Of a stretch of 64,000 bases of DNA, positions 1 to 64,000 are shown one piece after another. The position numbers were made by a program, and so were the translations under genes. The stretch spans positions 310,001 to 374,000 of the forward strand of contig NZ_SJKD01000003.1 of assembly GCF_004331485.1 (NCBI RefSeq). Reading direction: 5' to 3'. Origin of the DNA: Kribbella capetownensis (GTDB taxonomy: Bacteria; Actinomycetota; Actinomycetes; Propionibacteriales; Kribbellaceae). Each line of letters begins with the position of its first letter. Within the stretch, counting starts at the first letter, position 1. Under the pieces are notes generated by a model. The model was not told the DNA's origin. It did no database searches and saw nothing but the letters and a program-made list of their open reading frames with translations.

Positions 1-789
1 GGCATCGAGCTGATGACCGCGGAAGGCGAGGTCGCAGACTCCGTGGCCTGGGCACGCCCACGTCTGACCGCGATGGATCAGGTGCCCGATGCGTGGGATG
101 ACGAGGTACTTCCTGGCTTTGCCCAGGCGGTGGCCGACACAGCCTGCGCCGCCCGGGACCGCGGTGATGTCGCCGCCGTTGCCGCGGCCGCGGACGTGCT
201 CGACAGCGTCATCGACGGATGGCCGCGGGCGCCCTTCGCCGATGCCATGGGTGGCGTGGATGTCCAAGCGATGAATCAGGCACTCCTCGCGGCCGAGATC
301 GGCCGCTGCCGGAACACCCCGGATCAGCCTGAGCTTTGGCACCGCGCGGCAGACGCGTGCGGTATTGCCGGAAGTCGCTGGGATCAAGCGGTCGCGCAGT
401 GGCGGTGCGCCGAGGCTGAGCTCACCAATGGACCGACCTCGGCGCAGGCACGCGGCCTGCTGCGGCGGGCTCATGAGTGCGCGGTCGAGTTGGGCGCCGA
501 GCCCTTGCGCCGAGCGGTCGAGTCGCTGGCGCGGCGGGCGAAGGTCGACCTGAGCCCAGTCGAGGTCGTGCCGCCCGTTGACGACCCACGGCTGGCGGCT
601 CTGACCGGGCGGGAGCGGGAAGTGCTGGCCTTCCTCGTGGCCGGGCGGTCGAACGGCGAGATCGCCAAGGACCTCTTCATCAGCGACAAAACAGTCAGTG
701 TCCATGTCTCGAACATTCTGCGGAAGACCGGGACGACGAGCCGGGTGGCGGCCGCCGCTCTGGCTGAGCGGCGGCTGCCTGATCAGTGA
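1..789 (+). CDS. LuxR-family transcriptional regulator, C-terminal part (truncated by window edge)
   Basis: The frame is open to the first base of the window, so this is the end of a longer protein. The last 60 or so residues form a LuxR/GerE helix-turn-helix (LTGREREVL, then the recognition region ISDKTVSVHVSNI). The preceding 190 residues are alpha-helical and Ala/Arg rich, like the TPR-type tail of large LuxR (LAL-type) AAA regulators, where the HTH sits at the extreme C-terminus. I infer a DNA-binding transcriptional activator whose ATPase and sensor domains lie upstream. Its targets are unknown. An internal ATG at base 13 is probably not the true start. It converges on the small gene that follows, overlapping it by 7 bases. 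Confidence 0.85.
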   Translation, partial: GIELMTAEGEVADSVAWARPRLTAMDQVPDAWDDEVLPGFAQAVADTACAARDRGDVAAVAAAADVLDSVIDGWPRAPFADAMGGVDVQAMNQALLAAEIGRCRNTPDQPELWHRAADACGIAGSRWDQAVAQWRCAEAELTNGPTSAQARGLLRRAHECAVELGAEPLRRAVESLARRAKVDLSPVEVVPPVDDPRLAALTGREREVLAFLVAGRSNGEIAKDLFISDKTVSVHVSNILRKTGTTSRVAAAALAERRLPDQ

Positions 790-1052
790 ACGTGGGCTGG
801 ATGGCGACGTCGGTACGCCCAGAGGGCGGCCAGGGCGATGCCGGCCCCACCGATGGCGCTTGCGCCGGCCTGCAGACCTTCGGCGACGTTGTCGTCGACC
901 TCGATCGTCGGGCCCGGATCGTGGACGACCACGACAGGCTGCCGGTAGTCGCCTTCGGGATAGATCTCGCGCGCCGACGCCTGGGACGCGACCGCCAGCG
1001 TGATGCCGACGGTGAGCACAGGTACGGCGACGAGGGTACGGATGTACTTCAT
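783..1052 (-). CDS. Small secreted or membrane-anchored protein, 89 aa
   Basis: The start is the ATG at 1052, preceded by a good ribosome site (GGAGGAACC) directly upstream. A longer open frame to 1253 lacks such support. The protein opens with a classic signal peptide (MKYIRTL, hydrophobic core, ASQASA cleavage-like site near residue 25). A short polar region rich in Asp, Glu and Val follows, then one C-terminal hydrophobic segment (about residues 65-82) ending in a basic RRRH tail. It is therefore probably exported and held in the membrane by its C-terminus. I recognise no family and assign no function. It is transcribed toward the LuxR gene. Confidence 0.65.
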   Translation of the reverse strand: MKYIRTLVAVPVLTVGITLAVASQASAREIYPEGDYRQPVVVVHDPGPTIEVDDNVAEGLQAGASAIGGAGIALAALWAYRRRHPAHVH

Positions 1053-1161
1053 GGGTTCCTCCTCACGGCGCGGATCGCCGTCTGCATTCACCCTGCGTCC
1101 GGGCCCGGAGTCGCCATATCGGGCAGTCCACCTCAGATCCGCCGCATACCCCCTTAGGTAG

Positions 1162-1527
1162 CTTGGGGACGGTGCGGAGCGGATCGCGGAGTTGTTGATC
1201 GCGCGCGACATCGGGGTCGAGGCTGGGTTGTTCACGCCGGCGGCCGCTGACAAGTACCTCGCCTGGGGTGGTCCGGTGGTGCGCGTGGTGGTCGAGGCGA
1301 TCCCGTGGGTGTCGCCGGAAGCGGATGGCGTGGCAGCGGCTCAGGCGGTGCTCGCCGAGCTACCGACGCGTGACGTGCTTGTACATGGCGAAGGCGAGTG
1401 GGCCTGGCCCGTACTGCGCTGGGCCTCGGCGCAGGGTTACGACGTACGGGGCGGGTTGGAGGACATGCTGACGGGGCATGAAGGACAGCCCGTCCAATCG
1501 AACGCGGACCTACTGGGCTACCGCTAG
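1162..1527 (+). pseudogene. Truncated BKACE / 3-keto-5-aminohexanoate cleavage protein remnant (DUF849)
   Basis: The translated stretch matches only the C-terminal third of beta-keto acid cleavage enzymes. It has a GVEAGLFTP segment near the start, the HGEGEWAWPVLRWA region and the GLEDML motif with a downstream SNADL. Family members are about 270-300 residues and carry the metal-binding His residues in the N-terminal part, which is absent here. An in-frame stop at 1159 precedes the homology, and the only possible starts are TTG codons at 1192 and 1195. I read this as a decayed 3' fragment. The alternative is a short independent protein. It ends 4 bases inside the convergent surE. Confidence 0.55.
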
Positions 1528-2288
1528 GACAGGCGCTTCGCGAGTGCCGTGGCGGCCGCGTCGTCCTTGACCTCGCGGATGCCGACGATCGGGGTGACGG
1601 TGACGTACCCGGCCTTCAGGAGAGCTTCGTCGGAGTCGGGCACCGCGTTGGGCAGCGGTGGTTCGAGCTCGATCATCGGCTCACCCGTGGGAGCGGTTGT
1701 GCCGACGACACGCGAACGTTTGATCGGCGCCAGCGAAGCGTGCCGGACACCGCTGAGCTGGTCGAGCGGACGGTCTGGGACGTTGATGGTCAGAACAGTC
1801 CCGGCCGGTTCCGGCACGATCCACGTCAGCGCCTCGGCAGCCACCGCAGCCGCCGTCGGCCAGTGGTCCGGATCATCGGAGTCGATGCTGATCGCAACCG
1901 CCGACAACCCCTGCCCCGCCGCGGTCAGAGCCGCCGCAACAGTGCCGGAGTGGAAGATCGGTACGCCGATGTTGTGGCCGCGGTTGATCCCCGACAACAT
2001 CACGTCCGGAGCCCGCCCGAACGCCCCGACGGACGCCAGCGTCACCGCGAGAGCCGGCGTACCGTCGACGCCGATGTAGGTGACGCCGTTCTCCTCCAAC
2101 GTCGCCGTCCGGATCGGCCGCCCGACCATCCCGGCACGCGCCGACCCGACGCCGCTCTCGTCATACAGCGGTGCCAGCACAAGCACCTCATGCCCGAGCC
2201 CGGCGATCACGGGTGCGAGCGCCCGGATCCCCGGAGCCTGGTAACCGTCGTCGTTGGTGATCAGGACTCTCAACCGTGGAGGCGCCAT
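1524..2288 (-). CDS. surE: 5'/3'-nucleotidase SurE
   Basis: SurE is a divalent-metal-dependent phosphatase acting on nucleoside 5'- and 3'-monophosphates in the cytoplasm. The N-terminal signature NDDG is at residues 12-15, with the metal-ligand Ser in YDESG (S45) and the conserved SGINRGHN loop near residue 100. The rest follows the SurE fold, giving about 254 residues, a normal length. I chose the ATG at 2288 because it is preceded by a G-rich ribosome site; a TTG at 2300 would add four residues. It lies 22 bases after cobN on the same strand, so the two may be cotranscribed although their functions are not obviously linked. Confidence 0.93.
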   Translation of the reverse strand: MAPPRLRVLITNDDGYQAPGIRALAPVIAGLGHEVLVLAPLYDESGVGSARAGMVGRPIRTATLEENGVTYIGVDGTPALAVTLASVGAFGRAPDVMLSGINRGHNIGVPIFHSGTVAAALTAAGQGLSAVAISIDSDDPDHWPTAAAVAAEALTWIVPEPAGTVLTINVPDRPLDQLSGVRHASLAPIKRSRVVGTTAPTGEPMIELEPPLPNAVPDSDEALLKAGYVTVTPIVGIREVKDDAAATALAKRLS

Positions 2289-2310
2289 ACCCCCACCCAA
2301 TCACAGGACC

Positions 2311-5300
2311 TCAGCTGCGGTCCTCGATATCGCCTTCTGTCTCGAGTACTGCGCTGCGGAGCGTGTCCAGCGCTTCCGGTGACGGCTCGGACCATAATCC
2401 GCGTTGAGCTGCTTCGAGGAGGCGTTCGGCGATGCCGTGGCGGGCCCAGGGGTTGGACTTGCGGAAGAACTCGGCCATCTCGGGGTTGGCGACGTACTCG
2501 GTGGTGAGGGTCTCGTACATCCAGTCGTCCACCACGCCGGCGGTCGCGTCGTACCCGAAGAGGTAGTCCACCGTCGCGGCCATCTCGAAGGCGCCCTTGT
2601 AGCCGTGCCGCCGCATCGCCGCCATCCAGCGCGGGTTCACCACCCGGGCCCGGAAGACACGCTTGGTCTCCTCCTCGAGGGTCCGCGTCTTCACCTGCGC
2701 CGGTACGGCGGAGTCCCCGACGTACGCCTTGGGGTTGGATCCGGTCAGGTGACGGACCATCGCGATCATGCCGCCGTGGTACTGGAAGTAGTCGTCGGAG
2801 TCCATGATGTCGTGCTCGCGGGTGTCCGCGTTCTTCGCGGCGACCTGGATCCGGGCGTACGCGCGTTCCATCGAGCCACGGGCCTCGGCGCCGTCCAGAT
2901 CCTTGCCGTACGCGTACCCGCCCCAGACCGCGTACACCTCGGCGAGTTCGGCGTCGGTCCGCCAGTTCCGCGCGTCCACGAGCGGCAGCAGGCCGGCGCC
3001 GTACGAGCCGGGCTTGGAGCCGAACACTCGAGCGGTCGACGCCCGTACGTCGTTGCCGGCCGCAACATCGGCGTCGACATGCGCACGGAGGTAGTTGTCC
3101 GAAGCCCCTTCCTCCAGTGCAGCGACTGTGCGCACCGCCTCGTCCAGCAGCGCGACCACGTGCGGGAGCGCGTCCCGGAAGAACCCGGAGATCCGGATCG
3201 TCACGTCGACGCGCGGCCGGCCCAGCTCGTCCAGACCGACCACCTCGAAGCCGGTGACCCGACGGGAGGCCTCGTCCCAGACCGGACGGCAGCCGAGCAG
3301 CCACAACACCTCGGCGAGATCGTCGCCCTGGGTGCGCATGGCCGACGTACCCCAGATCGTCAGACCGACCGACCGCGGCCACTCTCCCGTCTCGGCCTTG
3401 TGCCGGGCCAGCAGCGACTCGGCCAGCGCGACTCCGACGTCCCAGGCGTTACTGCTCGGGATCGCCTTCGGGTCGACGGCATAAAAGTTGCGGCCAGTCG
3501 GCAGCACGTTGACCAGACCGCGGGTCGGCGAACCGGACGGACCGGCCTCGACGAAGCGGCCGTCCAGGGCACGCAGTACGTTCGTCAGCTCGTCACCGGT
3601 TCGCGCGAGCCGCGGCACGACCTCAGACGCCGCAAAGCTCAGCGAAGCCTCGACCTGCGCCGACGACCTCCCGAGGACCTCGATCACGACGACCGGGACC
3701 TTGCCGGCGTCCCAGCTCAGCGTCTCCATCCCGACGACAAGCTTGCGCGCGACGGCTTCCAGCAGGTCGACACCGTCGGCGCCACTCACCGCGGGCAGGT
3801 CTGCGAGCGTGGCCAGCTCGGCCAGCTCCGGCACGGCCCGGCCGGGGTCGGCGAGCATCGCTGCCTCGTCGACTCCGAAGGTCTCCCCCAGCGCCGTACG
3901 CAGACCGGGAATCGAGTACGACCCGCCCCAGAGCTGCCGCGCACGCAGTACGGCGAGCACCAGATTGACCCGTGCTTCACCAGTCGGCGCACCACCGAGA
4001 ATGTGCAGACCGTCGCGGATCTGAACGTCCTTGATCTCGCACAGATAGCCATCCAGGTGGAGCACGAACTCGTCGAAGTCGTCGTCCTCGGGCCGCTCGG
4101 ACGTGTGCAGGTCGTGATGCAGCTGAGCCGCCTGGATCAGAGTCCAGATCTGCGCCCGCAGCGTCGGTACCTTGTCCGGGTCCAGAGCTGACACGGTCGC
4201 GTACTCGTCGAGCAGATACTCCAGCTTCGCCATGTCGCCGTACGTCTCGGCCCGCGCCATCGGCGGCACCAGGTGGTCGACGACGGTTGCGTGCGCGCGC
4301 CGCTTCGCCTGTGTCCCCTCCCCGGGGTCGTTGACGATGAACGGGTAGACCATCGGCAGATTCCCGAGGACGGCGTCCGGCGCACAGTCGGCCGCCATCC
4401 CGATCCCCTTGCCTGGCAGCCATTCCAACGTCCCGTGCTTGCCCAGGTGGACTACCGCGTGCGCACCGAAGCCACCATCCGATGGCGCGGCCTCCAGCCA
4501 GCGGTACGCCGCCAGGTAGTGGTGCGACGGCGCCATGTCCGGGTCGTGGTAGATCGCGACTGGGTTCTCCCCGAACCCCCGCGGCGGCTGGATCATCAGT
4601 ACGACGTTCCCGAAGCGCAACGCGGCCAGCGCGATCGCGGGCTCGTCACCGGATGTGTCGACGTACAGCTCGCCGGGTGCCTCGCCCCAGGCCTCGGTCA
4701 TTGCCTCGCGCAACGACTCCGGGACGCGGCCGAACCACTGCTGGTAGACCGACCGCGGGATCTGCGCGACGGCGTTGGCCAGTTGCTCGTCCGTCAGCCA
4801 GTCGACGTCGTGACCACCGGCCGCGATCAGCCGGTGGATCAGCCCGTCTGCGCCATCCGCACCCTGCAGCTCACCGAGGTCGAGATCGCCCAGGTCGTAC
4901 CCGGCCGCCTGCAGTTGCCCGAGCAGGACGACCGCCGACGCCGGAGTGTCCAGCCCGACCGCGTTCCCGATCCGCGCGTGCTTGGTCGGGTACGACGACA
5001 GCACCAACGCGAGTCGCTTGTCGCGGTTCGGTACGTGGCGGAGCCGTGCATGCGCAACCGCGATGCCGGCCAGCCGCGCGCACCGCTCCGGATCCGGCGC
5101 GTACCGGGCCAGACCATCGGCGTCGTACGCCTTGAATGAGAAGGGGATCGTGATCAGTCGCCCGTCGAACTCGGGGATCGCCACCTGCGTCGCGGCGTCC
5201 ATCGGGCTGATCGCGGCGTCACTGGCCAGCCACTGCTCGCGGGTCGAGGTCAGCGCGAGGCCCTGGATCAGCGGGATGTCGAGCGACGCGAGCGCACCGG

Positions 5301-6021
5301 CGTCCCAGGCATCGTCCGAGCCGCCCGCGCTCGCGTCGGCCGCGACGGATCCGCCGGCGGCGAGCAGGGTCGTGACCAGTACGTCGCACTTCCGCAGCAG
5401 GTCGAAGAGCTCTGCGTTCTCAGAGCTGGTCGGATCGAGTCCGCGGAGCGTCCCGCAGTACACAGGTAGCGGCTGCGCGCCGGCGGCCTCGACCGCACCG
5501 GCCAGCGCGTCGACGAAGGCCGTGTTCCCGGAGATCTCGTGCGCGCGGTAGTAGACGATCCCAACCACCGGTCGCTCATCCTCGACGAACATCCCACGGA
5601 CGCCGTACGCCGCGAGCGCGCGGGGCGGATCGAACTCGTCACCGGTCAGCAGCAGCGTGTCGCTCAGGAAGCCGGCCAGGTTGCGCAGGTTCTCGGAGCC
5701 GCCTTCGCGCAGGTAGGCCAGTGCCTCGGTGACCGCACCCGCGGGCACGGTCGACAGCGACATCAGCTCGGCGTCGGGCGCGGCCTCACCGCTGACCACG
5801 ACGGCCGGCTTGCCGGAGGCGAGCACCGCGTCGAGGCCCTCCTCCCAGGCTCGGCGGCCGCCGAGCAGCCGCACCACGACGATCTCGGCGGCCTCCAGCA
5901 GCGGAGTCAGGTCCGCGAGGTCGAGCCGGGCGGGGTTCGCGACGTTCCAGCCGGCGTCCGCCTCCGCGGCGGCGAGCAGATCGGTGTCGGCGGTGGAGAG
6001 CAGCAGGAGGTTCGCGGGCAT
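2311..6021 (-). CDS. cobN: Cobaltochelatase subunit CobN
   Basis: CobN is the large subunit of the aerobic-pathway cobaltochelatase, which inserts Co2+ into hydrogenobyrinic acid a,c-diamide with ATPase partners. The protein is 1236 residues, typical for the family, and shows CobN/Mg-chelatase H features throughout, such as the VVHLGKHGTLEWLPGK segment. The ATG at 6021 has a GGAAGGA ribosome site. A start at 6051 would add ten residues without one. A cobalamin riboswitch lies immediately upstream, so expression should fall when adenosylcobalamin is plentiful. The ATPase partners (CobS/CobT or ChlI/ChlD type) are not in the window. cobD lies 2.4 kb away. Confidence 0.95.
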   Translation of the reverse strand: MPANLLLLSTADTDLLAAAEADAGWNVANPARLDLADLTPLLEAAEIVVVRLLGGRRAWEEGLDAVLASGKPAVVVSGEAAPDAELMSLSTVPAGAVTEALAYLREGGSENLRNLAGFLSDTLLLTGDEFDPPRALAAYGVRGMFVEDERPVVGIVYYRAHEISGNTAFVDALAGAVEAAGAQPLPVYCGTLRGLDPTSSENAELFDLLRKCDVLVTTLLAAGGSVAADASAGGSDDAWDAGALASLDIPLIQGLALTSTREQWLASDAAISPMDAATQVAIPEFDGRLITIPFSFKAYDADGLARYAPDPERCARLAGIAVAHARLRHVPNRDKRLALVLSSYPTKHARIGNAVGLDTPASAVVLLGQLQAAGYDLGDLDLGELQGADGADGLIHRLIAAGGHDVDWLTDEQLANAVAQIPRSVYQQWFGRVPESLREAMTEAWGEAPGELYVDTSGDEPAIALAALRFGNVVLMIQPPRGFGENPVAIYHDPDMAPSHHYLAAYRWLEAAPSDGGFGAHAVVHLGKHGTLEWLPGKGIGMAADCAPDAVLGNLPMVYPFIVNDPGEGTQAKRRAHATVVDHLVPPMARAETYGDMAKLEYLLDEYATVSALDPDKVPTLRAQIWTLIQAAQLHHDLHTSERPEDDDFDEFVLHLDGYLCEIKDVQIRDGLHILGGAPTGEARVNLVLAVLRARQLWGGSYSIPGLRTALGETFGVDEAAMLADPGRAVPELAELATLADLPAVSGADGVDLLEAVARKLVVGMETLSWDAGKVPVVVIEVLGRSSAQVEASLSFAASEVVPRLARTGDELTNVLRALDGRFVEAGPSGSPTRGLVNVLPTGRNFYAVDPKAIPSSNAWDVGVALAESLLARHKAETGEWPRSVGLTIWGTSAMRTQGDDLAEVLWLLGCRPVWDEASRRVTGFEVVGLDELGRPRVDVTIRISGFFRDALPHVVALLDEAVRTVAALEEGASDNYLRAHVDADVAAGNDVRASTARVFGSKPGSYGAGLLPLVDARNWRTDAELAEVYAVWGGYAYGKDLDGAEARGSMERAYARIQVAAKNADTREHDIMDSDDYFQYHGGMIAMVRHLTGSNPKAYVGDSAVPAQVKTRTLEEETKRVFRARVVNPRWMAAMRRHGYKGAFEMAATVDYLFGYDATAGVVDDWMYETLTTEYVANPEMAEFFRKSNPWARHGIAERLLEAAQRGLWSEPSPEALDTLRSAVLETEGDIEDRS

Positions 6022-6061
6022 GCGCGACCGGTCCTTCCTCGGGGTGTCCACGCCCCGTCCG

Positions 6062-6195
6062 GAGGTGCGACGGCGGCAGTTCCTGACTCCCCCACGCCCG
6101 ACTGCGGCGCTGGGTCACAGTGGCGGGACCGTCCCGGACTCACACCGGGTTCCTACCCATGCCATCGCTTGACGCCGAGACTCTATCCGACTGTG
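6062..6195 (-). promoter_or_regulatory. Cobalamin (AdoCbl) riboswitch upstream of cobN
   Basis: Read on the minus strand, this leader carries the hallmark elements of the cobalamin aptamer in order. They are a 5' segment with a GATGGCATGGG-like stretch, the strongly conserved GGTGTGAGTCCGGGAC region, the GCCACTGTGA core (B12 box) and a GAGTCAGGAACTGCCGCC 3' segment. It ends about 40 bases before the cobN ATG. That suits translational control by sequestering the ribosome site, but I cannot fold it here. Boundaries are approximate. Confidence 0.9.
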
Positions 6196-6207
6196 CGAAC
6201 CGCCAGG

Positions 6208-6274
6208 CCATCACAATCGGCGCGGTCGCGCGCTAGTGAGCGAGGCGACATCACCGCGACGGCAGTTGTGATGG
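6208..6274 (-). terminator. Imperfect dyad behind the DUF3500 gene
   Basis: CCATCACAA at 6208-6216 is repeated inverted as TTGTGATGG at 6266-6274, with one further flanking match. The spacer is about 49 bases. It sits just past the DUF3500 stop and ahead of the cobN leader, so it may help end that transcript. The loop is long for an intrinsic terminator and no U-tract is seen. Confidence 0.25.
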
Positions 6275-6287
6275 TCTGGAGGTCCGC

Positions 6288-7256
6288 TCAGCGGTGCATG
6301 GCGTAGTGGGCCGCGAGAAGGTCGGTGCCCCAGTCGTTGCGGACGTCTCGCCAGACCGAGTGGATGTGGTTCGCGTCGTCCTGGGTATTGTCGTACTCGG
6401 CCAGGAACGTCGGGCCGGCGATCGAGTAGTAATGGCGGTGGCCGACGCCCGGTTCGGTCTCGCCGGCCCAGGCGAAGCTGAGGCGCTCGATGCCCTGGTC
6501 GGTGATGTCCTGCCAGGTCTGCAACCCGATCGGTCCCGCGGCCCGGCCGACGTACTGGCCGATGAGGAGGCTGAACAACTGCCGTTGGTCCGCGGTCATG
6601 TCGCCGTACGCGAGGCCCTGGTGGAGAAGCTTGGCGTCGGCGACCGGGTCGTGCCGGGTCAGGATGTCGTCGGGGGCCTCGGGCGAGACGATGGCGACCT
6701 CGCGCTGGGCCGGCTCGAGGGCGTGCAGGAGCTGGAAGCCCAGGTCCTGCTCCGCGGCGAGGAAGCGCCGCCCCGCCTGTGGACCGGAACGCACCTCGGC
6801 TGGGTTCGATCCGAGGAACTGCGGGGTGAACGAGATCGCGCCGTCCACAAGCGTCACGTGCAAAGCCAGGTGGTGACCGTTCAGCCGCCAAGCCCACGGC
6901 TCCGTCCCGGCGGGATCACCCAGTACGCGGAGGTAGTACCGGTCGGCGACGACGGATCCCTCCCACTCCCCCGTCGGCGGGAGCTCCGGGATCCCGCGCA
7001 CGATGATCTCCGCCTCCCACACCGCCCAGACGTCGGCCACACCGCGCTCACTGCACCCGATCGCGACCAGCCGCTCCACCAACTGCTGCTGGGCCGGAGT
7101 CAGCTCCGTCAGCGGAAGGCCCGGTACGGCGCCCGGCAGGTACGTCCACTGCTTGTGGTCCGGGGAGTCGAACGCCGCCTTGACCTTGTCGAGCTGCGTC
7201 GGCGAGAGGCTCGCCAGCAGATCGAGGACAGCTTGCTTGGTCTGCTCTACAACCAT
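6288..7256 (-). CDS. DUF3500 family protein
   Basis: The 322-residue protein matches the DUF3500 family, which has no settled biochemical role. The family-type features are WAWRLNGHHLALH, the SFTPQFLGSNPAEV stretch, and the C-terminal HRHYYSIAGPTFLAEYDN plus NHIHSVWRD segments. No signal peptide or membrane segment is visible, so it should be cytoplasmic. Several conserved His and Asp residues (NGHH, HRHYY, NHIH) could bind a metal; that is inference. The ATG at 7256 has a GGGAG-type site upstream. The first ten bases of the gene and its leader belong to a 32-base sequence repeated at 7773-7804. Confidence 0.8.
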   Translation of the reverse strand: MVVEQTKQAVLDLLASLSPTQLDKVKAAFDSPDHKQWTYLPGAVPGLPLTELTPAQQQLVERLVAIGCSERGVADVWAVWEAEIIVRGIPELPPTGEWEGSVVADRYYLRVLGDPAGTEPWAWRLNGHHLALHVTLVDGAISFTPQFLGSNPAEVRSGPQAGRRFLAAEQDLGFQLLHALEPAQREVAIVSPEAPDDILTRHDPVADAKLLHQGLAYGDMTADQRQLFSLLIGQYVGRAAGPIGLQTWQDITDQGIERLSFAWAGETEPGVGHRHYYSIAGPTFLAEYDNTQDDANHIHSVWRDVRNDWGTDLLAAHYAMHR

Positions 7257-7278
7257 GCCGATCGCTCCCGTTCCGTCG
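7247..7278. repeat. 32-base direct repeat, copy 1
   Basis: This matches 7773-7804 at 30 of 32 positions, the last 22 bases being identical. The copy spans the start codon of the DUF3500 gene. The other copy is the 3' end of the histidine phosphatase gene. Together they flank the small membrane-protein gene. Confidence 0.7.
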
Positions 7279-7394
7279 CCCAGAGTTGGCCCGCCAAGCC
7301 TACGACGACCACCTCAGCACGGTTGCGACACGGGAGAACGTCGCGGTGGTCGCTGTCACGCCGGCGCGGACCTGTGCCGTCGTACGCTGCAGGA

Positions 7395-7733
7395 GTGTCT
7401 GGACGGCCACGATCGCGGACCGAGCACGGACGGACGACTTCGACTCGGTCCCCGTGGGTCGATGTCCTCCGTCGGCCCGCCACGCTGCTGGTGGTCTACC
7501 TGGTCTTCCTGTTCATTCTGTATCTCGTCACCGCGGACCCGTACAAGGCCGTCACGCTCCCGTTCGCGGCCGTCATCGGCTCGCTGGGCTTCGCAGTTCT
7601 GCGGTGGACGTGGACCAGGCGCATCCGGCCCTTCACCATCGGCATCGCACTCCGGACGATCCTGCTGACGCTGCCCGCGCTGGCGGCGATCCTGCTCGCG
7701 GCGTTGTTCGTTCTCGCCGCAGTCCGAGCCTGA
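7395..7733 (+). CDS. Small membrane protein, three predicted TM helices, 112 aa
   Basis: A polar, Arg-rich N-terminus of about 25 residues is followed by three hydrophobic segments (LLVVYLVFLFILYLV, then AVTLPFAAVIGSLGFAVL, then a long C-terminal stretch from IALRTILLTLPALAAILLAAL). A basic RWTWTRRIRP turn sits between the second and third. The start is uncertain: GTG at 7395 is the best in-frame candidate. The open frame runs far upstream, but there it is only antisense to the DUF3500 gene. I know no family for it. It sits alone between two copies of a 32-base repeat, which may mean it arrived or was rearranged there. Confidence 0.5.
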   Translation: MSGRPRSRTEHGRTTSTRSPWVDVLRRPATLLVVYLVFLFILYLVTADPYKAVTLPFAAVIGSLGFAVLRWTWTRRIRPFTIGIALRTILLTLPALAAILLAALFVLAAVRA

Positions 7734-7772
7734 GGCCGCAGTCCGCGCGTGAAGCTGTCTCCGGCCGCCGCG

Positions 7773-7804
7773 CTACAGCCAGGCCGATCGCTCCCGTTCC
7801 GTCG
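7773..7804. repeat. 32-base direct repeat, copy 2
   Basis: This is the partner of 7247-7278. It covers the last codons (ERERSAWL) and the stop of the histidine phosphatase gene. Confidence 0.7.
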
Positions 7805-8456
7805 GTTCGTAGGTTGTTGTCCACTGCTCGAACGGCCGGTCCAGCTTGTACCGGAAATCCGGCTGCCGCAGCAGGACACGGGTTTCCGCGTTGTCCGGGT
7901 TCCGCAGCGTCTCGAAGAACTTGACCGACCAGTGGAACCAGCGCATGCAGAACAGCCGCATCGTCAGCCCATGCGACACCAGCAGCACGTTCTGCGGCGC
8001 GTCCGGCGCCTCGAAGTCGCGGTGCATCGTCTCCAGGAACGTCGACACGCGGTCGTACACGTCCGACCCCGACTCGCCGTGGGTGAACCGGTAGAAGAAG
8101 TGCCCGAACCGATCCCGGAGTACCTCCTGCCGCTCGATATCCGCGGTGTCCTGGTAGTTGGCCCAGTCCTGCTCCCGCAGCCGCGGCTCTTCCCGGGGCT
8201 CACCGATCAGGTCGTCCAGCCCGAGTGAGTCCAGCGTTTGCCAGGCCCGCACGTACGGCGAGACGTACACACGGGCCGGCTCGTTCTCGAACACCTCCCG
8301 CAGGTACTTGCCCGCCTTGGCCGACTGCTCGTGCCCGTGCGGCGTGAGCGGGATCGCGTGGTCGGGTACCCGCTCGAAGATCGACTTGTCCAGGTTCGCC
8401 TCGGACTCGCCGTGCCGGATCAGTGCGATCCGCATCGGGCGGTGACTCAACCCCAT
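7773..8456 (-). CDS. Histidine phosphatase (phosphoglycerate mutase-like) family protein
   Basis: The N-terminus carries the RHG catalytic signature (LIRHGESEAN, phospho-His about residue 14), and a second His appears in LLVSHGLTMRLF. This is the two-histidine core of the branch 1 superfamily, in a protein of 227 residues. The start at 8456 has a GGAAGGG ribosome site and overlaps the end of cobD by 10 bases, so translation is probably coupled. That pairing makes an alpha-ribazole-phosphate phosphatase (CobC) role worth considering, but the sequence does not decide it; a general sugar- or nucleotide-phosphate phosphatase is equally possible. The last codons lie in the 32-base repeat. Confidence 0.85.
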   Translation of the reverse strand: MGLSHRPMRIALIRHGESEANLDKSIFERVPDHAIPLTPHGHEQSAKAGKYLREVFENEPARVYVSPYVRAWQTLDSLGLDDLIGEPREEPRLREQDWANYQDTADIERQEVLRDRFGHFFYRFTHGESGSDVYDRVSTFLETMHRDFEAPDAPQNVLLVSHGLTMRLFCMRWFHWSVKFFETLRNPDNAETRVLLRQPDFRYKLDRPFEQWTTTYEPTERERSAWL

Positions 8457-9424
8457 CGTGTTCCCTTCCGGCCTGCGACGGCCAGGATCGCGGCGACCCC
8501 AGCGGCGACCACATCGACGCGTCTGGCCAGCGCAGCAGTGCGGCGTACGTCCGCTACCGCCGGTGTGGGTCCGTCACCCAGTGTGCCTCGGTCCTCCTGA
8601 TACGACCCGTAACTGTTCATGCCTCCGAGCGTCAGCTCGAGTGCACCGGCGAACGCGGCCTCGACCGGCCCGGCGTTCGGGCTCGGGTGCTTCGACGCAT
8701 CCCGCTGCCAGACCGCGATCGCCTCTCGTGGCCGGCCCGCCGCGAGTCCGGTGAGCAAAGCGCACACGCGCGCGGGCAGCAGGTTGAGTACGTCGTCCAG
8801 CCGCGCGGACGCCCAGCCGAAGTTCAGGTACTTCGCGGACTTGTAGCCGACCATCGCGTCCAGGGTGTTGGCGGCGCGGTAGGCGAGCAGCCCCGGTACG
8901 CCGAGCACCCCGCCCCAGAGCAGTGGTGCGACGCACGCGTCGGAGGTGTTCTCGGCGACCGACTCCACGGTCGCGCGGGCGAGCTCGTCGGCTTCCAGGC
9001 TGGTCGCGTCCCGAGCACACAGATGGTTCAGCCGGTCGCGGGCCGCCGGGATGTCCTTCTCCTCGAGCAGCCCGGCCATCACCTCGGCCTCGCGGTCCAG
9101 GCTGCGGGCGCCGAGCGCGGTCCAGGTCGCGGCCGCGGTGACGAGCGTATGGACGATCGGACGATTCCGGGTCAGCCGCTCGACCACGACTCCGGCGGCT
9201 GCCGTCGTACCGACCAAGGCGACCGTGTACGCCGTACCGGCCGCGCGGGAGTCGGCGTACCAGCGGGACTCCAGCCGGGACGCCGCCTGCCCGAACCCGG
9301 CCACCGGGTGGAAGCGGCGAGGATCACCGAGAACACGGTCGGCCGCGAAGCCGAGGAGGAGACCCAATGCCCTGGACACCCTTGGCAGTCTGCCAGGGGC
9401 GTGGTGTGGTTGGGTGATCGGCAT
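8447..9424 (-). CDS. cobD: Adenosylcobinamide-phosphate synthase CobD/CbiB
   Basis: This integral membrane enzyme attaches the aminopropanol arm to adenosylcobyric acid in late cobalamin synthesis. The family start (RALGLLLGFAADRVLGDPRRFHPV) is clear, as are the NTSDACVAPLLWG and AYRAANTLDAMVGY motifs and a C-terminal hydrophobic end. The length of 325 residues is normal. The ATG at 9424 lacks a ribosome site and shares bases with the divergent ATG at 9423. A GTG at 9379 would place the family motif at the N-terminus but has AAGG directly against it. No cobalamin riboswitch is seen in front of it, unlike cobN. Confidence 0.92.
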   Translation of the reverse strand: MPITQPHHAPGRLPRVSRALGLLLGFAADRVLGDPRRFHPVAGFGQAASRLESRWYADSRAAGTAYTVALVGTTAAAGVVVERLTRNRPIVHTLVTAAATWTALGARSLDREAEVMAGLLEEKDIPAARDRLNHLCARDATSLEADELARATVESVAENTSDACVAPLLWGGVLGVPGLLAYRAANTLDAMVGYKSAKYLNFGWASARLDDVLNLLPARVCALLTGLAAGRPREAIAVWQRDASKHPSPNAGPVEAAFAGALELTLGGMNSYGSYQEDRGTLGDGPTPAVADVRRTAALARRVDVVAAGVAAILAVAGRKGTRWG

Positions 9425-10235
9425 GGGAATCGCGGAACTGCTCCGGGACGTCGACGGGAGCGGCGCCTTCGGGGTTTGGCTGGGGCGACTGGACGGCGTA
9501 CCGGTGTTCGAGCATCTGGCGGAGCGGACGCACTACTCCGCGAGCACGATGAAGCTCCCGGTGGCGATGGCGATGATGCGCAAGGTCGAGGCCGGTGAGC
9601 TGTCGCTCGACCAGCCGGTGACCGTGCACAACGACTTCGCGTCCGCGGCCGGCGGGCGGTTCGGGGTCGACCCGGCCGAGGACGAGGCGCCGGCGACCTG
9701 GACGAAGCTGGGTGAGCAGGTGCCGTTGGGTTGGCTGGCGACCGAGATGATCACCCGGTCCAGCAACCTCGCGACGGACCTCGTGCTGGAGCAGGTCGGG
9801 ATCGACGCTGCTCACGCGGTGCTCGCTGAGTACGGGCCTGGGGACAGTGCGATCCGGCGCGGGATCGATGACGGGCCGGGCGTACGGGCCGGCATCAGCA
9901 ACCTGATGAGCCCGGCGGGTCTGGCCGGCGTACTGGTTGCTGTCGGCAATCAGCAGGGCGCCTCGGGCAACTACCTGCGCGACCTGCTGGCCGGCAACCA
10001 GTGGAACGGCGAGATCCCGGCCCTGCTGCCGGCCGGGATCCGGGTCGAGCACAAGAACGGCTGGGACACCCGGATCCGGCACGACGGCGGCATCGTCCGC
10101 CCGCCGGACGCCGATCCGTTCGTGCTGGTCGTGTGTACGACGTCCGACCTGGCCGATGCGGACGCGCAGAAGCTGATCGCGAACATCGCGCTCGAGGCGT
10201 GGAACCACCGGCGCGACCTCGGAGGGGTCCGGTGA
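9423..10235 (+). CDS. Class A beta-lactamase-like serine hydrolase
   Basis: The serine-acylase triad of penicillin-recognising enzymes is present and well spaced: STMK (S41, K44), SSN (113-115) in place of SDN, and KNG (211-213) in place of KTG. The 270-residue length fits the class A fold. I see no signal peptide, which is unusual for a beta-lactamase and points to an intracellular peptidase or amidase. The gene overlaps the next by GTGA, and a GGAGGGG site for that gene lies inside it. In context, with an Ala-Glu epimerase and an NlpC/P60 endopeptidase, I infer processing of imported wall peptides. Resistance is the less likely role. Confidence 0.85.
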   Translation: MGIAELLRDVDGSGAFGVWLGRLDGVPVFEHLAERTHYSASTMKLPVAMAMMRKVEAGELSLDQPVTVHNDFASAAGGRFGVDPAEDEAPATWTKLGEQVPLGWLATEMITRSSNLATDLVLEQVGIDAAHAVLAEYGPGDSAIRRGIDDGPGVRAGISNLMSPAGLAGVLVAVGNQQGASGNYLRDLLAGNQWNGEIPALLPAGIRVEHKNGWDTRIRHDGGIVRPPDADPFVLVVCTTSDLADADAQKLIANIALEAWNHRRDLGGVR

Positions 10236-11296
10236 AGGTCAGCACGCATCTGGTTTCGGCGCCGCTGCACACGCCGTTCATCACGGCACTGCGGACGGCG
10301 ACGCACGCGGACTCGCTGCTGGTCGAGGTGACCGACGGCGAGCTCAGCGGCTGGGGCGAGGCTCCGCAGGTGTGGAAAGTCACCGGCGATTCGCTCGCCG
10401 GGTCGCAGGCCTGCGTCGAGGGACCGATCACCGCCGCCCTGGACGGTCTCGGCCCGGACGACCTGACCGAGGCGTTGCGCCGCGTGCAGAACGCCGCGAC
10501 CGGCAACTTCGGCGCGAAGGGTGCGGTCGACGTCGCGCTGCACGACCTGGCCGCGCGGCGTCGCGGGCAGACGCTGCACGGTTTCCTCGGCTCGACCGTC
10601 GACACCGTGCGCACCGACATGACGCTGTCCGTCGGCGACCCCGATGCGCTCGCGGCCGCTGCACAGGCCCGGCTCGCGGACGGTTTCGACGTACTGAAGG
10701 TCAAGGTCGGCACCGACGCCCGCGCGGACGTCGAGCGGGTCCGGTGCGTCCGCGAGGCGATCGGCCCGGAACCGACACTCCGGCTGGACGCCAACCAGGG
10801 CTGGTCCCGGCGCGACGCGGTCACCGCCATCCGGGCGATGGAGGACGCGGGCTGCGACCTCGAACTCGTCGAACAGCCGGTCGTTGCCGCCGACCTCGAA
10901 GGGATGGCGTGGGTGACCGACCGGGTCCGTACGCCGATCCTCGCCGACGAGTCCGTGTACGGCGTACGCGACCTGGTGAACGTGATCCGGCACGGCGCCG
11001 CGGACATGGTGAACGTGAAGCTGGCCAAATGCGGCGGGCTCGGACCGGCCCGGACCCTGCTGGAACTGGCCCGCGAGCACGGGATCCGGACGATCGTCGG
11101 CTCGATGATGGAGAGCCATGTCGGCGTCGGCGCGGCGGCCGCGCTCGTGTCGGCGTATCCCACCTCAGCGGTCAACGACCTCGACGCCGCCTGGTGGTTG
11201 AAGGAGGCGCCGGTGACCGGCGGGATCCGGTACGACGGCGCGCTGATCCACCTGCCTGCGGCTCCTGGCCTCGGCGTGACAGGCTTGACCGTATGA
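10232..11296 (+). CDS. Dipeptide epimerase (enolase superfamily, L-Ala-D/L-Glu epimerase-like)
   Basis: The muconate-lactonizing subgroup catalytic frame is complete. It comprises the KVK acid/base pair (K156, K158), metal ligands D186 (LRLDANQG), E214 (VEQP) and D239 (LADES), and the opposing KLAK lysine (K263 or K266). SMMESH then follows. This arrangement is typical of L-Ala-D/L-Glu epimerases, which interconvert the dipeptide released from murein so it can be degraded. Substrate within the dipeptide epimerase group cannot be fixed from sequence. The GTG start overlaps the hydrolase stop, and the end overlaps the next start as ATGA. The protein is 354 residues, normal for the family. Confidence 0.93.
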   Translation: MKVSTHLVSAPLHTPFITALRTATHADSLLVEVTDGELSGWGEAPQVWKVTGDSLAGSQACVEGPITAALDGLGPDDLTEALRRVQNAATGNFGAKGAVDVALHDLAARRRGQTLHGFLGSTVDTVRTDMTLSVGDPDALAAAAQARLADGFDVLKVKVGTDARADVERVRCVREAIGPEPTLRLDANQGWSRRDAVTAIRAMEDAGCDLELVEQPVVAADLEGMAWVTDRVRTPILADESVYGVRDLVNVIRHGAADMVNVKLAKCGGLGPARTLLELAREHGIRTIVGSMMESHVGVGAAAALVSAYPTSAVNDLDAAWWLKEAPVTGGIRYDGALIHLPAAPGLGVTGLTV

Positions 11297-12162
11297 AGCT
11301 AGTTGCCGCCAAAGTCCCGGTCAGTACCGTCTGGACCGCGCCGGATGCGCCCCGCGACATCGATGCCGCGGCCGTCGCCGCCCAGCCCGATGTGGCCGCG
11401 TGGGCGAAGTCCATGGACACCGAAACCCGGCTCGGCCTGCACGGCCGGACCCTGACCCAACTGCTGTTCGCCGAGCCTGTCCTGGTCCGCTCAGAGCGGG
11501 ACGGGTGGTCGGAGATCCTGGCGCCCTGGCAGCCGTCGTCCAACGACGAGCTCGGGTACCCGGGCTGGGTCCCGTCGAGCCATCTGGGCGAGCTGCCCGG
11601 CAGCGCGACCGCGCCCGTCGCGATCACGGTCCCGACCGCGACGCTGCTCGCCGAGCCGGGCGCGGGTGAGCCCCTGGGGGAGCTTTCGTTCGCGACCGTC
11701 CTGGCGTCGACCGAGCACGCCGACGGGTACACCCGGGTGGCGACCCCGGATGGCGGGTCAGGCTGGCTGGCGGACGACGTACTGCGGTCTGTCGAGCAGC
11801 CGTCCGCACCTGAGGATCGGCTGCGGTTGGGGGCGATGTTCCTTGGGCTCGAGTACCTGTGGGGCGGTACGTCGGCGTACGGGCTGGACTGCTCCGGCCT
11901 GACCCACACGGTCTGCCGGGTGCTGGGTCTGCGCATTCCTCGCGACGCGCACGACCAGGCCGCGATGCTGGAGAACATCCCGCTCGACGAGGCGCAGCCC
12001 GGCGACCTCTACTTCTTCGGGCGGCCCGGCAAGCAGATCCACCACGTCGGCTTCGCCTCCGCCTGCGGGATGATGCACGCGTCGGAGACCGGCAAACGCC
12101 TGGAAGACGCAACGCTGGCCGACGACCGCAGAGCCACGCTGGTCGCCGCCGCCAAGCTCTGA
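11293..12162 (+). CDS. NlpC/P60 family endopeptidase with SH3-like region (YkfC-like)
   Basis: The C-terminal NlpC/P60 domain has the catalytic Cys in GLDCSGL (C200) and His in IHHVGF (H251). The upstream 170 residues contain two SH3b-like stretches (around 45-100 and 105-165, the latter ending in SGWLADDVL). That layout matches YkfC, which cleaves gamma-D-Glu-diamino acid bonds. No signal peptide is visible, so it should act in the cytoplasm on recycled peptides. The ATG overlaps the epimerase stop, so the three genes form one translationally coupled operon. It ends in a strong hairpin shared with the convergent terC gene. Confidence 0.92.
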   Translation: MKLVAAKVPVSTVWTAPDAPRDIDAAAVAAQPDVAAWAKSMDTETRLGLHGRTLTQLLFAEPVLVRSERDGWSEILAPWQPSSNDELGYPGWVPSSHLGELPGSATAPVAITVPTATLLAEPGAGEPLGELSFATVLASTEHADGYTRVATPDGGSGWLADDVLRSVEQPSAPEDRLRLGAMFLGLEYLWGGTSAYGLDCSGLTHTVCRVLGLRIPRDAHDQAAMLENIPLDEAQPGDLYFFGRPGKQIHHVGFASACGMMHASETGKRLEDATLADDRRATLVAAAKL

Positions 12163-12170
12163 CCTACGCG

Positions 12171-12205
12171 ACGTCGCCCCGGACCAGGTCGGTCCGGGGC
12201 GACGT
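12171..12205. terminator. Bidirectional terminator hairpin
   Basis: A perfect 15-base stem (ACGTCGCCCCGGACC and its complement) with a 5-base loop lies between the convergent NlpC/P60 and TerC genes. Confidence 0.85.
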
Positions 12206-12217
12206 GTGTCCTTCAGG

Positions 12218-13357
12218 TCAGGATTTCTTGGCGTCCGACTCATGCGGCTCGGGCTCGCGGATCGAGTCGAGCTCGGCCTGGGTCTTCGGGTCGAGCTCGG
12301 CCGTCGTACCGTTCGGGCTGTCGACCGGGGTCGACTCGTCCAGCTCGCCACCCTCGGCCGGGGGGTCGGCCGGGTCCGCCGGCTTGGTGATGCGGGACTT
12401 CCGCAGGCTGGCGACCGTGGTGATGCCGAGGGTGATGATGATGAAGCCCAGCGAGAACCAGATCGGGATCTCCGGGGCCCACTCGATGTGGTGACCGCCG
12501 TTGACGAACGGCAACTCGTTCACGTGCATCGCGTGCAGGACCAGCTTCACACCGATGAACGCGAGCACCACCGACAGGCCGATGGACAGGTAGACCAGCC
12601 GCTTCAGCAGGTCACCGAGCAGGAAGTACAACTGCCGCAGGCCCATCAGCGCGAACACGTTCGCGGTGAAGACCAGGAACGGCTCCTGGGTCAGGCCGTA
12701 GATCGCCGGGATCGAGTCGAGCGCGAACAGCAGGTCGGTCGTACCGAGCGCGATGATGACGATCGCCATCGGAGTGACGAGCCGCTTGCCGTTCTTGACG
12801 ATGGTGAGCTTGACGCCGTTGTACTCGTCGGTGGCGTTCAGGCGCTTCTTGGCGAACCGGATGACCGCGTTCTCCTTGAAGTCGTCGTCGTCGTTCTCAC
12901 CCTGCCTGGCCAGGTGGATCGCGGTGTAGACCAGGAACGCTCCGAAGATGTAGAAGATCCAGGAGAACTGGTTGATCGCGGCCGCGCCGACCGCGATGAA
13001 CACACCGCGGAAGACCAGCGCCAGGATGATGCCGATCAGCAGCGCGGTCTGCTGATACTTCCTCGGTACGCCGAACCTGGACATGATGATCAGGAAGATG
13101 AACAGGTTGTCGACGCTCAGGCTGTACTCGGTCAGCCAGCCGGCGAAGAACTCGCCCGCGTACTGCCCACCGGAGAACAACCAGACGCCCAGGCCGAACA
13201 CCACCGCGAGACCCACGTAGAACGCGATCGCGGTCGCGGACTCCCGGGTACTCGGTTCGTGTGGACGACGGCCGATGATGAAGACGTCGAAAGCCAGCAG
13301 CGCGAGAAGCACGCCAACCGTGATGTACCAAACGTAGTCAGCAACGTGCACAGACAC
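12218..13357 (-). CDS. TerC/Alx family membrane protein, probable Mn2+ exporter
   Basis: The 379-residue protein has about nine hydrophobic segments and the TerC-family acidic signatures within the membrane: EYSLSVDNLFIF (about residue 77) and ALGTTDLLFALDSIPAIYG (about residue 205). A charged cytosolic loop (ENDDDDFKENAV) separates the halves, and an acidic, Pro-rich 45-residue tail follows. Alx/TerC proteins with a yybP-ykoY riboswitch are known to be Mn2+-responsive and to relieve Mn excess. The same riboswitch is visible upstream here, which supports a Mn2+ efflux or homeostasis role over tellurite resistance. It is monocistronic and ends in the shared hairpin. Confidence 0.9.
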   Translation of the reverse strand: MSVHVADYVWYITVGVLLALLAFDVFIIGRRPHEPSTRESATAIAFYVGLAVVFGLGVWLFSGGQYAGEFFAGWLTEYSLSVDNLFIFLIIMSRFGVPRKYQQTALLIGIILALVFRGVFIAVGAAAINQFSWIFYIFGAFLVYTAIHLARQGENDDDDFKENAVIRFAKKRLNATDEYNGVKLTIVKNGKRLVTPMAIVIIALGTTDLLFALDSIPAIYGLTQEPFLVFTANVFALMGLRQLYFLLGDLLKRLVYLSIGLSVVLAFIGVKLVLHAMHVNELPFVNGGHHIEWAPEIPIWFSLGFIIITLGITTVASLRKSRITKPADPADPPAEGGELDESTPVDSPNGTTAELDPKTQAELDSIREPEPHESDAKKS

Positions 13358-13377
13358 CTCCGGAGCTCAACTGAAAC

Positions 13378-13505
13378 AGGACTCCGAAGGTCTCTTCCGC
13401 CCGACCCGCACTGCGAGCCTGGCCGGTGGCACCGGGCGCGGGGGCGAACCCCTGACCGTGATGACGATGCCGCCGCGAAGGAATACTCCCCTTCTCCACG
13501 TCTAT
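13378..13505 (-). promoter_or_regulatory. Mn2+-sensing yybP-ykoY riboswitch upstream of terC
   Basis: On the minus strand the leader contains GGGGAGTA near its 5' end, a central TCGTCATCACGG stretch, and GGAAGAGACCTTCGG at the 3' end. These are the two L1/L3 boxes and framing helices of the yybP-ykoY family. The GC-rich middle can form an extra helix (GGGGTTCGCCCC). It precedes the terC start by about 20 bases. Edges are approximate. Confidence 0.85.
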
Positions 13506-13633
13506 TCTGACTGGTCGATGTCCAAGTCTCCAAATTCCCGGGCACCGTGTCCGGCTGTCGGAATGATCACAACCGGCCGAGGAATAGTTGCGCTGTGTGA
13601 TCAGTCCGTCAGCTTCACGCGTGTCGTCCGCGG

Positions 13634-13984
13634 CTAGGTCGGACGCTTGCTCTTGGGGAGTTTGCCCACGATCGTCTCGTACGACGCATCGATCAGCTCG
13701 AGGATCTCGTCGTCCGGCACGCTGCCGCCGAGGCGGACGCTGTTCCAGCCGGAGCGGCCGATGTAGGCCATCTTGGTGACGTCGCCAGGGTAGGTGTCGA
13801 CCAGCTCGTCGGCCTCCTCGCGGTTGGCGCCGCACTTGATCCCGACCCCGTGCCCGCCACCCAGGAACGCGAAGATCTTGTCGCCGACCTTGGCGACCAC
13901 ATCGCCCTCCCAAGGCTCGTCCTGCCACGCCCCCGGCTTCGCCAGGCAGTGCTCGAGCACCTCCGAGCCACTCAGTCGCGTCAT
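13634..13984 (-). CDS. MmcQ/YjbR family protein
   Basis: This compact 116-residue protein has the YjbR fold signatures: a GAWQDEPWEGDVVAKVGDKIFAF-type strand pattern and a WNSVRL motif followed by the C-terminal helix DDEILELIDASYETIVGKL. The family is often called DNA-binding from its CyaY-like shape, but its biological role is not established. No membrane or export signal is seen. It sits alone on the minus strand between terC and the VOC gene, 46 bases after the latter, so it may be cotranscribed with it. Confidence 0.82.
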   Translation of the reverse strand: MTRLSGSEVLEHCLAKPGAWQDEPWEGDVVAKVGDKIFAFLGGGHGVGIKCGANREEADELVDTYPGDVTKMAYIGRSGWNSVRLGGSVPDDEILELIDASYETIVGKLPKSKRPT

Positions 13985-14030
13985 CTCACATCCCTACCGG
14001 TCCGAACGGTTTCACGGCGTTGTCATGGGG

Positions 14031-14399
14031 TCAGCTGTGTGAGACGGCCTCGACGTTGTTGCCGTCGGGGTCTCGGACGAAGACGGCGTAGTAGCCGGGG
14101 TGGTACTCCGGCCACTCCTTCGGCTCGTGCAGGATCTCGGCGCCCAGGTCTCGGGCGGTCCGGTGGACCGTGTCCACGGTCGTCCGGTTCGGGGCCGTGA
14201 ACGCGACGTGGATCTCCCGCTGCGTACCGCCGGTCGTCTGCTTCCCGAGCCAGAACTTCGGTGCGCCGTCCGGCCCGCCCAGGGCCAGTACGTCGCCGAA
14301 CTCCATGACGACGGAGATCCCGATCGGCGCGAGCAGCGTCTCGTAGAACCGGCGACTCGCGTCCAGGTCGTCACATTGCAGCGACAGGTGATCGAACAT
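14031..14399 (-). CDS. VOC (glyoxalase/bleomycin-resistance) superfamily protein
   Basis: The 122 residues form one VOC domain with paired beta-alpha-beta-beta-beta modules. It begins MFDHLSLQCDDLDASRRFYE and ends FVRDPDGNNVEAVSH, the usual metal-binding edges (His near residue 4, Glu near 117). The substrate cannot be read from sequence; relatives include dioxygenases, isomerases and antibiotic-binding proteins. It is divergent from the nitrilase gene with 88 bases between starts. Confidence 0.85.
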   Translation of the reverse strand: MFDHLSLQCDDLDASRRFYETLLAPIGISVVMEFGDVLALGGPDGAPKFWLGKQTTGGTQREIHVAFTAPNRTTVDTVHRTARDLGAEILHEPKEWPEYHPGYYAVFVRDPDGNNVEAVSHS

Positions 14400-14474
14400 G
14401 GCGTCCTCCCCTTGGTGATCCTGGAACGCACGCTAGCCCCTCCCGGGGACAGAACTCGACCGTCGGACACGACC

Positions 14475-14480
14475 TAGGCT
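14475..14480 (+). promoter_or_regulatory. -10 box of a probable leaderless promoter (nitrilase)
   Basis: TAGGCT ends seven bases before the ATG at 14488, and no ribosome site lies between. Confidence 0.5.
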
Positions 14481-14487
14481 GCGGGGC

Positions 14488-15417
14488 ATGAACTCAGTCG
14501 TCGTTGCCGCGATCCAGGCCGGCTCCACTCTGTTCGACACGCCCGCGACCCTGACGAGGGCGGAGCGATACGTTCGCGAGGCGGCCTCGGCCGGTGCACG
14601 GCTGATCGTGCTGCCGGAGGCGTTCCTGGGCGGGTACCCGAAGGGTCTGGACTTCGGCGTGACGGTCGGTTCCCGATCGCCGGGGGGACGCGACACGTTC
14701 CGTCGGTATCGCGAGGCGGCGATCGACGTACCTGGATCGGAGACGGGACGGTTGGCGGAGTTGGCCGGCGAGCTCGGCGTACGCCTGGTTGCCGGCGTGA
14801 TCGAGCGCGCCGGTGGAACGCTGTACTGCACGGCCGTGTTCATCGATCCTCGGCAAGGGTTGGTGGCGAAGCATCGCAAGCTGATGCCGACCGCGGCCGA
14901 GCGCTTCCTGTGGGGTCAGGGAGATGGGTCGACGATGCCGGCGGTGCGGACGCCGTACGGGGTGCTGGGGGCGGCGATCTGCTGGGAGAACTACATGCCG
15001 CTGTTCCGGCAGGCCATGTACGCCAAGGGAGTCGAGATCTGGTGTGCGCCGACGGTCGACGACCGCGAGCAGTGGCAGGCGACGATGCGGCACGTCGCGC
15101 TCGAGGGGCGGTGCTTCGTGATCAGCGCGAACCAGTACCTGACCCGGGCCGATCTCGCCGACGATCTGCATCCCGTCCAGGGTGAGGCGCCGGACACAGT
15201 CCTGATCGACGGCGGGAGCGTGGTGATCTCACCGCTGGGCGAGATCCTCGCCGGCCCGTTGCGCGGTGGCGAGGGCGTCCTGCTCGCGGAACTCGACCTC
15301 AGCGACCTGGACCGCGGCAAGTTCGACTTCGACCCGAACGGCCACTACGCCCGCCCCGACCTCTTCACCCTCCTCATCAACGAATCACCCCAGCACACAG
15401 TCGAACCACGCCCCTGA
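14488..15417 (+). CDS. Nitrilase / carbon-nitrogen hydrolase family protein
   Basis: The Glu-Lys-Cys catalytic triad of the nitrilase superfamily is plain: E44 in LPEAF, K131 in KHRKLMPT, and C165 in ICWENYMPL. The last motif, with HRKLMPTAAERFLWGQGDG, is the form seen in true nitrilases and cyanide-type enzymes, so hydrolysis of an organic nitrile to acid and ammonia is likely. The natural substrate is unknown. The protein is 309 residues, normal, and cytoplasmic. It appears leaderless and is monocistronic, ending in a hairpin facing uvrB. Confidence 0.9.
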   Translation: MNSVVVAAIQAGSTLFDTPATLTRAERYVREAASAGARLIVLPEAFLGGYPKGLDFGVTVGSRSPGGRDTFRRYREAAIDVPGSETGRLAELAGELGVRLVAGVIERAGGTLYCTAVFIDPRQGLVAKHRKLMPTAAERFLWGQGDGSTMPAVRTPYGVLGAAICWENYMPLFRQAMYAKGVEIWCAPTVDDREQWQATMRHVALEGRCFVISANQYLTRADLADDLHPVQGEAPDTVLIDGGSVVISPLGEILAGPLRGGEGVLLAELDLSDLDRGKFDFDPNGHYARPDLFTLLINESPQHTVEPRP

Positions 15418-15425
15418 GCAACCGA

Positions 15426-15449
15426 CCCGGCCGACACAGGTCGGCCGGG
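15426..15449. terminator. Bidirectional terminator hairpin
   Basis: A 10-base stem (CCCGGCCGAC/GTCGGCCGGG) with a four-base loop lies between the convergent nitrilase and uvrB genes. Confidence 0.8.
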
Positions 15450-15462
15450 GCTGATCGCTCTC

Positions 15463-17568
15463 CTACTTCATGCCGGCGTTGGTCATCTGGCGAAGTTCCT
15501 TCTTCAGCTCGGAGATCTCGTCGCGGTACCGGGCCGCGACCTCGAACTGGAGCTCGGCCGCCGCGTTGTGCATCTGGTCGGTCAGCTGCTGGATCAGGTC
15601 GGCCAGGTCGGACGACGGCAGCCCGCCGGCCAGCTCCTTCGCCTTCTCGCCTGCCTTCGCCTTGCCGCCACCCGGCACCGGCGCCTTGCCCCGCGACTGG
15701 GTCCGGCCGGAGCCGAGCAGGTCTGCCGTGTCCGCGTCCTCGCGGGCCAGCATGTCGGTGATGTCGGCGATCTTCTTCCGCAGCGGCTGCGGGTCGACCC
15801 CGTTCGCCTCGTTGTAGGCGATCTGTTTCGCGCGGCGCCGGTTGGTCTCGTCGATCGCAAGTTCCATCGACGGGGTGATCTTGTCGGCGTACATGAACAC
15901 CTGGCCGGACACGTTCCGGGCGGCACGGCCGATGGTCTGGATCAGCGACCGGCCGGAGCGCAGGAAGCCTTCCTTGTCCGCGTCCAGGATCGCGACCAGC
16001 GACACCTCGGGCAGGTCCAGGCCCTCACGCAGCAGGTTGATGCCGACCAGTACGTCGTACTCGCCCTGGCGCAGCTCGCGGAGCAGCTCGACCCGGCGCA
16101 GCGTGTCCACCTCGCTGTGCAGGTACCTGGTCCGGATGCCCATCTCCAGCAGGTAGTCGGTCAGGTCCTCGGACATCTTCTTGGTCAGTGTGGTGACCAG
16201 GACGCGCTCGTCCCGCTCGACCCGGAGCCGGATCTCGTGGATCAGGTCGTCGATCTGCCCCTTGGTCGGCTTCACGATCACCTCGGGGTCGACCAGACCG
16301 GTCGGCCGGATGAGCTGCTCGACGAAGCCGTCCGACTTGTCCTGCTCGTACTGCCCTGGCGTCGCGGACAGGTAGACGGTCTGGCCGATCCGCTCCAGGA
16401 ACTCCTCCCAGCGCAGCGGCCGGTTGTCCATCGCGGACGGCAGCCGGAACCCGTGCTCGACCAGGGTCCGCTTCCGGGACATGTCGCCCTCGTACATACC
16501 GCCGATCTGGGGGACGGTCACGTGGGACTCGTCGATGACCAGCACGAAGTCCTCGGGGAAGTAGTCCAGCAGGCAGTGCGGCGCCGTCCCGGGCTCACGG
16601 CCGTCGGTGTGGCGCGAGTAGTTCTCGATACCCGAGCAGGTCCCGATCTGACGCATCATCTCGATGTCGTACGTCGTCCGCATCCGCAGCCGCTGCGCCT
16701 CCAGCAACTGGCCGCCGCGCTCGAGCTCGGCCAGCCGCTCCTCCAGCTCGGCCTCGATCGACGTGATCGCGCGCTCCATCCGCTCCGGCGCCGTCACGTA
16801 GTGCGTCGCGGCGCCGATGTAGACCTCGTCCTCCTCGCTGATGACCTCGCCGGTCAGCGGGTGCAGCGTCATCACGCGCTCGATCTCGTCGCCGAAGAAC
16901 TCCACCCGGACGGCGAGCTCCTGGTACACCGGGAAGACCTCGAGCGTGTCGCCGCGGACCCGGAACGTGCCGCGGGTGCCGGCCAGGTCGTTGCGCGCGT
17001 ACTGCACCCCGACGAGCTTGCGCAGCAGCCCGTCGCGGTCCATCTCGGTGCCGACCTTCACGTGGATCATCCGGTTCAGGTACTCGTCGGCCGAGCCCAG
17101 GCCGTAGATGCAGGAGACGGTCGCGACCACGATCACGTCGCGGCGGGTCAGCAGCGACCAGGTCGCCGAGTGCCGCAGCCGCTCGACCTCCTCGTTGATC
17201 GAGGAGTCCTTCTCGATGTAGGTGTCGGTCTGCGGGACGTACGCCTCCGGCTGGTAGTAGTCGTAGTACGAGACGAAGTACTCGACGGCGTTGGCCGGGA
17301 AGAAGTGCCGCAACTCGTTCGCGAACTGCGCGGCGAGGGTCTTGTTCGGTTGCAGGATGAGCATCGGGCGCTGGACCTTCTCGGCCAGCCAGGCGATCGT
17401 GGCGGTCTTGCCGGTACCGGTCGCGCCGAGCAGCACGACGTCCTGCTCACCGCTGTTGATCCGGCGTTCCAGGTCCGCGATCGCGGCCGGCTGGTCGCCG
17501 GCCGGCTCGAAATCGGACACCACCTCGAGTGGCGCCACCATACGTTGAAGATCTGAGACCTGTCTCAT
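15463..17568 (-). CDS. uvrB: Excinuclease ABC subunit B
   Basis: UvrB is the damage-verifying helicase-like subunit of nucleotide excision repair, working with UvrA and UvrC. The Walker A motif GATGTGKT is at 48-55, followed by the beta-hairpin with its aromatic run ([16 protein letters not shown]). The DESHVTVPQ motif and helicase motifs V and VI ([19 protein letters not shown]) come next. A C-terminal UVR coiled coil ends the protein ([18 protein letters not shown]). At 701 residues it is normal length. The ATG at 17568 has a GGAGGG site; the open frame extends upstream only by chance. It lies 59 bases behind the single-pass protein operon. Confidence 0.97.
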
Positions 17569-17627
17569 GCCCTCCACCGTACGGCGCCGCGCCGACAGTT
17601 CCGAAAAACCCCAGGTCAGGGGCCAGA

Positions 17628-18377
17628 TCAGAAGCTTTTCATCAGGGTGTTGTTCATGTAGACGAGCTCGCGGACCCGGCGCTTGTAGACGCTGAGTTCC
17701 AGGGCCGCGTCGGTGGCGGTGATCTTGCCGGACTGGTCGGCGTACGCCGTGACGAAGCCGCGGAACGGGAGGAACTTGCCGGCGGCGGCCGCGACGAGCG
17801 CGTTGAACGTCACCGCGTAGCAGGCCTTGATCGCCGGGTTGGTCGTCTTGCAGGCCACCGTCTTGCCGATCCGGACGTCCTTGAACCCGTCCGACTCGAC
17901 GTCGACCAGGTGCTCGGCGAACCCCTTGGCGTCGTACTGCGTGGTCTGGCGGACCCAGTAGTAGCCGTCGATCCGGCCGCGCGCCCCGGGCTGCTGCAGG
18001 ATGTAGTTCGTCCCGCCGTTGGACTTGTCCCAGTCCGGCAGCCACCCCTTGACCGGGGTGAACCAGAGCCCGCCACCGATCTCGACGCCGGTGTCGTACC
18101 GGCCCTTGGTGACGGCCGCCTTGGTCGGCGACGGCGTCGGCGGCGTGTACAGCGTGCCGGTCGGGTCCGGCGTCTGCTCGGCGACCGGCTGCTCCTTGTC
18201 GCCACCGGTCACCAGTACGACGACCCCGACGGCGATCAGCGCGATGGCGACGATCGTGCCGCCCATGATGATCCACCGGGATCGCATCGACCCCGACGAC
18301 TGCCGTTGCGGCCGGCCCGGCCCACGTCCCCAACCGCCCGGCGCGGAGTTCGGGGGCGGCCCGTACTGCTGACTCAT
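17628..18377 (-). CDS. Single-pass membrane protein, Pro-rich N-tail and extracytoplasmic domain (249 aa)
   Basis: The layout is a 30-residue Pro/Gly/Gln-rich cytosolic tail ([17 protein letters not shown]), basic residues (MRSRW) and one TM helix (about 36-57). A Pro/Thr linker follows (TPPTPSPT), then a folded domain of about 160 residues that should lie outside the cytoplasm. That domain has [19 protein letters not shown] and a two-Cys pair ([16 protein letters not shown]). The two upstream genes share the plan and the WVRQ region, so they are paralogues. I recognise no named family. It is the last gene of the operon headed by the zinc-ribbon membrane protein, 34 bases after its neighbour. 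Confidence 0.75.
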
Positions 18378-18411
18378 AACTCTTCCTCGCGGTCTGTCTG
18401 GGATGTCGTCG

Positions 18412-19197
18412 TCACAGGCTGTCGAGCACCGACTGCTTCATGGTCGCGGCGTCGGCCTCGGCTTGCGGCGCGAAGTCGATCCGGGTCCGGAAGTCCAGCG
18501 CGGTGACCACCTGGTCCTTGCGCCGGTACGCCTCGACGTACCCCTGGACCTTGACCTGCAGTCCGGTCTTGTCCTTCGTGGTGGAGGTGTAGCTGATCGC
18601 GACGCACTCCTCCAGGACGTCCTTCGGGCAGGTCAGGTTCCGTACGTTGCCGAGTTGGGCGATCTCGTTCTGGGTCTCGCCCTCGACGATCCCGAGCACG
18701 TACGCCTTCGCGGTCACGTTCTGCTTCTGCCGGACCCAGAAGAACGCGCGGGCGTCGCCGCTGGCCGCGTAGGAGACGAACTCCCTGCCCTGCGTCTCCT
18801 TCTCCAGCAGGCTCCAGCCCGCCGCCGGTACGACGGCGACGCCGGACCCGACCAGGACAGCGTTCGGCGGCGGCGTGTACGTCGACGTCGGCGTACTCGC
18901 GGTCGCCGTCGGGGACGGCGGTGGAGCCGGGTCGGCCTTGTCGTCCCCGCCGGACAGCAGGTAGAGCCCGACCGCGACCGCCACGACCACGATCAGGCCG
19001 GCACCGGCCGGGATCAGGTACGTCGGGATCCGCGGACCCTGAGTCGGGCCTGCGGACCGGGTCGGTCGCGACCGACCCGGCATTCGCCGCGACGGTGGCG
19101 GCTCCGGCGTACCCGGAGCCGCACCGTCGTCCGGCGCTGGGTTCCTCACCCAAGGGTTCGACCTGCCGGTCCCACCCTCGGCGCGCTTGCGGATCAC
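18412..19197 (-). CDS. Single-pass membrane protein, paralogue (261 aa)
   Basis: The plan matches the flanking genes: an Arg/Pro-rich cytosolic tail of about 60 residues, one TM helix (about 62-82, [20 protein letters not shown]), a Pro/Thr linker, then an extracytoplasmic domain. The domain contains [30 protein letters not shown] and two Cys ([13 protein letters not shown]) placed as in the downstream paralogue, which suggests a conserved disulphide. The GTG start overlaps the stop of the upstream gene (GTGA), so the two are translationally coupled. Function is unknown; I infer a sensor or envelope-binding role from topology only. Confidence 0.75.
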
Positions 19198-20294
19198 TGG
19201 CTCTTGAGCACCGACTTCAGCATCTCGTTCGAGTCCTTGTTGATGGCATCGAACTTCGTCTTCAGCCCGTACACCCGCACCAGCGTGATCACGCCGTCGT
19301 TGCGCTCGACCACACCGACGAACCCGACCACCGGCTCGCTGCCGTTCTGGCTGGACGAGGTGGCGGAGAAGCTCTGCGTGGTGAGGATCTTCACCGGGGT
19401 CTTGTCGTCCGGCCCCGGCTTGGTCACCTTCGGCTCGTTCTTCTTCACCGCGGACAGGTCCCCGGTCTCGGCGCCGATCAGCTTCGGCAGGATGGTGTCG
19501 GTGTTCTCACCCTCCTTGCCCTTGAAGGCCTCCACCATGAAGTAGGCCTCCTTGGCCTTCAGCAGGTAGACACCGTCGAAGTCCTTCAACTCCTTGCGGA
19601 CGTAGCCGGGCTGCGGCTTCACGAAGACGCCCTCGGCGACCTCGATGCCCTCGTCGACGTTCTCGGTCGGCTCGGTGCTCTGCCCGTTGGTCGGCTGCGG
19701 GGTCGGCTCGGCCTGCTTGTCGTCACCACGACCGAAGATCAGCGCCAGCACGACACCGATCACCGCGACGACGACGATCGCACCGCCGGCCAGGAACAGG
19801 ATCTTGTTCCCGCCCTTGCTGCGCGGAGTCTGACCGCCGTACTGGCCCCACTGCTGCTGCTGGCCGGGGTACTGCTGTTGCTGACCCGGGTAGCCCTGCT
19901 GCTGGCCTTGGTACTGCTGCTGGCCCTGGTACGGCGCCTGCTGCTGACCGGGGTAGGGCTGCTGACCCTGACCCTGGTACTGCGGTTGACCCGGCTGACC
20001 GTAGCCCGGCGGCGGAGCCTGCGGCGGCCGTCCGGGCTGCTGCCCGTAACCAGGCTGCCCCTGTGGCTGCTGACCAGGCTGTTGATTGGGCTGACCGTAC
20101 CCAGGCTGGCCCTGTGGTGGCTGCCCCGGCCGCTGGCCGTAGCCAGGCTGCCCTTGCGGCGGCTGCCCAGGCTGTTGACCGGGCTGACCGTAGCCAGGCT
20201 GACCCTGCTGACCCTGCTGACCCGGCTGGCCGCCGTACGGGGGCTGCTGCCCGGGGTGGCCACCCTGACCGTAGGGCGGTGGCTGGTTGCTCAT
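19194..20294 (-). CDS. Single-pass membrane protein with Gln/Pro/Gly/Tyr-rich repeat tail (366 aa)
   Basis: Residues 1 to about 155 are almost only Gln, Pro, Gly and Tyr, arranged as loose repeats of GQPGYGQP and QQYPGQQ. One TM helix follows (about 166-188, [24 protein letters not shown]), then an acidic/Thr linker and an extracytoplasmic domain of about 150 residues ([27 protein letters not shown]). It lacks the Cys pair of its two paralogues. The ATG at 20294 overlaps the stop of the zinc-ribbon gene; the open frame to 20405 is not needed. Such tails occur in actinobacterial membrane proteins and can drive clustering, but that role is inference here. Confidence 0.78.
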
Positions 20295-21508
20295 GCCTGC
20301 GTCTCCCCAGTCGTCGCGTCGTATCCACCAGCCCCGCCGCCTGCCACGGCCTGTGCTGCCACACCGCGGGCGGACTTCGGTACGGATCGCACCGAGTTGC
20401 CGCACGCGGAGCAGAAGTCGGAATGCGGGAGCAGCGGCATCTCACAGCGCGAGCAGAACGCCAGGTCGCCCGACGCGTGGTTGGAGCCGCCGCGGGCGGC
20501 CGACTCCAGCGCCGCCTCCAGCAGACCCTTGTGCAGGACCGTGCGGACCCGGATGATCAGCGCGCCGAGCAGCAGCAGGCCCCAGACCACACCGAGGATC
20601 GCGCCGACGGTCGAACCGTGGCCGCCGACGAACCCGAGCAGGTAGACCCCGCCCTGGAACAGCGCGTTGATCACGATCGCCTGGATCACACCGAACACCC
20701 AGCGAGGGGTGAAGCCGTCGTACCCTTCGCCCAGGCCGGAGAACTCCGCACCGGCCAGGCCGGTCGCCGAGCCGTAGATCAGCGGCTTGATGAAGCCGTG
20801 CAGCAGGACGATCGAGATCCAGGTGCCTGCGCTGCTGCCCGGACCGGCGAAGCCGCCGCTGATCCAGCCCCAGTGCAGCACCAGCGTCTCGAAGCACGCG
20901 TAGCCGACACCGGCCACGACGCCGAACGTGAAGCCGTCCATCAGGTCGTCGTACCGCGGCCGCGAGGCCAGGTAGAGCGGGCCGATCTGGCGGATCAGCT
21001 CCGACACCACCGGCACCAGCAGGAGCAGGATCAGCAGATCCCGCCCGGCCGGACCGGCGTCGTTGCCGCCGATCGTGTCCAGGCTCAGCGCGATCTTGTC
21101 CGACCAGATCCAGGTGAACACCGCGGCCAGTACTCCGGTGAGCACGAAGGCCGCGGCGACGACCGGGATCGGCTCGTCCTCCCAGAGGTTCACGTCGTAC
21201 AGATAAAGGATGTAGACGATCGGGATCGAGAACGCCGCCACCATGATCGCCACCGGCAGCGCGCCGAGCGCGGCGGTGAGAACGGTCAGCAGCAGCGCGA
21301 CACCGAGCGCCACCTTGTAGGTATAGGGCTGCTTGCCCGAGCCCTGCGGCATGATCGTCGAAACCAGCCGGAACGACGCCACTGGCTCATCGGGCCTGGC
21401 GGCGTACGCCTTCTTCCGCTCGGCATCCCCGGAGCGCAGATCATTGCCACAGTGGTGGCAGAAATGCGACACCTCGGGGACGTCTGAGTTACAGCGCGGA
21501 CAGACCAC
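20291..21508 (-). CDS. PrsW-like multi-pass membrane protein with zinc ribbons at both ends (405 aa)
   Basis: An N-terminal zinc ribbon (C3, C6, C17, C20) and a C-terminal one (about C352, C355, C366, C369) bracket eight to ten hydrophobic segments. The core resembles the PrsW intramembrane protease family in its order: VVSELIRQ, then a polar loop, [22 protein letters not shown], and a later [12 protein letters not shown]. The usual tandem Glu of the first motif is Ser-Glu here, so protease activity is doubtful. The GTG at 21508 has a GGAGGATGGC site. It heads an operon with three single-pass proteins. I infer a membrane platform or regulated protease for them. Confidence 0.75.
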
Positions 21509-21638
21509 GCCATCCTCCCAACCTTGGACGTCCGGACCGGCGCGGGGGCGCGCCGTCGGTGCCCGGCCCAGAGCCTGGGCCGAACCGGGACAGATTCTTG
21601 TACAGCCGGTCCCGGATTCATCATTTACCGCGCAGGGG

Positions 21639-22256
21639 TCACCTTTTCGTGTCCGGACCGTGCCCTGCCCGTCGTACCAGCTCCGCCCACACCTCGCCGA
21701 CGCGGCGATCCAGCTCTTCGAGCCGGCCGGAATTGTCCACGACGAGACCGGCGACGGCGAGCCGATCCTCCCGCGACGCCTGGCTCGCGATGCGCTGTTT
21801 CGCTTCTGTGTCAGGCATTCCGCGCTGCGCGGTCAGCCGTTCGACCTGTACCTCGACCGGCACGTCCACGACCAGCAGTACGTCGAACGAGTCCGCCTGA
21901 CCGGTCTCGACCAGCAGCGGGATGTCGTGCACGACGATCGCTCCGGCCGGTGCCGCGGCCTCGATCTCGGCGGCCCGCGCCCGCACTCGCGGATGAATGA
22001 TCGCCTCGAGCTTGCGCCTGGCGTCCACATCACCGAACACGATCTTGCCCAGTGCGGGTCGATCGAGGTCGCCGTCGGCAGTGAGCACGCTCTCACCGAA
22101 GATCCGGACCACCTCGGCCAGCCCATCGGTGCCGCGCGCAACTACTTCCCGCGCGAGGACGTCGGAGTCGATCACCACCGCGCCCCGCTCGGCCAGCCGC
22201 GCGGACACCGCGCTCTTCCCGGCCCCGATGCCCCCGGTCAGTCCCACTCTCAGCAC
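21639..22256 (-). CDS. coaE: Dephospho-CoA kinase
   Basis: CoaE phosphorylates the 3'-OH of dephospho-CoA, the last step of CoA synthesis. The P-loop GLTGGIGAGKS starts at residue 6, followed by the DSD motif (VIDSDVLAREVV), the LID-type HPRVRAR segment and VVHDIPLLVE. The length of 205 residues is normal for the single-domain form; the GrpB-type extension seen in some actinobacteria is absent. The GTG at 22256 lies six bases after a TAGGGT box, so the transcript is probably leaderless. It lies downstream of rpsA but is separated from it by a terminator and a palindromic element. Confidence 0.96.
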   Translation of the reverse strand: MLRVGLTGGIGAGKSAVSARLAERGAVVIDSDVLAREVVARGTDGLAEVVRIFGESVLTADGDLDRPALGKIVFGDVDARRKLEAIIHPRVRARAAEIEAAAPAGAIVVHDIPLLVETGQADSFDVLLVVDVPVEVQVERLTAQRGMPDTEAKQRIASQASREDRLAVAGLVVDNSGRLEELDRRVGEVWAELVRRAGHGPDTKR

Positions 22257-22262
22257 TCCTGC

Positions 22263-22268
22263 ACCCTA
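22263..22268 (-). promoter_or_regulatory. -10 box of a probable leaderless promoter (coaE)
   Basis: TAGGGT on the minus strand ends six bases before the coaE GTG. The six-base spacer GCAGGA could also serve as a weak ribosome site. Confidence 0.5.
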
Positions 22269-22293
22269 GTCCTCCCCAGCTCCGCCCCACCGC

Positions 22294-22382
22294 CATTTGA
22301 ACGGATAACCCCTCGGCTTGCCGGTTCTCCTGCCGGAATTGGGGCAGACAACCAGCAACCTCAAGGGTTATCCGTTCAAATG
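22294..22382. repeat. 89-base palindromic element (perfect 18-base terminal inverted repeats)
   Basis: CATTTGAACGGATAACCC at 22294-22311 recurs inverted at 22365-22382. Pairing continues imperfectly inward for about 20 more bases per side, so the whole element can form one long hairpin or cruciform. It lies between rpsA and coaE, outside any gene I support. It resembles a MITE or intergenic repeat unit, but no second copy is in this window. Confidence 0.75.
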
Positions 22383-22404
22383 CCGTCGGGCCAGCGGGGC
22401 GGGT

Positions 22405-22442
22405 GGTGCGAGGCGGTGTGGGCGGTGCGAGGCGGTGTGGGC
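22405..22442. repeat. 19-base tandem repeat, two perfect copies
   Basis: GGTGCGAGGCGGTGTGGGC occurs twice head to tail, directly beside the palindromic element. It was probably made by replication slippage. Confidence 0.75.
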
Positions 22443-22457
22443 GGTAGGTGGACGAGC

Positions 22458-22494
22458 GAGACCCCCGCATCCAGTACGGGGATGCGGGGGCCTC
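22458..22494 (-). terminator. rpsA terminator hairpin
   Basis: An 11-base stem (CCCCCGCATCC/GGATGCGGGGG) with a seven-base loop follows the rpsA stop on the minus strand. Confidence 0.75.
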
Positions 22495-22509
22495 GGGTCC
22501 TGCGGTGGA

Positions 22510-23988
22510 TCAGCCCTGGCCGGTCAACTTCTCGCGGAGGGCCTGCAGCGCCTCGTCAGAAGCGAGCGCGCCCTCGACGGGAGCGTCGTCCTTCGGAGCC
22601 GCGGCCGAGGAGTACGTCGATGCCTCGCCGGCCTCGACGTCCGCCGTCTTGGCGTCCTCGATCTGCTTCTTGTGGGCCTCCCAGCGCGTGTGGGCCTCGG
22701 CGTACTGCCGCTCCCACTCCTCGCGCTGCGCGTCGAAGCCCTCGAGCCACTCGCCGGTCTCCGGGTCGAAGCCCTCGGGGTAGACGTAGTTGCCCTGGTC
22801 GTCGTACGTCGCGGTCATGCCGTACAGCGTCGGGTCGAAGTCGTCCGAGACCGGGTCCAGTCCCTCGTTGGCCTGCTTCAGCGACAACGAGATCCGGCGA
22901 CGCTCGAGGTCGATGTCGATGATCTTGACCATCGTGTCGTCGTTGACCTGGACGACCTGCTCCGGGATCTCGACGTGACGCTCGGCCAGCTCGGAGATGT
23001 GCACCAGACCCTCGATGCCCTCCTCGACCCGCACGAACGCACCGAACGGAACCAGCTTGGTGACCTTGCCGGGCACGATCTGGCCCATCTGGTGGGTCCG
23101 GGCGAACTGCTGCCACGGGTCTTCCTGGGTCGCCTTCAGCGACAGTGAGACGCGCTCGCGGTCCATGTCGACGTCCAGCACCTCGACGGTGACCTCCTGG
23201 CCGACCTCGACCACCTCGGTCGGGTGGTCGATGTGCTTCCAGGACAGCTCCGACACGTGCACCAGGCCGTCGACGCCACCGAGGTCCACGAACGCACCGA
23301 AGTTGACGATCGAGGACACGACACCCTTGCGGATCTGGCCCTTCTGCAGCTGGGTGAGGAAGTTCATCCGCACCTCGGACTGGGTCTGCTCCAGCCAGGC
23401 GCGGCGGGACAGGACCACGTTGTTGCGGTTCTTGTCCAGCTCGATGATCTTCGCCTCGATCTCCTGGCCGACGTACGGCTGGAGGTCGCGGACCCGGCGC
23501 ATCTCGACCAGGGAGGCGGGCAGGAAGCCACGCAGGCCGATGTCGAGGATGAGGCCACCCTTGACGACCTCGATGACGGTGCCGGTGACGACGCCGTCCT
23601 CCTCCTTGATCTTCTCGATCGTGCCCCAGGCCTTCTCGTACTGGGCGCGCTTCTTCGAGAGGATCAGACGGCCTTCCTTGTCCTCCTTCTGGAGTACAAG
23701 GGCCTCGACGTGGTCGCCGACGTTGACGACCTCGTTCGGGTCGACGTCGTGCTTGATCGACAGCTCCCGGGAAGGGATGACGCCTTCGGTCTTGTAACCG
23801 ATGTCGAGCAGGACCTCGTCCCGGTCGACCTTGACGATGGTGCCCTCGACGATGTCGCCGTCGTTGAAGTACTTGATGGTCTGATCGATCGCCGCGAGGA
23901 AGTCTTCCTCCGACCCGATGTCATTGACCGCTACCTGCGGGGTGTTGCGCACTGCGGGGTCGAGAGGTGCCTCGATGCTGGCCGTCAT
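22510..23988 (-). CDS. rpsA: 30S ribosomal protein S1
   Basis: S1 binds mRNA and helps bring it to the 30S subunit. The 492-residue protein holds four S1 (OB-fold) RNA-binding repeats between about residues 45 and 380, each with the DRDEVLLDIGYKTEG-like strand pattern and a G-F/L-V-H-I/V-S-E core. An acidic tail with a repeated Glu/Trp segment follows. Four repeats is the actinobacterial form. The ATG at 23988 is the family start (MTASIEAPLDP), with a GGAG site 11 bases upstream. A sigma-70-like promoter lies about 160 bases further up, leaving a long leader. The gene is monocistronic. Confidence 0.96.
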   Translation of the reverse strand: MTASIEAPLDPAVRNTPQVAVNDIGSEEDFLAAIDQTIKYFNDGDIVEGTIVKVDRDEVLLDIGYKTEGVIPSRELSIKHDVDPNEVVNVGDHVEALVLQKEDKEGRLILSKKRAQYEKAWGTIEKIKEEDGVVTGTVIEVVKGGLILDIGLRGFLPASLVEMRRVRDLQPYVGQEIEAKIIELDKNRNNVVLSRRAWLEQTQSEVRMNFLTQLQKGQIRKGVVSSIVNFGAFVDLGGVDGLVHVSELSWKHIDHPTEVVEVGQEVTVEVLDVDMDRERVSLSLKATQEDPWQQFARTHQMGQIVPGKVTKLVPFGAFVRVEEGIEGLVHISELAERHVEIPEQVVQVNDDTMVKIIDIDLERRRISLSLKQANEGLDPVSDDFDPTLYGMTATYDDQGNYVYPEGFDPETGEWLEGFDAQREEWERQYAEAHTRWEAHKKQIEDAKTADVEAGEASTYSSAAAPKDDAPVEGALASDEALQALREKLTGQG

Positions 23989-24150
23989 GTGGTGGGTTGC
24001 TCCGTGGACTGGTGGTGTCGTTCGGTCGCGCCATGTTCCGTTGGATCGCACCAAACCGCTGGATTGCCTGAAGAGGACAGATTCACCACCGACTGCTGCG
24101 AGCACGAGCCTGCTCCGTCCGAGGTCGCGCGGGCCCATAGCGCATCTGAC

Positions 24151-24180
24151 AGAATACGTGTACTGACGAAGGCAGGGCAA
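24151..24180 (-). promoter_or_regulatory. Sigma-70-like promoter of rpsA
   Basis: On the minus strand, TTGCCC (24175-24180) and TATTCT (24151-24156) are 18 bases apart. This would give an rpsA leader of about 155 bases. The spacing and boxes are good for a major vegetative promoter. Confidence 0.55.
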
Positions 24181-24238
24181 CCCGGGGCACCCGGCCTCCA
24201 CCGGCTGCCCGCCGAGGCTTCCCGACGTTTCACTGATC

Positions 24239-25129
24239 TCAATGTACGACGTCCAGGTCGACTCGGCCCCCCGCGAGGGTACTCGTGTCCGCCATTCGGG
24301 AGACCAGGTCGTGCGCTGCGGCCGCGATCTCGTGCTCGGTGGAGCGTGCGGCCAGATCCAGCAGCGCCCACAGATCCGCCGCCCGCCCGAGGTCGACCAG
24401 CGGCTCGCCCAGCCCCGGCCCGCTCCCCCGGATCACGCTCAGCACCGCGCCGGCCAGCACTGGATCGGAGCAGAACCGGAAAAGGTTTCCCATATCCGTG
24501 TACGGCGACCCGGCGTGGCTGAACTCCCAGTCGATCAGCCCGGTGATCCGGGCCGTGGCCGGGTCGACCAGCAGGTTCTTCGGATTGAAGTCGCTGTGCA
24601 CCAGGCAGACCCGGTCGACCCCCTCGGCCAGCACGTCCTCGGCCTCGGCGATGACCACGCCGAACCGCTCCAGCTGCCCCGGATCCAGGCCGAGGTCGAG
24701 GCCTCCGACGTACTGCTCCAGATCCCCGAGACCGAACGGCTCGATCGCCAGCTCGCCGCCGCGGAACTCGCCGAAGGTCAGGAACGGCATCCCGCTCAGC
24801 CGCACCAGCAGCTCACCCAACTGCTCCCCGACCGTCCGCCGCTCCGACTCCCCCGCAGTCTCGAGGTACACCTGCAGGTTGATCCCCGGCAGCCGCTCGG
24901 TCAGCAGGTACGGCGGATCGTCCGCCGACCCCTCGCGCTTGGCCTCCAACACCTTCGGGACGGGCAGCAGCCCACGGACCAGCTGCAGCAACGCGGCGTC
25001 CACGGCCGCCCGCTCCGGCTGCTTCACATACAGCTTCAGTACGGCGTCCTCACCGCCGGCGCTCACGGCGTACGTCTGCCCGCCGTACCCACCCGCCAAC
25101 GGAACAGCACTGGCCGCGAAGTCGCTCAT
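24239..25129 (-). CDS. Phosphotransferase of the APH/choline kinase superfamily
   Basis: The 296-residue protein has the kinase-like APH fold. It shows a nucleotide-binding N-lobe (VLKLYVK), the catalytic loop VCLVHSDFNPKNLLV (Asp about residue 180), and the Mg-binding IDWEFSHAGSPYTDMGNL segment. It could phosphorylate an aminoglycoside, an amino alcohol, a sugar or a small metabolite; the sequence does not say which. The start at 25129 is weakly supported; an ATG at 25141 would add four residues. It diverges from a methyltransferase gene, with only 25 bases between starts. Confidence 0.85.
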   Translation of the reverse strand: MSDFAASAVPLAGGYGGQTYAVSAGGEDAVLKLYVKQPERAAVDAALLQLVRGLLPVPKVLEAKREGSADDPPYLLTERLPGINLQVYLETAGESERRTVGEQLGELLVRLSGMPFLTFGEFRGGELAIEPFGLGDLEQYVGGLDLGLDPGQLERFGVVIAEAEDVLAEGVDRVCLVHSDFNPKNLLVDPATARITGLIDWEFSHAGSPYTDMGNLFRFCSDPVLAGAVLSVIRGSGPGLGEPLVDLGRAADLWALLDLAARSTEHEIAAAAHDLVSRMADTSTLAGGRVDLDVVH

Positions 25130-25141
25130 ACCGCTGAACAT

Positions 25142-25147
25142 TAGAGT
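25142..25147 (+). promoter_or_regulatory. -10 box of a probable leaderless promoter (methyltransferase)
   Basis: TAGAGT ends seven bases before the GTG at 25155, with no ribosome site between. Confidence 0.5.
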
Positions 25148-25154
25148 TTGGTTC

Positions 25155-25946
25155 GTGAGCGGGCCGGTGCGGGTGGAGTTGAGCGAGGCGGAGACCTCCC
25201 GGGCCAGCCGGGCGTACTGGAACTCCGCGGCCGACGAGTACTTGTCGGAGCACGGCGAGTTCCTCGGCGACGACCGCTTCATTTGGAGCCCCGAAGGTGT
25301 CGACGAGGAGTCGGCCCAACTGCTCGGGCCGGTCCGGGGCAAGCGCATCCTCGAAGTCGGCTGCGGCGGTGCCCAGTGCTCGCGCTGGCTGGCCGGCCAA
25401 GGCGCCGAGGTGGTCGCGTTCGACATCTCGCTCGAGCAACTCCGGATCGCCCGGCAACTCGACGCCCGCACCGGCATCGCGGTCCGCACTGTCGCCGCCG
25501 ACGCGGTAGCCCTCCCCTATCAGAGCAGTACGTTCGACATCGTCTGCTCGGCGTTCGGTGCGCTGCCGTTCGTCGCCGACGCCACCATCGCACTCCGCGA
25601 GATCGCCCGGACCCTGAAGCCGGGCGGACTGCTGGTGTTCTCGGTGACACACCCGATCCGCTGGGCCATGCCGGACGACCCGACCCCCGCCGGTCTGCGG
25701 ATCACCCATTCGTACTTCGACCGGACGCCGTACGTCGAAGTGGACGACGCAGGTACGCCGATCTACGCCGAGCACCACCGGACGACCGGCGACTGGATCC
25801 GGGCGCTCACCACCGGGGGCTTCGTCGTGGACGACCTGCTGGAGCCGGAGTGGCCGGCCGGGCACGATCTGGTCTGGGGTGGCTGGGGACCAGACCGCGG
25901 CCGGCTCGTTCCCGGCACCGCGATCTGGTCCGCCCACAAGGCCTGA
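25155..25946 (+). CDS. Class I SAM-dependent methyltransferase
   Basis: The 263-residue protein carries the SAM-binding motif I (ILEVGCGGAQCSRWL, about residues 62-76). Motif II (VVAFDIS) and a methyltransferase-11-type post-I segment follow (VAADAVALPYQSSTFDIVCSAFGALPFV). LKPGGLLVFSVTHPIRWAM shows the characteristic motif III loop. The substrate is unknown. The GTG start is chosen because a TAGAGT box sits seven bases upstream. The stop lies two bases from that of the convergent DUF3068 gene (TGAGCTCA), with no room for a normal terminator between them. Confidence 0.9.
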   Translation: MSGPVRVELSEAETSRASRAYWNSAADEYLSEHGEFLGDDRFIWSPEGVDEESAQLLGPVRGKRILEVGCGGAQCSRWLAGQGAEVVAFDISLEQLRIARQLDARTGIAVRTVAADAVALPYQSSTFDIVCSAFGALPFVADATIALREIARTLKPGGLLVFSVTHPIRWAMPDDPTPAGLRITHSYFDRTPYVEVDDAGTPIYAEHHRTTGDWIRALTTGGFVVDDLLEPEWPAGHDLVWGGWGPDRGRLVPGTAIWSAHKA

Positions 25947-25948
25947 GC

Positions 25949-27022
25949 TCAGTCCGCCTTCCTGGGCCGGAGCTGGAAGAACCCGACCGATGCCAGCAAC
26001 AGCAGACCGAGGATCAGCGACAGCAGCGGCACCCAGAAGCCGATCAGGTGCAGTTGCGCTGCCTTCGACTGGTAGCCGCCCTCGGCGACACCGTTCTCGG
26101 TCGCGCCCTTCACGTTCTTCGCGACCGTGGCGTCGTCGTACTCGATCGTGACCTGGGTGGCGATCAGCTTGTCCTCGCCGTTGTACGCGATGGTGGCGAG
26201 TTGCTGCTCCCGGCCCTTGATGATCGCGCCGGTGATCGGCTCGACCCACAGGGTCCGGGTGTTCTTGTAGGTGCGCTGGACGACGACCGAGTCCTTGCCG
26301 GAGTCACCGACCAGGCTGCCCGGTACCTCCAGCGGCTTGGCCTGCGGGACCTCCTTCTTCGGGATCTCCTGCTCGAAGACATAGACGTTCAGCCCGTCGA
26401 GCGGCTCCTCCCCCTTGAAGTCGATCGGGAACGCCTTGCGCAGTGTGGTGTCCCAGAAGGGGTACGTCTTCTTCTCGGTGCCGAACGGGAACTTCAGCAC
26501 CAGACCCTCGTGCCCCGAGAACAGCGCGCTGTTCTGGCCGGGCTTCAGCCGATCCGCCTTCTCCAGCGTGGTCGCGATGTACTCGCCGCTGTTGTCGTCG
26601 CCGGACGGGTTCCAGCGCACGGCCTCGCCGGTGTGCGCGTCGAGCACGACCCGCTCCTGGACGAAGCTGAGCGGCAGCTCGGCGGTCTTCGACGAGTCGT
26701 CGGGGAACTGGTAGTTCTTCGAGTCGTCGGTCACCACGGCGGTGTCGAACACCACGACTTCGCGGTTCAGCGCCTTGCTGATCTTGTCCGCCGCGACCAC
26801 GTCGCCGCGGACGGTCCGGCGTGCCTCGAGCTCGACGCCGGTCTTCTGTTTCAGGTCGGCGGCGCTGAAGATCGTAGCGTCCTTCCCGACCGACACCGTG
26901 TGCGCAGTCTGGTCCGCGGGCGCCACCGCGAGCGTCGGATACGCATAGAACCTGGCCAGCGCCGCGATGCCGACGAAGAACACGCCGAGCCCGATCAGCA
27001 CCACACGACTACGAGTCCCCAC
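25949..27022 (-). CDS. DUF3068 domain protein, membrane-anchored at both ends
   Basis: A TM helix at 8-28 is followed by a large extracytoplasmic domain of about 290 residues, then a second TM helix near 328-350 and a basic tail. The fold features (TGEAVRWNP, YPFWDTTLRKAFPIDF, LWVEPITGAII) belong to DUF3068, best known from mycolic-acid actinobacteria and often called PorA family. Its function is not established. The GTG start has a GGAGGGG site. It diverges from the GT-C-like gene, and its placement at the head of the glycan cluster suggests a role in envelope polysaccharide assembly or display. Confidence 0.82.
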   Translation of the reverse strand: MGTRSRVVLIGLGVFFVGIAALARFYAYPTLAVAPADQTAHTVSVGKDATIFSAADLKQKTGVELEARRTVRGDVVAADKISKALNREVVVFDTAVVTDDSKNYQFPDDSSKTAELPLSFVQERVVLDAHTGEAVRWNPSGDDNSGEYIATTLEKADRLKPGQNSALFSGHEGLVLKFPFGTEKKTYPFWDTTLRKAFPIDFKGEEPLDGLNVYVFEQEIPKKEVPQAKPLEVPGSLVGDSGKDSVVVQRTYKNTRTLWVEPITGAIIKGREQQLATIAYNGEDKLIATQVTIEYDDATVAKNVKGATENGVAEGGYQSKAAQLHLIGFWVPLLSLILGLLLLASVGFFQLRPRKAD

Positions 27023-27119
27023 TGCTTCCCCTCCCGGTCTGTCCGCGGGACGCTACCAGCGGGTAGGCACCTTGAACAGACGGCGGCGACAACAAAGTTC
27101 GCCCAGGTCAGAACTGACA

Positions 27120-27125
27120 TATAGT
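27120..27125 (+). promoter_or_regulatory. -10 box of a probable leaderless promoter (glycan cluster)
   Basis: TATAGT ends eight bases before the ATG at 27134. It would drive the GT-C-like gene and the acyltransferase. Confidence 0.45.
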
Positions 27126-27133
27126 CGCGCCGC

Positions 27134-28891
27134 ATGAGGGGGATCTGGACACTGCCGGACGCGCCGAAGTCATCGGTTCTCCGGGGTCTCGTGGTGGCTG
27201 TCGCGGTGGTGCAGTCGGTGGTTCTCGGGCTGCTCGCGCGCCGCGGTTCGTGGCTGAGCGACGACCTCGACTTCCTGGTCCAGGGCAGTCGCGGATTCGC
27301 ACCGGCCGAGCTGCTCACCCCGGTGAACGACCACATCGCGCCGGGCCTGCGGTTCGTCTACGCGGTCTTCGCGAAGGTCGCGCCACTCAACCACGACTTC
27401 ACCGTCGGGTGGCGGACGGTGATGCAGGCGCTCGCGATCACGCTGATGGGTCTGCTGCTCCTGCGCCTGCTCGGCTCGAGCTGGTGGGTCCTCCTCGGCA
27501 CCCTCTTCTACGCGCTCACCCCGCTGAGCATGCCGTCGTTCATGTCGCTGTCGAGCGGTGTCAACAACCTGTCCGCGCACGTCTTCGGCCTACTGTTGCT
27601 GCACGCAACCATCGACTGGTACGACGGTCACCGTCGGGCGCTCGCCTACGGCCCGCTCGCGCTGCTGATCTCGCTGGCCTGCTGGGAGAAGTCCGGGCTG
27701 ATCCTGGTCACGGCCATCGCCTTGGCCCTCTACCTTCGCGAGCAGCCGATGCGCGTCTGGCTTGGCAAGACCTGGCCCTTCGCTGCCGCGCTCGCCGCTC
27801 CGATAGTTGCCTTCGGCACTCTCTATCTGACCCGCGGCAATCCGTCCCGCGGCCGTGTCCTGTCTGCGTCGCAGCTGCTCGAACTGATCGCCCGCGGCTT
27901 CGAGGTACCGGTCTCCGCAGCGGTGGGCGGACCCTGGAGGTGGGCTCCGGCGGGACAGCCGCTGAGCCTTGCCGCTCCGCCGGTCGCAGCGGTGGTGCTC
28001 GGTGCGCTGGTGGGCGGTTTGCTCCTCGTGGTCGCCTTCCGCCACAACCACCGTGCGCTCCTGCTGTGGGCCTCAGTGGTCTCCTACGTCCTGGTGACCG
28101 TGGCGCTGGTGTCCTACGGACGCTTCACCGGATTCGGGTCGGTCTTCACCGTGCACTACCACTACTGGTCCGATCTCTCGATCCCGTTGACGTTGGCCGT
28201 CGTACTGTCGGCGTCCACGGTGCGGATCGCCGTACCTGCCGTCGGACTGGCCTGCCTTCTCGTCGGAGTGGTTGTGTCGGACGTCGGGTTCGCCGGGCCG
28301 TGGGGAAGGAATCCGGCCAAGGCCTACTTCGCGACGGTCACGGCCGAGCTGGATCGGACCGGACCGAACGTGAACCTGTGGGACACCTCGATGCCACAGC
28401 CGATCGGCACCGCACTCATGTCCGACCCCAGGTTGTCACCAGTACTGCGGATGGCGGGGAAGGAGTTCCGGCTGCAAGCGGCGGGAAGTGAGCCGCTGCT
28501 GGTCGACGACACCGGACACATCCGGCCGGCGCCGTTCGCGGTGTGGTCACGCGCCGAGCCGCCTACCCGCGGGAACTCGTTCTGCAACCTGCTCGTGCAC
28601 GGCACCGAGCCGCTGACCATCCGCCTGACACCGGTGCAGAACGAGGTCGCGACCGCCGAGTGGTTCATCAAGGCCGCGTACTTCTCCAATCGCGAGAACC
28701 AGGTATCCGTCGAGCTACTCGATGCGGACGGCAACATCGCCGCACTCCCGGCCGCCGACTGGCCGGCCGGTGTTGGGAGCATGTACCTCGGCCCGTCGCA
28801 CCGGATCAGAGCCACCGAGGTTCGGCTACGCTCCTCCGATCCCGCGACGAACCTCTGCGTAGAGAACCTCGAGATCGGACTGCCCAGATGA
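27134..28891 (+). CDS. Multi-pass membrane protein, GT-C-like glycosyltransferase candidate
   Basis: The first 420 or so of 585 residues form about ten TM helices. The first extracytoplasmic loop has WLSDDLDFL, an acidic pair in the position of the catalytic aspartates of GT-C enzymes, which use polyprenyl-phosphate sugars. The last 160 residues are soluble and probably outside the cell. I cannot assign a GT family or sugar. The stop overlaps the acyltransferase start (ATGA), so the two products are made together and probably work on the same glycan. Confidence 0.6.
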   Translation: MRGIWTLPDAPKSSVLRGLVVAVAVVQSVVLGLLARRGSWLSDDLDFLVQGSRGFAPAELLTPVNDHIAPGLRFVYAVFAKVAPLNHDFTVGWRTVMQALAITLMGLLLLRLLGSSWWVLLGTLFYALTPLSMPSFMSLSSGVNNLSAHVFGLLLLHATIDWYDGHRRALAYGPLALLISLACWEKSGLILVTAIALALYLREQPMRVWLGKTWPFAAALAAPIVAFGTLYLTRGNPSRGRVLSASQLLELIARGFEVPVSAAVGGPWRWAPAGQPLSLAAPPVAAVVLGALVGGLLLVVAFRHNHRALLLWASVVSYVLVTVALVSYGRFTGFGSVFTVHYHYWSDLSIPLTLAVVLSASTVRIAVPAVGLACLLVGVVVSDVGFAGPWGRNPAKAYFATVTAELDRTGPNVNLWDTSMPQPIGTALMSDPRLSPVLRMAGKEFRLQAAGSEPLLVDDTGHIRPAPFAVWSRAEPPTRGNSFCNLLVHGTEPLTIRLTPVQNEVATAEWFIKAAYFSNRENQVSVELLDADGNIAALPAADWPAGVGSMYLGPSHRIRATEVRLRSSDPATNLCVENLEIGLPR

Positions 28892-30111
28892 ATCGAACAC
28901 GCTTCCCGGCGCTGGACGGGTTGCGGGCGATCGGTGCGCTCGCGGTACTCACCACGCATGTCGGGTTTCATTCCGGCGCTTCGCTGAACGGGCCGTTCGC
29001 CGGTCTGCTGGCGCGGCTCGACGTCGGGGTGGCGATCTTCTTCGCGATCTCCGGGTTCCTGCTCTACCGGCCGCATGTGGTCGCGTGGTTCGACGGCACG
29101 CTGCCACCACTGACCTTGCCGTACCTGCGCAACCGTGCGCTGCGGATCCTGCCGGCCCTGTGGGTCGCGGTGCTGCTCGCCGCGTTCCTGGTCCCGCGGA
29201 AGGACGGCGTGGGCTGGGCGACGTACCTCCAGCACGCGTCGCTCACCCAGATCTACTTCGATGGACCGCCCGCGGACGGACTGACGCAGCTGTGGAGCCT
29301 GGCGACCGAGGTGGCGTTCTATCTGCTACTCCCGGCGCTGGCGAAGCTGCTGACCGGGTACGAGCGTCCGACCCGACGCAGCGTCCGCTGGCGTCTCGCC
29401 GTACTGGGTGTCCTCACTGTGCTCAGCCCGATCTGGATGGCCTCCATCAACGCGACCGGCCACCCCCGCGCCGGTCTGTGGCTGCCTGGGTATGTCGGTT
29501 GGTTCGCCGTCGGCATGGGATTCGCACTGTGGCAGGTCGCGCGCAGCAGCGGTCGCCTCGAGCCGTCCACGCTCGACACCCTCACGAAGATCCCCGGCAC
29601 CATCTGGGGCGTCGCCGCGGCGCTGCTGGTCATCGCTGCGAGCCCACTGGCCGGCCCGTACGGTCTCTCGCCGTCCACTCCAGGTCAGGCGTTCCTGAAG
29701 AGCCTGCTCTACACAGGCATCGCGGCATGCATCCTGTTCCCAGCCCTGAACCCGACAGCGAGAACGGTCCGCATCCTCGGAGGCAAGATCGGCCACATCG
29801 CCGGAGACATCTCGTACGGCGTCTTCGCGTACCACCTGATCGTGCTGAGCGTGGTCGAGCGAGCCACCGGCTACGAGGTGTTCAGCGGCAAGTTCGCACT
29901 GCTGTTCTTCCCGACGCTGGTGGTGTCCGCCGGCGTCGCGGCCGCGAGCTACTACGGGATGGAGCGGCCCATCATGCGCCTGGGTAGGCGCGACAAGGAG
30001 TACGACGTCTCACCGGTCGGCCGGGCCAAGAGCGCCAGCGCACAGGCGAACAAGGTCGATGCCTGGACCACTCCGGGCGCCAGCCCCGCTCCCTCGTCCG
30101 GCCACGGCTGA
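28888..30111 (+). CDS. Acyltransferase 3 (OafA/YrhL-like) family membrane protein
   Basis: The N-terminus (FPALDGLRAIGALAVLTTHVGFH) contains the R/H signature of the acyltransferase 3 family, whose His is required in OafA. About ten TM helices follow, with LWSLATEVAFYLLLP and DISYGVFAYHLIVL typical of the middle and end. These proteins O-acylate cell-surface sugars across the membrane. The 407-residue length is normal and there is no SGNH domain. Its last 160 bases are antisense to the 3' end of the AftD-like gene, an unusually long overlap; the tail beyond residue 360 is low-complexity and probably dispensable. Confidence 0.87.
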   Translation: MNRTRFPALDGLRAIGALAVLTTHVGFHSGASLNGPFAGLLARLDVGVAIFFAISGFLLYRPHVVAWFDGTLPPLTLPYLRNRALRILPALWVAVLLAAFLVPRKDGVGWATYLQHASLTQIYFDGPPADGLTQLWSLATEVAFYLLLPALAKLLTGYERPTRRSVRWRLAVLGVLTVLSPIWMASINATGHPRAGLWLPGYVGWFAVGMGFALWQVARSSGRLEPSTLDTLTKIPGTIWGVAAALLVIAASPLAGPYGLSPSTPGQAFLKSLLYTGIAACILFPALNPTARTVRILGGKIGHIAGDISYGVFAYHLIVLSVVERATGYEVFSGKFALLFFPTLVVSAGVAAASYYGMERPIMRLGRRDKEYDVSPVGRAKSASAQANKVDAWTTPGASPAPSSGHG

Positions 30112-33100
30112 ACCGCTGCGATCAGCGCTCCGACCGCCACCGCGGCAGCTAACACCCCTATCGCCACACGCGGCGACAGGAACCACGAGCACACCGCTGC
30201 GACCGCCACTGCAACCAGTCCGATCCAGCCGGACATGAACCACCCCGCAGCCAGCCCACCTGCGAGCGCGACCCATGGCCCGACGTCGCGGCCTTCGCGG
30301 AGTCGGTGACCGGAGTGCCTCGACCGGCGCCGGAAGAAGACCGCGAGCGCAACCACCGACAGGAGTGCGACCAGCCCGACCAGCAGACCGGCGCGGTAGA
30401 GCCGGTCCGGCATGAACCGCGCGGTGACCACCTGCTCAGGCCCTTCGGGCAGGACCCATCCCTGCTGCCAGCCGCCGATCCGGATCGGCGTCAGCTTGCG
30501 GCCAGTGCGGTCGTACGCTTCCCAGCCCTCGTTGAAGTTCTGCGCGACGGTCAGCACCGACTGCTCGTCCGCGGCCGGAACCTCGATGCTCAGCTCGGCC
30601 GGATTGGGGCGCCACACATCCACACCCTGCACCGGCGTCTTGGACACGTTGCCGAAGCCTGACCTGGTCAGCGTCGCCTCGGTCGGCACGAACCCACCAC
30701 CGGCCAGTACGTCGACGTTGTGGCGTCCGGCCTGCAGCGGGACCTCGCTGTCCTTGCCACACGTCGTGAACGTCACCGGACGCCGCTGCAGCAGGTCCCG
30801 CACAGTCGCCTTCACCTGCGTATCCGCTGGTACGCCGTCCACGCGCACCCCCGGGCCGTAGCCGCAGTACGCACCGGTCTGGCCGTCCAGGTCGAGCGCC
30901 TTGCGCAACTCGTCGGCGCCGAGCACACGGACCTCGGCGACGCCGACCGGTGCTGTCCGCGCGTAGCCGGTGGCGGAGTCGAAGTCGGTCAGCGGTCTGG
31001 TGGCGGTGAACGTCAGCTCGACTGTTCGTGCGCTCCGTGCGGCAAAGCGCACGTAGCCCTCCGGATCCACGGTGCCCTTCGTCGGTGGGCCACCATCGAA
31101 GCGCAGCGACACCTCGGTCGGCTGCGAGGCGGTCAGGTAGGAATCGGAAAGGAACTGCAGCCCGCTGATGCTCCTTGCCACAGGCAACTTCACCGTGAGC
31201 GCCGGGTGCTGGTCGGACGGGTCCGCGACCCAGCCGGTGCCCAGATCGCGATCCACCGCGGCGCCCGGACGTCCCTCCGGAGCCGTGACCGCTCGGGAGG
31301 TTGCCGACGCCGTGATGGCGCCCGGCACAGTCAGCAGACCTTCGAGCGTGGCACCGTCCTTCGGCAGCGCCGTCCCCTGCAGTTGGTACGACGCGGCCTG
31401 CGGAAGGTCGACGCTACGCAGCAGTCCGGTCGGCTCCTCGGAGTCCTTCGCCGAGTCCTGTCGGCAGAGCGGACGCGTGGCAACGTGCAGACAGGCGGAG
31501 CGGCCGATCTGCTGGTTCCTGAACACCAGTGCACTCGGCTGACGCTCGTCCGACGGCACGCTGAGCCGACTGACCGGGAGCATCCCGGGCAACGAGACCT
31601 CGGCGATGGAGACGCCGTTCGGGTTCTTGCCGTCGGTCACACCCACTCTCAGGCGCAGCCGCTTGGTCTGGCCGGGCGGGGCCGGAATGCTCTGCGGATC
31701 GGTCGATCCGGACACCACTGAGGTCAGTGAGCCCGCGTCCGTGTCGACCTGTAACGTGCGCACCGGCTCGGTGGTCGGCGGCGCCAGCGAGAACTGGACC
31801 TTCAGACCGTCGACACTGCGCGGCGACGCGAACGTCAACTCGATCCACTCGCCGCTGCTCCGGCCGAACGTCCCGGAGATCCAGCGACTCGACGGGTCAC
31901 CGTCCACCGCCGCGAACGGCCCGTTGCCCGGACCGGTCCGCAGCGTCGCGTCCGCATCCGCCGCCGAGGACGACGCCCGTACGTCGACGACGCCGCCGCC
32001 CCACGTCCGCGTCGTGACCGGCGCCGCGGGGTCGACGTCGTACCCGAGGGTGCGGCGCCCCTGACGGCCCGCCTCGGTCGCGGTCAGCACAGGCGAGTAG
32101 TTCTCCGCGGGACGACCAACCGAGACCTCACGGCGTTGCATGCCGTCGGTCTGGATGAGCGGGAGCCCAGTCAGTCGACCGGCCGCATCAGAACTCGTGA
32201 CCGCGTTGCGATTTCCGCCGAGCGCGGTCAGCGCGGCCGGCACGTCCTCGGCCGCGCCGCGCACCTCCACCAACTGCGACTTCGGGATCAGCCGCCCTGG
32301 ACTGGTGGCGCCGACGTCGTAGATCTCCACACTCGGGTACGGGAGCCGGGTGTGTCCGTCGAGCGTGACACCAGGCTGTTCGATCGTGCTGCCGGTGCCT
32401 GGACCGAAGTACGCGACGCGGTCGATGCCGGACTCGTCCAAGGTCTCGTGGACTGCGAGAGTCGGTGTCACCTGGGCGTCGTACCGTAGATCGTTGCGGA
32501 CGACGACGTACCGGACTCCGGCGCGGGTCAGTGCCTGCTTGAGGGTCTTGTCGCCGACCCCTGTGCCGAGCCGGCGCTCCACCTCGTCCAGCCAGCGCGT
32601 CGTACCGGCAGAGCCGAGCGGTACGGCGTCTCGCACGGCCAGCGGGCGTTTCAGCAGGGCCTGGAACGGTTCGTCCTTCGTCGACCCCCAGGTGAAGTCG
32701 GCGAACGACGCGGCCGGCACCACGAGAACGCTGCCCTTCGTGGTCTGGTTGTCGAGCCACGCCGCCGCCTCACGCCAATGGGCGGGGATGGCGTCGTACC
32801 CCTCGCGTCTGGGTAGCTGGCCGAAGATGGCCGGCGTCGCCACCGACACGATCAGACAGGCGACCAGTACGGGCACCACGCGGCGGTGGATGCCTCGGAC
32901 GGTCGCCCACTCGGTGAGTCTGCTCAGCGAGTGCGCAGCGGCGAGGGCGAGCGGTAGCCGAACGACCAGCTCGAACTTGTGCGTGTTGCGAAGTGCTGCG
33001 AGCGGTCCGTCGAGCAGATCCTGGATCTGCGGCGCCAGCGGCGAGCCGGCCGTACCTGCATGGCCGAGCGTCACGAGCAGCAGTCCCACGACGAGTGAGA

Positions 33101-34073
33101 GCCGCAGGAAGCCGCGGTGCTTGAGCGAGCCCATCGCCAAGCCGGCCAGGCCGAGCAGTGCGACGACCGCGGTGATCAGGATGAGCGTCGGCTGGGTGAC
33201 GTACAACCAACCAGCCGGCCAGCTCGGTCCGTCGGCGCCGGACAGGAAGTTGAGCCACTGCGACGTACCGCGGAAGGACTCGAAGACGCTGGCCGTTCCG
33301 GTGGTGACTCCGGCGTCCTCGATCCAGTCGAGGAAGGGCGGGCTGTATCGGCCGAGCAGCACGAGCGGGACGAGCCACCAGATCGACACGGCGACGACGC
33401 AGCCGAGCCAGCCGACGATGACCTTCACCGTCGACCGGTCCAGCCGGCGAGTGATCAGCCACAACGCAGGCAGCAGGAGCGTCGCACCGGTGGCGACCGC
33501 GTTGACTCCACCGACCAGTGCGAACGCGACCGCCGACCAGCCGACGCGCCACCAACCGGAGCGAGCCCGCGGGGTGACGAGTGGCAGCAGTACCCACGGA
33601 GCCATGGCGATCGGCCACACCTCGATCGAGGTGATCGACACTTCGCCGAGCATGCGCGGGCTCAGCGCGTAGAGCAGCGCCACCGCGAAGCGCGTCCACG
33701 GCACGCCGTACTCGAGGGCGTTGCACAGCTTCCACACACCGAGGAAGGCGACGCACAGCACCAGCGACCACCACAGCCGTTGCGTCACCCAGTCCAGCAC
33801 CGACAGCGAGTCGAGCAACCAGTGGAACGGACCCATGGGCAGCAGGTAGCCGTACGCCTGGTTCTGCAACTGGCCGAAGGCTCCTTGCGGATCCCACAGG
33901 TGCAGTGCGCGGACGAGGAAGCCACCAGGACTGGCGGTGAGGTCCAGCTTGGTGTCCGGCACGATCCTGCCCGGCGCCTGGTGGAAGCACAGAGCGATCA
34001 GGACCAGGCAGCCCAGCACGAGCCTCGCTCGCCAGACCACCTGCTCGGAACTTCCGGCCTTCAGTCTCCTCAT
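29952..34073 (-). CDS. AftD-like alpha-(1->3)-arabinofuranosyltransferase family protein (DUF3367)
   Basis: This giant membrane enzyme of 1373 residues has an N-terminal GT-C body of about 11 TM helices (to residue 410). Its first loop carries DTKLDL and an HLWDPQG motif. A long extracytoplasmic region follows with two carbohydrate-binding, discoidin-like modules (about 705-800 and 920-1020, each with a VDGDPSSRW or VDRDLGTGW-type core). Three or four closing TM helices come from about 1220. This is the layout of mycobacterial AftD, which adds arabinofuranose to arabinogalactan and lipoarabinomannan. The ATG at 34073 overlaps the methyltransferase stop. The acceptor glycan here is unknown. 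Confidence 0.88.
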   Translation of the reverse strand: MRRLKAGSSEQVVWRARLVLGCLVLIALCFHQAPGRIVPDTKLDLTASPGGFLVRALHLWDPQGAFGQLQNQAYGYLLPMGPFHWLLDSLSVLDWVTQRLWWSLVLCVAFLGVWKLCNALEYGVPWTRFAVALLYALSPRMLGEVSITSIEVWPIAMAPWVLLPLVTPRARSGWWRVGWSAVAFALVGGVNAVATGATLLLPALWLITRRLDRSTVKVIVGWLGCVVAVSIWWLVPLVLLGRYSPPFLDWIEDAGVTTGTASVFESFRGTSQWLNFLSGADGPSWPAGWLYVTQPTLILITAVVALLGLAGLAMGSLKHRGFLRLSLVVGLLLVTLGHAGTAGSPLAPQIQDLLDGPLAALRNTHKFELVVRLPLALAAAHSLSRLTEWATVRGIHRRVVPVLVACLIVSVATPAIFGQLPRREGYDAIPAHWREAAAWLDNQTTKGSVLVVPAASFADFTWGSTKDEPFQALLKRPLAVRDAVPLGSAGTTRWLDEVERRLGTGVGDKTLKQALTRAGVRYVVVRNDLRYDAQVTPTLAVHETLDESGIDRVAYFGPGTGSTIEQPGVTLDGHTRLPYPSVEIYDVGATSPGRLIPKSQLVEVRGAAEDVPAALTALGGNRNAVTSSDAAGRLTGLPLIQTDGMQRREVSVGRPAENYSPVLTATEAGRQGRRTLGYDVDPAAPVTTRTWGGGVVDVRASSSAADADATLRTGPGNGPFAAVDGDPSSRWISGTFGRSSGEWIELTFASPRSVDGLKVQFSLAPPTTEPVRTLQVDTDAGSLTSVVSGSTDPQSIPAPPGQTKRLRLRVGVTDGKNPNGVSIAEVSLPGMLPVSRLSVPSDERQPSALVFRNQQIGRSACLHVATRPLCRQDSAKDSEEPTGLLRSVDLPQAASYQLQGTALPKDGATLEGLLTVPGAITASATSRAVTAPEGRPGAAVDRDLGTGWVADPSDQHPALTVKLPVARSISGLQFLSDSYLTASQPTEVSLRFDGGPPTKGTVDPEGYVRFAARSARTVELTFTATRPLTDFDSATGYARTAPVGVAEVRVLGADELRKALDLDGQTGAYCGYGPGVRVDGVPADTQVKATVRDLLQRRPVTFTTCGKDSEVPLQAGRHNVDVLAGGGFVPTEATLTRSGFGNVSKTPVQGVDVWRPNPAELSIEVPAADEQSVLTVAQNFNEGWEAYDRTGRKLTPIRIGGWQQGWVLPEGPEQVVTARFMPDRLYRAGLLVGLVALLSVVALAVFFRRRSRHSGHRLREGRDVGPWVALAGGLAAGWFMSGWIGLVAVAVAAVCSWFLSPRVAIGVLAAAVAVGALIAAVQPWPDEGAGLAPGVVQASTLFACALALLARPTGETSYSLSRLPRRMMGRSIP

Positions 34074-34825
34074 CGCCGCCGGAGCACCAGGACGAGGTTC
34101 CACGTGACGACCTCGCGTACCCCGGGAACGGCGAGTACGCCGTACGCCCAGCGCGGGTGATACCTCGGCACCGCCGCCACGAGGTCGGCCGCGGTGCAAG
34201 TGCGTGCCCACCGCAGTCCGGCGGCGACACTGATCGGGAAGAGCGACGCACCGAACTTGTTCTTCGGCCGGTGACCCACTCGGCGTTCGTAGCGACGGGC
34301 CGCCCTGTCTCCGCCGAGGTAGTGCCAGGGCGCCGTCTCGTGACCGCCGTGCGGACCCCACCAGCCGGTGTACGACAGGAAGACCGTGCCACCGGGCCGC
34401 GTGACCCGGACCAACTCGTCAGCCATCAGCCACGGGTCCGGCACATGTTCCAGCACGTTGGACGAGAAACAGACGTCGACTGTGGCGTCCGCGACGGGAA
34501 GTGCCATGCCGCTGCCGAGCACTGTGCCTGGTACGGGTTCGCCCCGGCCGCTCAGCTCACCGAGGTCGGAGTCGATCGCGTAGTACGTCGCACCGGCCGC
34601 GCGGAACGCATCGGCGAAGTAGCCCGGTCCACCTCCCACGTCGAGCATCAGTGCACCCCGCAGGTCGGCGTACTGGCCGACCTGTCCGACCGAGTCCGCG
34701 GCAAGCGTTTCGTAGAAGCGATCCGGGTCTGTCTGCTCGACGCCGAACGCGCGGAACAGCCGGACGGCCCGGCCGAGATCGGCCGTCCAGCCCGCAGGTC
34801 CCGTCGTGTTCGTCATCACTGGCAC
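34070..34825 (-). CDS. Class I SAM-dependent methyltransferase
   Basis: The 251-residue protein has motif I (MLDVGGGPGYFADAF), the acidic motif II (YAIDSD) and a methyltransferase-11 core (GMALPVADATVDVCFSSNVLEHVPDPWLM). VTRPGGTVFLSYTGWWGPHGGHE completes the fold. Many relatives lie in polysaccharide loci. Its stop overlaps the start of the AftD-like gene, so it probably modifies a sugar or lipid carrier in the same pathway; this is inference. GTG at 34825 follows a TAATGT box at seven bases, so a leaderless start is favoured over the ATG at 34816. Confidence 0.88.
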   Translation of the reverse strand: MPVMTNTTGPAGWTADLGRAVRLFRAFGVEQTDPDRFYETLAADSVGQVGQYADLRGALMLDVGGGPGYFADAFRAAGATYYAIDSDLGELSGRGEPVPGTVLGSGMALPVADATVDVCFSSNVLEHVPDPWLMADELVRVTRPGGTVFLSYTGWWGPHGGHETAPWHYLGGDRAARRYERRVGHRPKNKFGASLFPISVAAGLRWARTCTAADLVAAVPRYHPRWAYGVLAVPGVREVVTWNLVLVLRRR

Positions 34826-34832
34826 AGGCGGG

Positions 34833-34838
34833 ACATTA
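34833..34838 (-). promoter_or_regulatory. -10 box of a probable leaderless promoter (methyltransferase-aftD operon)
   Basis: TAATGT on the minus strand ends seven bases before the GTG at 34825. Confidence 0.45.
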
Positions 34839-34933
34839 ACGGATCTCGCGAGGTCTGGTGGACATCGTTACTCCTTGGTAACGTCCCCGCCCATTACCTC
34901 GGGGGAGGTGACCGGAGGGGTGGGGTTGACGAG

Positions 34934-36118
34934 GTGCGTGCTCAGAGCGTGCTGATGCTGAACTGGCGGGACACGACGAATCCTGAGGGCGGGGGCTCCG
35001 AGCGCTATGTGGAGGAGGTGGCGAGAGGCCTTGCCGCGTTGGGCTGGTCGGTGACGGTGTTGTGCGCGGCGTACCCCGGAAGCCCGCGTGAGGCGCTGCG
35101 CCACGAAGTGCGGTACCTGTACCGCGGTACCAAGGTCAGCGTGTACCTGCGCGGTCTCCTGCACGCCTGGCTGCACCGCCCGGACCGTGTGGTGGATGTG
35201 CAGAACGGACTGCCATTCTTTACCCGCCTCGTACGTCGTACTGGCGTTGTGGTTCTCGTGCATCACGTGCACCACGAGCAGTGGCAGGTGGTGTACCCGG
35301 GCTGGCGCGGCCGGCTCGGGTGGTGGCTGGAATCGCGTGTCGCTCCACAGCTGTACGACGACTGCCGGTACGTGACCGTGTCGTCGGCCTCCCGCGATGA
35401 GCTCGCCGGACTGGGAGTCGCCGACATCACCGTGATCCACAACGGCACCGATCCGGCGCCACCACGGCAGCGACCGCAGGCCGCCGTACCGACAGTGGTC
35501 TGCGTCGGCCGCATCGTTCCACACAAGCAACTCGAGCACGCCGTCGACGCGATCGCCGAAGCACGTAAGGCGCTTCCGGACACGCGTCTGGTCATCGTCG
35601 GCTCGGGCTGGTGGGAGGACTCGCTGCGCGACTACGTCGAGCAGCGCGGTCTGCAGGAGGCGGTCGAGTTCACCGGACATGTGAGCGAGGACGACAAGCA
35701 CGCGGCCTACGACGAGGCTTGGGTGCTCGCACTGCCGAGCCTCAAGGAGGGCTGGGGACTGGTCGTCGGCGAGGCCGCGGGTCACGGCGTACCGACGGTG
35801 GCCTATCGGAGCGCGGGCGGTCCGACGGAGTCCGTGCACGACGGAGTCACCGGCGTCCTGGTGGACACCCCGGACGAGTTCAGTACGGCGATCGCCCTGC
35901 TGCTGCAGGACACCGAGCTTCGGCGCCGGCTGTCGGACGGTGCGGTCGCAGGTGCGGACAACTTCACCTGGTGCGCGGCCGCACTGTCCTTCGACCGGCT
36001 GCTGTCTACTTCGTGCCGTAGCCGACGATCGGTACGTCGGCCTGCCCCTGAGGCTGTCCGGCCGGCGGTGCCGGGTCCTCCTGCACCGACTGCACCACCC
36101 CGACAACCGTGGTGGTAG
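34934..36118 (+). CDS. GT4 family glycosyltransferase
   Basis: A GT-B retaining glycosyltransferase. The N-lobe opens with LMLNWRDTTNPEGGGSERYVEEVA (a nucleotide-sugar loop). The C-lobe has VVCVGRIVPHKQLEHAVDA, the LPSLKEGWGLVVGEAAGHGVP segment (E-x7-E) and a GGPTESV loop. The start is GTG at 34934, with a GGAGG some 15 bases upstream. The last 37 residues (from about 358) are Arg/Pro rich and are simply antisense to the DUF2613 gene, so the functional protein probably ends near FDRLL and the stop may have been lost. It is divergent from the methyltransferase-aftD pair. Confidence 0.88.
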   Translation: MRAQSVLMLNWRDTTNPEGGGSERYVEEVARGLAALGWSVTVLCAAYPGSPREALRHEVRYLYRGTKVSVYLRGLLHAWLHRPDRVVDVQNGLPFFTRLVRRTGVVVLVHHVHHEQWQVVYPGWRGRLGWWLESRVAPQLYDDCRYVTVSSASRDELAGLGVADITVIHNGTDPAPPRQRPQAAVPTVVCVGRIVPHKQLEHAVDAIAEARKALPDTRLVIVGSGWWEDSLRDYVEQRGLQEAVEFTGHVSEDDKHAAYDEAWVLALPSLKEGWGLVVGEAAGHGVPTVAYRSAGGPTESVHDGVTGVLVDTPDEFSTAIALLLQDTELRRRLSDGAVAGADNFTWCAAALSFDRLLSTSCRSRRSVRRPAPEAVRPAVPGPPAPTAPPRQPWW

Positions 36119-36170
36119 CAACCGCCAGCCCGGCAAGTACGGCGAGTGCCGCACCGATCAACGTTCCCAT
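36006..36170 (-). CDS. Small DUF2613-like membrane protein, 54 aa
   Basis: One N-terminal TM helix (IGAALAVLAGLAVATTTVVGVV) is followed by a Pro/Gln-rich tail. The ATG at 36170 has a strong GGGAGGGG site eight bases away. The helix pattern and size match DUF2613. In mycobacteria a gene of this type (Rv0236A) lies beside aftD (Rv0236c), so the neighbourhood supports it. It overlaps the end of the upstream membrane-protein gene by 13 bases and the convergent GT4 gene by 113 bases. Function is unknown; a small partner of the arabinosyltransferase machinery is a reasonable guess. Confidence 0.7.
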   Translation of the reverse strand: MGTLIGAALAVLAGLAVATTTVVGVVQSVQEDPAPPAGQPQGQADVPIVGYGTK

Positions 36171-37858
36171 GAACTGTGTCCCCTCCCGGTCAAGTGAACC
36201 GAAGAGTAACAACGCCGGACCACCGAGACCAGAGCGGCGATCAAGGTCATTGCGGCGGCCGCCCAGGCAGCCAGTACGACGATGGTCCGCCAGAGCGCAT
36301 GGGGCCGCGGAGCAGGCGTGCCGGCAAGTCGGTACACCGTCACGGTCGGACCCGAGAACTCCTCGGTGAGACCGGGCATGAGGCTGGATGGAGTCGGCCC
36401 GCCCGCCTCGCGATCGACCACGATCCAGCCAACGCCTTGCCGCAGCAGCGCGGACGTCGGATCCGTCTTGTCGCGCACGGCCGACCGGATCGCGGTTGCC
36501 ACTTCACGCGCACTCGGATCCTCACCGGCCAACCGGTGACCGCCGACGATCAACTCGTCCGGAACGACCGAGGGCTGGACGAAGTACCGCGGCATCGGAT
36601 CGAGCAGCGGGCGCCGTCCGTTCCAGGACGGCGCCCGGTACGACTCGAACGGCCACGGGACGAACCGTCCCGCGACGGCCTGCTGCGCCTGCTCCCAATC
36701 GGCCGGGTAGTGCGACGCCTTCAATCCCCCGCCGCCGGAGAGTGCCGGCAGTGCGGCGATCGGCAGCAGCATCGCGGTGATGCCGACGACTCGGTACAGG
36801 CGGACATGCTCGAGGGCGACGGTCAGCGCGACACCGAAGCCGACGGACTCGAGCAGGGCGAGCGGACCGAGATAGCGCTGGCCGTCACGGAACAGGCCTG
36901 CGCCGGGGACGTGGGCAACAACCTGAGCAAAGGCTCCGGATGCGACCACACCGGCCAGGCCGAGAAGCAGTGCGATCACCGCAGCCACGACCAGAGCCCC
37001 CGCCACCGGGTCCTGCCGCCACCACACCACGACACCGATCACGGAGACGACCAGCAGGACGAAGGCGAAGATGACCGGCATCAGATCGCCCCGATTGCCC
37101 GGCACAACATCTGCGTTCCAGATCCCGCCCAAGGTGAGCAGCGTGGGCAGCACTCCCCCATAGCCCTCGTTGCGCGCCGCGAACGAGGTGACCGAATCTG
37201 GATCGGTGGTCGCATTGCCCGTGTGCGCGAGACCTGCCATCAGCCAGGGCGCGTTCAGCAGGACCGCTGCGCCCAACGGCCACAGCGACCTCGCCCGTGG
37301 TCGCCACAGCAGGAGCAAGCCGCCGACGAGCAGTCCGGTGATTCCACCGGACGCGGTGAGCGCACAGCCCGCGGATGCGAGCACGAAGCCCGGCCACCCC
37401 GCTCCCCTGCGCAGTCGCAGCGCGGATCGCACCAGCCACGGCAGAGCGGCGTACCCGAGGAGGAGTGCCCAGGCGCCGAGGCGGAGTCGTTCGGCGACGA
37501 ACGGGTTCCACATGTAGAGGGTGGCAGCCGCGGCACCGGGTAGTGCACCGCCCAGCCGGAGCTCACGCCAGAGTGCGGTCAGGCCGAGACCGGAGAGTAG
37601 CGGGATGGCTACCAGCACGAGCTTGTTGAGCACCTGACCGCCGGTGAACTCGTCCAGTACGGCAACCAGCACGTCCGACGGGACCGCTCGCGGCATGGCC
37701 GTTGTGACACCGAACAGGTCAAGCCGTACCGTGAGGTCCGGCACGAACACCATGTCGTAGCCGACCACGTAGCCCGGAGCCAGCAGCGGAGCAGTGATCA
37801 ACAGGGTGAGCAGGACAGGCCACAACCAGGGCAGGACGCGCAGTGCACGTTCTGACAT
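36158..37858 (-). CDS. Large multi-pass membrane protein, possible GT-C-like enzyme (566 aa)
   Basis: About a dozen TM helices occupy residues 10-420. A soluble region of about 110 residues follows (DELIVGGHRLAGEDPSAREVATAIR), then a last TM helix and a basic tail. The first external loop contains a YDMVFVPDLTVRLDLFG stretch with acidic residues in the GT-C position, and GNRGDLMPVIF follows later. The ATG at 37858 has a GGGGAGGTGGTC site. It overlaps the DUF2613 gene by 13 bases, so both are one transcript. Placement argues for polyprenol-linked sugar transfer, but no family motif settles it. Confidence 0.65.
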   Translation of the reverse strand: MSERALRVLPWLWPVLLTLLITAPLLAPGYVVGYDMVFVPDLTVRLDLFGVTTAMPRAVPSDVLVAVLDEFTGGQVLNKLVLVAIPLLSGLGLTALWRELRLGGALPGAAAATLYMWNPFVAERLRLGAWALLLGYAALPWLVRSALRLRRGAGWPGFVLASAGCALTASGGITGLLVGGLLLLWRPRARSLWPLGAAVLLNAPWLMAGLAHTGNATTDPDSVTSFAARNEGYGGVLPTLLTLGGIWNADVVPGNRGDLMPVIFAFVLLVVSVIGVVVWWRQDPVAGALVVAAVIALLLGLAGVVASGAFAQVVAHVPGAGLFRDGQRYLGPLALLESVGFGVALTVALEHVRLYRVVGITAMLLPIAALPALSGGGGLKASHYPADWEQAQQAVAGRFVPWPFESYRAPSWNGRRPLLDPMPRYFVQPSVVPDELIVGGHRLAGEDPSAREVATAIRSAVRDKTDPTSALLRQGVGWIVVDREAGGPTPSSLMPGLTEEFSGPTVTVYRLAGTPAPRPHALWRTIVVLAAWAAAAMTLIAALVSVVRRCYSSVHLTGRGHSSWER

Positions 37859-37901
37859 GACCACCTCCCCACCCAGCGCTTGCGACCTGAGGCAGTAGAG
37901 C

Positions 37902-39167
37902 ATGAGTTCAGACACCACTCCGGAGCAAGAGCCCATGGCACCTCGGTTGGCATTCCTGCGCGGTGCCACTGTTGTTGCCGTCGGCATGGCCATCATGAAC
38001 GTGGCCGCCTACGGTTTCACGATCCTCGGCTCCCGCCGGCTCACTCCGGAGGAGTTCGGCGCCATCACCGCCCTACTCGGGCTGCTGCTGATCGGCAACG
38101 TCGCCTCACTCGGTCTGCAGGCGACCGGCGCGCGGATGATCGCCACCCACACCGGCGACACCACCGAGTCTCTGGCCGATGCACTGGTCAAGGCAGGCCG
38201 CCGCGGAGCGCTCGGGCTGACCGCAGTCCTGCTCGTGGCCACCCCGCTGTTCATGTGGCTGCTGCACATCGACTCCGTCCTCCCGGTCCTGCTCCTCGCG
38301 CCGACACTCGGCTGCCTCACGCTGATGGGCTCGGAGCTCGGCGTACTGCAGGGCAGCAAACGCTGGACCGAACTGGCAGCCGTCTACACCGCGGTCGGTG
38401 TGGGTCGCCTGGTGCTCGGCGGCGGTGCGCTGCTGATCCACCCATCGCTGGACTCGGCGATGATCGGTCTGACCCTCGGCGCCGTCGTACCGACTCTGCT
38501 GGGTGCCTTCCTGCTGCGTGGATCGTCCGGTGCGACCTCGGAGCACATCAAGGAGGTACTGCGGGAGACGGTGCACGGCACGCACACCCTGCTGGCGTTC
38601 TTCGTCATCGCGAACGCGGATGTGCTGCTGGCACGGGCGCTACTCGACGGCACGGACAGCGGGTACTACGCGGCCGGTGTGATCGTGGCGAAGGCGTGCC
38701 TGTTCCTGCCGCAGTTCGTCATCGTGGTCGTGTTCCCGACACTGGCCAGCTCGCCGGGCGACACCGTGCGGCTGCGCCGCGCGATCCAGGCCGTCGCCGG
38801 GCTCGGGGTCTGCACGGTGATCGGCACCCTGCTGCTGCCGGATCTGGTGGTGGCGATCATCGGCGGCGAGGAGAAGTACGCGCCGCTCGGCCCGTACACC
38901 TGGCTGTTCGCGATCTCCGGCTCGGCGTACGCCGTACTGCAACTCGTTGTCTATGCGGCGATCGCGCAGCAGGAGAAGCGGGCCGCGCTGCTGATCTGGG
39001 TCGGTCTCGTCGTCCTCGTGATCGCCGCCGGAATCGTGCTCGGCACCGACATGGCGACCGGACTGAACGGAGTGAAGGTCCTCGTCGCGATGACCAGCAC
39101 GTGTGCGTTGCTGTTGTCGGCCGGCCTGGCGGCAGGACTCCACCGCCAGGCCTCCGACGCGAACTGA
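37902..39167 (+). CDS. Polysaccharide flippase (Wzx/MATE-like, MOP superfamily)
   Basis: The 421-residue protein has about 12 TM helices in two similar halves, with MOP-family features such as FTILGSRRLTPEEFGAITALLGLL at the start and SGYYAAGVIVAKACLFLPQ in the middle. Relatives move lipid-linked oligosaccharides across the membrane. It is divergent from the large membrane protein (43 bases between starts), with a single small promoter region. Its role here would be export of the glycan made by the surrounding transferases. It ends one base from the convergent ABC permease stop. Confidence 0.85.
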   Translation: MSSDTTPEQEPMAPRLAFLRGATVVAVGMAIMNVAAYGFTILGSRRLTPEEFGAITALLGLLLIGNVASLGLQATGARMIATHTGDTTESLADALVKAGRRGALGLTAVLLVATPLFMWLLHIDSVLPVLLLAPTLGCLTLMGSELGVLQGSKRWTELAAVYTAVGVGRLVLGGGALLIHPSLDSAMIGLTLGAVVPTLLGAFLLRGSSGATSEHIKEVLRETVHGTHTLLAFFVIANADVLLARALLDGTDSGYYAAGVIVAKACLFLPQFVIVVVFPTLASSPGDTVRLRRAIQAVAGLGVCTVIGTLLLPDLVVAIIGGEEKYAPLGPYTWLFAISGSAYAVLQLVVYAAIAQQEKRAALLIWVGLVVLVIAAGIVLGTDMATGLNGVKVLVAMTSTCALLLSAGLAAGLHRQASDAN

Positions 39168-39168
39168 A

Positions 39169-40155
39169 TCACCAGAGGCTGGACTTGGCGAACCGGCGGG
39201 CGAAGGTGTTCGCCAGCACCAGCAGCACCAGGCCGATCACCGATCTGAACAATCCGATCGCGGTCGCGTAGCTGAACTGCGGCACAGCCGAGGCCAGACC
39301 GATCTTGTACACGTAGGTGTCGATCACTTCGGCGACGTCGAGGTTCAGGCTGTTCTGCATCAGCAGCACCTTCTCGAACCCGACGGACAGGATCGAGCCG
39401 ATGTTCAGGATCAGCAGAATCACCGCGACCGGCACGATCGCCGGCAGGTCGATGTGCCAGATCCGCCGCAACCGCGACGCCCCGTCCACGATCGCCGCCT
39501 CGTGCAACTCCGGCGGCACACTGGTCAGCGCGGCCAGGTAGATGATCGCCGCGAACCCCATCGTCTGCCACGCTCCGGACCAGACGTAGAGATGCCGGAA
39601 CATCCCCGAGTCGCCCATCACATCGGTGGGGCCGAAGCCGAACAGGCCGATGAGCTTGTTCGTCACCCCGGTGTTCGGGCTGGTCAGTACGACGAGCAGA
39701 CCGACCACGACCACTGTCGAAATGAAGTGCGGCGCATAGGTGATCAGCTGGGCCGACCGGCTGAACCACTTCTTCCGGATCGTGTTCAGGCACAGCGCGA
39801 GGATGATCGGCAGCGGGAAGGTGGCCACCAGTTCGTAGATGTGCAGGTAGACGGTGTTCTTGATCAGCCGCCAGAACTGGTACGACTCCACGAACCGGTC
39901 GAAGTACTTCATCCCGACCCACGGGCTGCCCCAGATCCCGGACACCACGTTGTAGTCCTTGAAGGCGATGATCACGCCGTACATCGGCCAGTAGGCGAAG
40001 ATCGCCAGCCAGATCAGCGGCAGTGCGAGCATCGCGTACAGCTGCCAGTTCCGGCGCATCCGCAGTCCCAGGCCGACCCGCGACTTCACCGCCGCCCGCT
40101 TGTGGGCCGCCGTCCGGACCGGCGAACGGGCCTCTGTCCCGGTCGAGGTCGTCAT
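39169..40155 (-). CDS. ABC sugar transporter permease, LplB-like
   Basis: An inner-membrane subunit of a carbohydrate uptake (CUT1-like) importer, 328 residues with six TM helices. The EAA loop that contacts the ATPase is present (PPELHEAAIVDGASRLRRIWHIDLP, about residues 215-240). The LplB/YtcP-type pair in this cluster is typical of importers for complex plant or host oligosaccharides. It is the third gene of the operon, four bases after the other permease. No ATPase is encoded here; such systems often use a shared MsiK-type ATPase encoded elsewhere. Confidence 0.93.
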   Translation of the reverse strand: MTTSTGTEARSPVRTAAHKRAAVKSRVGLGLRMRRNWQLYAMLALPLIWLAIFAYWPMYGVIIAFKDYNVVSGIWGSPWVGMKYFDRFVESYQFWRLIKNTVYLHIYELVATFPLPIILALCLNTIRKKWFSRSAQLITYAPHFISTVVVVGLLVVLTSPNTGVTNKLIGLFGFGPTDVMGDSGMFRHLYVWSGAWQTMGFAAIIYLAALTSVPPELHEAAIVDGASRLRRIWHIDLPAIVPVAVILLILNIGSILSVGFEKVLLMQNSLNLDVAEVIDTYVYKIGLASAVPQFSYATAIGLFRSVIGLVLLVLANTFARRFAKSSLW

Positions 40156-40159
40156 GCGC

Positions 40160-41098
40160 TCATCCCTTCAGGGAGCCGATCATGGCTCCCTTGACGAAGT
40201 GCTTCTGCACGAACGGGTAGACCAGCAACGGCGGAATCATCCCGATCACGATCAGCGAGTACTTCAGCTGCTGCTGCAGCTCCTTCAACTGCAGCAACTT
40301 GCTGGTGTCGGGCATCTGGGACGGGTCGACCTTCGACTGGATCAGGATCTGCCGCAACACCACCTGCAACGGGAACAGGTGCTCGTTGGTCAGGTAGATC
40401 AGCGCGTTGAAGAACGAGTTCCACTGGCCGACCGCATAGAAGAGCAGGTTCACCGCGATGATCGGCTTGCTCAGCGGCAGCACCACCCGCCAGAAGAACC
40501 CGAAGTCGCTGCAGCCGTCCACCTTCCCGGCCTCGACCAGCTCCTCCGGGATCGTCACCATGAAGTACGTCCGGGTGATGATCACGTTCCAGACCGCCAG
40601 CGCGGTCGGCAGGATCATCGCCCAGCGGGTGTTCAGCAGTCCCAGCTCGTGCACCACCAGGTACGTCGGGATCAGGCCACCGCTGAACATCATCGTGAAC
40701 ACGAACGCACCCATGATCAGTCCCTTGCCCGGCAACCCCTTGCGGGACAACGGGTACGCCGCCAGCAGCGTGAGGATCGTGGCCACCACAGCTCCGGCCA
40801 CCGCGTAGTACACGGAGTTGCCGAAGCTGCTGACGATCGAGTCGTAGTCGAAGATCGCCTTGTAGGCGTCCAGGGTGAAGCCGACCGGCCACAGCCACAC
40901 CTCGCCGGCCGCCACCCGCTTGGTGTTGCTGACCGACGCGCTGAGCACGTAGATGATCGGGTACAGCACCGCCAGACAGAAGAGTCCGAGTGCGGTGTAG
41001 ATGCAGGCCATCGCGATCTTGTCGGCGCGGGTGTCCTGGATCGCCGCACCGACCGCCAGCCGCCGCTCGTCCGGCGGCAGCGTTCCTGCCGCGCTCAT
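40160..41098 (-). CDS. ABC sugar transporter permease, YtcP-like
   Basis: The second permease, 312 residues and six TM helices, with the EAA loop IPEELVEAGKVDGCSDFGFFWRVVLPLSKP (about 185-213). The N-terminus has a short cytosolic tail before the first helix. The start at 41098 overlaps the stop of the binding-protein gene (41095), so the two are coupled. Together with the LplB-like subunit it forms the membrane channel. It lacks any unusual domain. Confidence 0.93.
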   Translation of the reverse strand: MSAAGTLPPDERRLAVGAAIQDTRADKIAMACIYTALGLFCLAVLYPIIYVLSASVSNTKRVAAGEVWLWPVGFTLDAYKAIFDYDSIVSSFGNSVYYAVAGAVVATILTLLAAYPLSRKGLPGKGLIMGAFVFTMMFSGGLIPTYLVVHELGLLNTRWAMILPTALAVWNVIITRTYFMVTIPEELVEAGKVDGCSDFGFFWRVVLPLSKPIIAVNLLFYAVGQWNSFFNALIYLTNEHLFPLQVVLRQILIQSKVDPSQMPDTSKLLQLKELQQQLKYSLIVIGMIPPLLVYPFVQKHFVKGAMIGSLKG

Positions 41099-42849
41099 CC
41101 GTTGTACGTCTCGTAGGCGGCCTGCTGGAGATCCAGGTACGGCCTCACGCCGATCTTCTCGACCCGGTCCTTGTAGTCGTTCCAGGCGCCGTCGTCGTTC
41201 GGGTCGAGCTGCCCGGTCATGAACTTGGCGAACGACTGGTTCACCTCCCCCTTGAGGTTGGTCCGCAGCTCCGACTCCTGCGCCGCCTGGTCCTGGTCCA
41301 GCGTGACCGGCGGGAACTGCATCTCCTGCGGCTGCTTGTGCGGGAAGAAGCGCTCCTTGGTCTGCTCGTAGAGCGGCTTCTCGAAGGTGAGGTCGTTCGG
41401 CTGCACCCGCTCACCGAGCCGGAAGTCCTGGGACCGGTACATCGGGTTGTCCTGGCTCCAGTTGATGTTCTTCTGCGAGTTCCAGGTCGCGTCGAACCCG
41501 TAGATCGCCTGCTTGCCGTTGATCCCGAGTTCGCCCTTCTTCGCCCACGCGTACTTCGGGCCGCCGTACCCGCGCAGGATCGCTTCCAGTTCGTACTGCG
41601 CGTCGGCCCACCGCACCAGCAGGTCCGGCTTGGCACACTTCTTCGTGATCACCAGGTGGGCGACCTCGACACCGACGGTGAGGTAGTCCCAGGCGGCGTA
41701 CTGGACGCCGTTCGGTCCCTTCAGCGGCGGACAGGCCTCGTACTGGCGCCAGCGCGCGTTCGGGTCCTTCTGGTCGATGTCGAGGAAGTTGCCCCAGTAG
41801 TTCGACCGGGCGCCTCCGATCAGCGGCTTGCCCGGTGCGTTGCCGTACCGCTGCAACTGGTCCTCATCGGCCGTGAACACGTCCCGGTTGATCAGCCCTT
41901 CGCCGTACAGGCTGTTCGCGTACTTGAGGCCCTCGCGCCACTGGTCCTTGTCGAACGCGACGTCGACCTTGCCGTCCTTGACCACCAGCCACGGCTCGCC
42001 CGGGTCGTAGAGGAACGGGTTCATCAGGAGCGGGTCGATCGGAGCATCCTTGTAGCCGGCGAACGGGATGGTCTTGCCGTTGCCGGCCAGGTCCGCCTTC
42101 TTGAACGCGCGCAGAACCTCACGGAACTCGTCGGTGGTCTGCGGCATGGCCAGGCCGACCTGCTTGATCCAGGCCGAGTTCAGCCAGCCCCGGCCGTCGA
42201 TGGCCCGGCAGTGGTAGCAGTCGTTGATACCGGGGAACGAGTAGATCTTCTTGTCCGGTGCCTGGATCAGCTTGCGGGTGTCCGGGTAGTCCTTCATCGC
42301 CTGCTGCAGGTTCAGGGCATAGGCGTCGATGTACTGGCCGACGTCGGTGAACAGGCCCTGGGCGCCGTACAGGAACAGTTGCGACCGGGTGAACCCGATG
42401 CCGAGGAAGGCGTCCGGGATGTCGCCGGCCGCGATCATCGCGTTCACCTTCGTCATCACGTCGTCGTCGGTGCCGCCGATCTGGCTCCACTCGATGTGGA
42501 CGCCGGTCTTCTGCTCCAGCCATTTGGTGAACGCGTTCGTCTTCCAGTCACCGATCGTCACGTCCTGCTTCACGACGATCTTGAACGTGACCTTCTCGGT
42601 CGTGAGCGGCTTCAGCGTGCGGGCGACCGGTCCGACGTATCCCTGCGGGTACTGCACGGTCGACAACTTCGGGCCGAGGGTGACGCTGGGGGCGGCCTGG
42701 CCGGCGCCCGCAGCCGCGCTGTCGGTAGTGCTGGAGCCACTGCAGCCGCTGAGCAGACCGCCGCCTGCGGTCGCGGCGGTCAGTCCTAGCGCCCCCGCGA
42801 TCAGTGATCGACGGCTGAGCCCCGGCGGTCGGAAATCGTCGTTCGGCAT
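41095..42849 (-). CDS. Extracellular sugar-binding lipoprotein (family 1 / LipO-like)
   Basis: The N-terminus carries a twin-arginine motif (SRRSLIAG, residues 12-19) and then a lipobox LLSGC (Cys about residue 36), so the protein should be exported folded by Tat and lipid-anchored. The 584-residue body is the large solute-binding type seen with LplB/YtcP permeases; NPFLYDPGEPWLV and GYVGPVARTLKPL are among its features. The ligand is unknown, most likely an oligosaccharide. The ATG at 42849 has an AGGAGGAA site. Operator-like sequences lie in the 200 bases upstream. Confidence 0.92.
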   Translation of the reverse strand: MPNDDFRPPGLSRRSLIAGALGLTAATAGGGLLSGCSGSSTTDSAAAGAGQAAPSVTLGPKLSTVQYPQGYVGPVARTLKPLTTEKVTFKIVVKQDVTIGDWKTNAFTKWLEQKTGVHIEWSQIGGTDDDVMTKVNAMIAAGDIPDAFLGIGFTRSQLFLYGAQGLFTDVGQYIDAYALNLQQAMKDYPDTRKLIQAPDKKIYSFPGINDCYHCRAIDGRGWLNSAWIKQVGLAMPQTTDEFREVLRAFKKADLAGNGKTIPFAGYKDAPIDPLLMNPFLYDPGEPWLVVKDGKVDVAFDKDQWREGLKYANSLYGEGLINRDVFTADEDQLQRYGNAPGKPLIGGARSNYWGNFLDIDQKDPNARWRQYEACPPLKGPNGVQYAAWDYLTVGVEVAHLVITKKCAKPDLLVRWADAQYELEAILRGYGGPKYAWAKKGELGINGKQAIYGFDATWNSQKNINWSQDNPMYRSQDFRLGERVQPNDLTFEKPLYEQTKERFFPHKQPQEMQFPPVTLDQDQAAQESELRTNLKGEVNQSFAKFMTGQLDPNDDGAWNDYKDRVEKIGVRPYLDLQQAAYETYNG

Positions 42850-42887
42850 GGGTTCCTCCTGGGCGGCTGGATCGGAACGAGCACGAA

Positions 42888-42904
42888 ATATCCGAGACGG
42901 ATAT
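42888..42904. promoter_or_regulatory. 17-base dyad (candidate operator) before the sugar ABC operon
   Basis: ATATCCG-AGA-CGGATAT is a perfect inverted repeat with a three-base centre, 39 bases before the start codon of the binding-protein gene. A further ATCC-GATA-GGAT pair follows. It could be a repressor site, but the protein is not in the window. Confidence 0.4.
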
Positions 42905-43011
42905 CCGATAGGATCTCGGATCTTGCCCGGCAGAATGACAGAGAAAGGGACGGCACGGAAGAGTTCGGCGGCAACCGACCGGAGTCAGTCGCCTACCGTC
43001 CGCATCTTGCG

Positions 43012-43025
43012 TGCAAACGCTTTCC
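43012..43025. promoter_or_regulatory. LacI-family operator-like site
   Basis: TGCAAACGCTTTCC fits the TGNAANCGNTNNCA consensus of LacI/CcpA-type repressors at all but the last base. It lies between the sugar importer and the Nudix gene. A sugar-responsive repressor is plausible for the importer, but no lacI gene is visible here. Confidence 0.4.
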
Positions 43026-43082
43026 GCTTGCTGTGTATCGGACATCTTTCTTGCGGAAAGTAAGTGGCCCGGCCCCGCTCGA

Positions 43083-43088
43083 TAGGGT
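43083..43088 (+). promoter_or_regulatory. -10 box of a probable leaderless promoter (Nudix)
   Basis: TAGGGT ends seven bases before the ATG at 43096. Confidence 0.5.
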
Positions 43089-43095
43089 GCTGGGC

Positions 43096-43575
43096 ATGCC
43101 GACCCCGAAGTTCATCCTGGAGCTGCGCGAGAAGATCGGTCACGACCTGCTGTGGCTCACCGGGATCACCGGCGTGGTCCTGAACGACAACGCGGAGGTC
43201 CTCCTGGTACGGCGTGCCGACACCGGCCGCTGGAGCTTGGTCGCCGGCATCCTCGAACCGGGTGAGCAGCCTGCCCTCGCCCTGGTCCGCGAGATCCACG
43301 AGGAGACCGCGGTCGAGGTCGCCGTCGAGCGCCTGCTCAGCGTCGAGGCCCTGCCTCCGTCCAGCTACCCCAACGGCGACCAGGTCCAGTTCCTCGACCT
43401 GTGCTTCCGCTGTCGCCCGCTGCGCGGCGAGCCGCGCGTGAACGACGACGAGTCCCTCGAGGTCGCCTGGTACCCGCTGGCCGGCCTGCCCCCGCTCACG
43501 CCCCGCGAACTGACCTCGATCGAGCGAGCCCTCTCCGCCACCTCTACTCCAGCCCTCCCAGGACTAGAGCCCTGA
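43096..43575 (+). CDS. Nudix hydrolase
   Basis: The Nudix box is complete in GILEPGEQPALALVREIHEE, with the metal-binding REIHEE Glu residues (about residues 52-74 of 159). The N-terminal ELREKIGHDLLWLTGITGVVLND and the strand pattern after the box are those of MutT/NudF-like pyrophosphohydrolases. These cleave nucleoside diphosphate derivatives; the actual substrate is not readable. The ATG at 43096 follows a TAGGGT box by seven bases. It converges on polA and ends at a shared palindromic terminator. Confidence 0.93.
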   Translation: MPTPKFILELREKIGHDLLWLTGITGVVLNDNAEVLLVRRADTGRWSLVAGILEPGEQPALALVREIHEETAVEVAVERLLSVEALPPSSYPNGDQVQFLDLCFRCRPLRGEPRVNDDESLEVAWYPLAGLPPLTPRELTSIERALSATSTPALPGLEP

Positions 43576-43585
43576 CCGACGAGCG

Positions 43586-43615
43586 CCGGTCCCCTCGGTA
43601 CCGAGGGGACACCGG
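43586..43615. terminator. Bidirectional terminator, near-perfect palindrome
   Basis: CCGGTCCCCTCGGTACCGAGGGGACACCGG can pair along almost its whole length between the convergent Nudix and polA genes. Confidence 0.8.
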
Positions 43616-43641
43616 ACGTGGGTGGAGTCGGGGCGGTCGGG

Positions 43642-46371
43642 CTAGTGGGCGGCCTCGTGCCAGGTGCGGCCGACGCCTACCGAGACGTCGAGGGGGACGG
43701 TCATGTCGACGGCGTGGCCCATGTCGCGGCGGACCAGTTCCTCGAGGGGCTCGCGCTCGCCCGGTGCGATCTCGAAGACGAGTTCGTCGTGGACCTGCAG
43801 CAGCATCCGCGACTTCAGGCCGGACTCACGCAGTGACGCGTCCACCTTCAGCATCGCCATCTTGATCACGTCCGCGGCCGAGCCCTGGATCGGCGCGTTC
43901 AGCGCCATCCGCTCGGCCATCTCCCGGCGCTGCCGGTTGTCGCTGGTCAGGTCCGGCAGGTAGCGCCGACGGCCCAGGATCGTCTCGGTGTAGCCGCTCT
44001 TGCCGGCGTCCAGCACGATGCTGCGCAGGTAGTCGCGGACGCCACCGAAACGCTCGAAGTACTCGTCCATCAGCCCGCGCGCCTCGTCGACGCCGATCTT
44101 CAGCTGCTGGCTCAGCCCGTACGCCGACAGGCCGTAGGCGAGACCGTAGTTCATCGCCTTGATCTTGGCCCGCTGCTCCTGCGTCACCTCGGCGGTGTCG
44201 ACCGAGAACACCCGCGACGCCGTCACCGAGTGGAAGTCCATCCCGGAGTTGAACGCCGAGATCAGGCCCTCGTCCTCCGACACGTGCGCCATGATCCGCA
44301 TCTCGATCTGGCTGTAGTCGGCCGACATCAGCGACTCGTGCCCCTCGCCGACGATGAAGGCCTGCCGGATCCGGCGGCCCTCCTCGGTCCGGATCGGGAT
44401 GTTCTGCAGGTTCGGGTCGGTCGAGCTGAGCCGCCCGGTGGCCGCGATGGTCTGGTTGAACGTGGTGTGGATCCGCGCGTCCTTCGGGCTGATCGTCTTC
44501 AGCAGCCCCTCGACCGTCTGCCGCAGCCGGGTCGCGTCCCGGTGCGCCAGCAGGTAGGCCAGGAACGGGTGCTCGGTCTTCTCGAACAGCGCCTGCAGCG
44601 AGTCCGCGTCGGTCGTGTACCCGGTCTTGGTCCGCTTGGTCTTCGGCATCTGCAGCTCGTCGAACAGCACCACCTGCAGCTGCTTCGGCGAACCGAGGTT
44701 GATCTCCTTGCCGATCACCTCGTACGCCGCCGTCGCGGCCTCCCGGACACCGGTGGCGAACCGCGCCTCGAGCTCCTCCAGGTACGGCCGATCGACCGCG
44801 ATGCCGTCGCGCTCCATGCTGGCGATCACATCGATCAGCGGCAGCTCGACGTCCGCGAGCAGCGCCGTACCGGCCTGCTTCTCCAGCTCGGCGTCGAGCG
44901 TGTCGGCCAGGTCGGCGATCGCCCGCGCCCGCAGCATCGTGTGGTCCGCGGCCGGACCACCCTCGATGTCGTCGAAGCTGAGCTGACCGTTGTCGGCCTC
45001 CTCGTTGCGCAGCTCGCGCTTCAGGTACCGAACGGTCAGATCGGCCAGGTCGTACGACCGCTGGTCGGGGCGGACCAGGTACGCACTGAGCTGCGTGTCC
45101 GAGCTCAGACCGGCCAGAGTCCAGCCGCGCTCCAGGAAGCCGAGCAGCGGACCGTTCGCGTCGTGCAGCGCCTTCGGCTGCTTCGGGTCCGCGAGCCAGG
45201 CCTGCCAGGCGGCCTCGTCATCCGGCGTCAGCGTCAGCGGGTCGAACCACGCGGCCGCACCGGCCGTGGTCGCGAGCGCCAGGCCGGTGATCTCACCGGT
45301 CCCGCGACCCCAGCTGCCCTGCACCGCGACGCCGGCCCGCTCGCCGGTGTGCACGTTCTCCTTCAGCCAGCCGGCCACCTCGCCCGGCTTCAGCTGCACG
45401 CCCTCCAGCTCGAAGCCGTGGTCGACGGTCGCGTCGACCTCCTCGTGCTCGGCGACCAGCCGCTCGCGCAGCACCCGGAACTCCAGGCTGTCGAACAGCG
45501 TGTGCACCTTGTCCCGGTCCCACGCCGTCCGGACCAGGTCGTCCACCGCGACGTCCAGCGTGAGGTCGCGGACCAGCTCGTTGATCTGCCGGTTCCGGAT
45601 CACGTCGGCCAGGTGCTCGCGCAGCGACTCGCCGGCCTTGCCCTTGATCTCGTTCACCCGGTCGACCACGTCGTTCAGCGAGCCGAACTGGTTCAGCCAC
45701 TTGGCCGCCGTCTTCGGGCCGACGCCCGGCACACCCGGCAGGTTGTCGCTCTGCTCCCCCACCAGCGCGGCCAGATCCGGATACAACTGCGGGGTCACGC
45801 CGTACTTCTCCTCGACCGCGGCCGGGTCCATCCGGGCGATCTCGGACACGCCACGCTTCGGGTACAGCACCGTGACGTCGTCGCTGACCAGCTGGAAGGC
45901 GTCCCGGTCACCGCTGCTGATCAGCACCTCGAAACCCTGCTCGGAGGCCTGGGTGGCGAGCGTGGCGATCACGTCGTCGGCCTCCCAGCCGTCGATCTCC
46001 GTGGTCGGGATCCGCAGCGCCTCCAGCACCTCCTTGACCAGCGACACCTGTCCCTTGAACTCGTCCGGCGACTTCGACCGGCCCGCCTTGTACTCCGCGT
46101 ACTGCTCGGAGCGGAAGGTCTTGCGGGACACGTCGAAGGCCACACAGATGTGGGTGGGCTGCTCGTCGCGGAGCATGTTGATCAGCATCGAGGTGAACCC
46201 GTACACCGCGTTGGTGTGCTGCCCGGTGGTGGTGGAGAAGTTCTCCACCGGGAGCGCGTAGAACGCCCGGTACGCCAGCGAGTGCCCGTCCAGCAGCAGG
46301 ATCCGCGGCCGGCCGGTGCCTGGCTGCGCGGGGTCCTTGGTCATCGTCGAGGTGTTGGTTTCTGGAGCCAC
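43642..46371 (-). CDS. polA: DNA polymerase I
   Basis: This 909-residue repair and Okazaki-fragment polymerase has an N-terminal 5' nuclease (LLLDGHSLAYRAFYALP, DDVIATLA). A middle 3'-5' exonuclease-like domain follows, then the family A polymerase. Motif A is SADYSQIEMRIMAH, motif B RAKIKAMNYGLAYG, and motif C LLQVHDELVFE. In the exonuclease-like domain the usual DxE of Exo I is missing (EITGLALATTAG), as in mycobacterial PolA, so proofreading is probably absent. The GTG at 46371 lies six bases after a TAGAGT box. It is divergent from the thioesterase gene. Confidence 0.97.
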   Translation of the reverse strand: MAPETNTSTMTKDPAQPGTGRPRILLLDGHSLAYRAFYALPVENFSTTTGQHTNAVYGFTSMLINMLRDEQPTHICVAFDVSRKTFRSEQYAEYKAGRSKSPDEFKGQVSLVKEVLEALRIPTTEIDGWEADDVIATLATQASEQGFEVLISSGDRDAFQLVSDDVTVLYPKRGVSEIARMDPAAVEEKYGVTPQLYPDLAALVGEQSDNLPGVPGVGPKTAAKWLNQFGSLNDVVDRVNEIKGKAGESLREHLADVIRNRQINELVRDLTLDVAVDDLVRTAWDRDKVHTLFDSLEFRVLRERLVAEHEEVDATVDHGFELEGVQLKPGEVAGWLKENVHTGERAGVAVQGSWGRGTGEITGLALATTAGAAAWFDPLTLTPDDEAAWQAWLADPKQPKALHDANGPLLGFLERGWTLAGLSSDTQLSAYLVRPDQRSYDLADLTVRYLKRELRNEEADNGQLSFDDIEGGPAADHTMLRARAIADLADTLDAELEKQAGTALLADVELPLIDVIASMERDGIAVDRPYLEELEARFATGVREAATAAYEVIGKEINLGSPKQLQVVLFDELQMPKTKRTKTGYTTDADSLQALFEKTEHPFLAYLLAHRDATRLRQTVEGLLKTISPKDARIHTTFNQTIAATGRLSSTDPNLQNIPIRTEEGRRIRQAFIVGEGHESLMSADYSQIEMRIMAHVSEDEGLISAFNSGMDFHSVTASRVFSVDTAEVTQEQRAKIKAMNYGLAYGLSAYGLSQQLKIGVDEARGLMDEYFERFGGVRDYLRSIVLDAGKSGYTETILGRRRYLPDLTSDNRQRREMAERMALNAPIQGSAADVIKMAMLKVDASLRESGLKSRMLLQVHDELVFEIAPGEREPLEELVRRDMGHAVDMTVPLDVSVGVGRTWHEAAH

Positions 46372-46377
46372 GTACCG

Positions 46378-46383
46378 ACTCTA
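46378..46383 (-). promoter_or_regulatory. -10 box of a probable leaderless promoter (polA)
   Basis: TAGAGT on the minus strand ends six bases before the polA GTG. Confidence 0.5.
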
Positions 46384-46425
46384 GTGGTTCCCACGGACAG
46401 TTCTCACACACCCGCGCTGCTGCCG

Positions 46426-46431
46426 TAGTCT
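46426..46431 (+). promoter_or_regulatory. -10 box of a probable leaderless promoter (thioesterase)
   Basis: TAGTCT ends six bases before the GTG at 46438. Together with the polA box it forms a back-to-back promoter pair in 54 bases. Confidence 0.5.
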
Positions 46432-46437
46432 GCCCCT

Positions 46438-46857
46438 GTGACTGATCACATGGACCTCGGCCCGGGTATGGGTCTGGAGGGCACGCTCCTGCAGCTGATG
46501 GGAATCGTTGTCACCGAAGCCTCCCCGGAGCGGGTGGTCGCGACCATGCCGGTCAAGGGCAACACCCAGCCGTACGGGCTGCTCCACGGCGGCGCGTCCT
46601 GCGTGCTCGCCGAGAGCCTGGGCTCGATCGGCTCGGCCCTGCACGCGGCGACGTACGACAAGGTCGCGGTCGGCGTGGACATCAACGCCACCCACCACCG
46701 CGCGGTCCGCGAGGGCACCGTGACGGGCGTCGCCACCCCGATCTACCTCGGCCGCACCACCACGTCGTACGAGGTCGTGATCACCGACGATCGGGACAAG
46801 CGGGTCTGCACCGCACGGCTCACGTGCCAGCTGATTCAGGCTCCGCCGGGTAAGTGA
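46438..46857 (+). CDS. PaaI-like hotdog-fold thioesterase
   Basis: The 139-residue protein has the hotdog fold with the PaaI-type signature QPYGLLHGGASCVLAESLGSIG (about 43-64). The conserved His-Gly-Gly and Glu are the active-site elements, and AVGVDINATHHRAV follows. These enzymes hydrolyse acyl-CoA thioesters, often aromatic or beta-hydroxy ones such as 1,4-dihydroxy-2-naphthoyl-CoA. It stands beside polA in many actinobacteria, without a clear functional link. Its last 38 bases overlap the convergent GNAT gene. Confidence 0.9.
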   Translation: MTDHMDLGPGMGLEGTLLQLMGIVVTEASPERVVATMPVKGNTQPYGLLHGGASCVLAESLGSIGSALHAATYDKVAVGVDINATHHRAVREGTVTGVATPIYLGRTTTSYEVVITDDRDKRVCTARLTCQLIQAPPGK

Positions 46858-47467
46858 CCTCGGCCGGTCCGTCGACGTGCGCCACGTCGGTGGGCAGCGG
46901 ACGGCCGAGCTGCGCGCGGCGGGCGATCACGGACCGTCGCGACGACAGCAGGGCCAGCAGGTTCGGCGCGTGCTCGGCCGCGAGCCGGCGGCGCACCGTG
47001 TGCGTGGTCGCATAGCGCAGTACGCCGGCCTGGGCCAGCCCGAGTCTGGCGAGGAACCTGTTCGCCTCACGGGCGACCGGGGGCGCGACCGCGGCGACGT
47101 GTGCGCAGTTCTCGTGCTCGGCCCACGAGGTCGCCTCGGCGATGAGTGCCTTGCCCAGTCCGTGGCGGCGGGCCTCGTCACTGACGTGCAGGTACTCGAC
47201 CGTCACCGCGAGGTCCTCGTGCAGTGGGCTGATCGCGGCCCGGCGCAGATACGCCATGCCGTGGACGGCGCCGTCGAGCTCACCGACGACGAGTCGGCCG
47301 AACGGATCGTCCAGATGCTTGCTGACAGCAACCTCGACCGCTGCCGACGACGGCGCCGCCGGCAGCCGGGACGGATGACCGGCTCCGGTGGCCAGCTCGC
47401 GCCACAGCGCGACCAAGGCGGCGGCATCACCGCGTTGGGCGTCCCTCACCTCGATGGCTGATGCCAC
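46820..47467 (-). CDS. GNAT family N-acetyltransferase
   Basis: Residues 1 to about 150 form the GNAT fold. It includes the motif A acetyl-CoA region (VEYLHVSDEARRHGLGKALIAEATSWAEH, about 88-116), whose RRHGLGKAL loop is the Q/R-x-x-G-x-G/A signature, and ANRFLARLGL. A 60-residue C-terminal extension (RRLAAEHAPNLLALLSSRRSVIARR) is rich in Arg and Leu and unusual in length. The GTG at 47467 has a perfect AGGAGGT site. The acceptor is unknown; acylation of a small molecule or ribosomal protein is possible. Confidence 0.88.
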   Translation of the reverse strand: MASAIEVRDAQRGDAAALVALWRELATGAGHPSRLPAAPSSAAVEVAVSKHLDDPFGRLVVGELDGAVHGMAYLRRAAISPLHEDLAVTVEYLHVSDEARRHGLGKALIAEATSWAEHENCAHVAAVAPPVAREANRFLARLGLAQAGVLRYATTHTVRRRLAAEHAPNLLALLSSRRSVIARRAQLGRPLPTDVAHVDGPAEVTYPAEPESAGT

Positions 47468-47591
47468 AGCGACCTCCTGCTTCGGTCCACCCCCGAGGTG
47501 AACGGGACGGCGGATACGCTCGTCCCCGCGCAACAGTAGGCCCTTGCGGGTCACTTGCAAAGCTGCGCCGCGAGGTGATCGGAGACCAGGT

Positions 47592-48332
47592 TTGTTCATC
47601 GGAATCGGCACTGCTGTGAACGTCGCGACGGTGCTCGTCGGGTCGGTACTCGGCGTGCTCGTGGGCCACCGGCTCAGTCACCGAACCAGGGATCTGGTCA
47701 CCGACGCGCTCGGTCTGGTCACGCTGCTGATCGCGGTCAGCAGCGCACTCACGGTGGGCGACGCGGTCCTCAGCGACGCGGTCGGTGACAGCGCACCGAT
47801 CCTGATCGTGCTGGGCGCGATGCTGATCGGCGGGATCACCGGGTCGCTGCTCCGGATCGAGCTACGACTGGAGGAATTCGGGGCGTGGCTGCAGCACCGG
47901 TTCCGCCGTGCTGAGGGCGAGAGCACGTTCGTCGAGGGATTCGTGACGGCCTCGATGGTGTTCTGTGTGGGGCCGCTGACCTTCCTGGGCTCGCTGTCCG
48001 ACGGACTCGGCCGGGGCGCGGATCAACTGTTCCTGAAGGCGGTACTGGACGGGTTCGCGTCGATCGCGTTCGCCGCGTCCCTCGGCTGGGGTGTGACGGC
48101 GTCGGCGCTCGTCGTCCTGGTGGTGCAGGGGTCGATGACCGCGGTCGGCGCCGTATTGGGCGACGTACTCCCCGACGCGCAGGTGACCGCGCTCGGTGCG
48201 ACTGGTGGCGTGATGCTGATCGGCGTGGCTCTGCGGTTGCTGAAGATCAAGCAGATCGCGGTCGCCGACCTGCTGCCCGCGCTGATCGTCGCTCCCCTGC
48301 TGGTGCAACTGCTGGTCGTCATTCGTCGCTGA
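47592..48332 (+). CDS. DUF554 family membrane protein
   Basis: The 246-residue protein has seven to eight TM helices and Gly-rich segments typical of DUF554 (YdfK-like): GIGTAVNVATVLVGSVLGVLVG at the start, GAMLIGGITGSLLRIE, and MVFCVGPLTFLGSLSDGL in the middle. The family is probably a transporter, but its substrate is unsettled. I place the start at TTG 47592, which has GGAGACCAGG upstream; GTG at 47616 is an alternative. It is divergent from the GNAT gene and ends at a strong bidirectional hairpin. Confidence 0.85.
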   Translation: MFIGIGTAVNVATVLVGSVLGVLVGHRLSHRTRDLVTDALGLVTLLIAVSSALTVGDAVLSDAVGDSAPILIVLGAMLIGGITGSLLRIELRLEEFGAWLQHRFRRAEGESTFVEGFVTASMVFCVGPLTFLGSLSDGLGRGADQLFLKAVLDGFASIAFAASLGWGVTASALVVLVVQGSMTAVGAVLGDVLPDAQVTALGATGGVMLIGVALRLLKIKQIAVADLLPALIVAPLLVQLLVVIRR

Positions 48333-48361
48333 ACCCCCTGGTGGGTGGCACCAGGGGGTTC
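48331..48361. terminator. Bidirectional terminator hairpin
   Basis: A perfect 13-base stem (GAACCCCCTGGTG/CACCAGGGGGTTC) with a short loop separates DUF554 from the convergent livF. Confidence 0.88.
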
Positions 48362-48373
48362 AGCCGACGAGTG

Positions 48374-49090
48374 TCAGTCCTCGCCGAGGTAGGCCTTGCG
48401 CACCTCGTCGTTGACCAGCAGGTCGCGGCCGGTGCCGGACAAGACGATCTTGCCGACCTCGAGCACGTAGCCGAAATCCGCGCGCTTCAGCGCGGCCTGG
48501 GCGTTCTGCTCCACCAGCAGGATCGTCGTACCCTGCGACTGCAGCTCGCTGACCGTCGACATGATCCGCTTCATCATGATCGGCGACAGCCCCATCGACG
48601 GCTCGTCCAGCATCAGCAGCTTGGGCCGGCTCATCATCGCCCGGCCCATCGCCAGCATCTGCTGCTCACCACCGGAGAACGTCCCGGCCGGCTGCTTGCG
48701 CCGCTCCCCCAGGATCGGGAACAGGTCGTACGCCGAGTCCAGATCGGTGCGTACGCCGGCCGGGTCCTTGCGGGCGAACGCGCCGAGCAGCAGGTTCTCC
48801 TCGACCGACAACCGCGGGAAGATCCGCCGCCCTTCCGGCGAGTGGGCCAGACCGCGGGCGACGATGTCGTGCGCCGCCACCTGGTCGATCCGCTCGCCCT
48901 GGAACAGAACCTCGCCCGACGTCGGCCGCAGCAGCCCCGAGATCGTCCGCAGCGTGGTGGTCTTGCCGGCGCCGTTGGTGCCGATCAGCGACACCACCTG
49001 CCCCTGCTCCACGCTGAAGCTGATCTTCTTCACCGCGACGATCTTGCCGTAGGCAACTTCCAGGTCGCGGACCTCCAGCATCGCGCTCAT
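48374..49090 (-). CDS. livF: Branched-chain amino acid ABC transporter ATPase LivF-like
   Basis: One of two ATPases of the Liv (HAAT) importer. The Walker A motif GTNGAGKTT is at about residues 37-45; the signature SGGEQQM and Walker B LLMLDEPSMGLSP follow, then the switch His in ILLVEQNAQAAL. The 238-residue length is typical of LivF, which is shorter than LivG. The C-terminal region (DVEVGKIVLSGTG-like) is normal. The start overlaps the livG stop by four bases (ATGA). It is the last gene of the operon, and the hairpin at 48331 ends it. Confidence 0.95.
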   Translation of the reverse strand: MSAMLEVRDLEVAYGKIVAVKKISFSVEQGQVVSLIGTNGAGKTTTLRTISGLLRPTSGEVLFQGERIDQVAAHDIVARGLAHSPEGRRIFPRLSVEENLLLGAFARKDPAGVRTDLDSAYDLFPILGERRKQPAGTFSGGEQQMLAMGRAMMSRPKLLMLDEPSMGLSPIMMKRIMSTVSELQSQGTTILLVEQNAQAALKRADFGYVLEVGKIVLSGTGRDLLVNDEVRKAYLGED

Positions 49091-50043
49091 GAGCGGCCCT
49101 CCTCGTCGGCGACGGTCGTGTCCTGGACGTGCGCGTCCTGGACCTCGTCCTCGTCGTCCTCCTCGCCGGTGCCGATGTAGGCCTCGATCACCCGCGGATC
49201 GGACTGCACCTCGTGCGGGGTGCCCTCGACCAGCGCCTCGCCGCGGACCAGGCAGAGCACCCGGTCGCAGAGGTTGAAGATGAACCGCATGTCGTGCTCG
49301 ATCACCACGACCGACAGGCCCGAGTCGCGGATCTTGAAGATCAGGTCGCTGGCCTGCCGCGTCTCCTGCGGGTTCATGCCGGCCGTCGGCTCGTCCAGCA
49401 GGATGAGCTTCGGGTCGGTGGCCAGCGCCCGCGCGATCTCGAGCCGGCGCTGGTCGCCGTACGGCATGTTCCGGGCCAGGTGCTCGGTCGACTTGCTGAG
49501 ACCGACGAAGTCGAGGAGCTCCTGGGCCCGCGCCCTGGTGGCAGCCTCCTCGCGGCGGAACTTCGGCCCGCGCAGGACCGAGGTGAGCGCGCCCGAGCTG
49601 GTCCGGCAGTACCGCCCGACCATCACGTTCTCCAGCGCGGTCATGTTCGCGAACAGGCGGATGTTCTGGAACGTCCGGGCCATCCCGGCGCGGACCACCG
49701 CCCGCGGCTTGGGTGGCAGCGGGGTGAGCGCACCCAGCGGCTCCACCCGCACGGCCTCCGGGTCGTCCGCCTGCTTCCTGGTCGCCTTCGGCGCCTTCCG
49801 CGGTGTGCCGGCGAATCGGACCTGACCGCCGGTCGGCTTGTAGAGGCCGGTCAGGCAGTTGAAGAACGTCGTCTTGCCGGCGCCGTTCGGGCCGATCAGA
49901 CCGACGATCTCGCCTTCGCGGACCGTCAGGTTGACGTTGTTGACCGCCAGCAGACCACCGAACCGCATGGTCACACCGGATGCCTCCAGCACCGGCTGCC
50001 CTCCAGTCCGGGCCGGTTGGCGCTGCGTGTCGGTGACGGTCAT
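49087..50043 (-). CDS. livG: Branched-chain amino acid ABC transporter ATPase LivG-like
   Basis: The second ATPase, 318 residues. The Walker A motif GPNGAGKTT lies at about 51-59, with a YGDQRRLEIARALA signature region, Walker B LILLDEPTAGMNP, and the LivG-type end SVVVIEHDMRFIF. Two extras lengthen it: a basic insertion after the first strands (PRKAPKATRKQADDPEAVRVEP, about 82-103) and an acidic C-terminal tail (EEDDEDEVQD). Both are outside the catalytic core. The start overlaps the end of livM by four bases. Confidence 0.94.
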   Translation of the reverse strand: MTVTDTQRQPARTGGQPVLEASGVTMRFGGLLAVNNVNLTVREGEIVGLIGPNGAGKTTFFNCLTGLYKPTGGQVRFAGTPRKAPKATRKQADDPEAVRVEPLGALTPLPPKPRAVVRAGMARTFQNIRLFANMTALENVMVGRYCRTSSGALTSVLRGPKFRREEAATRARAQELLDFVGLSKSTEHLARNMPYGDQRRLEIARALATDPKLILLDEPTAGMNPQETRQASDLIFKIRDSGLSVVVIEHDMRFIFNLCDRVLCLVRGEALVEGTPHEVQSDPRVIEAYIGTGEEDDEDEVQDAHVQDTTVADEEGRS

Positions 50044-51752
50044 TTCGCCTCCTCGACGGCGAGGCGTTCTTCTTCGACCTCTACGGCCAGCGCCTCGTCC
50101 TCCTCGTGGAACTCCAGCTGCCGGCGTCTGCTCGCGACCAGGCCCTCCGGCCGGAACCGCATCATCAGCACCAGCAGCAGGCCGAACAGCAGCAGCCGGT
50201 ACTCCGAGAAGAACCGCAGCTTCTCCGGCAGCAGCTTCAGGATCGTTGCCCCCAGCAACACACCGGCGATGGTGCCCATACCGCCGAGCACGATCGCGGC
50301 GAGCAGGAACGCCGACTCCAGGAAGATGTACTGGTCCGGGCTGACCGCACCGTCCTGATGGGCCTTGATCGTGCCGGCCAGACCAGCCAGGAAGGCACCG
50401 ACCGCGAACGCGAGCAGCTTCAGCCCGAAGGTGCTCACGCCCATCGCCTCGGCCGCCTTCTCGTCCTCCCGGATCGCCACCCAGCCACGGCCGATCCGGC
50501 TGTTGTTCAGCCGGGAGAAGACCAGGATGACGAACGCGGTCAGGATCAGCAGCAGGAAGTAGTAGTTCGAGAAACGGCCGAGCTCGATCCCGGCGACCGT
50601 GTGCACGTCGCCGAAGTTGAACCCGCCGATCTCCAGGTCCGGGATGCCCGGGACGCCGTTCGGTCCGTTGGTCAGGTTCGGCCCGTTGTTGCCGTCCAGG
50701 TTGAACATCGAGAACCGGAAGATCTCACCGAAGCCGAGCGTCACGATGGCCAGGTAGTCACCCGAGACCCGCAGTGTCGGCGTACCGATGATCAGACCCA
50801 GGGTCGCCGCGACACCGGCACCGATCAGCATCACGACCAGGAACGGCGGCTTCCACCCGATGGTGGCGAACGCCGAGGTCGACATGGTGGCGGCCACGTA
50901 GGCGCCGGATCCGAGGAACGCGATGTACCCGAGGTCCAGCAGACCGGCCAGACCGACCACGATGTTCAGGCCCATCGCGGTCGCCGCGAAGACCAGCACC
51001 TGGGTGGCGATCGACATGTTCGCGTCCGACCCGCCCTGGGTGAACGGGAACAGGAACGCCACCAGGAACGCCGACAGCGTGAGCACCTTGCGGTTGCGCT
51101 GAGCGACATGGCCGACCCAGCTCAGTGCACCGGTCCGGAACAGTACGGCCGCGACGGCCGCGATGAAGACCAGGCAGAGGATGAACGACCAGGCGTCCTC
51201 CAGGCCGAGCGCGTACGCCGCGACGAACAGCACCGCGGCCATCAGCACCGCGATCGAGAGGATCTCGAACCAGGCCGGCAGTCTCGCCTCGCTCATGTCC
51301 CGCAACTGCCGCAGCGGCAGCAGCCAGGCACTGACCAGGATCAGCGCGGCACCGGCGAACGAGATGTACCCGCCGGGGTTCACGTTGATCAGGCCGTCGG
51401 AGTCGGCCGAGATCGCGACCAGGACCAGCAGCATGTACAGCGTGAGCGTCAAGCCCAGGGCCCGCAGACCGGCGGTGACGTCGAGCCACGCGCCCAGCTT
51501 GGTCAGTGGACCCTTCTCGGCCAGCAGCAGGACCAGCGCGATCAGCGCGAGGATGATCGCCAGGATCTGCAGGCCACCCGGATAGAAGTTGATCGACAGG
51601 TCGCCGAGGATCTGGCCGTCGTAGCTCCACGACAGGAACGAACCGGCGATGACCAGCACCACCCCGGCCAGGCCCAACGGCCAGGCGAGAGGCTTGCCCT
51701 GCGGCTCGGCCGCGGTCTCCGGCTCCGCCGGAGGCGTCTTCACATCGGTCAT
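50040..51752 (-). CDS. livM: Branched-chain amino acid ABC transporter permease LivM-like, with large N-terminal extension
   Basis: The canonical LivM core spans about residues 222-545 (LNIVVGLAGLLDLGYIAFLGSGAYVA, the RVSGDYLAIVTLGFGEIFR region and the KAAEAMGVSTFGLKLLAF EAA-like loop). Before it lie about 220 extra residues with six or seven hydrophobic segments, not part of ordinary LivM proteins of about 320-420 residues. The C-terminus ends in an acidic coil-like tail (EEDEALAVEVEEERL). It overlaps livH and livG by ATGA. The extra module may be regulatory or an accessory membrane domain; function unknown. Confidence 0.92.
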   Translation of the reverse strand: MTDVKTPPAEPETAAEPQGKPLAWPLGLAGVVLVIAGSFLSWSYDGQILGDLSINFYPGGLQILAIILALIALVLLLAEKGPLTKLGAWLDVTAGLRALGLTLTLYMLLVLVAISADSDGLINVNPGGYISFAGAALILVSAWLLPLRQLRDMSEARLPAWFEILSIAVLMAAVLFVAAYALGLEDAWSFILCLVFIAAVAAVLFRTGALSWVGHVAQRNRKVLTLSAFLVAFLFPFTQGGSDANMSIATQVLVFAATAMGLNIVVGLAGLLDLGYIAFLGSGAYVAATMSTSAFATIGWKPPFLVVMLIGAGVAATLGLIIGTPTLRVSGDYLAIVTLGFGEIFRFSMFNLDGNNGPNLTNGPNGVPGIPDLEIGGFNFGDVHTVAGIELGRFSNYYFLLLILTAFVILVFSRLNNSRIGRGWVAIREDEKAAEAMGVSTFGLKLLAFAVGAFLAGLAGTIKAHQDGAVSPDQYIFLESAFLLAAIVLGGMGTIAGVLLGATILKLLPEKLRFFSEYRLLLFGLLLVLMMRFRPEGLVASRRRQLEFHEEDEALAVEVEEERLAVEEAK

Positions 51753-53065
51753 GCCCGGTCCACCACCCTCGCGCCGAGCAGGCCCTGCGGCCTGAACACC
51801 AGTACCAGAATCAGGATCACGAAGGCCCAGACGTCCTTCCAGGTGCTACCGCCGAACTGGCCCGGGATGTACTGCGTCGCCATCGCCTCGACGACACCGA
51901 GCACCAGACCACCGACGACGGCGCCGTAGATGTTGCCGATTCCACCGAGGACCGCGGCGGTGAACGCCTTCAGACCGGCCAGGAAGCCCATCCGGAACTC
52001 GATGTTGTTGTTCTGCAGACCCTGCGAGACACCCGCGATGGCCGCGAGTACGGCGCCGAGGGCGAACGCGACCACGATGATCCGGTCCACGTTGATACCC
52101 ATCAGCCGGGCGGTGTCCGGGTCCTGCGACACGGCCTGCATGCCGCGGCCGAGCCGGGTCCGGTTGATGAAGAACCACAGCAGGATGGCGCAGATCGCCA
52201 GCGCCGCCATGGTGAAGATCGCCGACCGCTGGATGGTCACGCCGCCGATGTCGATCGCCGTACCGGTGACCACATCGATCTGGGGGAACGGGATGCGCTG
52301 CTTCGCGCTCGGCCAGGTGATGCTGGTGATGAGCTTCTCGAAGAGCACCCAGCCCACGACCGCGGCGACGGCCGCAGTGGCCGCGGCCGCTGCGATCGCC
52401 TGGATGCCGATCGCGGTGCGTGCGTTCCGCTGGGTGGCCAGACCGGCCAGCCAGCCGATCCCCGTACCGACGGCGGCGCCGACGATGACGACGCCCAGCG
52501 CCAGCAGGACGCTCACGTCGCTGTCGACCAGCCGGACCACCACCCAGGTCCCGACGGCGCCGAGCACGGCGCCGATCAGCGGGGCACGGTCGTACCACTT
52601 GCTCACCGGGTGGTTCAGGTCCGCCTTCGACACGAGCGCGCCGACGTAGTACCCGATGCCCACTGCCAGGCCGGCGAAGGCGAACAACGTCCAGCCCGGG
52701 CGTTCGTAGAACAGCCGGACGAACTCCTGCAGGAAGACCGAGATGCCGATCGCGGTGATCAGCGGTGCGAGTCGTGGCGCGTTCCGCAGGGGACGGTACG
52801 CGACACGTTCCATCGCCACGGCCGTGCCGACCGAGGCGATCATCGCGCCGATGATCATGATCGGCAGGATCCAGACGCTGGTATCGCCGTCGAAGAACAG
52901 CAAGTACGTGGTCAGTGCGCCGAACGCACCGATCATGAAGACCTCGCCGTGGGCGAAGTTGATCAGCTGCACGATGCCGTAGACGACGGTGTACCCGACT
53001 GCGATCAGGGCGTACAGCGACCCGAGTGTCAGCCCGTTCACGAGCTGCTGGAAGAACTGGTCCAC
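51749..53065 (-). CDS. livH: Branched-chain amino acid ABC transporter permease LivH-like, with internal insertion
   Basis: LivH features frame both ends: GLTLGSLYALIAVGYTVVYGIVQLINFAHGE at residues 11-41, then RTRLGRGMQAVSQDPDTARLMGINVDRII and GFLAGLKAFTAAVLGGIGNIYGAVVGG in the second half. Between about residues 122 and 255 lies an extra hydrophobic stretch of roughly 130 residues (likely four TM helices) that ordinary LivH of about 290-310 residues lacks. The protein is 438 residues. It follows the binding-protein gene after a hairpin and overlaps livM by four bases. Confidence 0.92.
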   Translation of the reverse strand: MDQFFQQLVNGLTLGSLYALIAVGYTVVYGIVQLINFAHGEVFMIGAFGALTTYLLFFDGDTSVWILPIMIIGAMIASVGTAVAMERVAYRPLRNAPRLAPLITAIGISVFLQEFVRLFYERPGWTLFAFAGLAVGIGYYVGALVSKADLNHPVSKWYDRAPLIGAVLGAVGTWVVVRLVDSDVSVLLALGVVIVGAAVGTGIGWLAGLATQRNARTAIGIQAIAAAAATAAVAAVVGWVLFEKLITSITWPSAKQRIPFPQIDVVTGTAIDIGGVTIQRSAIFTMAALAICAILLWFFINRTRLGRGMQAVSQDPDTARLMGINVDRIIVVAFALGAVLAAIAGVSQGLQNNNIEFRMGFLAGLKAFTAAVLGGIGNIYGAVVGGLVLGVVEAMATQYIPGQFGGSTWKDVWAFVILILVLVFRPQGLLGARVVDRA

Positions 53066-53101
53066 GTCGACCTCCCATCTGCCTCAGTTATGACATGCCA
53101 C

Positions 53102-53128
53102 GGGGGTGGGAGGATCGCTCCCACCCCC
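53102..53128 (-). terminator. Hairpin between livK and livH, probable attenuating terminator
   Basis: GGGGGTGGGAG and CTCCCACCCCC pair across a five-base loop. Sitting inside the operon right after the binding-protein gene, it may cut most transcripts there so that binding protein outnumbers transporter. Confidence 0.7.
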
Positions 53129-53151
53129 GAGGCATCAGGTCGACTCGAAAA

Positions 53152-54381
53152 CTACTTGGCCACGAAGTCCTTGGTCTCGACGGTGGCCCACTTGCCGCTG
53201 GCAACCTTGTAGACGGTCAGCACCTTGGAGGTGGTGTCGCCGTACTGGTCGAAGGCGACCTTGCCGGTCACGCCGTCGAACGAAACCTTGCTCATGGCAT
53301 CGACGGTGGCCTGCCGGGCGGACTCGACGTCCTTGGCGTCCTTCAGCGAGGTCTTCAGCGCGTTGATGATCGAGTTGGCCGCGTCGTAGGAGTAGCCGCC
53401 GTACGCCGCGTACGGCTCCTTGAAGCCGGACGCGTTGTAGTCGGAGACGAACTTCTTCGCCGACTCCAGCGTGTCGACCGGGGCGCCGACCGAGGTGGCC
53501 AGGTCGTTCTCGCTGGTCTTACCGGCCAGCGTGATGAACTTCGGGTCGTAGATGCCGTCGCCGCCCATCAGCGGGACGTTCAGACCGGCGGCCTTCATCT
53601 GCTGCGAGAGCGGACCGGCCTGCGGGTACTCACCACCGTAGTAGACCGCCTGCGGACCCGACGGCTTCACCGCGGAGATCACGGCCTGGTAGTTCGAGTC
53701 GTCCGGGTTGATGGTCTGGGCCGCGACCACCTGTCCACCGAGCTTCTCGAACTCCTCGGTGAAGGTGCCGACCAAGCCCTGGCCGTAGGCCTTCTTGTCG
53801 TGGATGGTGGCGACCTTGGTGATCTTGGCGGTCTCGTACAGGTACCGCGCCGCGAACGGACCCTGGACCGCGTCCGTCGTGCAGGTGCGGAAGTACGACG
53901 GGTACGGCCGCTTCGGGTCGGTCTGCCAGTTGGCGCCCTGGGTCAGGCCCGGGCCGGTGTTGGCCGGCGAGACCTGGACGATGTTCTTCGGCGCGAGAAC
54001 CGGCTGGACCTGCTGGCTGGTGCTGGTGTTCAGCGTGCCGACCACGCCGATCACGTCGGCGTCACCGGCGAGCGCAGTCGCTGCGTTCTTGCCGGTGTCC
54101 GGCTTTGCCTCGTCGTCCTTCGCCTCGACCTCGAGCTTCCAGCCCGGGATCGCGTTGCTGTCGTTGGCCTGCTTCACGGCCAGCTCGACGGAGTGCTGGA
54201 TACCCAGACCCAGGGCCGACAAGTCTCCCGACAGAGGCGCGATCACGCCGATCTTGGCAGTCTTCGTCGCGCCGCCGGAGTCCCCCCCGGAGTCGTCGCC
54301 ACTGCGTGAACCGCAGGCAGTCAGGGCCAACGACGCAACGATCAGCGACGCGCCGACCCGTACTACGGAACGCTGGTGCAC
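53152..54381 (-). CDS. livK: Branched-chain amino acid-binding lipoprotein LivK-like
   Basis: This is the substrate-binding component of the Liv transporter. A signal peptide ends in a lipobox (SLALTACG, lipid-bearing Cys about residue 23), then a Gly/Asp/Ser-rich linker. The type I periplasmic-binding fold follows (KIGVIAPLSGDLSALG and, later, YGGEYPQAGPLSQQMK). I place the start at GTG 54381, because GGGAGG lies just upstream; ATG 54393 would put that site inside the gene. It is the first gene of the operon. The ligand cannot be told from sequence: leucine-type amino acids, other amides or urea are possible. Confidence 0.92.
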   Translation of the reverse strand: MHQRSVVRVGASLIVASLALTACGSRSGDDSGGDSGGATKTAKIGVIAPLSGDLSALGLGIQHSVELAVKQANDSNAIPGWKLEVEAKDDEAKPDTGKNAATALAGDADVIGVVGTLNTSTSQQVQPVLAPKNIVQVSPANTGPGLTQGANWQTDPKRPYPSYFRTCTTDAVQGPFAARYLYETAKITKVATIHDKKAYGQGLVGTFTEEFEKLGGQVVAAQTINPDDSNYQAVISAVKPSGPQAVYYGGEYPQAGPLSQQMKAAGLNVPLMGGDGIYDPKFITLAGKTSENDLATSVGAPVDTLESAKKFVSDYNASGFKEPYAAYGGYSYDAANSIINALKTSLKDAKDVESARQATVDAMSKVSFDGVTGKVAFDQYGDTTSKVLTVYKVASGKWATVETKDFVAK

Positions 54382-54572
54382 TGTTCCTCCCATGTCTGGA
54401 TAGTCCGGCAAACCCCGGACTCCCGCGTTTGCCGCGAGCACCCGCAGGTTAGACCTCCGGTGGCTCTCGACGCGATGTCACGGAACGTGTGTTGTGAGGT
54501 CGTTACAGCGGTAAGTAGCGTGAGTGAAGGTGAGTGCTGTACGCGCGCTGAACGTCGTACGCGGAGAGTGAG

Positions 54573-55160
54573 TCAGTCACTACCGCCAGCCTCGTCAACA
54601 ACCAACTCGGCAACCTGTCGCATGGAAACTCTTTTGTCCATGGCGGTTTTCTGGATCCAGCGGAACGAGTCCGGCTCGGACAACCCGAACTTCGTCTGCA
54701 GGATCGACTTGGCCCGGTCGACCAGCTTGCGCGTCTCCAGCCGCTCGGCCAGGTCGGCGACCTCACGCTCCAGCTCAGCCAGTTCGACGTACCGGGAGGC
54801 GGCGATCTCGATCGCGGGCAGCAGATCGGCCTTGGAGAACGGTTTCACCAGGTACGCCATGGCGCCGGCGTCGCGGGCCCGCTCGACCAGCTCGCGCTGC
54901 GAGAACGCCGTCAGCATCAGCACCGGGGCGATCCGCTCGCCGGCGATCTTCTCCGCCGCGCTCAGTCCGTCCAGCTTCGGCATCTTGACGTCCAGGATGA
55001 CCAGGTCGGGCCGATGTTCGGTCGCCAGCCGGATCGCTTCCTCCCCGTCCCCCGCCTGCCCGACAACGTCATATCCCTCCTCCGCCAGCATCTCGGCCAG
55101 ATCCATCCGAATCAAAGCCTCATCCTCAGCGATCACCACACGCTTAGCAGTCACCACCAC
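54573..55160 (-). CDS. ANTAR-domain response regulator (PdtaR-like)
   Basis: Residues 1-120 are a receiver domain with acidic pocket E12/D13 (AEDE), phospho-acceptor D57 (VILDVKMP) and the conserved Lys in YLVKPF. A coiled linker (VELAELEREVADLAERLETR) leads to a C-terminal ANTAR domain (RAKSILQTKFGLSEPDSFRWIQKTAMD). ANTAR proteins bind tandem stem-loops in nascent RNA to prevent termination. The closest well-studied kin is mycobacterial PdtaR, partner of PdtaS. No kinase is in the window. Three GTGs lie together; the third (55154) is six bases after TAAGGT and may be the leaderless start. Confidence 0.94.
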   Translation of the reverse strand: MVVTAKRVVIAEDEALIRMDLAEMLAEEGYDVVGQAGDGEEAIRLATEHRPDLVILDVKMPKLDGLSAAEKIAGERIAPVLMLTAFSQRELVERARDAGAMAYLVKPFSKADLLPAIEIAASRYVELAELEREVADLAERLETRKLVDRAKSILQTKFGLSEPDSFRWIQKTAMDKRVSMRQVAELVVDEAGGSD

Positions 55161-55166
55161 ACCTTA
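55161..55166 (-). promoter_or_regulatory. -10 box of a probable leaderless promoter (ANTAR regulator)
   Basis: TAAGGT on the minus strand ends six bases before the third of three consecutive GTG codons (55154). Confidence 0.4.
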
Positions 55167-55172
55167 TCGACC

Positions 55173-55941
55173 TCATCCCTTGGCGCCGACGAAGGTGTCG
55201 AGCCGTTCGACCCCGGCCTTCCTGCTCACCGCGATCGCATTCCGACGCGGCCGCCGCCACGCGATCCCCAGCAGATCCAGCGCCTCAGTGAGGATTCCCA
55301 GGATGTCCTCCGACTCGTTCGAGAACATGTACCGCGGGTAGTAGTACCGCCTGCCGTCAGGCTTGCTCGCCCAGTTCACGAACCGGCATCCGTCGGAGTG
55401 GAACAGGCCGCGGAGAAGCTTTTCGGGGTACATGGCAACGATTTCCCGCTGCCACTCCTCGAGCTCGATCTTCCGCAGATGTTTGCGCCCGGGACCATGC
55501 TGCGGGAAGAGACAGGGCCAGTGCTTCCAGCGCGCCTCGATCCGGACCGCGCCGCCACCGCCCCGCAAGCACGGGCTCGCAGTCGGCTTGACCCGCCTGA
55601 TCGTGTCGGCGATCTCCTGGTTCAGCTGGGTATACCGCTGATCGTTGATGATCTGCAGTGTGAACACGCCCCGGCGAGCGCGGGCTATCGATCCGTCACC
55701 CAGATACCACCCCAGCAACAGCGCATACGCGGACTCGTCGAGCTCAGCGCCGTCGCAGCGCGGGCACGGCGTCCCCTGAAACCCGGTGCCACGCGGCAGA
55801 CCCCGCCGCTGGTACAGCCGCCGCCAGCGCCGGATCCTTGATCGCGACACCGTGGATCTCAGCGTTGACCCGATCGGGGACGCCCTCGTCGGACATCCGC
55901 AACGCGGAGTCCACCGTCTCCTGCGACCTGAAGTGAGGCAT
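55173..55941 (-). pseudogene. Frameshifted LAGLIDADG-like homing-endonuclease / HTH protein
   Basis: Two frames together give a full member of an actinobacterial family. Frame one starts at ATG 55941 (MPHFRSQETVDSALRMSDEGV, a helix-turn-helix start). Frame two continues with IRRWRRLYQRRG and TPCPRCDG (a zinc-ribbon half), and two LAGLIDADG motifs (LLLGWYLGDGSI and LLRGLFHSDGCRF) lie about 110 residues apart. It ends RLDTFVGAKG. The join falls at about 55833-55842, where the reading frame slips by one base (769 bases from ATG to stop). It is either a recent inactivation, a programmed slip or a sequencing error. It sits just before tRNA-Leu. Without the shift it would be about 256 residues. Confidence 0.75.
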
Positions 55942-55975
55942 GCCACATACTCACGCCGTCCACCGACAAAATTTG

Positions 55976-56058
55976 TGCCGGGTGTGGGATTCGAACCCAC
56001 ACGCCCTTGCGAGCAATGGATTTTGAGTCCATCGTGTCTGCCATTCCACCAACCCGGC
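55976..56058 (-). tRNA. tRNA-Leu (anticodon CAA)
   Basis: The minus-strand product starts GCCGGGT and ends ACCCGGC-A, a perfect seven-base acceptor stem. The anticodon loop CTCAAAA gives CAA (codon UUG). A short variable arm (GCTCGCAAGGGC) and a T-loop GGTTCGAATCC complete the class II shape at 83 bases. CCA is not encoded. It reads on the same strand as pyk and the LAGLIDADG gene. Confidence 0.96.
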
Positions 56059-56163
56059 AGGGTATGCAGGAGAACTGTATCGGTTCGGGCCGCGATCGTG
56101 CTCATCGACCCGGCCGCCTCGGTCGCACGGTGTGTGGGCCGGGCCGAGGACACGCTCCGTGAC

Positions 56164-56193
56164 GAGGCGGGCGGTCCAGGGACCGCCCGCCTC
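56164..56193 (-). terminator. pyk terminator hairpin
   Basis: A 12-14 base GC-rich stem (GAGGCGGGCGGTCC and its complement) lies 47 bases after the pyk stop and before tRNA-Leu. Confidence 0.8.
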
Positions 56194-56239
56194 GATCAGA
56201 GCTCTGAAATCTTTGTGTACTTCTTTCGTTGCCCGCCTC

Positions 56240-57691
56240 TTAGTGCTCGGGGTTTCGGTAGGCGGGGGCTATGCCTTCTATGGCGTCGCCCATGCGGTGT
56301 ACTCGGAGGGCGTTGGTGGAGCCGGGGATGCTGGGTGGCGAGCCGGCGACGATGACGACGAGGTCGCCTTTCTTGAGCTTGCCTAGTTCGAGGAGGCGCT
56401 GGTCGACCTGGCGGACCATTTCGTCGGTGTGGTCGACGGTGGGGACGATGTGCGTCTCGATCCCCCAGACCACGCTCAGCCAGGAGCTGACCGACGGGAC
56501 CGGCGTGAACGCGAGCAGCGGGACCTCGGTGCGGTAGCGGGCCAGCCGCAGTGCGGTGTCGCCGGACTGGGTGAAGGCGATCAGGTACTTCGCCTCCAGC
56601 CGCTCGGCCACGTCCGCCGCGGCCTTGGCGATCACGCCGCCCTTGGTGCGCGGCTCCCACTCGATCGCCTGCACCCGGCCGAGTCCGTGGTCCTCGGTGG
56701 ACTCGACGATGCGAGCCATCGTCTTGACGGTCTCGATCGGGAACCGGCCGACGCTGGTCTCACCGGACAGCATCACCGCGTCGGCACCGTCGAGTACGGC
56801 GTTCGCGACGTCGGACGCCTCGGCCCGGGTCGGCCGCGGCGCGGAGATCATCGACTCCAGCATCTGGGTCGCGACGATCACCGGCTTCGCGTTCAGCCGG
56901 GCCTGGTCGATGATCAGCTTCTGGACCAGCGGGACCTCCTCGAGCGGGAGCTCCACGCCGAGGTCGCCGCGGGCCACCATGAACCCGTCGAAGGCCTCGA
57001 TGATCTCGTCCAGGTTGGCGACCGCCTGCGGCTTCTCGATCTTGGCGACGACCGGGACCCGCAGGCCCTCCTCGTCCATGATCTTGTGCACCAGCTGGAT
57101 GTCGGACGCGTCCCGCACGAACGACAGCGCGATCATGTCGGCCGGCAGGTGCAGCGCCCAGCGCAGGTCCTCGGCGTCCTTCTCCGACATCGCCGGCACG
57201 CTGACCGCGACACCCGGCAGGTTGATGCCCTTGTGGTTCGACACCGGCCCGCCGACGGTGACCCGGCAGACCACGTCGGTCTCGGTCACCTCCTCGGCGA
57301 CCAGCGCGATCCGGCCGTCGTCGATGAGCAGCTGGTCGCCCGGACTGACGTCACCCGGCAGACCGTCGTACGTCGTACCGCAGATGGTCACGTCGCCCGG
57401 GACCTCACGGGTGGTGATGGTGAAGCGCTCGCCGTAGGTCAAGGTCACCTTGCCCTCGGCGAACTCGGCCAGCCGGATCTTCGGGCCCTGCAGATCGACC
57501 AGGATGCCGACGTTCTTCCCGGTCTCCGCAGCGGCGGTTCTGATCCGCTGATAGATGCGCTCATGCTCGGCATGGGCCCCGTGGCTCAGGTTGAGCCTGG
57601 CGACATCCATACCGGCTTGGACGAGTTCAAGGATGCGCTCGGGGGCGGCAGTAGCCGGGCCGAGCGTACAAACGATCTTTGCGCGACGCAC
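56240..57691 (-). CDS. pyk: Pyruvate kinase
   Basis: This enzyme converts phosphoenolpyruvate and ADP to pyruvate and ATP, the last glycolytic step. The family landmarks are in order: KIVCTLGPA at the N-terminus, ARLNLSHGAHAEH, the catalytic VVAKIEKPQAV (Lys about residue 214), FMVARGDLGVELP with its metal-binding Glu/Asp, then the C-terminal allosteric domain. The 483-residue length is normal. GTG at 57691 is the correct N-terminus (VRRAKIV); a TAGGGT box ends eight bases before it, so it may be leaderless. It lies 100 bases downstream of the metallophosphoesterase gene. Confidence 0.97.
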   Translation of the reverse strand: MRRAKIVCTLGPATAAPERILELVQAGMDVARLNLSHGAHAEHERIYQRIRTAAAETGKNVGILVDLQGPKIRLAEFAEGKVTLTYGERFTITTREVPGDVTICGTTYDGLPGDVSPGDQLLIDDGRIALVAEEVTETDVVCRVTVGGPVSNHKGINLPGVAVSVPAMSEKDAEDLRWALHLPADMIALSFVRDASDIQLVHKIMDEEGLRVPVVAKIEKPQAVANLDEIIEAFDGFMVARGDLGVELPLEEVPLVQKLIIDQARLNAKPVIVATQMLESMISAPRPTRAEASDVANAVLDGADAVMLSGETSVGRFPIETVKTMARIVESTEDHGLGRVQAIEWEPRTKGGVIAKAAADVAERLEAKYLIAFTQSGDTALRLARYRTEVPLLAFTPVPSVSSWLSVVWGIETHIVPTVDHTDEMVRQVDQRLLELGKLKKGDLVVIVAGSPPSIPGSTNALRVHRMGDAIEGIAPAYRNPEH

Positions 57692-57699
57692 GTCACAAA

Positions 57700-57705
57700 A
57701 CCCTA
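57700..57705 (-). promoter_or_regulatory. -10 box of a probable leaderless promoter (pyk)
   Basis: TAGGGT on the minus strand ends eight bases before the pyk GTG. Confidence 0.4.
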
Positions 57706-57791
57706 CTCCTACAAGACCACTGGCCCGCTGGTCCGCCCCCCTTACCAGGCGGTCAACACCTCGTGACAGCTCGAGTCGAGAGCCTGAATCG

Positions 57792-59342
57792 TCAAGAAGG
57801 CAAGGGGCTGTAGGCACCTACCCCGACGTCGCCGTCGATCTGGGCGGTGACCGTCTGCAGGCCGATCGGCTTGCCGTCGGCGTACGTGATCAGGGTGACC
57901 TCACCGGGCCGCCGCAGCGTGTACCCGAGGGCGAACGCGTACGCCGCTCCCCCGGTCGTGCCGTTCGTGTACGTCGTCACCGGCCGGCCGTCGACCACCG
58001 TGTGCTCGGGCCCGACCTGGCGATGCAGGTGGCCCGACAGCAGCAACGTCGCGCAACCCCGGGCGGCGGTGTCGGCGAACGACGACGGATCGTGCACCAC
58101 CATCGTGGAGATCCGCCTGTCGTCGGGCTGGTCGCAGGCGATGTCCGCGAGCCGCTCGGACTGCTCGGCGGTCGTCTCGTCGCCCGGGGCGTCCGCGGAA
58201 CCCAGCCCGGTCTTCGTCGGGTCGCTGTCGCCGAGGAAGCGGATGCCCTCGACCTCGACCGGCTTGCTGTCGAGCACGGTGAAGCCGTTCTTGCGCATCG
58301 AGTCCTCGATGTGCCCGCCGGCGTCGTGGTTGCCGGCCACGGCGACGACCTTCAGGTCCTTGAAGTGCTGGCGCAGCGAGTTGATGCTGAACACCTCCCA
58401 GGACTGTCCCGAGGACGAGTCGTCGCCCGCGTCGATCAGCAGCTCGGCGCCGGCCACCTTCCCCACCTCGGCCGCGAACCGGTCGATGCCGATGTTGTCG
58501 TGCCGGTCCGACACGAGCAGCGCGACCGTCTCCCCCTCGCTCGCCTGGTGGATCCGGCCGCCGACCCGGCTGACCCGCTCCTCCAGCCGGCCGTAGAACT
58601 CGGTGGATCGCTCGTAGGTCTCGACCGCGGTACGAATCACGCCCACTCCGCCGGTGGTGGAGAACCCGGCCGCGACCTCGACACCCTTCAACCGCTCGTC
58701 CAGCGCCAACTCCGGCAGCAGTTTGGCCAGCGGCCGCCACTCGGTCGGAATCACGTCCGCGGTCCGCATCTGGCCCGGCCCGAAGATCGACGCGATCGTG
58801 ATCAGCATCGCCACGAGTACGACGATCGCCCGGTGCTCGACCCGGCGTTCGTGCGAATGGACCAGCTCCCACAGCTCGCGGCGGCGGCGCCGGCCGAGCA
58901 TGGTCCAGATGGTCGCGACCACCACCACGACCAGCAGGCCGGTGCCGGCGCCCGCGACCGCGTTGTCGACGGCCATCTGCTGGACGACCTGCTGGATCTT
59001 CGCGATTTCACCGTCGGGCTGGGAGGCGATCAGGGCGTCGCGGTTGAGGAGTTCGGTGAGGTTGTCGGCGTCGGTCTCCTGGATGTCGATGTTGATCCCG
59101 ATGCCGCCGGGCGTGTCGGCCGGCAGCCGCAGCCGCGGCAGAACAGCGCCGAGGTCGAGCGTGGCGTACCCGTCGAACGTGGGTGAGACGGTAGCCGCGT
59201 GCGCACCGATGGTGACGCGTTCGGAGTCGTTGACGAAGCCGAGCAGCCCGACGGTGACGGAGGTGACGAGGAAGAGCAGGGTGAGCGAGGCCCACGGCGC
59301 GATCGCGCGGAGCCGGGCTCTGGTCAGCAGGCGGCTAGCCAC
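57792..59342 (-). CDS. Membrane-anchored metallophosphoesterase
   Basis: Two TM helices (about 16-36 and 133-153) bracket an extracytoplasmic loop of about 95 residues. A third TM near 172-190 is followed by the calcineurin-like catalytic domain, exposed outside. Its metal-ligand motifs are complete: LLVSDRHDN (D-x-H position), IDAGDD, VAGNHDAGGH, VVHDPS and SGHLHRQ (spanning about 274-440). The substrate is unknown; membrane-held relatives act on lipid or nucleotide phosphates. The 516-residue length includes the N-terminal membrane module. It precedes pyk on the same strand. Confidence 0.9.
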   Translation of the reverse strand: MASRLLTRARLRAIAPWASLTLLFLVTSVTVGLLGFVNDSERVTIGAHAATVSPTFDGYATLDLGAVLPRLRLPADTPGGIGINIDIQETDADNLTELLNRDALIASQPDGEIAKIQQVVQQMAVDNAVAGAGTGLLVVVVVATIWTMLGRRRRRELWELVHSHERRVEHRAIVVLVAMLITIASIFGPGQMRTADVIPTEWRPLAKLLPELALDERLKGVEVAAGFSTTGGVGVIRTAVETYERSTEFYGRLEERVSRVGGRIHQASEGETVALLVSDRHDNIGIDRFAAEVGKVAGAELLIDAGDDSSSGQSWEVFSINSLRQHFKDLKVVAVAGNHDAGGHIEDSMRKNGFTVLDSKPVEVEGIRFLGDSDPTKTGLGSADAPGDETTAEQSERLADIACDQPDDRRISTMVVHDPSSFADTAARGCATLLLSGHLHRQVGPEHTVVDGRPVTTYTNGTTGGAAYAFALGYTLRRPGEVTLITYADGKPIGLQTVTAQIDGDVGVGAYSPLPS

Positions 59343-59414
59343 GAATCCAACCTATTGGGCTGGTCAAGTCATCGCATCTCGAACCGGGTGGCCGTTGCCG
59401 GCCGTTCACACAGG

Positions 59415-59453
59415 TGCGGGCTGCACGCAACGTTTTGTTGCCTGCAGCCCGCA
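59415..59453 (-). terminator. gltBD terminator hairpin
   Basis: TGCGGGCTGC pairs with GCAGCCCGCA, and an inner CAAC/GTTG closes a five-base loop. It lies 15 bases after the gltD stop. Confidence 0.8.
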
Positions 59454-59468
59454 TTTCATGTCCGGGGG

Positions 59469-60935
59469 TCAGACCGCGAGTGGGCGGGCTGTCGGCGGGA
59501 TCGGGGTGGGCAGGGTCGACGAGCCGGTGAGCAGCGTGTCCACGCCGTTCGCGCAGGAGCGGCCCTCGGCGATGGCCCACACGATCAGCGACTGGCCGCG
59601 GCCGGCGTCGCCACAGGCGAAAACGCCCTCGACCGAGGTCTGGTAGCTCTTGTCCCGCTTCACGTTGCCGCGCTCGTCGAGCTCGACCCCGAGCTGCTCG
59701 AGGAAGCCCTCCCGCTCCGGCCCGAGGAAGCCCATCGCGAGCAGCACCAGCTGCGTCGGGATGGTCCGCTCGGTGCCCTCGACCGGGACGAACCGGCCGT
59801 CCTTGAACTCGACCTCGACCAGGTTCAGCCCGGACACGTTGCCCTCGGCATCGGCCTCGAAGTTGACGGTCGAGACCGAGTAGACCCGGTCGCCGCCCTC
59901 CTCGTGGGCCGAGGCGACCCGGTAGATCATCGGGTACGTCGGCCACGGCTGGCCGGTCGGGCGGTCGTCGGACGGCCGCGGCATGATCTCCAGCTGGGTC
60001 ACCGAGCGGGCGCCCTGCCGGTGCGCGGTGCCGAGGCAGTCCGCACCGGTGTCACCGCCACCGATGATCACCACGTCCTTGCCGGTGGCAACGATCTGGT
60101 CGTCCACCGTCCGGCCGAGCGAGGCCCGGTTCGACTGCGGCAGGTACTCCATCGCCTGGTGGATGCCGCCGTACCCGCGGCCGGGCACCGGGAGGTCGCG
60201 GGCCGCGGTGGCACCGGTCGCGATCACGACGGCGTCATACCGCTGCTTGAGCTGGGTGCCGGTCACGTCCACGCCGACGTTGACACCGGAGCGGAAGACC
60301 GTGCCCTCCTCCTTCATCTGCTGGATCCGGCGGTCGACCTGGAGCTTCTCCATCTTGAACTCGGGGATGCCGTACCGCAGCAGGCCGCCGGGCGCGTCGG
60401 CCCGCTCGTACACCGCGACGGTGTGGCCGGCCCGGGTCAGCTGCTGGGCGGCGGCCAGGCCGGCCGGGCCGGAGCCGACGACCGCGATCGTCTTGCCGGT
60501 CAGCCATTCCGGCGGCTGCGGCTTGACGTCACCGCTCTCCCAGGCCTTGTCGATGATGGCGACCTCGACGTTCTTGATCGTCACCGGCTCCTGGTTGATG
60601 CCGAGCACGCACGCGGGCTCGCACGGTGCCGGGCAGAGCCGGCCGGTGAACTCCGGGAAGTTGTTGGTCGCGTGCAGCCGCTCGATCGCACCGGACCAGT
60701 CGTCCCGCCAGACCAGGTCGTTCCACTCCGGGATCAGGTTGCCCAGCGGGCACCCGCTGTGGCAGAACGGGATCCCGCAGTCCATGCAACGGCCGGCCTG
60801 CTTGGTGATGATCGGCAGCAGCGCCTTGCCCGGCCCACCGGGGTAGACCTCTTTCCAGTCCTGCACCCGTTCGCCCACCGGCCGCCGGTCGGCGACCTCG
60901 CGCGGGGTGGTCAGGAAGCCCTTCGGGTCAGCCAT
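59469..60935 (-). CDS. gltD: Glutamate synthase small subunit GltD
   Basis: GltD feeds electrons from NADPH to GltB for the synthesis of glutamate from glutamine and 2-oxoglutarate. The N-terminus has the two Cys clusters for 4Fe-4S centres (CMDCGIPFCHSGCPLGN about residues 50-66, CPAPCEPACVLG about 101-112). An FAD-binding VVGSGPAGLAAAQ and an NADPH-binding VVIIGGGDTGADC follow. The 488-residue length is normal. The ATG shares one base with the gltB stop (TGATG), so the operon is gltB-gltD with coupled translation. Confidence 0.97.
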   Translation of the reverse strand: MADPKGFLTTPREVADRRPVGERVQDWKEVYPGGPGKALLPIITKQAGRCMDCGIPFCHSGCPLGNLIPEWNDLVWRDDWSGAIERLHATNNFPEFTGRLCPAPCEPACVLGINQEPVTIKNVEVAIIDKAWESGDVKPQPPEWLTGKTIAVVGSGPAGLAAAQQLTRAGHTVAVYERADAPGGLLRYGIPEFKMEKLQVDRRIQQMKEEGTVFRSGVNVGVDVTGTQLKQRYDAVVIATGATAARDLPVPGRGYGGIHQAMEYLPQSNRASLGRTVDDQIVATGKDVVIIGGGDTGADCLGTAHRQGARSVTQLEIMPRPSDDRPTGQPWPTYPMIYRVASAHEEGGDRVYSVSTVNFEADAEGNVSGLNLVEVEFKDGRFVPVEGTERTIPTQLVLLAMGFLGPEREGFLEQLGVELDERGNVKRDKSYQTSVEGVFACGDAGRGQSLIVWAIAEGRSCANGVDTLLTGSSTLPTPIPPTARPLAV

Positions 60936-63900
60936 CAGATGGCCTCCATCATCGCTCGCGTGGTGGCATCCTCGTCCAGCCCGTCCCGCTCGGCGGCCGC
61001 CTTGGCCGCCAGCACCCGGGCGTAGTCGCGGGGCATCACCGTGGTGAACCTGACCTCGGCCGCGGCCCAGTCGGCGAGCAGCTTGGCCGCCCGTTCCGAT
61101 CCGGTCTCCTCGTGGTGCCGGCGGACCAGGTCCTGCAACAGTCCGGACTCGTCCTCGGTGAGCGGGAGCAGGTCCACCAGCTCCGGGTTCACCAGGGCGC
61201 GGTCCAGATCGAGCACGTGAGCCACGCCGCCCGACATGCCCGCCGCGAAGTTCCGGCCGACGGCGCCCAGTACGACGACGCGCCCACCGGTCATGTACTC
61301 GCAGGCGTGGTCGCCGACCGCCTCGACGACCGCGGTGGCGCCGGAGTTCCGGACACAGAACCGTTGCCCGACGCCACCACTGATGAACAGTTCGCCGGAC
61401 GTCGCGCCGTACGCGATGACGTTGCCGGCGATGATCTGGTCGGCGGCGTCGAACCGCGCGACCCGGTCCGGCCGGATCACCACCCGGCCACCGGACAGGC
61501 CCTTGCCGACGTAGTCGTTGGCGTCACCCTCGAGCCGCAGCGTGACACCGCTCGGGACGAAGGCGGCGAACGAGTTGCCGGCCGACCCGGTGAAGGTCAG
61601 GTCGATGGTGCCGTCGGCCAGGCCGGCCGCGCGGTACCGCTTGGTGATCTCGTGGCCGAGCATCGTGCCGACGGTCCGGTTGACGTTGCGGATCGGCAGC
61701 TGCGCCCGGACCGGCTCGCCGCTGTCGAGCGCCGGCTGGCAGATCCGGATCAGCTCGTTGTCGAGCGCCTTGTCCAGGCCGTGGTCCTGCTCGACGACCT
61801 GGTGCCGGGACGCGCCCTCGGGCAGCGCCGGCACATGCAGGATCGGCGACAGATCCAGGCCGTCGGCCTTCCAGTGGTCGACCGCGCGGTGGATGTCCAG
61901 AACCTCGGCGTGGCCGATCGCCTCGTCCAGGGACCGGAAACCCAACTGGGCCAGGTATTCCCGGACCTCCTCGGCGATGAACTCGAAGAAGTTCACCACG
62001 AACTCGGGCTTGCCGGAGAACCGTTCGCGCAGTACCGGGTTCTGCGTCGCGACGCCCACCGGGCAGGTGTCGAGGTGGCAGACCCGCATCATGATGCAGC
62101 CCGACACCACCAGCGGCGCGGTGGCGAAGCCGTACTCCTCGGCGCCGAGGAGCGCCGCGACGACCACGTCCCGCCCGGTCTTCAACTGCCCATCGGTCTG
62201 TACGACGATCCGGTCGCGCAACCCGTTGAGCAGCAGGGTCTGCTGGGTCTCGGCCAGGCCGAGCTCCCACGGACCGCCCGCATGCTTCAGCGACGTCAGC
62301 GGAGCCGCACCCGTGCCGCCGTCGTGACCGGAGATCAGTACGACGTCCGCGTGCGCCTTGCTGACACCCGCGGCGATCGTGCCGACGCCGACCTCGGAGA
62401 CCAGCTTCACGTGAATGCGCGCTGCGGGGTTGGCGTTCTTCAGGTCGTGGATCAGCTGGGCCAGATCCTCGATCGAGTAGATGTCGTGGTGCGGCGGCGG
62501 CGAGATCAGGCCGACGCCCGGCGTCGAGTGCCGGGTGCTGGCCACCCACGGGTAGACCTTGTTGCCGGGCAGCTGACCGCCCTCGCCCGGCTTGGCCCCC
62601 TGCGCCATCTTGATCTGGATGTCGTCGGAGTTCGTCAGGTACTCCGCGGTCACGCCGAACCGGCCGGACGCGACCTGCTTGATCGAGCTCCGCCGGGACG
62701 GGTCGTGCAGGCGGTCGGAGTCCTCGCCGCCCTCACCGGTGTTCGACTTGCCGCCGAGCTGATTCATCGCGATCGCGAGCGTGGTGTGCGCCTCGGCGCT
62801 GATCGAGCCGTAGCTCATCGCACCGGTGGAGAACCGCTTGACGATCGCGCTGACCGGCTCGACCTCCTCGACCGGGATCGGCTCGCGGTCGGAGTTGAAC
62901 CCGAACAGGCCGCGCAAGGTCATCAGCCGCTCGGACTGCTCGTCCACACGGGCCGTGTACTGCTTGAAGATGTCGTAGCGCCCGGTCCGGGTGCTGTGCT
63001 GCAGCCGGAACACTGTGTCCGGGTCGAACAGGTGCGGCTCACCCTCACGCCGCCACTGGTACTCGCCGCCGATCTCCAGCTTGCGGTGCGCCGGCAGGAT
63101 GCCGTCGGCTGGGTACGCGCGCAGGTGTCGCCGGAGTACCTCCTCGGCGATCGTGTCCAGGCCGACGCCGCCGAGCTTGGACGACGTACCGGTGAAGTAG
63201 GTGTCGACCAGGTCGGGCGCGAGGCCGTTGGCCTCGAAGATCTGGGCACCCGTGTACGACGCCACCGTGCTGACGCCCATCTTCGACATGACCTTGAGGA
63301 CGCCCTTGCCGAGGGACTTCACCACGTTGCGCACGGCCTGCTCGGGCTCGACGCCCGGCAGGTAGGTGCCGCGGCGGCAGAGGTCCTCGACCGACTCCAG
63401 CGCGAGGTACGGGTTGATGGCGGCAGCGCCGTACCCCATCAGCAGGGCCACGTGGTGGACCTCGCGGACGTCGCCGGCCTCGACCACGAGGCCGACCTGC
63501 GTACGGGTCTTCTCCCGGACCAGGTGGTGGTGGACCGCGGCGGTCAGCAGCAGCGACGGGATCGGCGCGCTGTCCGCGTTCGAATGGCGGTCGGACAGCA
63601 CCAGAATGCGGGCGCCGTCCTTGATCGCGGCGTCGGCCTCGGCGCAGATCTCCTCGAGCCGCGCCTTCAGCGCGTCTCCCCCGCCTTCGACGTCGAACAC
63701 GCCGCGCAGGACCGTCGTGGCCAGGCCTGGCATGTCGCCGTCGAGGTTGATGTGGCGAAGCTTGGCCAGCTCGTCGTTCGTGATCACCGGGAACGGGATC
63801 ACGACCTGCCGGCAGGACGCCGGGCTCGGGCTGAGCAGGTTCGCCTCCGGGCCGAGCGACGACGACAGCGAGGTGACGAGCTCCTCGCGGATCGCGTCCA

Positions 63901-64000
63901 GCGGTGGGTTGGTGACCTGCGCGAACAGTTGCGCGAAGTAGTCGAACAGCAGCCGCGGCCGGTCGCTCAGGACCGCGATCGGCGTGTCGGTGCCCATCGA
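60935..64000 (-). CDS. gltB: Glutamate synthase large subunit GltB, C-terminal two thirds (truncated by window edge)
   Basis: The frame is open through the last base of the window. The visible ~1021 residues lack the N-terminal glutaminase (Cys) domain and start in the central domain. The FMN-binding synthase domain follows, with the 3Fe-4S signature [21 protein letters not shown] about two thirds along. The C-terminal beta-helix domain has the GXXGXXXG repeats ([27 protein letters not shown]). A complete GltB is about 1500 residues, so about a third is missing off the right edge. It is the upstream partner of gltD. Confidence 0.96.

Follow-up and report, generated by a model that had tools for sequence, protein, structure and literature searches.

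The window analysed here, a stretch of 64,000 nucleotides from Kribbella capetownensis (contig NZ_SJKD01000003.1, positions 310,001 to 374,000), contains a four-gene operon on the minus strand that encodes a PrsW-like membrane protein with zinc ribbons and three single-pass partner proteins (A, B and C). The nearest named relative of the source genome is K. pittospori, with proteins 96-99% identical. The genes and features of the locus are as follows.

22256-21639, minus strand: coaE, one flank of the four-gene set
21508-20291, minus strand: PrsW-like gene with zinc ribbons, translation of 405 aa
21431..21508, minus strand: N-terminal zinc ribbon (C3, C6, C17, C20), predicted cytosolic
20990..21004, minus strand: S169-E-L-I-R173, a degenerate PrsW EExxK motif (alignment with canonical PrsW)
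20774..20776, minus strand: Tyr245, at the position of the canonical TM5 active-site His (alignment with canonical PrsW)
20654..20668, minus strand: N281-A-L-F-Q285, at the position of the canonical TM6 HxxxN/D (alignment and profile-profile comparison)
20399..20455, minus strand: C-terminal zinc ribbon (C352, C355, C366, C369; zinc-ribbon match and diverse relatives)
20291..20294, minus strand: ATGA overlap of the PrsW-like stop and the partner A start
20294-19194, minus strand: partner A, 366 aa
19197..19670, minus strand: PsbP/LpqN-like ectodomain of A (matched by the profile of non-Kribbella partners, 2.8e-13)
19194..19197, minus strand: GTGA overlap of the partner A stop and the partner B start
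19197-18412, minus strand: partner B, 261 aa
18415..18885, minus strand: PsbP/LpqN-like ectodomain of B (AlphaFold2 model)
18377-17628, minus strand: partner C, 249 aa
17631..18104, minus strand: PsbP/LpqN-like ectodomain of C (homology to B)
about 17566-15463, minus strand: uvrB, the other flank of the four-gene set

The four-gene operon is real. The ATGA and GTGA overlaps at its first two junctions, from which an earlier note on this DNA had concluded that the set is made as one unit, were confirmed, and the genes of partners B and C are separated by a gap of 34 bp. The coaE/uvrB setting in Kribbella is uninformative on function.

The 405-aa protein was matched by the PrsW family (PF13367) in the Pfam profile search with 33.9 bits (cut-off 23.5), eight TM helices were predicted in it, and two of its stretches matched a zinc-ribbon family above the cut-off. 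These two stretches (C3-C20 and C352-C369) flank the PF13367 match, just as the earlier note had described a multi-pass PrsW-like protein with zinc ribbons at both ends, and the four cysteines of the N-terminal ribbon are invariant across 50 diverse relatives. Fusions of PrsW with zinc ribbons were listed in 2012 as likely or putative signalling peptidases (PMC3482391).

In PrsW, the predicted active-site residues lie in the EExxK of TM3, at a TM5 His and in the HxxxD of TM6 (PMC4602095). These motifs were compared between 64 distinct members of the PrsW-like family and 25 ordinary PrsW proteins of the same order, with the genome of the window among their sources (L081). The first Glu, the second Glu, the Lys, the TM5 His and the TM6 His were all present in each of the 25 canonical proteins. 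In the family, the first Glu was found in 0/64 (S, G or A in 64/64), the TM5 His in 0/64 (Y, M, I, L or F in 64/64) and the TM6 His in 0/64 (N, V, L or S in 64/64), the second Glu was retained in 60/64, and the Lys was mostly replaced by Arg. Profile-profile alignment to canonical PrsW (probability 90%) lined up the EExxK and TM6 motifs, with the TM5 column offset by a gap of a few residues; the TM5 call rests on the MAFFT alignment. The His of an LHGF motif in the window protein was considered as a substitute catalytic His and rejected, as it occurs in only 26 of the 64 members (E, Q, L or A in the others).

Because the first Glu and both histidines are absent in every family member examined, we read the PrsW-like protein as a non-protease, almost certainly a pseudoprotease, in which some residual unusual activity may persist with the second Glu. 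The family resembles the PrsW proteases (PF13367; B. subtilis PrsW) in its family match above the cut-off, its eight TM helices and its alignable motifs, but it differs in the loss of three predicted active-site residues (64/64) and in being paired with a fixed single-pass partner. The family match would lead annotation to name the protein a PrsW-family intramembrane metalloprotease, which is almost certainly wrong. The same residues bear on the earlier proposal that an active protease of the PrsW type cuts its three neighbours as clients, which would agree with the PF13367 match, with the adjacency of the genes and with the Glu that most members keep; however, the other residues are lost in a family whose ordinary PrsW relatives of the same order have them all, and a natural fusion protein (G028, see below) has lost the second Glu too. 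We dropped this model on the active-site loss and consider it very improbable.

Partners A, B and C have a common plan, in which an N-terminal tail of low complexity leads to a single TM helix, and a Pro/Thr linker connects this helix to a C-terminal domain of about 150 aa; in partner A, a Q/P/G-rich cytosolic tail of about 150 aa is followed by the TM helix (about 165-187), the linker and the ectodomain. Since the net charge was higher on the N-side of the TM helix than on its C-side in 113/113 partner relatives, an N-in/C-out topology is predicted, with the C-terminal domain outside. B and C were linked by BLASTP (1e-11), A and B weakly so (6e-4). The profile of B matched C at 1.2e-8 and that of C matched B at 3.3e-20, a profile built from non-Kribbella partners only matched A (2.8e-13) and B (2.7e-5), and the profiles of A, B and C all link one another. 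Judged from sequence comparison, the three ectodomains are one family, and the earlier description of three paralogous single-pass proteins built on one plan holds, as does its WVRQ-like core in two of them (B and C). No match above the curated cut-off was found for A, B or C in Pfam, NCBIfam, PHROGs or PADLOC, and their weak matches below the cut-off lie for the most part in TM helices, linkers or low-complexity regions. The partners thus lie outside the described Pfam families, and membership in well-described unrelated families, which the earlier note had named as an outcome against its reading, was not seen.

A tree of 102 ectodomains gave the topology O | (A,(B,C)), in which single partners, A, B and C are each on one branch and B and C are sisters; branches in this tree are long, and the support of the A group is modest (90/59). 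It indicates an ancestral state with one partner, from which the three arose in the Kribbella lineage before the divergence of the species sampled.

Within Kribbella the mean identity of the A ectodomain is 59%, compared to 89% for the PrsW-like protein. Ligand-binding parts can diverge in this way, and the faster divergence would suit an envelope-stress sensor whose ectodomains monitor the wall or the outer surface, with the zinc ribbons and tails relaying the signal to a cytosolic factor; the N-in/C-out topology, the cytosolic low-complexity tails and the two zinc ribbons would also fit. Against this, no gene of a sensor kinase, a sigma or anti-sigma factor or a response regulator was recognised beside the module (a minority of the neighbours was compared with family libraries), and we regard a sensor as possible but on the unlikely side.

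The operon is conserved within the genus. Fifteen other loci of Kribbella were compared, and in 14 of them three single-pass genes come after the PrsW-like gene in unchanged order (the 15th is truncated by its contig end); the 4-bp overlap of partners A and B was present in 18/18 Kribbella loci. Outside Kribbella, ONE single-pass partner lies beside the PrsW-like gene, mostly in the arrangement rpsA-coaE-prsW-partner-uvrB, and this two-gene core is kept across Propionibacteriales. The expectation of the same four-gene order in many genomes was thus borne out within Kribbella, while beyond it a two-gene unit was found; Kribbella has expanded that unit to the four-gene form, and the pair is the unit of interest. 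An overlap of exactly 4 bp was found at 74 of the 77 junctions between PrsW-like and partner genes in all loci; the simple rule used to assign starts has a slight bias towards genes that touch, and wrong starts may account for the three other junctions. In five loci (L051, L063, L064, L065 and L068) the pair lies away from rpsA-coaE-uvrB, yet the two genes are still paired.

A clear PrsW-like relative was found in 78 of the 294 sampled genomes of the order, e.g., in 60 of the 197 genomes of one family (f2, probably Nocardioidaceae). When 58 genomes were searched with the ectodomain profile, it was found in 33/33 genomes with a PrsW-like gene and in 0/25 without, and in all 33 the matches adjoin the PrsW-like gene. 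Homologues scattered without the PrsW-like gene, which the earlier note had named as the outcome that would speak against it, were thus not seen in the order. Across 247 genomes of the class, 8 were matched by the ectodomain profile; one exception was seen there, a solitary TM-ectodomain gene with no PrsW-like neighbour (G566). The pair is also present in other families of the phylum, again with a 4-bp overlap in one locus (L160). A PrsW-like protein with one to three single-span partners is found in soil bacteria related to Kribbella.

In some genomes the two proteins are naturally fused. One genome (G028, locus L067) encodes the PrsW core, a zinc ribbon, a TM helix, a linker and the ectodomain in a single frame of 684 aa, in which the second Glu of EExxK is also gone. 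Another (G321) has two tandem fusions, 61% identical to the former, and a separate unfused copy. Fusion is present in Propionibacteriaceae and also in a distant genome of the genus g43, probably a mycobacterial one (G557, locus L109), which has its own version without zinc ribbons, matched by both the PrsW-like and the ectodomain profiles; in a further genome of this genus (G548, locus L110) the PrsW-like protein is fused to a different ectodomain type. Physical partnership is suggested, because fusion in separate lineages is its usual sign. The earlier suggestion that the four proteins form one complex fits the linkage and the fusions.

In the genus g43, a more distant PrsW-like gene was present in 45 of 98 genomes, with up to five copies, and in the loci that were read it adjoins a single-pass gene of another ectodomain type, the one that is fused in G548; the neighbouring genes resemble what we take to be the mycobacterial serS-pheA region. 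A partner of this mycobacterial type (L107 4870-5613) was considered as a member of the same ectodomain family and rejected, as its homology to the window ectodomains was undetectable by profile comparison, and a search of a plasmid collection with the mycobacterial-type protein gave no match.

Outside Kribbella, unrelated peptidases adjoin the module: a C11 clostripain upstream of the fusions, an M4 thermolysin divergent from the module in Propionibacteriaceae, and an S8/pro-kumamolisin upstream in the mycobacterial-type operons. These neighbours would suit a role as adaptor, in which the module places another protease or holds it in check, but Kribbella has no peptidase neighbour and none was recognised in the coaE-uvrB loci, and such a role seems unlikely to us.

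The AlphaFold2 model of the PrsW-like protein is moderate (pLDDT 74.3, pTM 0.77) and has eight long helices. Foldseek gave no match to it at E <= 0.001. In a second look with a further aligner, the closest folds were APH-1 of gamma-secretase (Z 14.8, 13.8 and 13.6; the best over 214 residues at 4.8 A) and a chain of the multipass translocon (7tm3, chain 6; Z 13.3) that we take to be TMEM147, although a Z of about 13 is attainable for helical bundles through common arrangement alone. The next unrelated structure scored Z 8.7, the SagB-SpdC entry 6u0o Z 6.4 and Rce1 (4cad) Z 5.1. Chance is an unlikely explanation for the APH-1 match, because a relation between PrsW and APH-1 is already known (PMC6588880). 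On this model, the PrsW-like protein shares the TM-core fold of RCE1/APH-1 (the CPBP-PrsW-APH-1 superfamily), with the match to APH-1 being clear in the second-look aligner only.

The ectodomain of B, modelled with AlphaFold2 from 89 relatives, reached pLDDT 95.0 and pTM 0.90. Foldseek matched it to PsbP, Mog1, LpqN, MTC28 and Apa (E 1e-5 to 1e-3), and with VIA-align LpqN (Z 12.1, 3.2 A, 133 aligned residues), MTC28 (12.0) and cyanobacterial PsbP (11.9) were tied, with Apa level with the latter two in structural alignment. The model thus assigns to the partner ectodomain the PsbP/Mog1/LpqN fold. Searches of its sequence against Pfam and PDB sequences gave no match for family membership, and LpqN was absent among the PDB sequence matches; the partner family is without a Pfam model, and its first fold assignment is given here. 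The ectodomain is like LpqN, MTC28, PsbP and Mog1 in fold (Z 11-12), but no sequence relation to these was found, the partners are held in the membrane by a TM helix that follows the cytosolic tail and are not lipoproteins, and they are genetically tied to a PrsW-like gene.

LpqN is the top, if tied, structural match and interacts with MmpL3 and MmpL11 in work using a TMM mimic (PMC7458404), which might suggest that the module handles lipids or glycolipids in the envelope in the way LpqN does with MmpL3 in mycobacteria. However, the PsbP fold serves many tasks, the other members of the fold score equally and no sequence relation to LpqN was found; we think this role improbable.

Taken together, the module is probably a constitutive membrane complex in which one or more single-pass subunits are joined to a PrsW-family scaffold that is non-catalytic. 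Eight membrane passes are predicted for the scaffold, which would have its two zinc ribbons on the cytosolic side, and each partner would keep its disordered tail in the cytosol, cross once and carry its PsbP/Mog1/LpqN-fold domain outside on the Pro/Thr linker. It is proposed that the scaffold holds the partner TM helix because relatives of the same fold are known as scaffolds for a single-pass partner; docking of the helix without cleavage would resemble APH-1/nicastrin, TMEM147/nicalin and SpdC/SagB. In APH-1/nicastrin and TMEM147/nicalin, a scaffold of the superfamily binds a single-pass protein whose ectodomain is large (PMC6588880, PMC7505659); a TMEM147 model based on APH1-nicastrin has the TM of nicalin packed against TM1 of TMEM147 (PMC7505659). 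APH-1 has a QExxR motif and two TM histidines (PMC6588880). The QExxR resembles the mostly [SGA]ExxR of the PrsW-like family, but the combination of this motif with two TM histidines is not found in the family, which has no His at the PrsW positions, and APH-1 and TMEM147 are eukaryotic. Nicastrin and nicalin have ectodomains with folds unrelated to the partner ectodomains here, and we know of no zinc ribbons in APH-1 or TMEM147. SpdC of Staphylococcus aureus, a CAAX-protease homologue, scaffolds the membrane-associated extracytoplasmic SagB (PMC10581084). SagB is a glucosaminidase, whereas the PsbP-fold domain of the partner here belongs to no enzyme family that could be recognised, and no match to a hydrolase family was found in A, B or C in the family searches.

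As to the role of the proposed complex, we weakly favour a non-enzymatic envelope adaptor, in which the zinc ribbons and tails would contact cytosolic factors and so couple them to ligands or enzymes on the extracytoplasmic side; the sensor, lipid-handling and protease-adaptor readings are close rivals. More speculatively, and rather doubtfully, the pair may be a widespread actinobacterial machine, a minimal unit of the APH-1/nicastrin or TMEM147/nicalin kind with a dead PrsW scaffold and exchangeable ectodomain subunits, coupled by lineage to S8, M4 or C11 proteases. It might then serve generally as an adaptor in the processing of proteins outside the cytoplasm or in building the envelope, and it would be a bacterial counterpart for dead PrsW-fold proteins that become scaffolds.

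In open-access papers, we found no description of the dead PrsW clade, of the partner family or of the pair, and none that joins PrsW with the term pseudoprotease. That literature does no more than mention the PrsW-zinc-ribbon fusions. Here a dead clade is conserved together with a fixed partner, which offers a bacterial example of how an intramembrane protease may turn into a scaffold, the step by which APH-1 presumably arose, and the pair, with its natural fusions, is defined and amenable to expression and structure solution.

An ordinary PrsW with intact motifs is encoded elsewhere in the genome of the window (G000:C21:197402-197998), so the PrsW-like form that has lost its active-site residues is not the only PrsW of this Kribbella.

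Peptidase genes of several families were found beside the PrsW-like genes of other genomes. The 5' neighbour in genus g43 (probably mycobacterial) and family f17 matches S8 subtilase and/or pro-kumamolisin (loci L104-L108, L110 and L115); this gene and the PrsW-like gene often overlap, and at several of these loci the PrsW-like gene in turn overlaps a gene for a single-pass protein. Immediately 5' of the PrsW-ectodomain fusions of two Propionibacteriaceae-like genomes is a peptidase gene of the clostripain family (C11), and in family f3 the PrsW-like gene and its partner are adjoined by a divergent thermolysin-family (M4) peptidase gene:

L067 3033-5117, C11 peptidase gene, 5' of the fusion
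L113 3810-5759, C11 peptidase gene, 5' of the fusion
L064 6330-9419, M4 peptidase gene, divergent, adjoining the pair
L065 1520-4477, M4 peptidase gene, divergent, adjoining the pair
L068 3706-6543, M4 peptidase gene, divergent, adjoining the pair
L114 6866-9772, M4 peptidase gene, divergent, adjoining the pair

A gene comparable in size and position to the M4 gene of f3 is present at L160, where the pair occurs in another family of the phylum.

Consecutive genes at L109 (6217-14372) encode a patatin, a SLOG protein (LSDAT_prok), a PrsW-ectodomain fusion and an nSTAND1-WD40 protein, a row that resembles a conflict or defence island. L104 likewise has a patatin gene near the pair.

At L061 (genome G152), two PrsW-like genes flank coaE, one on each side and each with an ectodomain match nearby; this arrangement is a duplication of the pair. 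A lone gene of the partner family in genome G566 (L158 8753-9355) encodes a transmembrane helix plus ectodomain, without the long low-complexity tail and without a PrsW-like neighbour.
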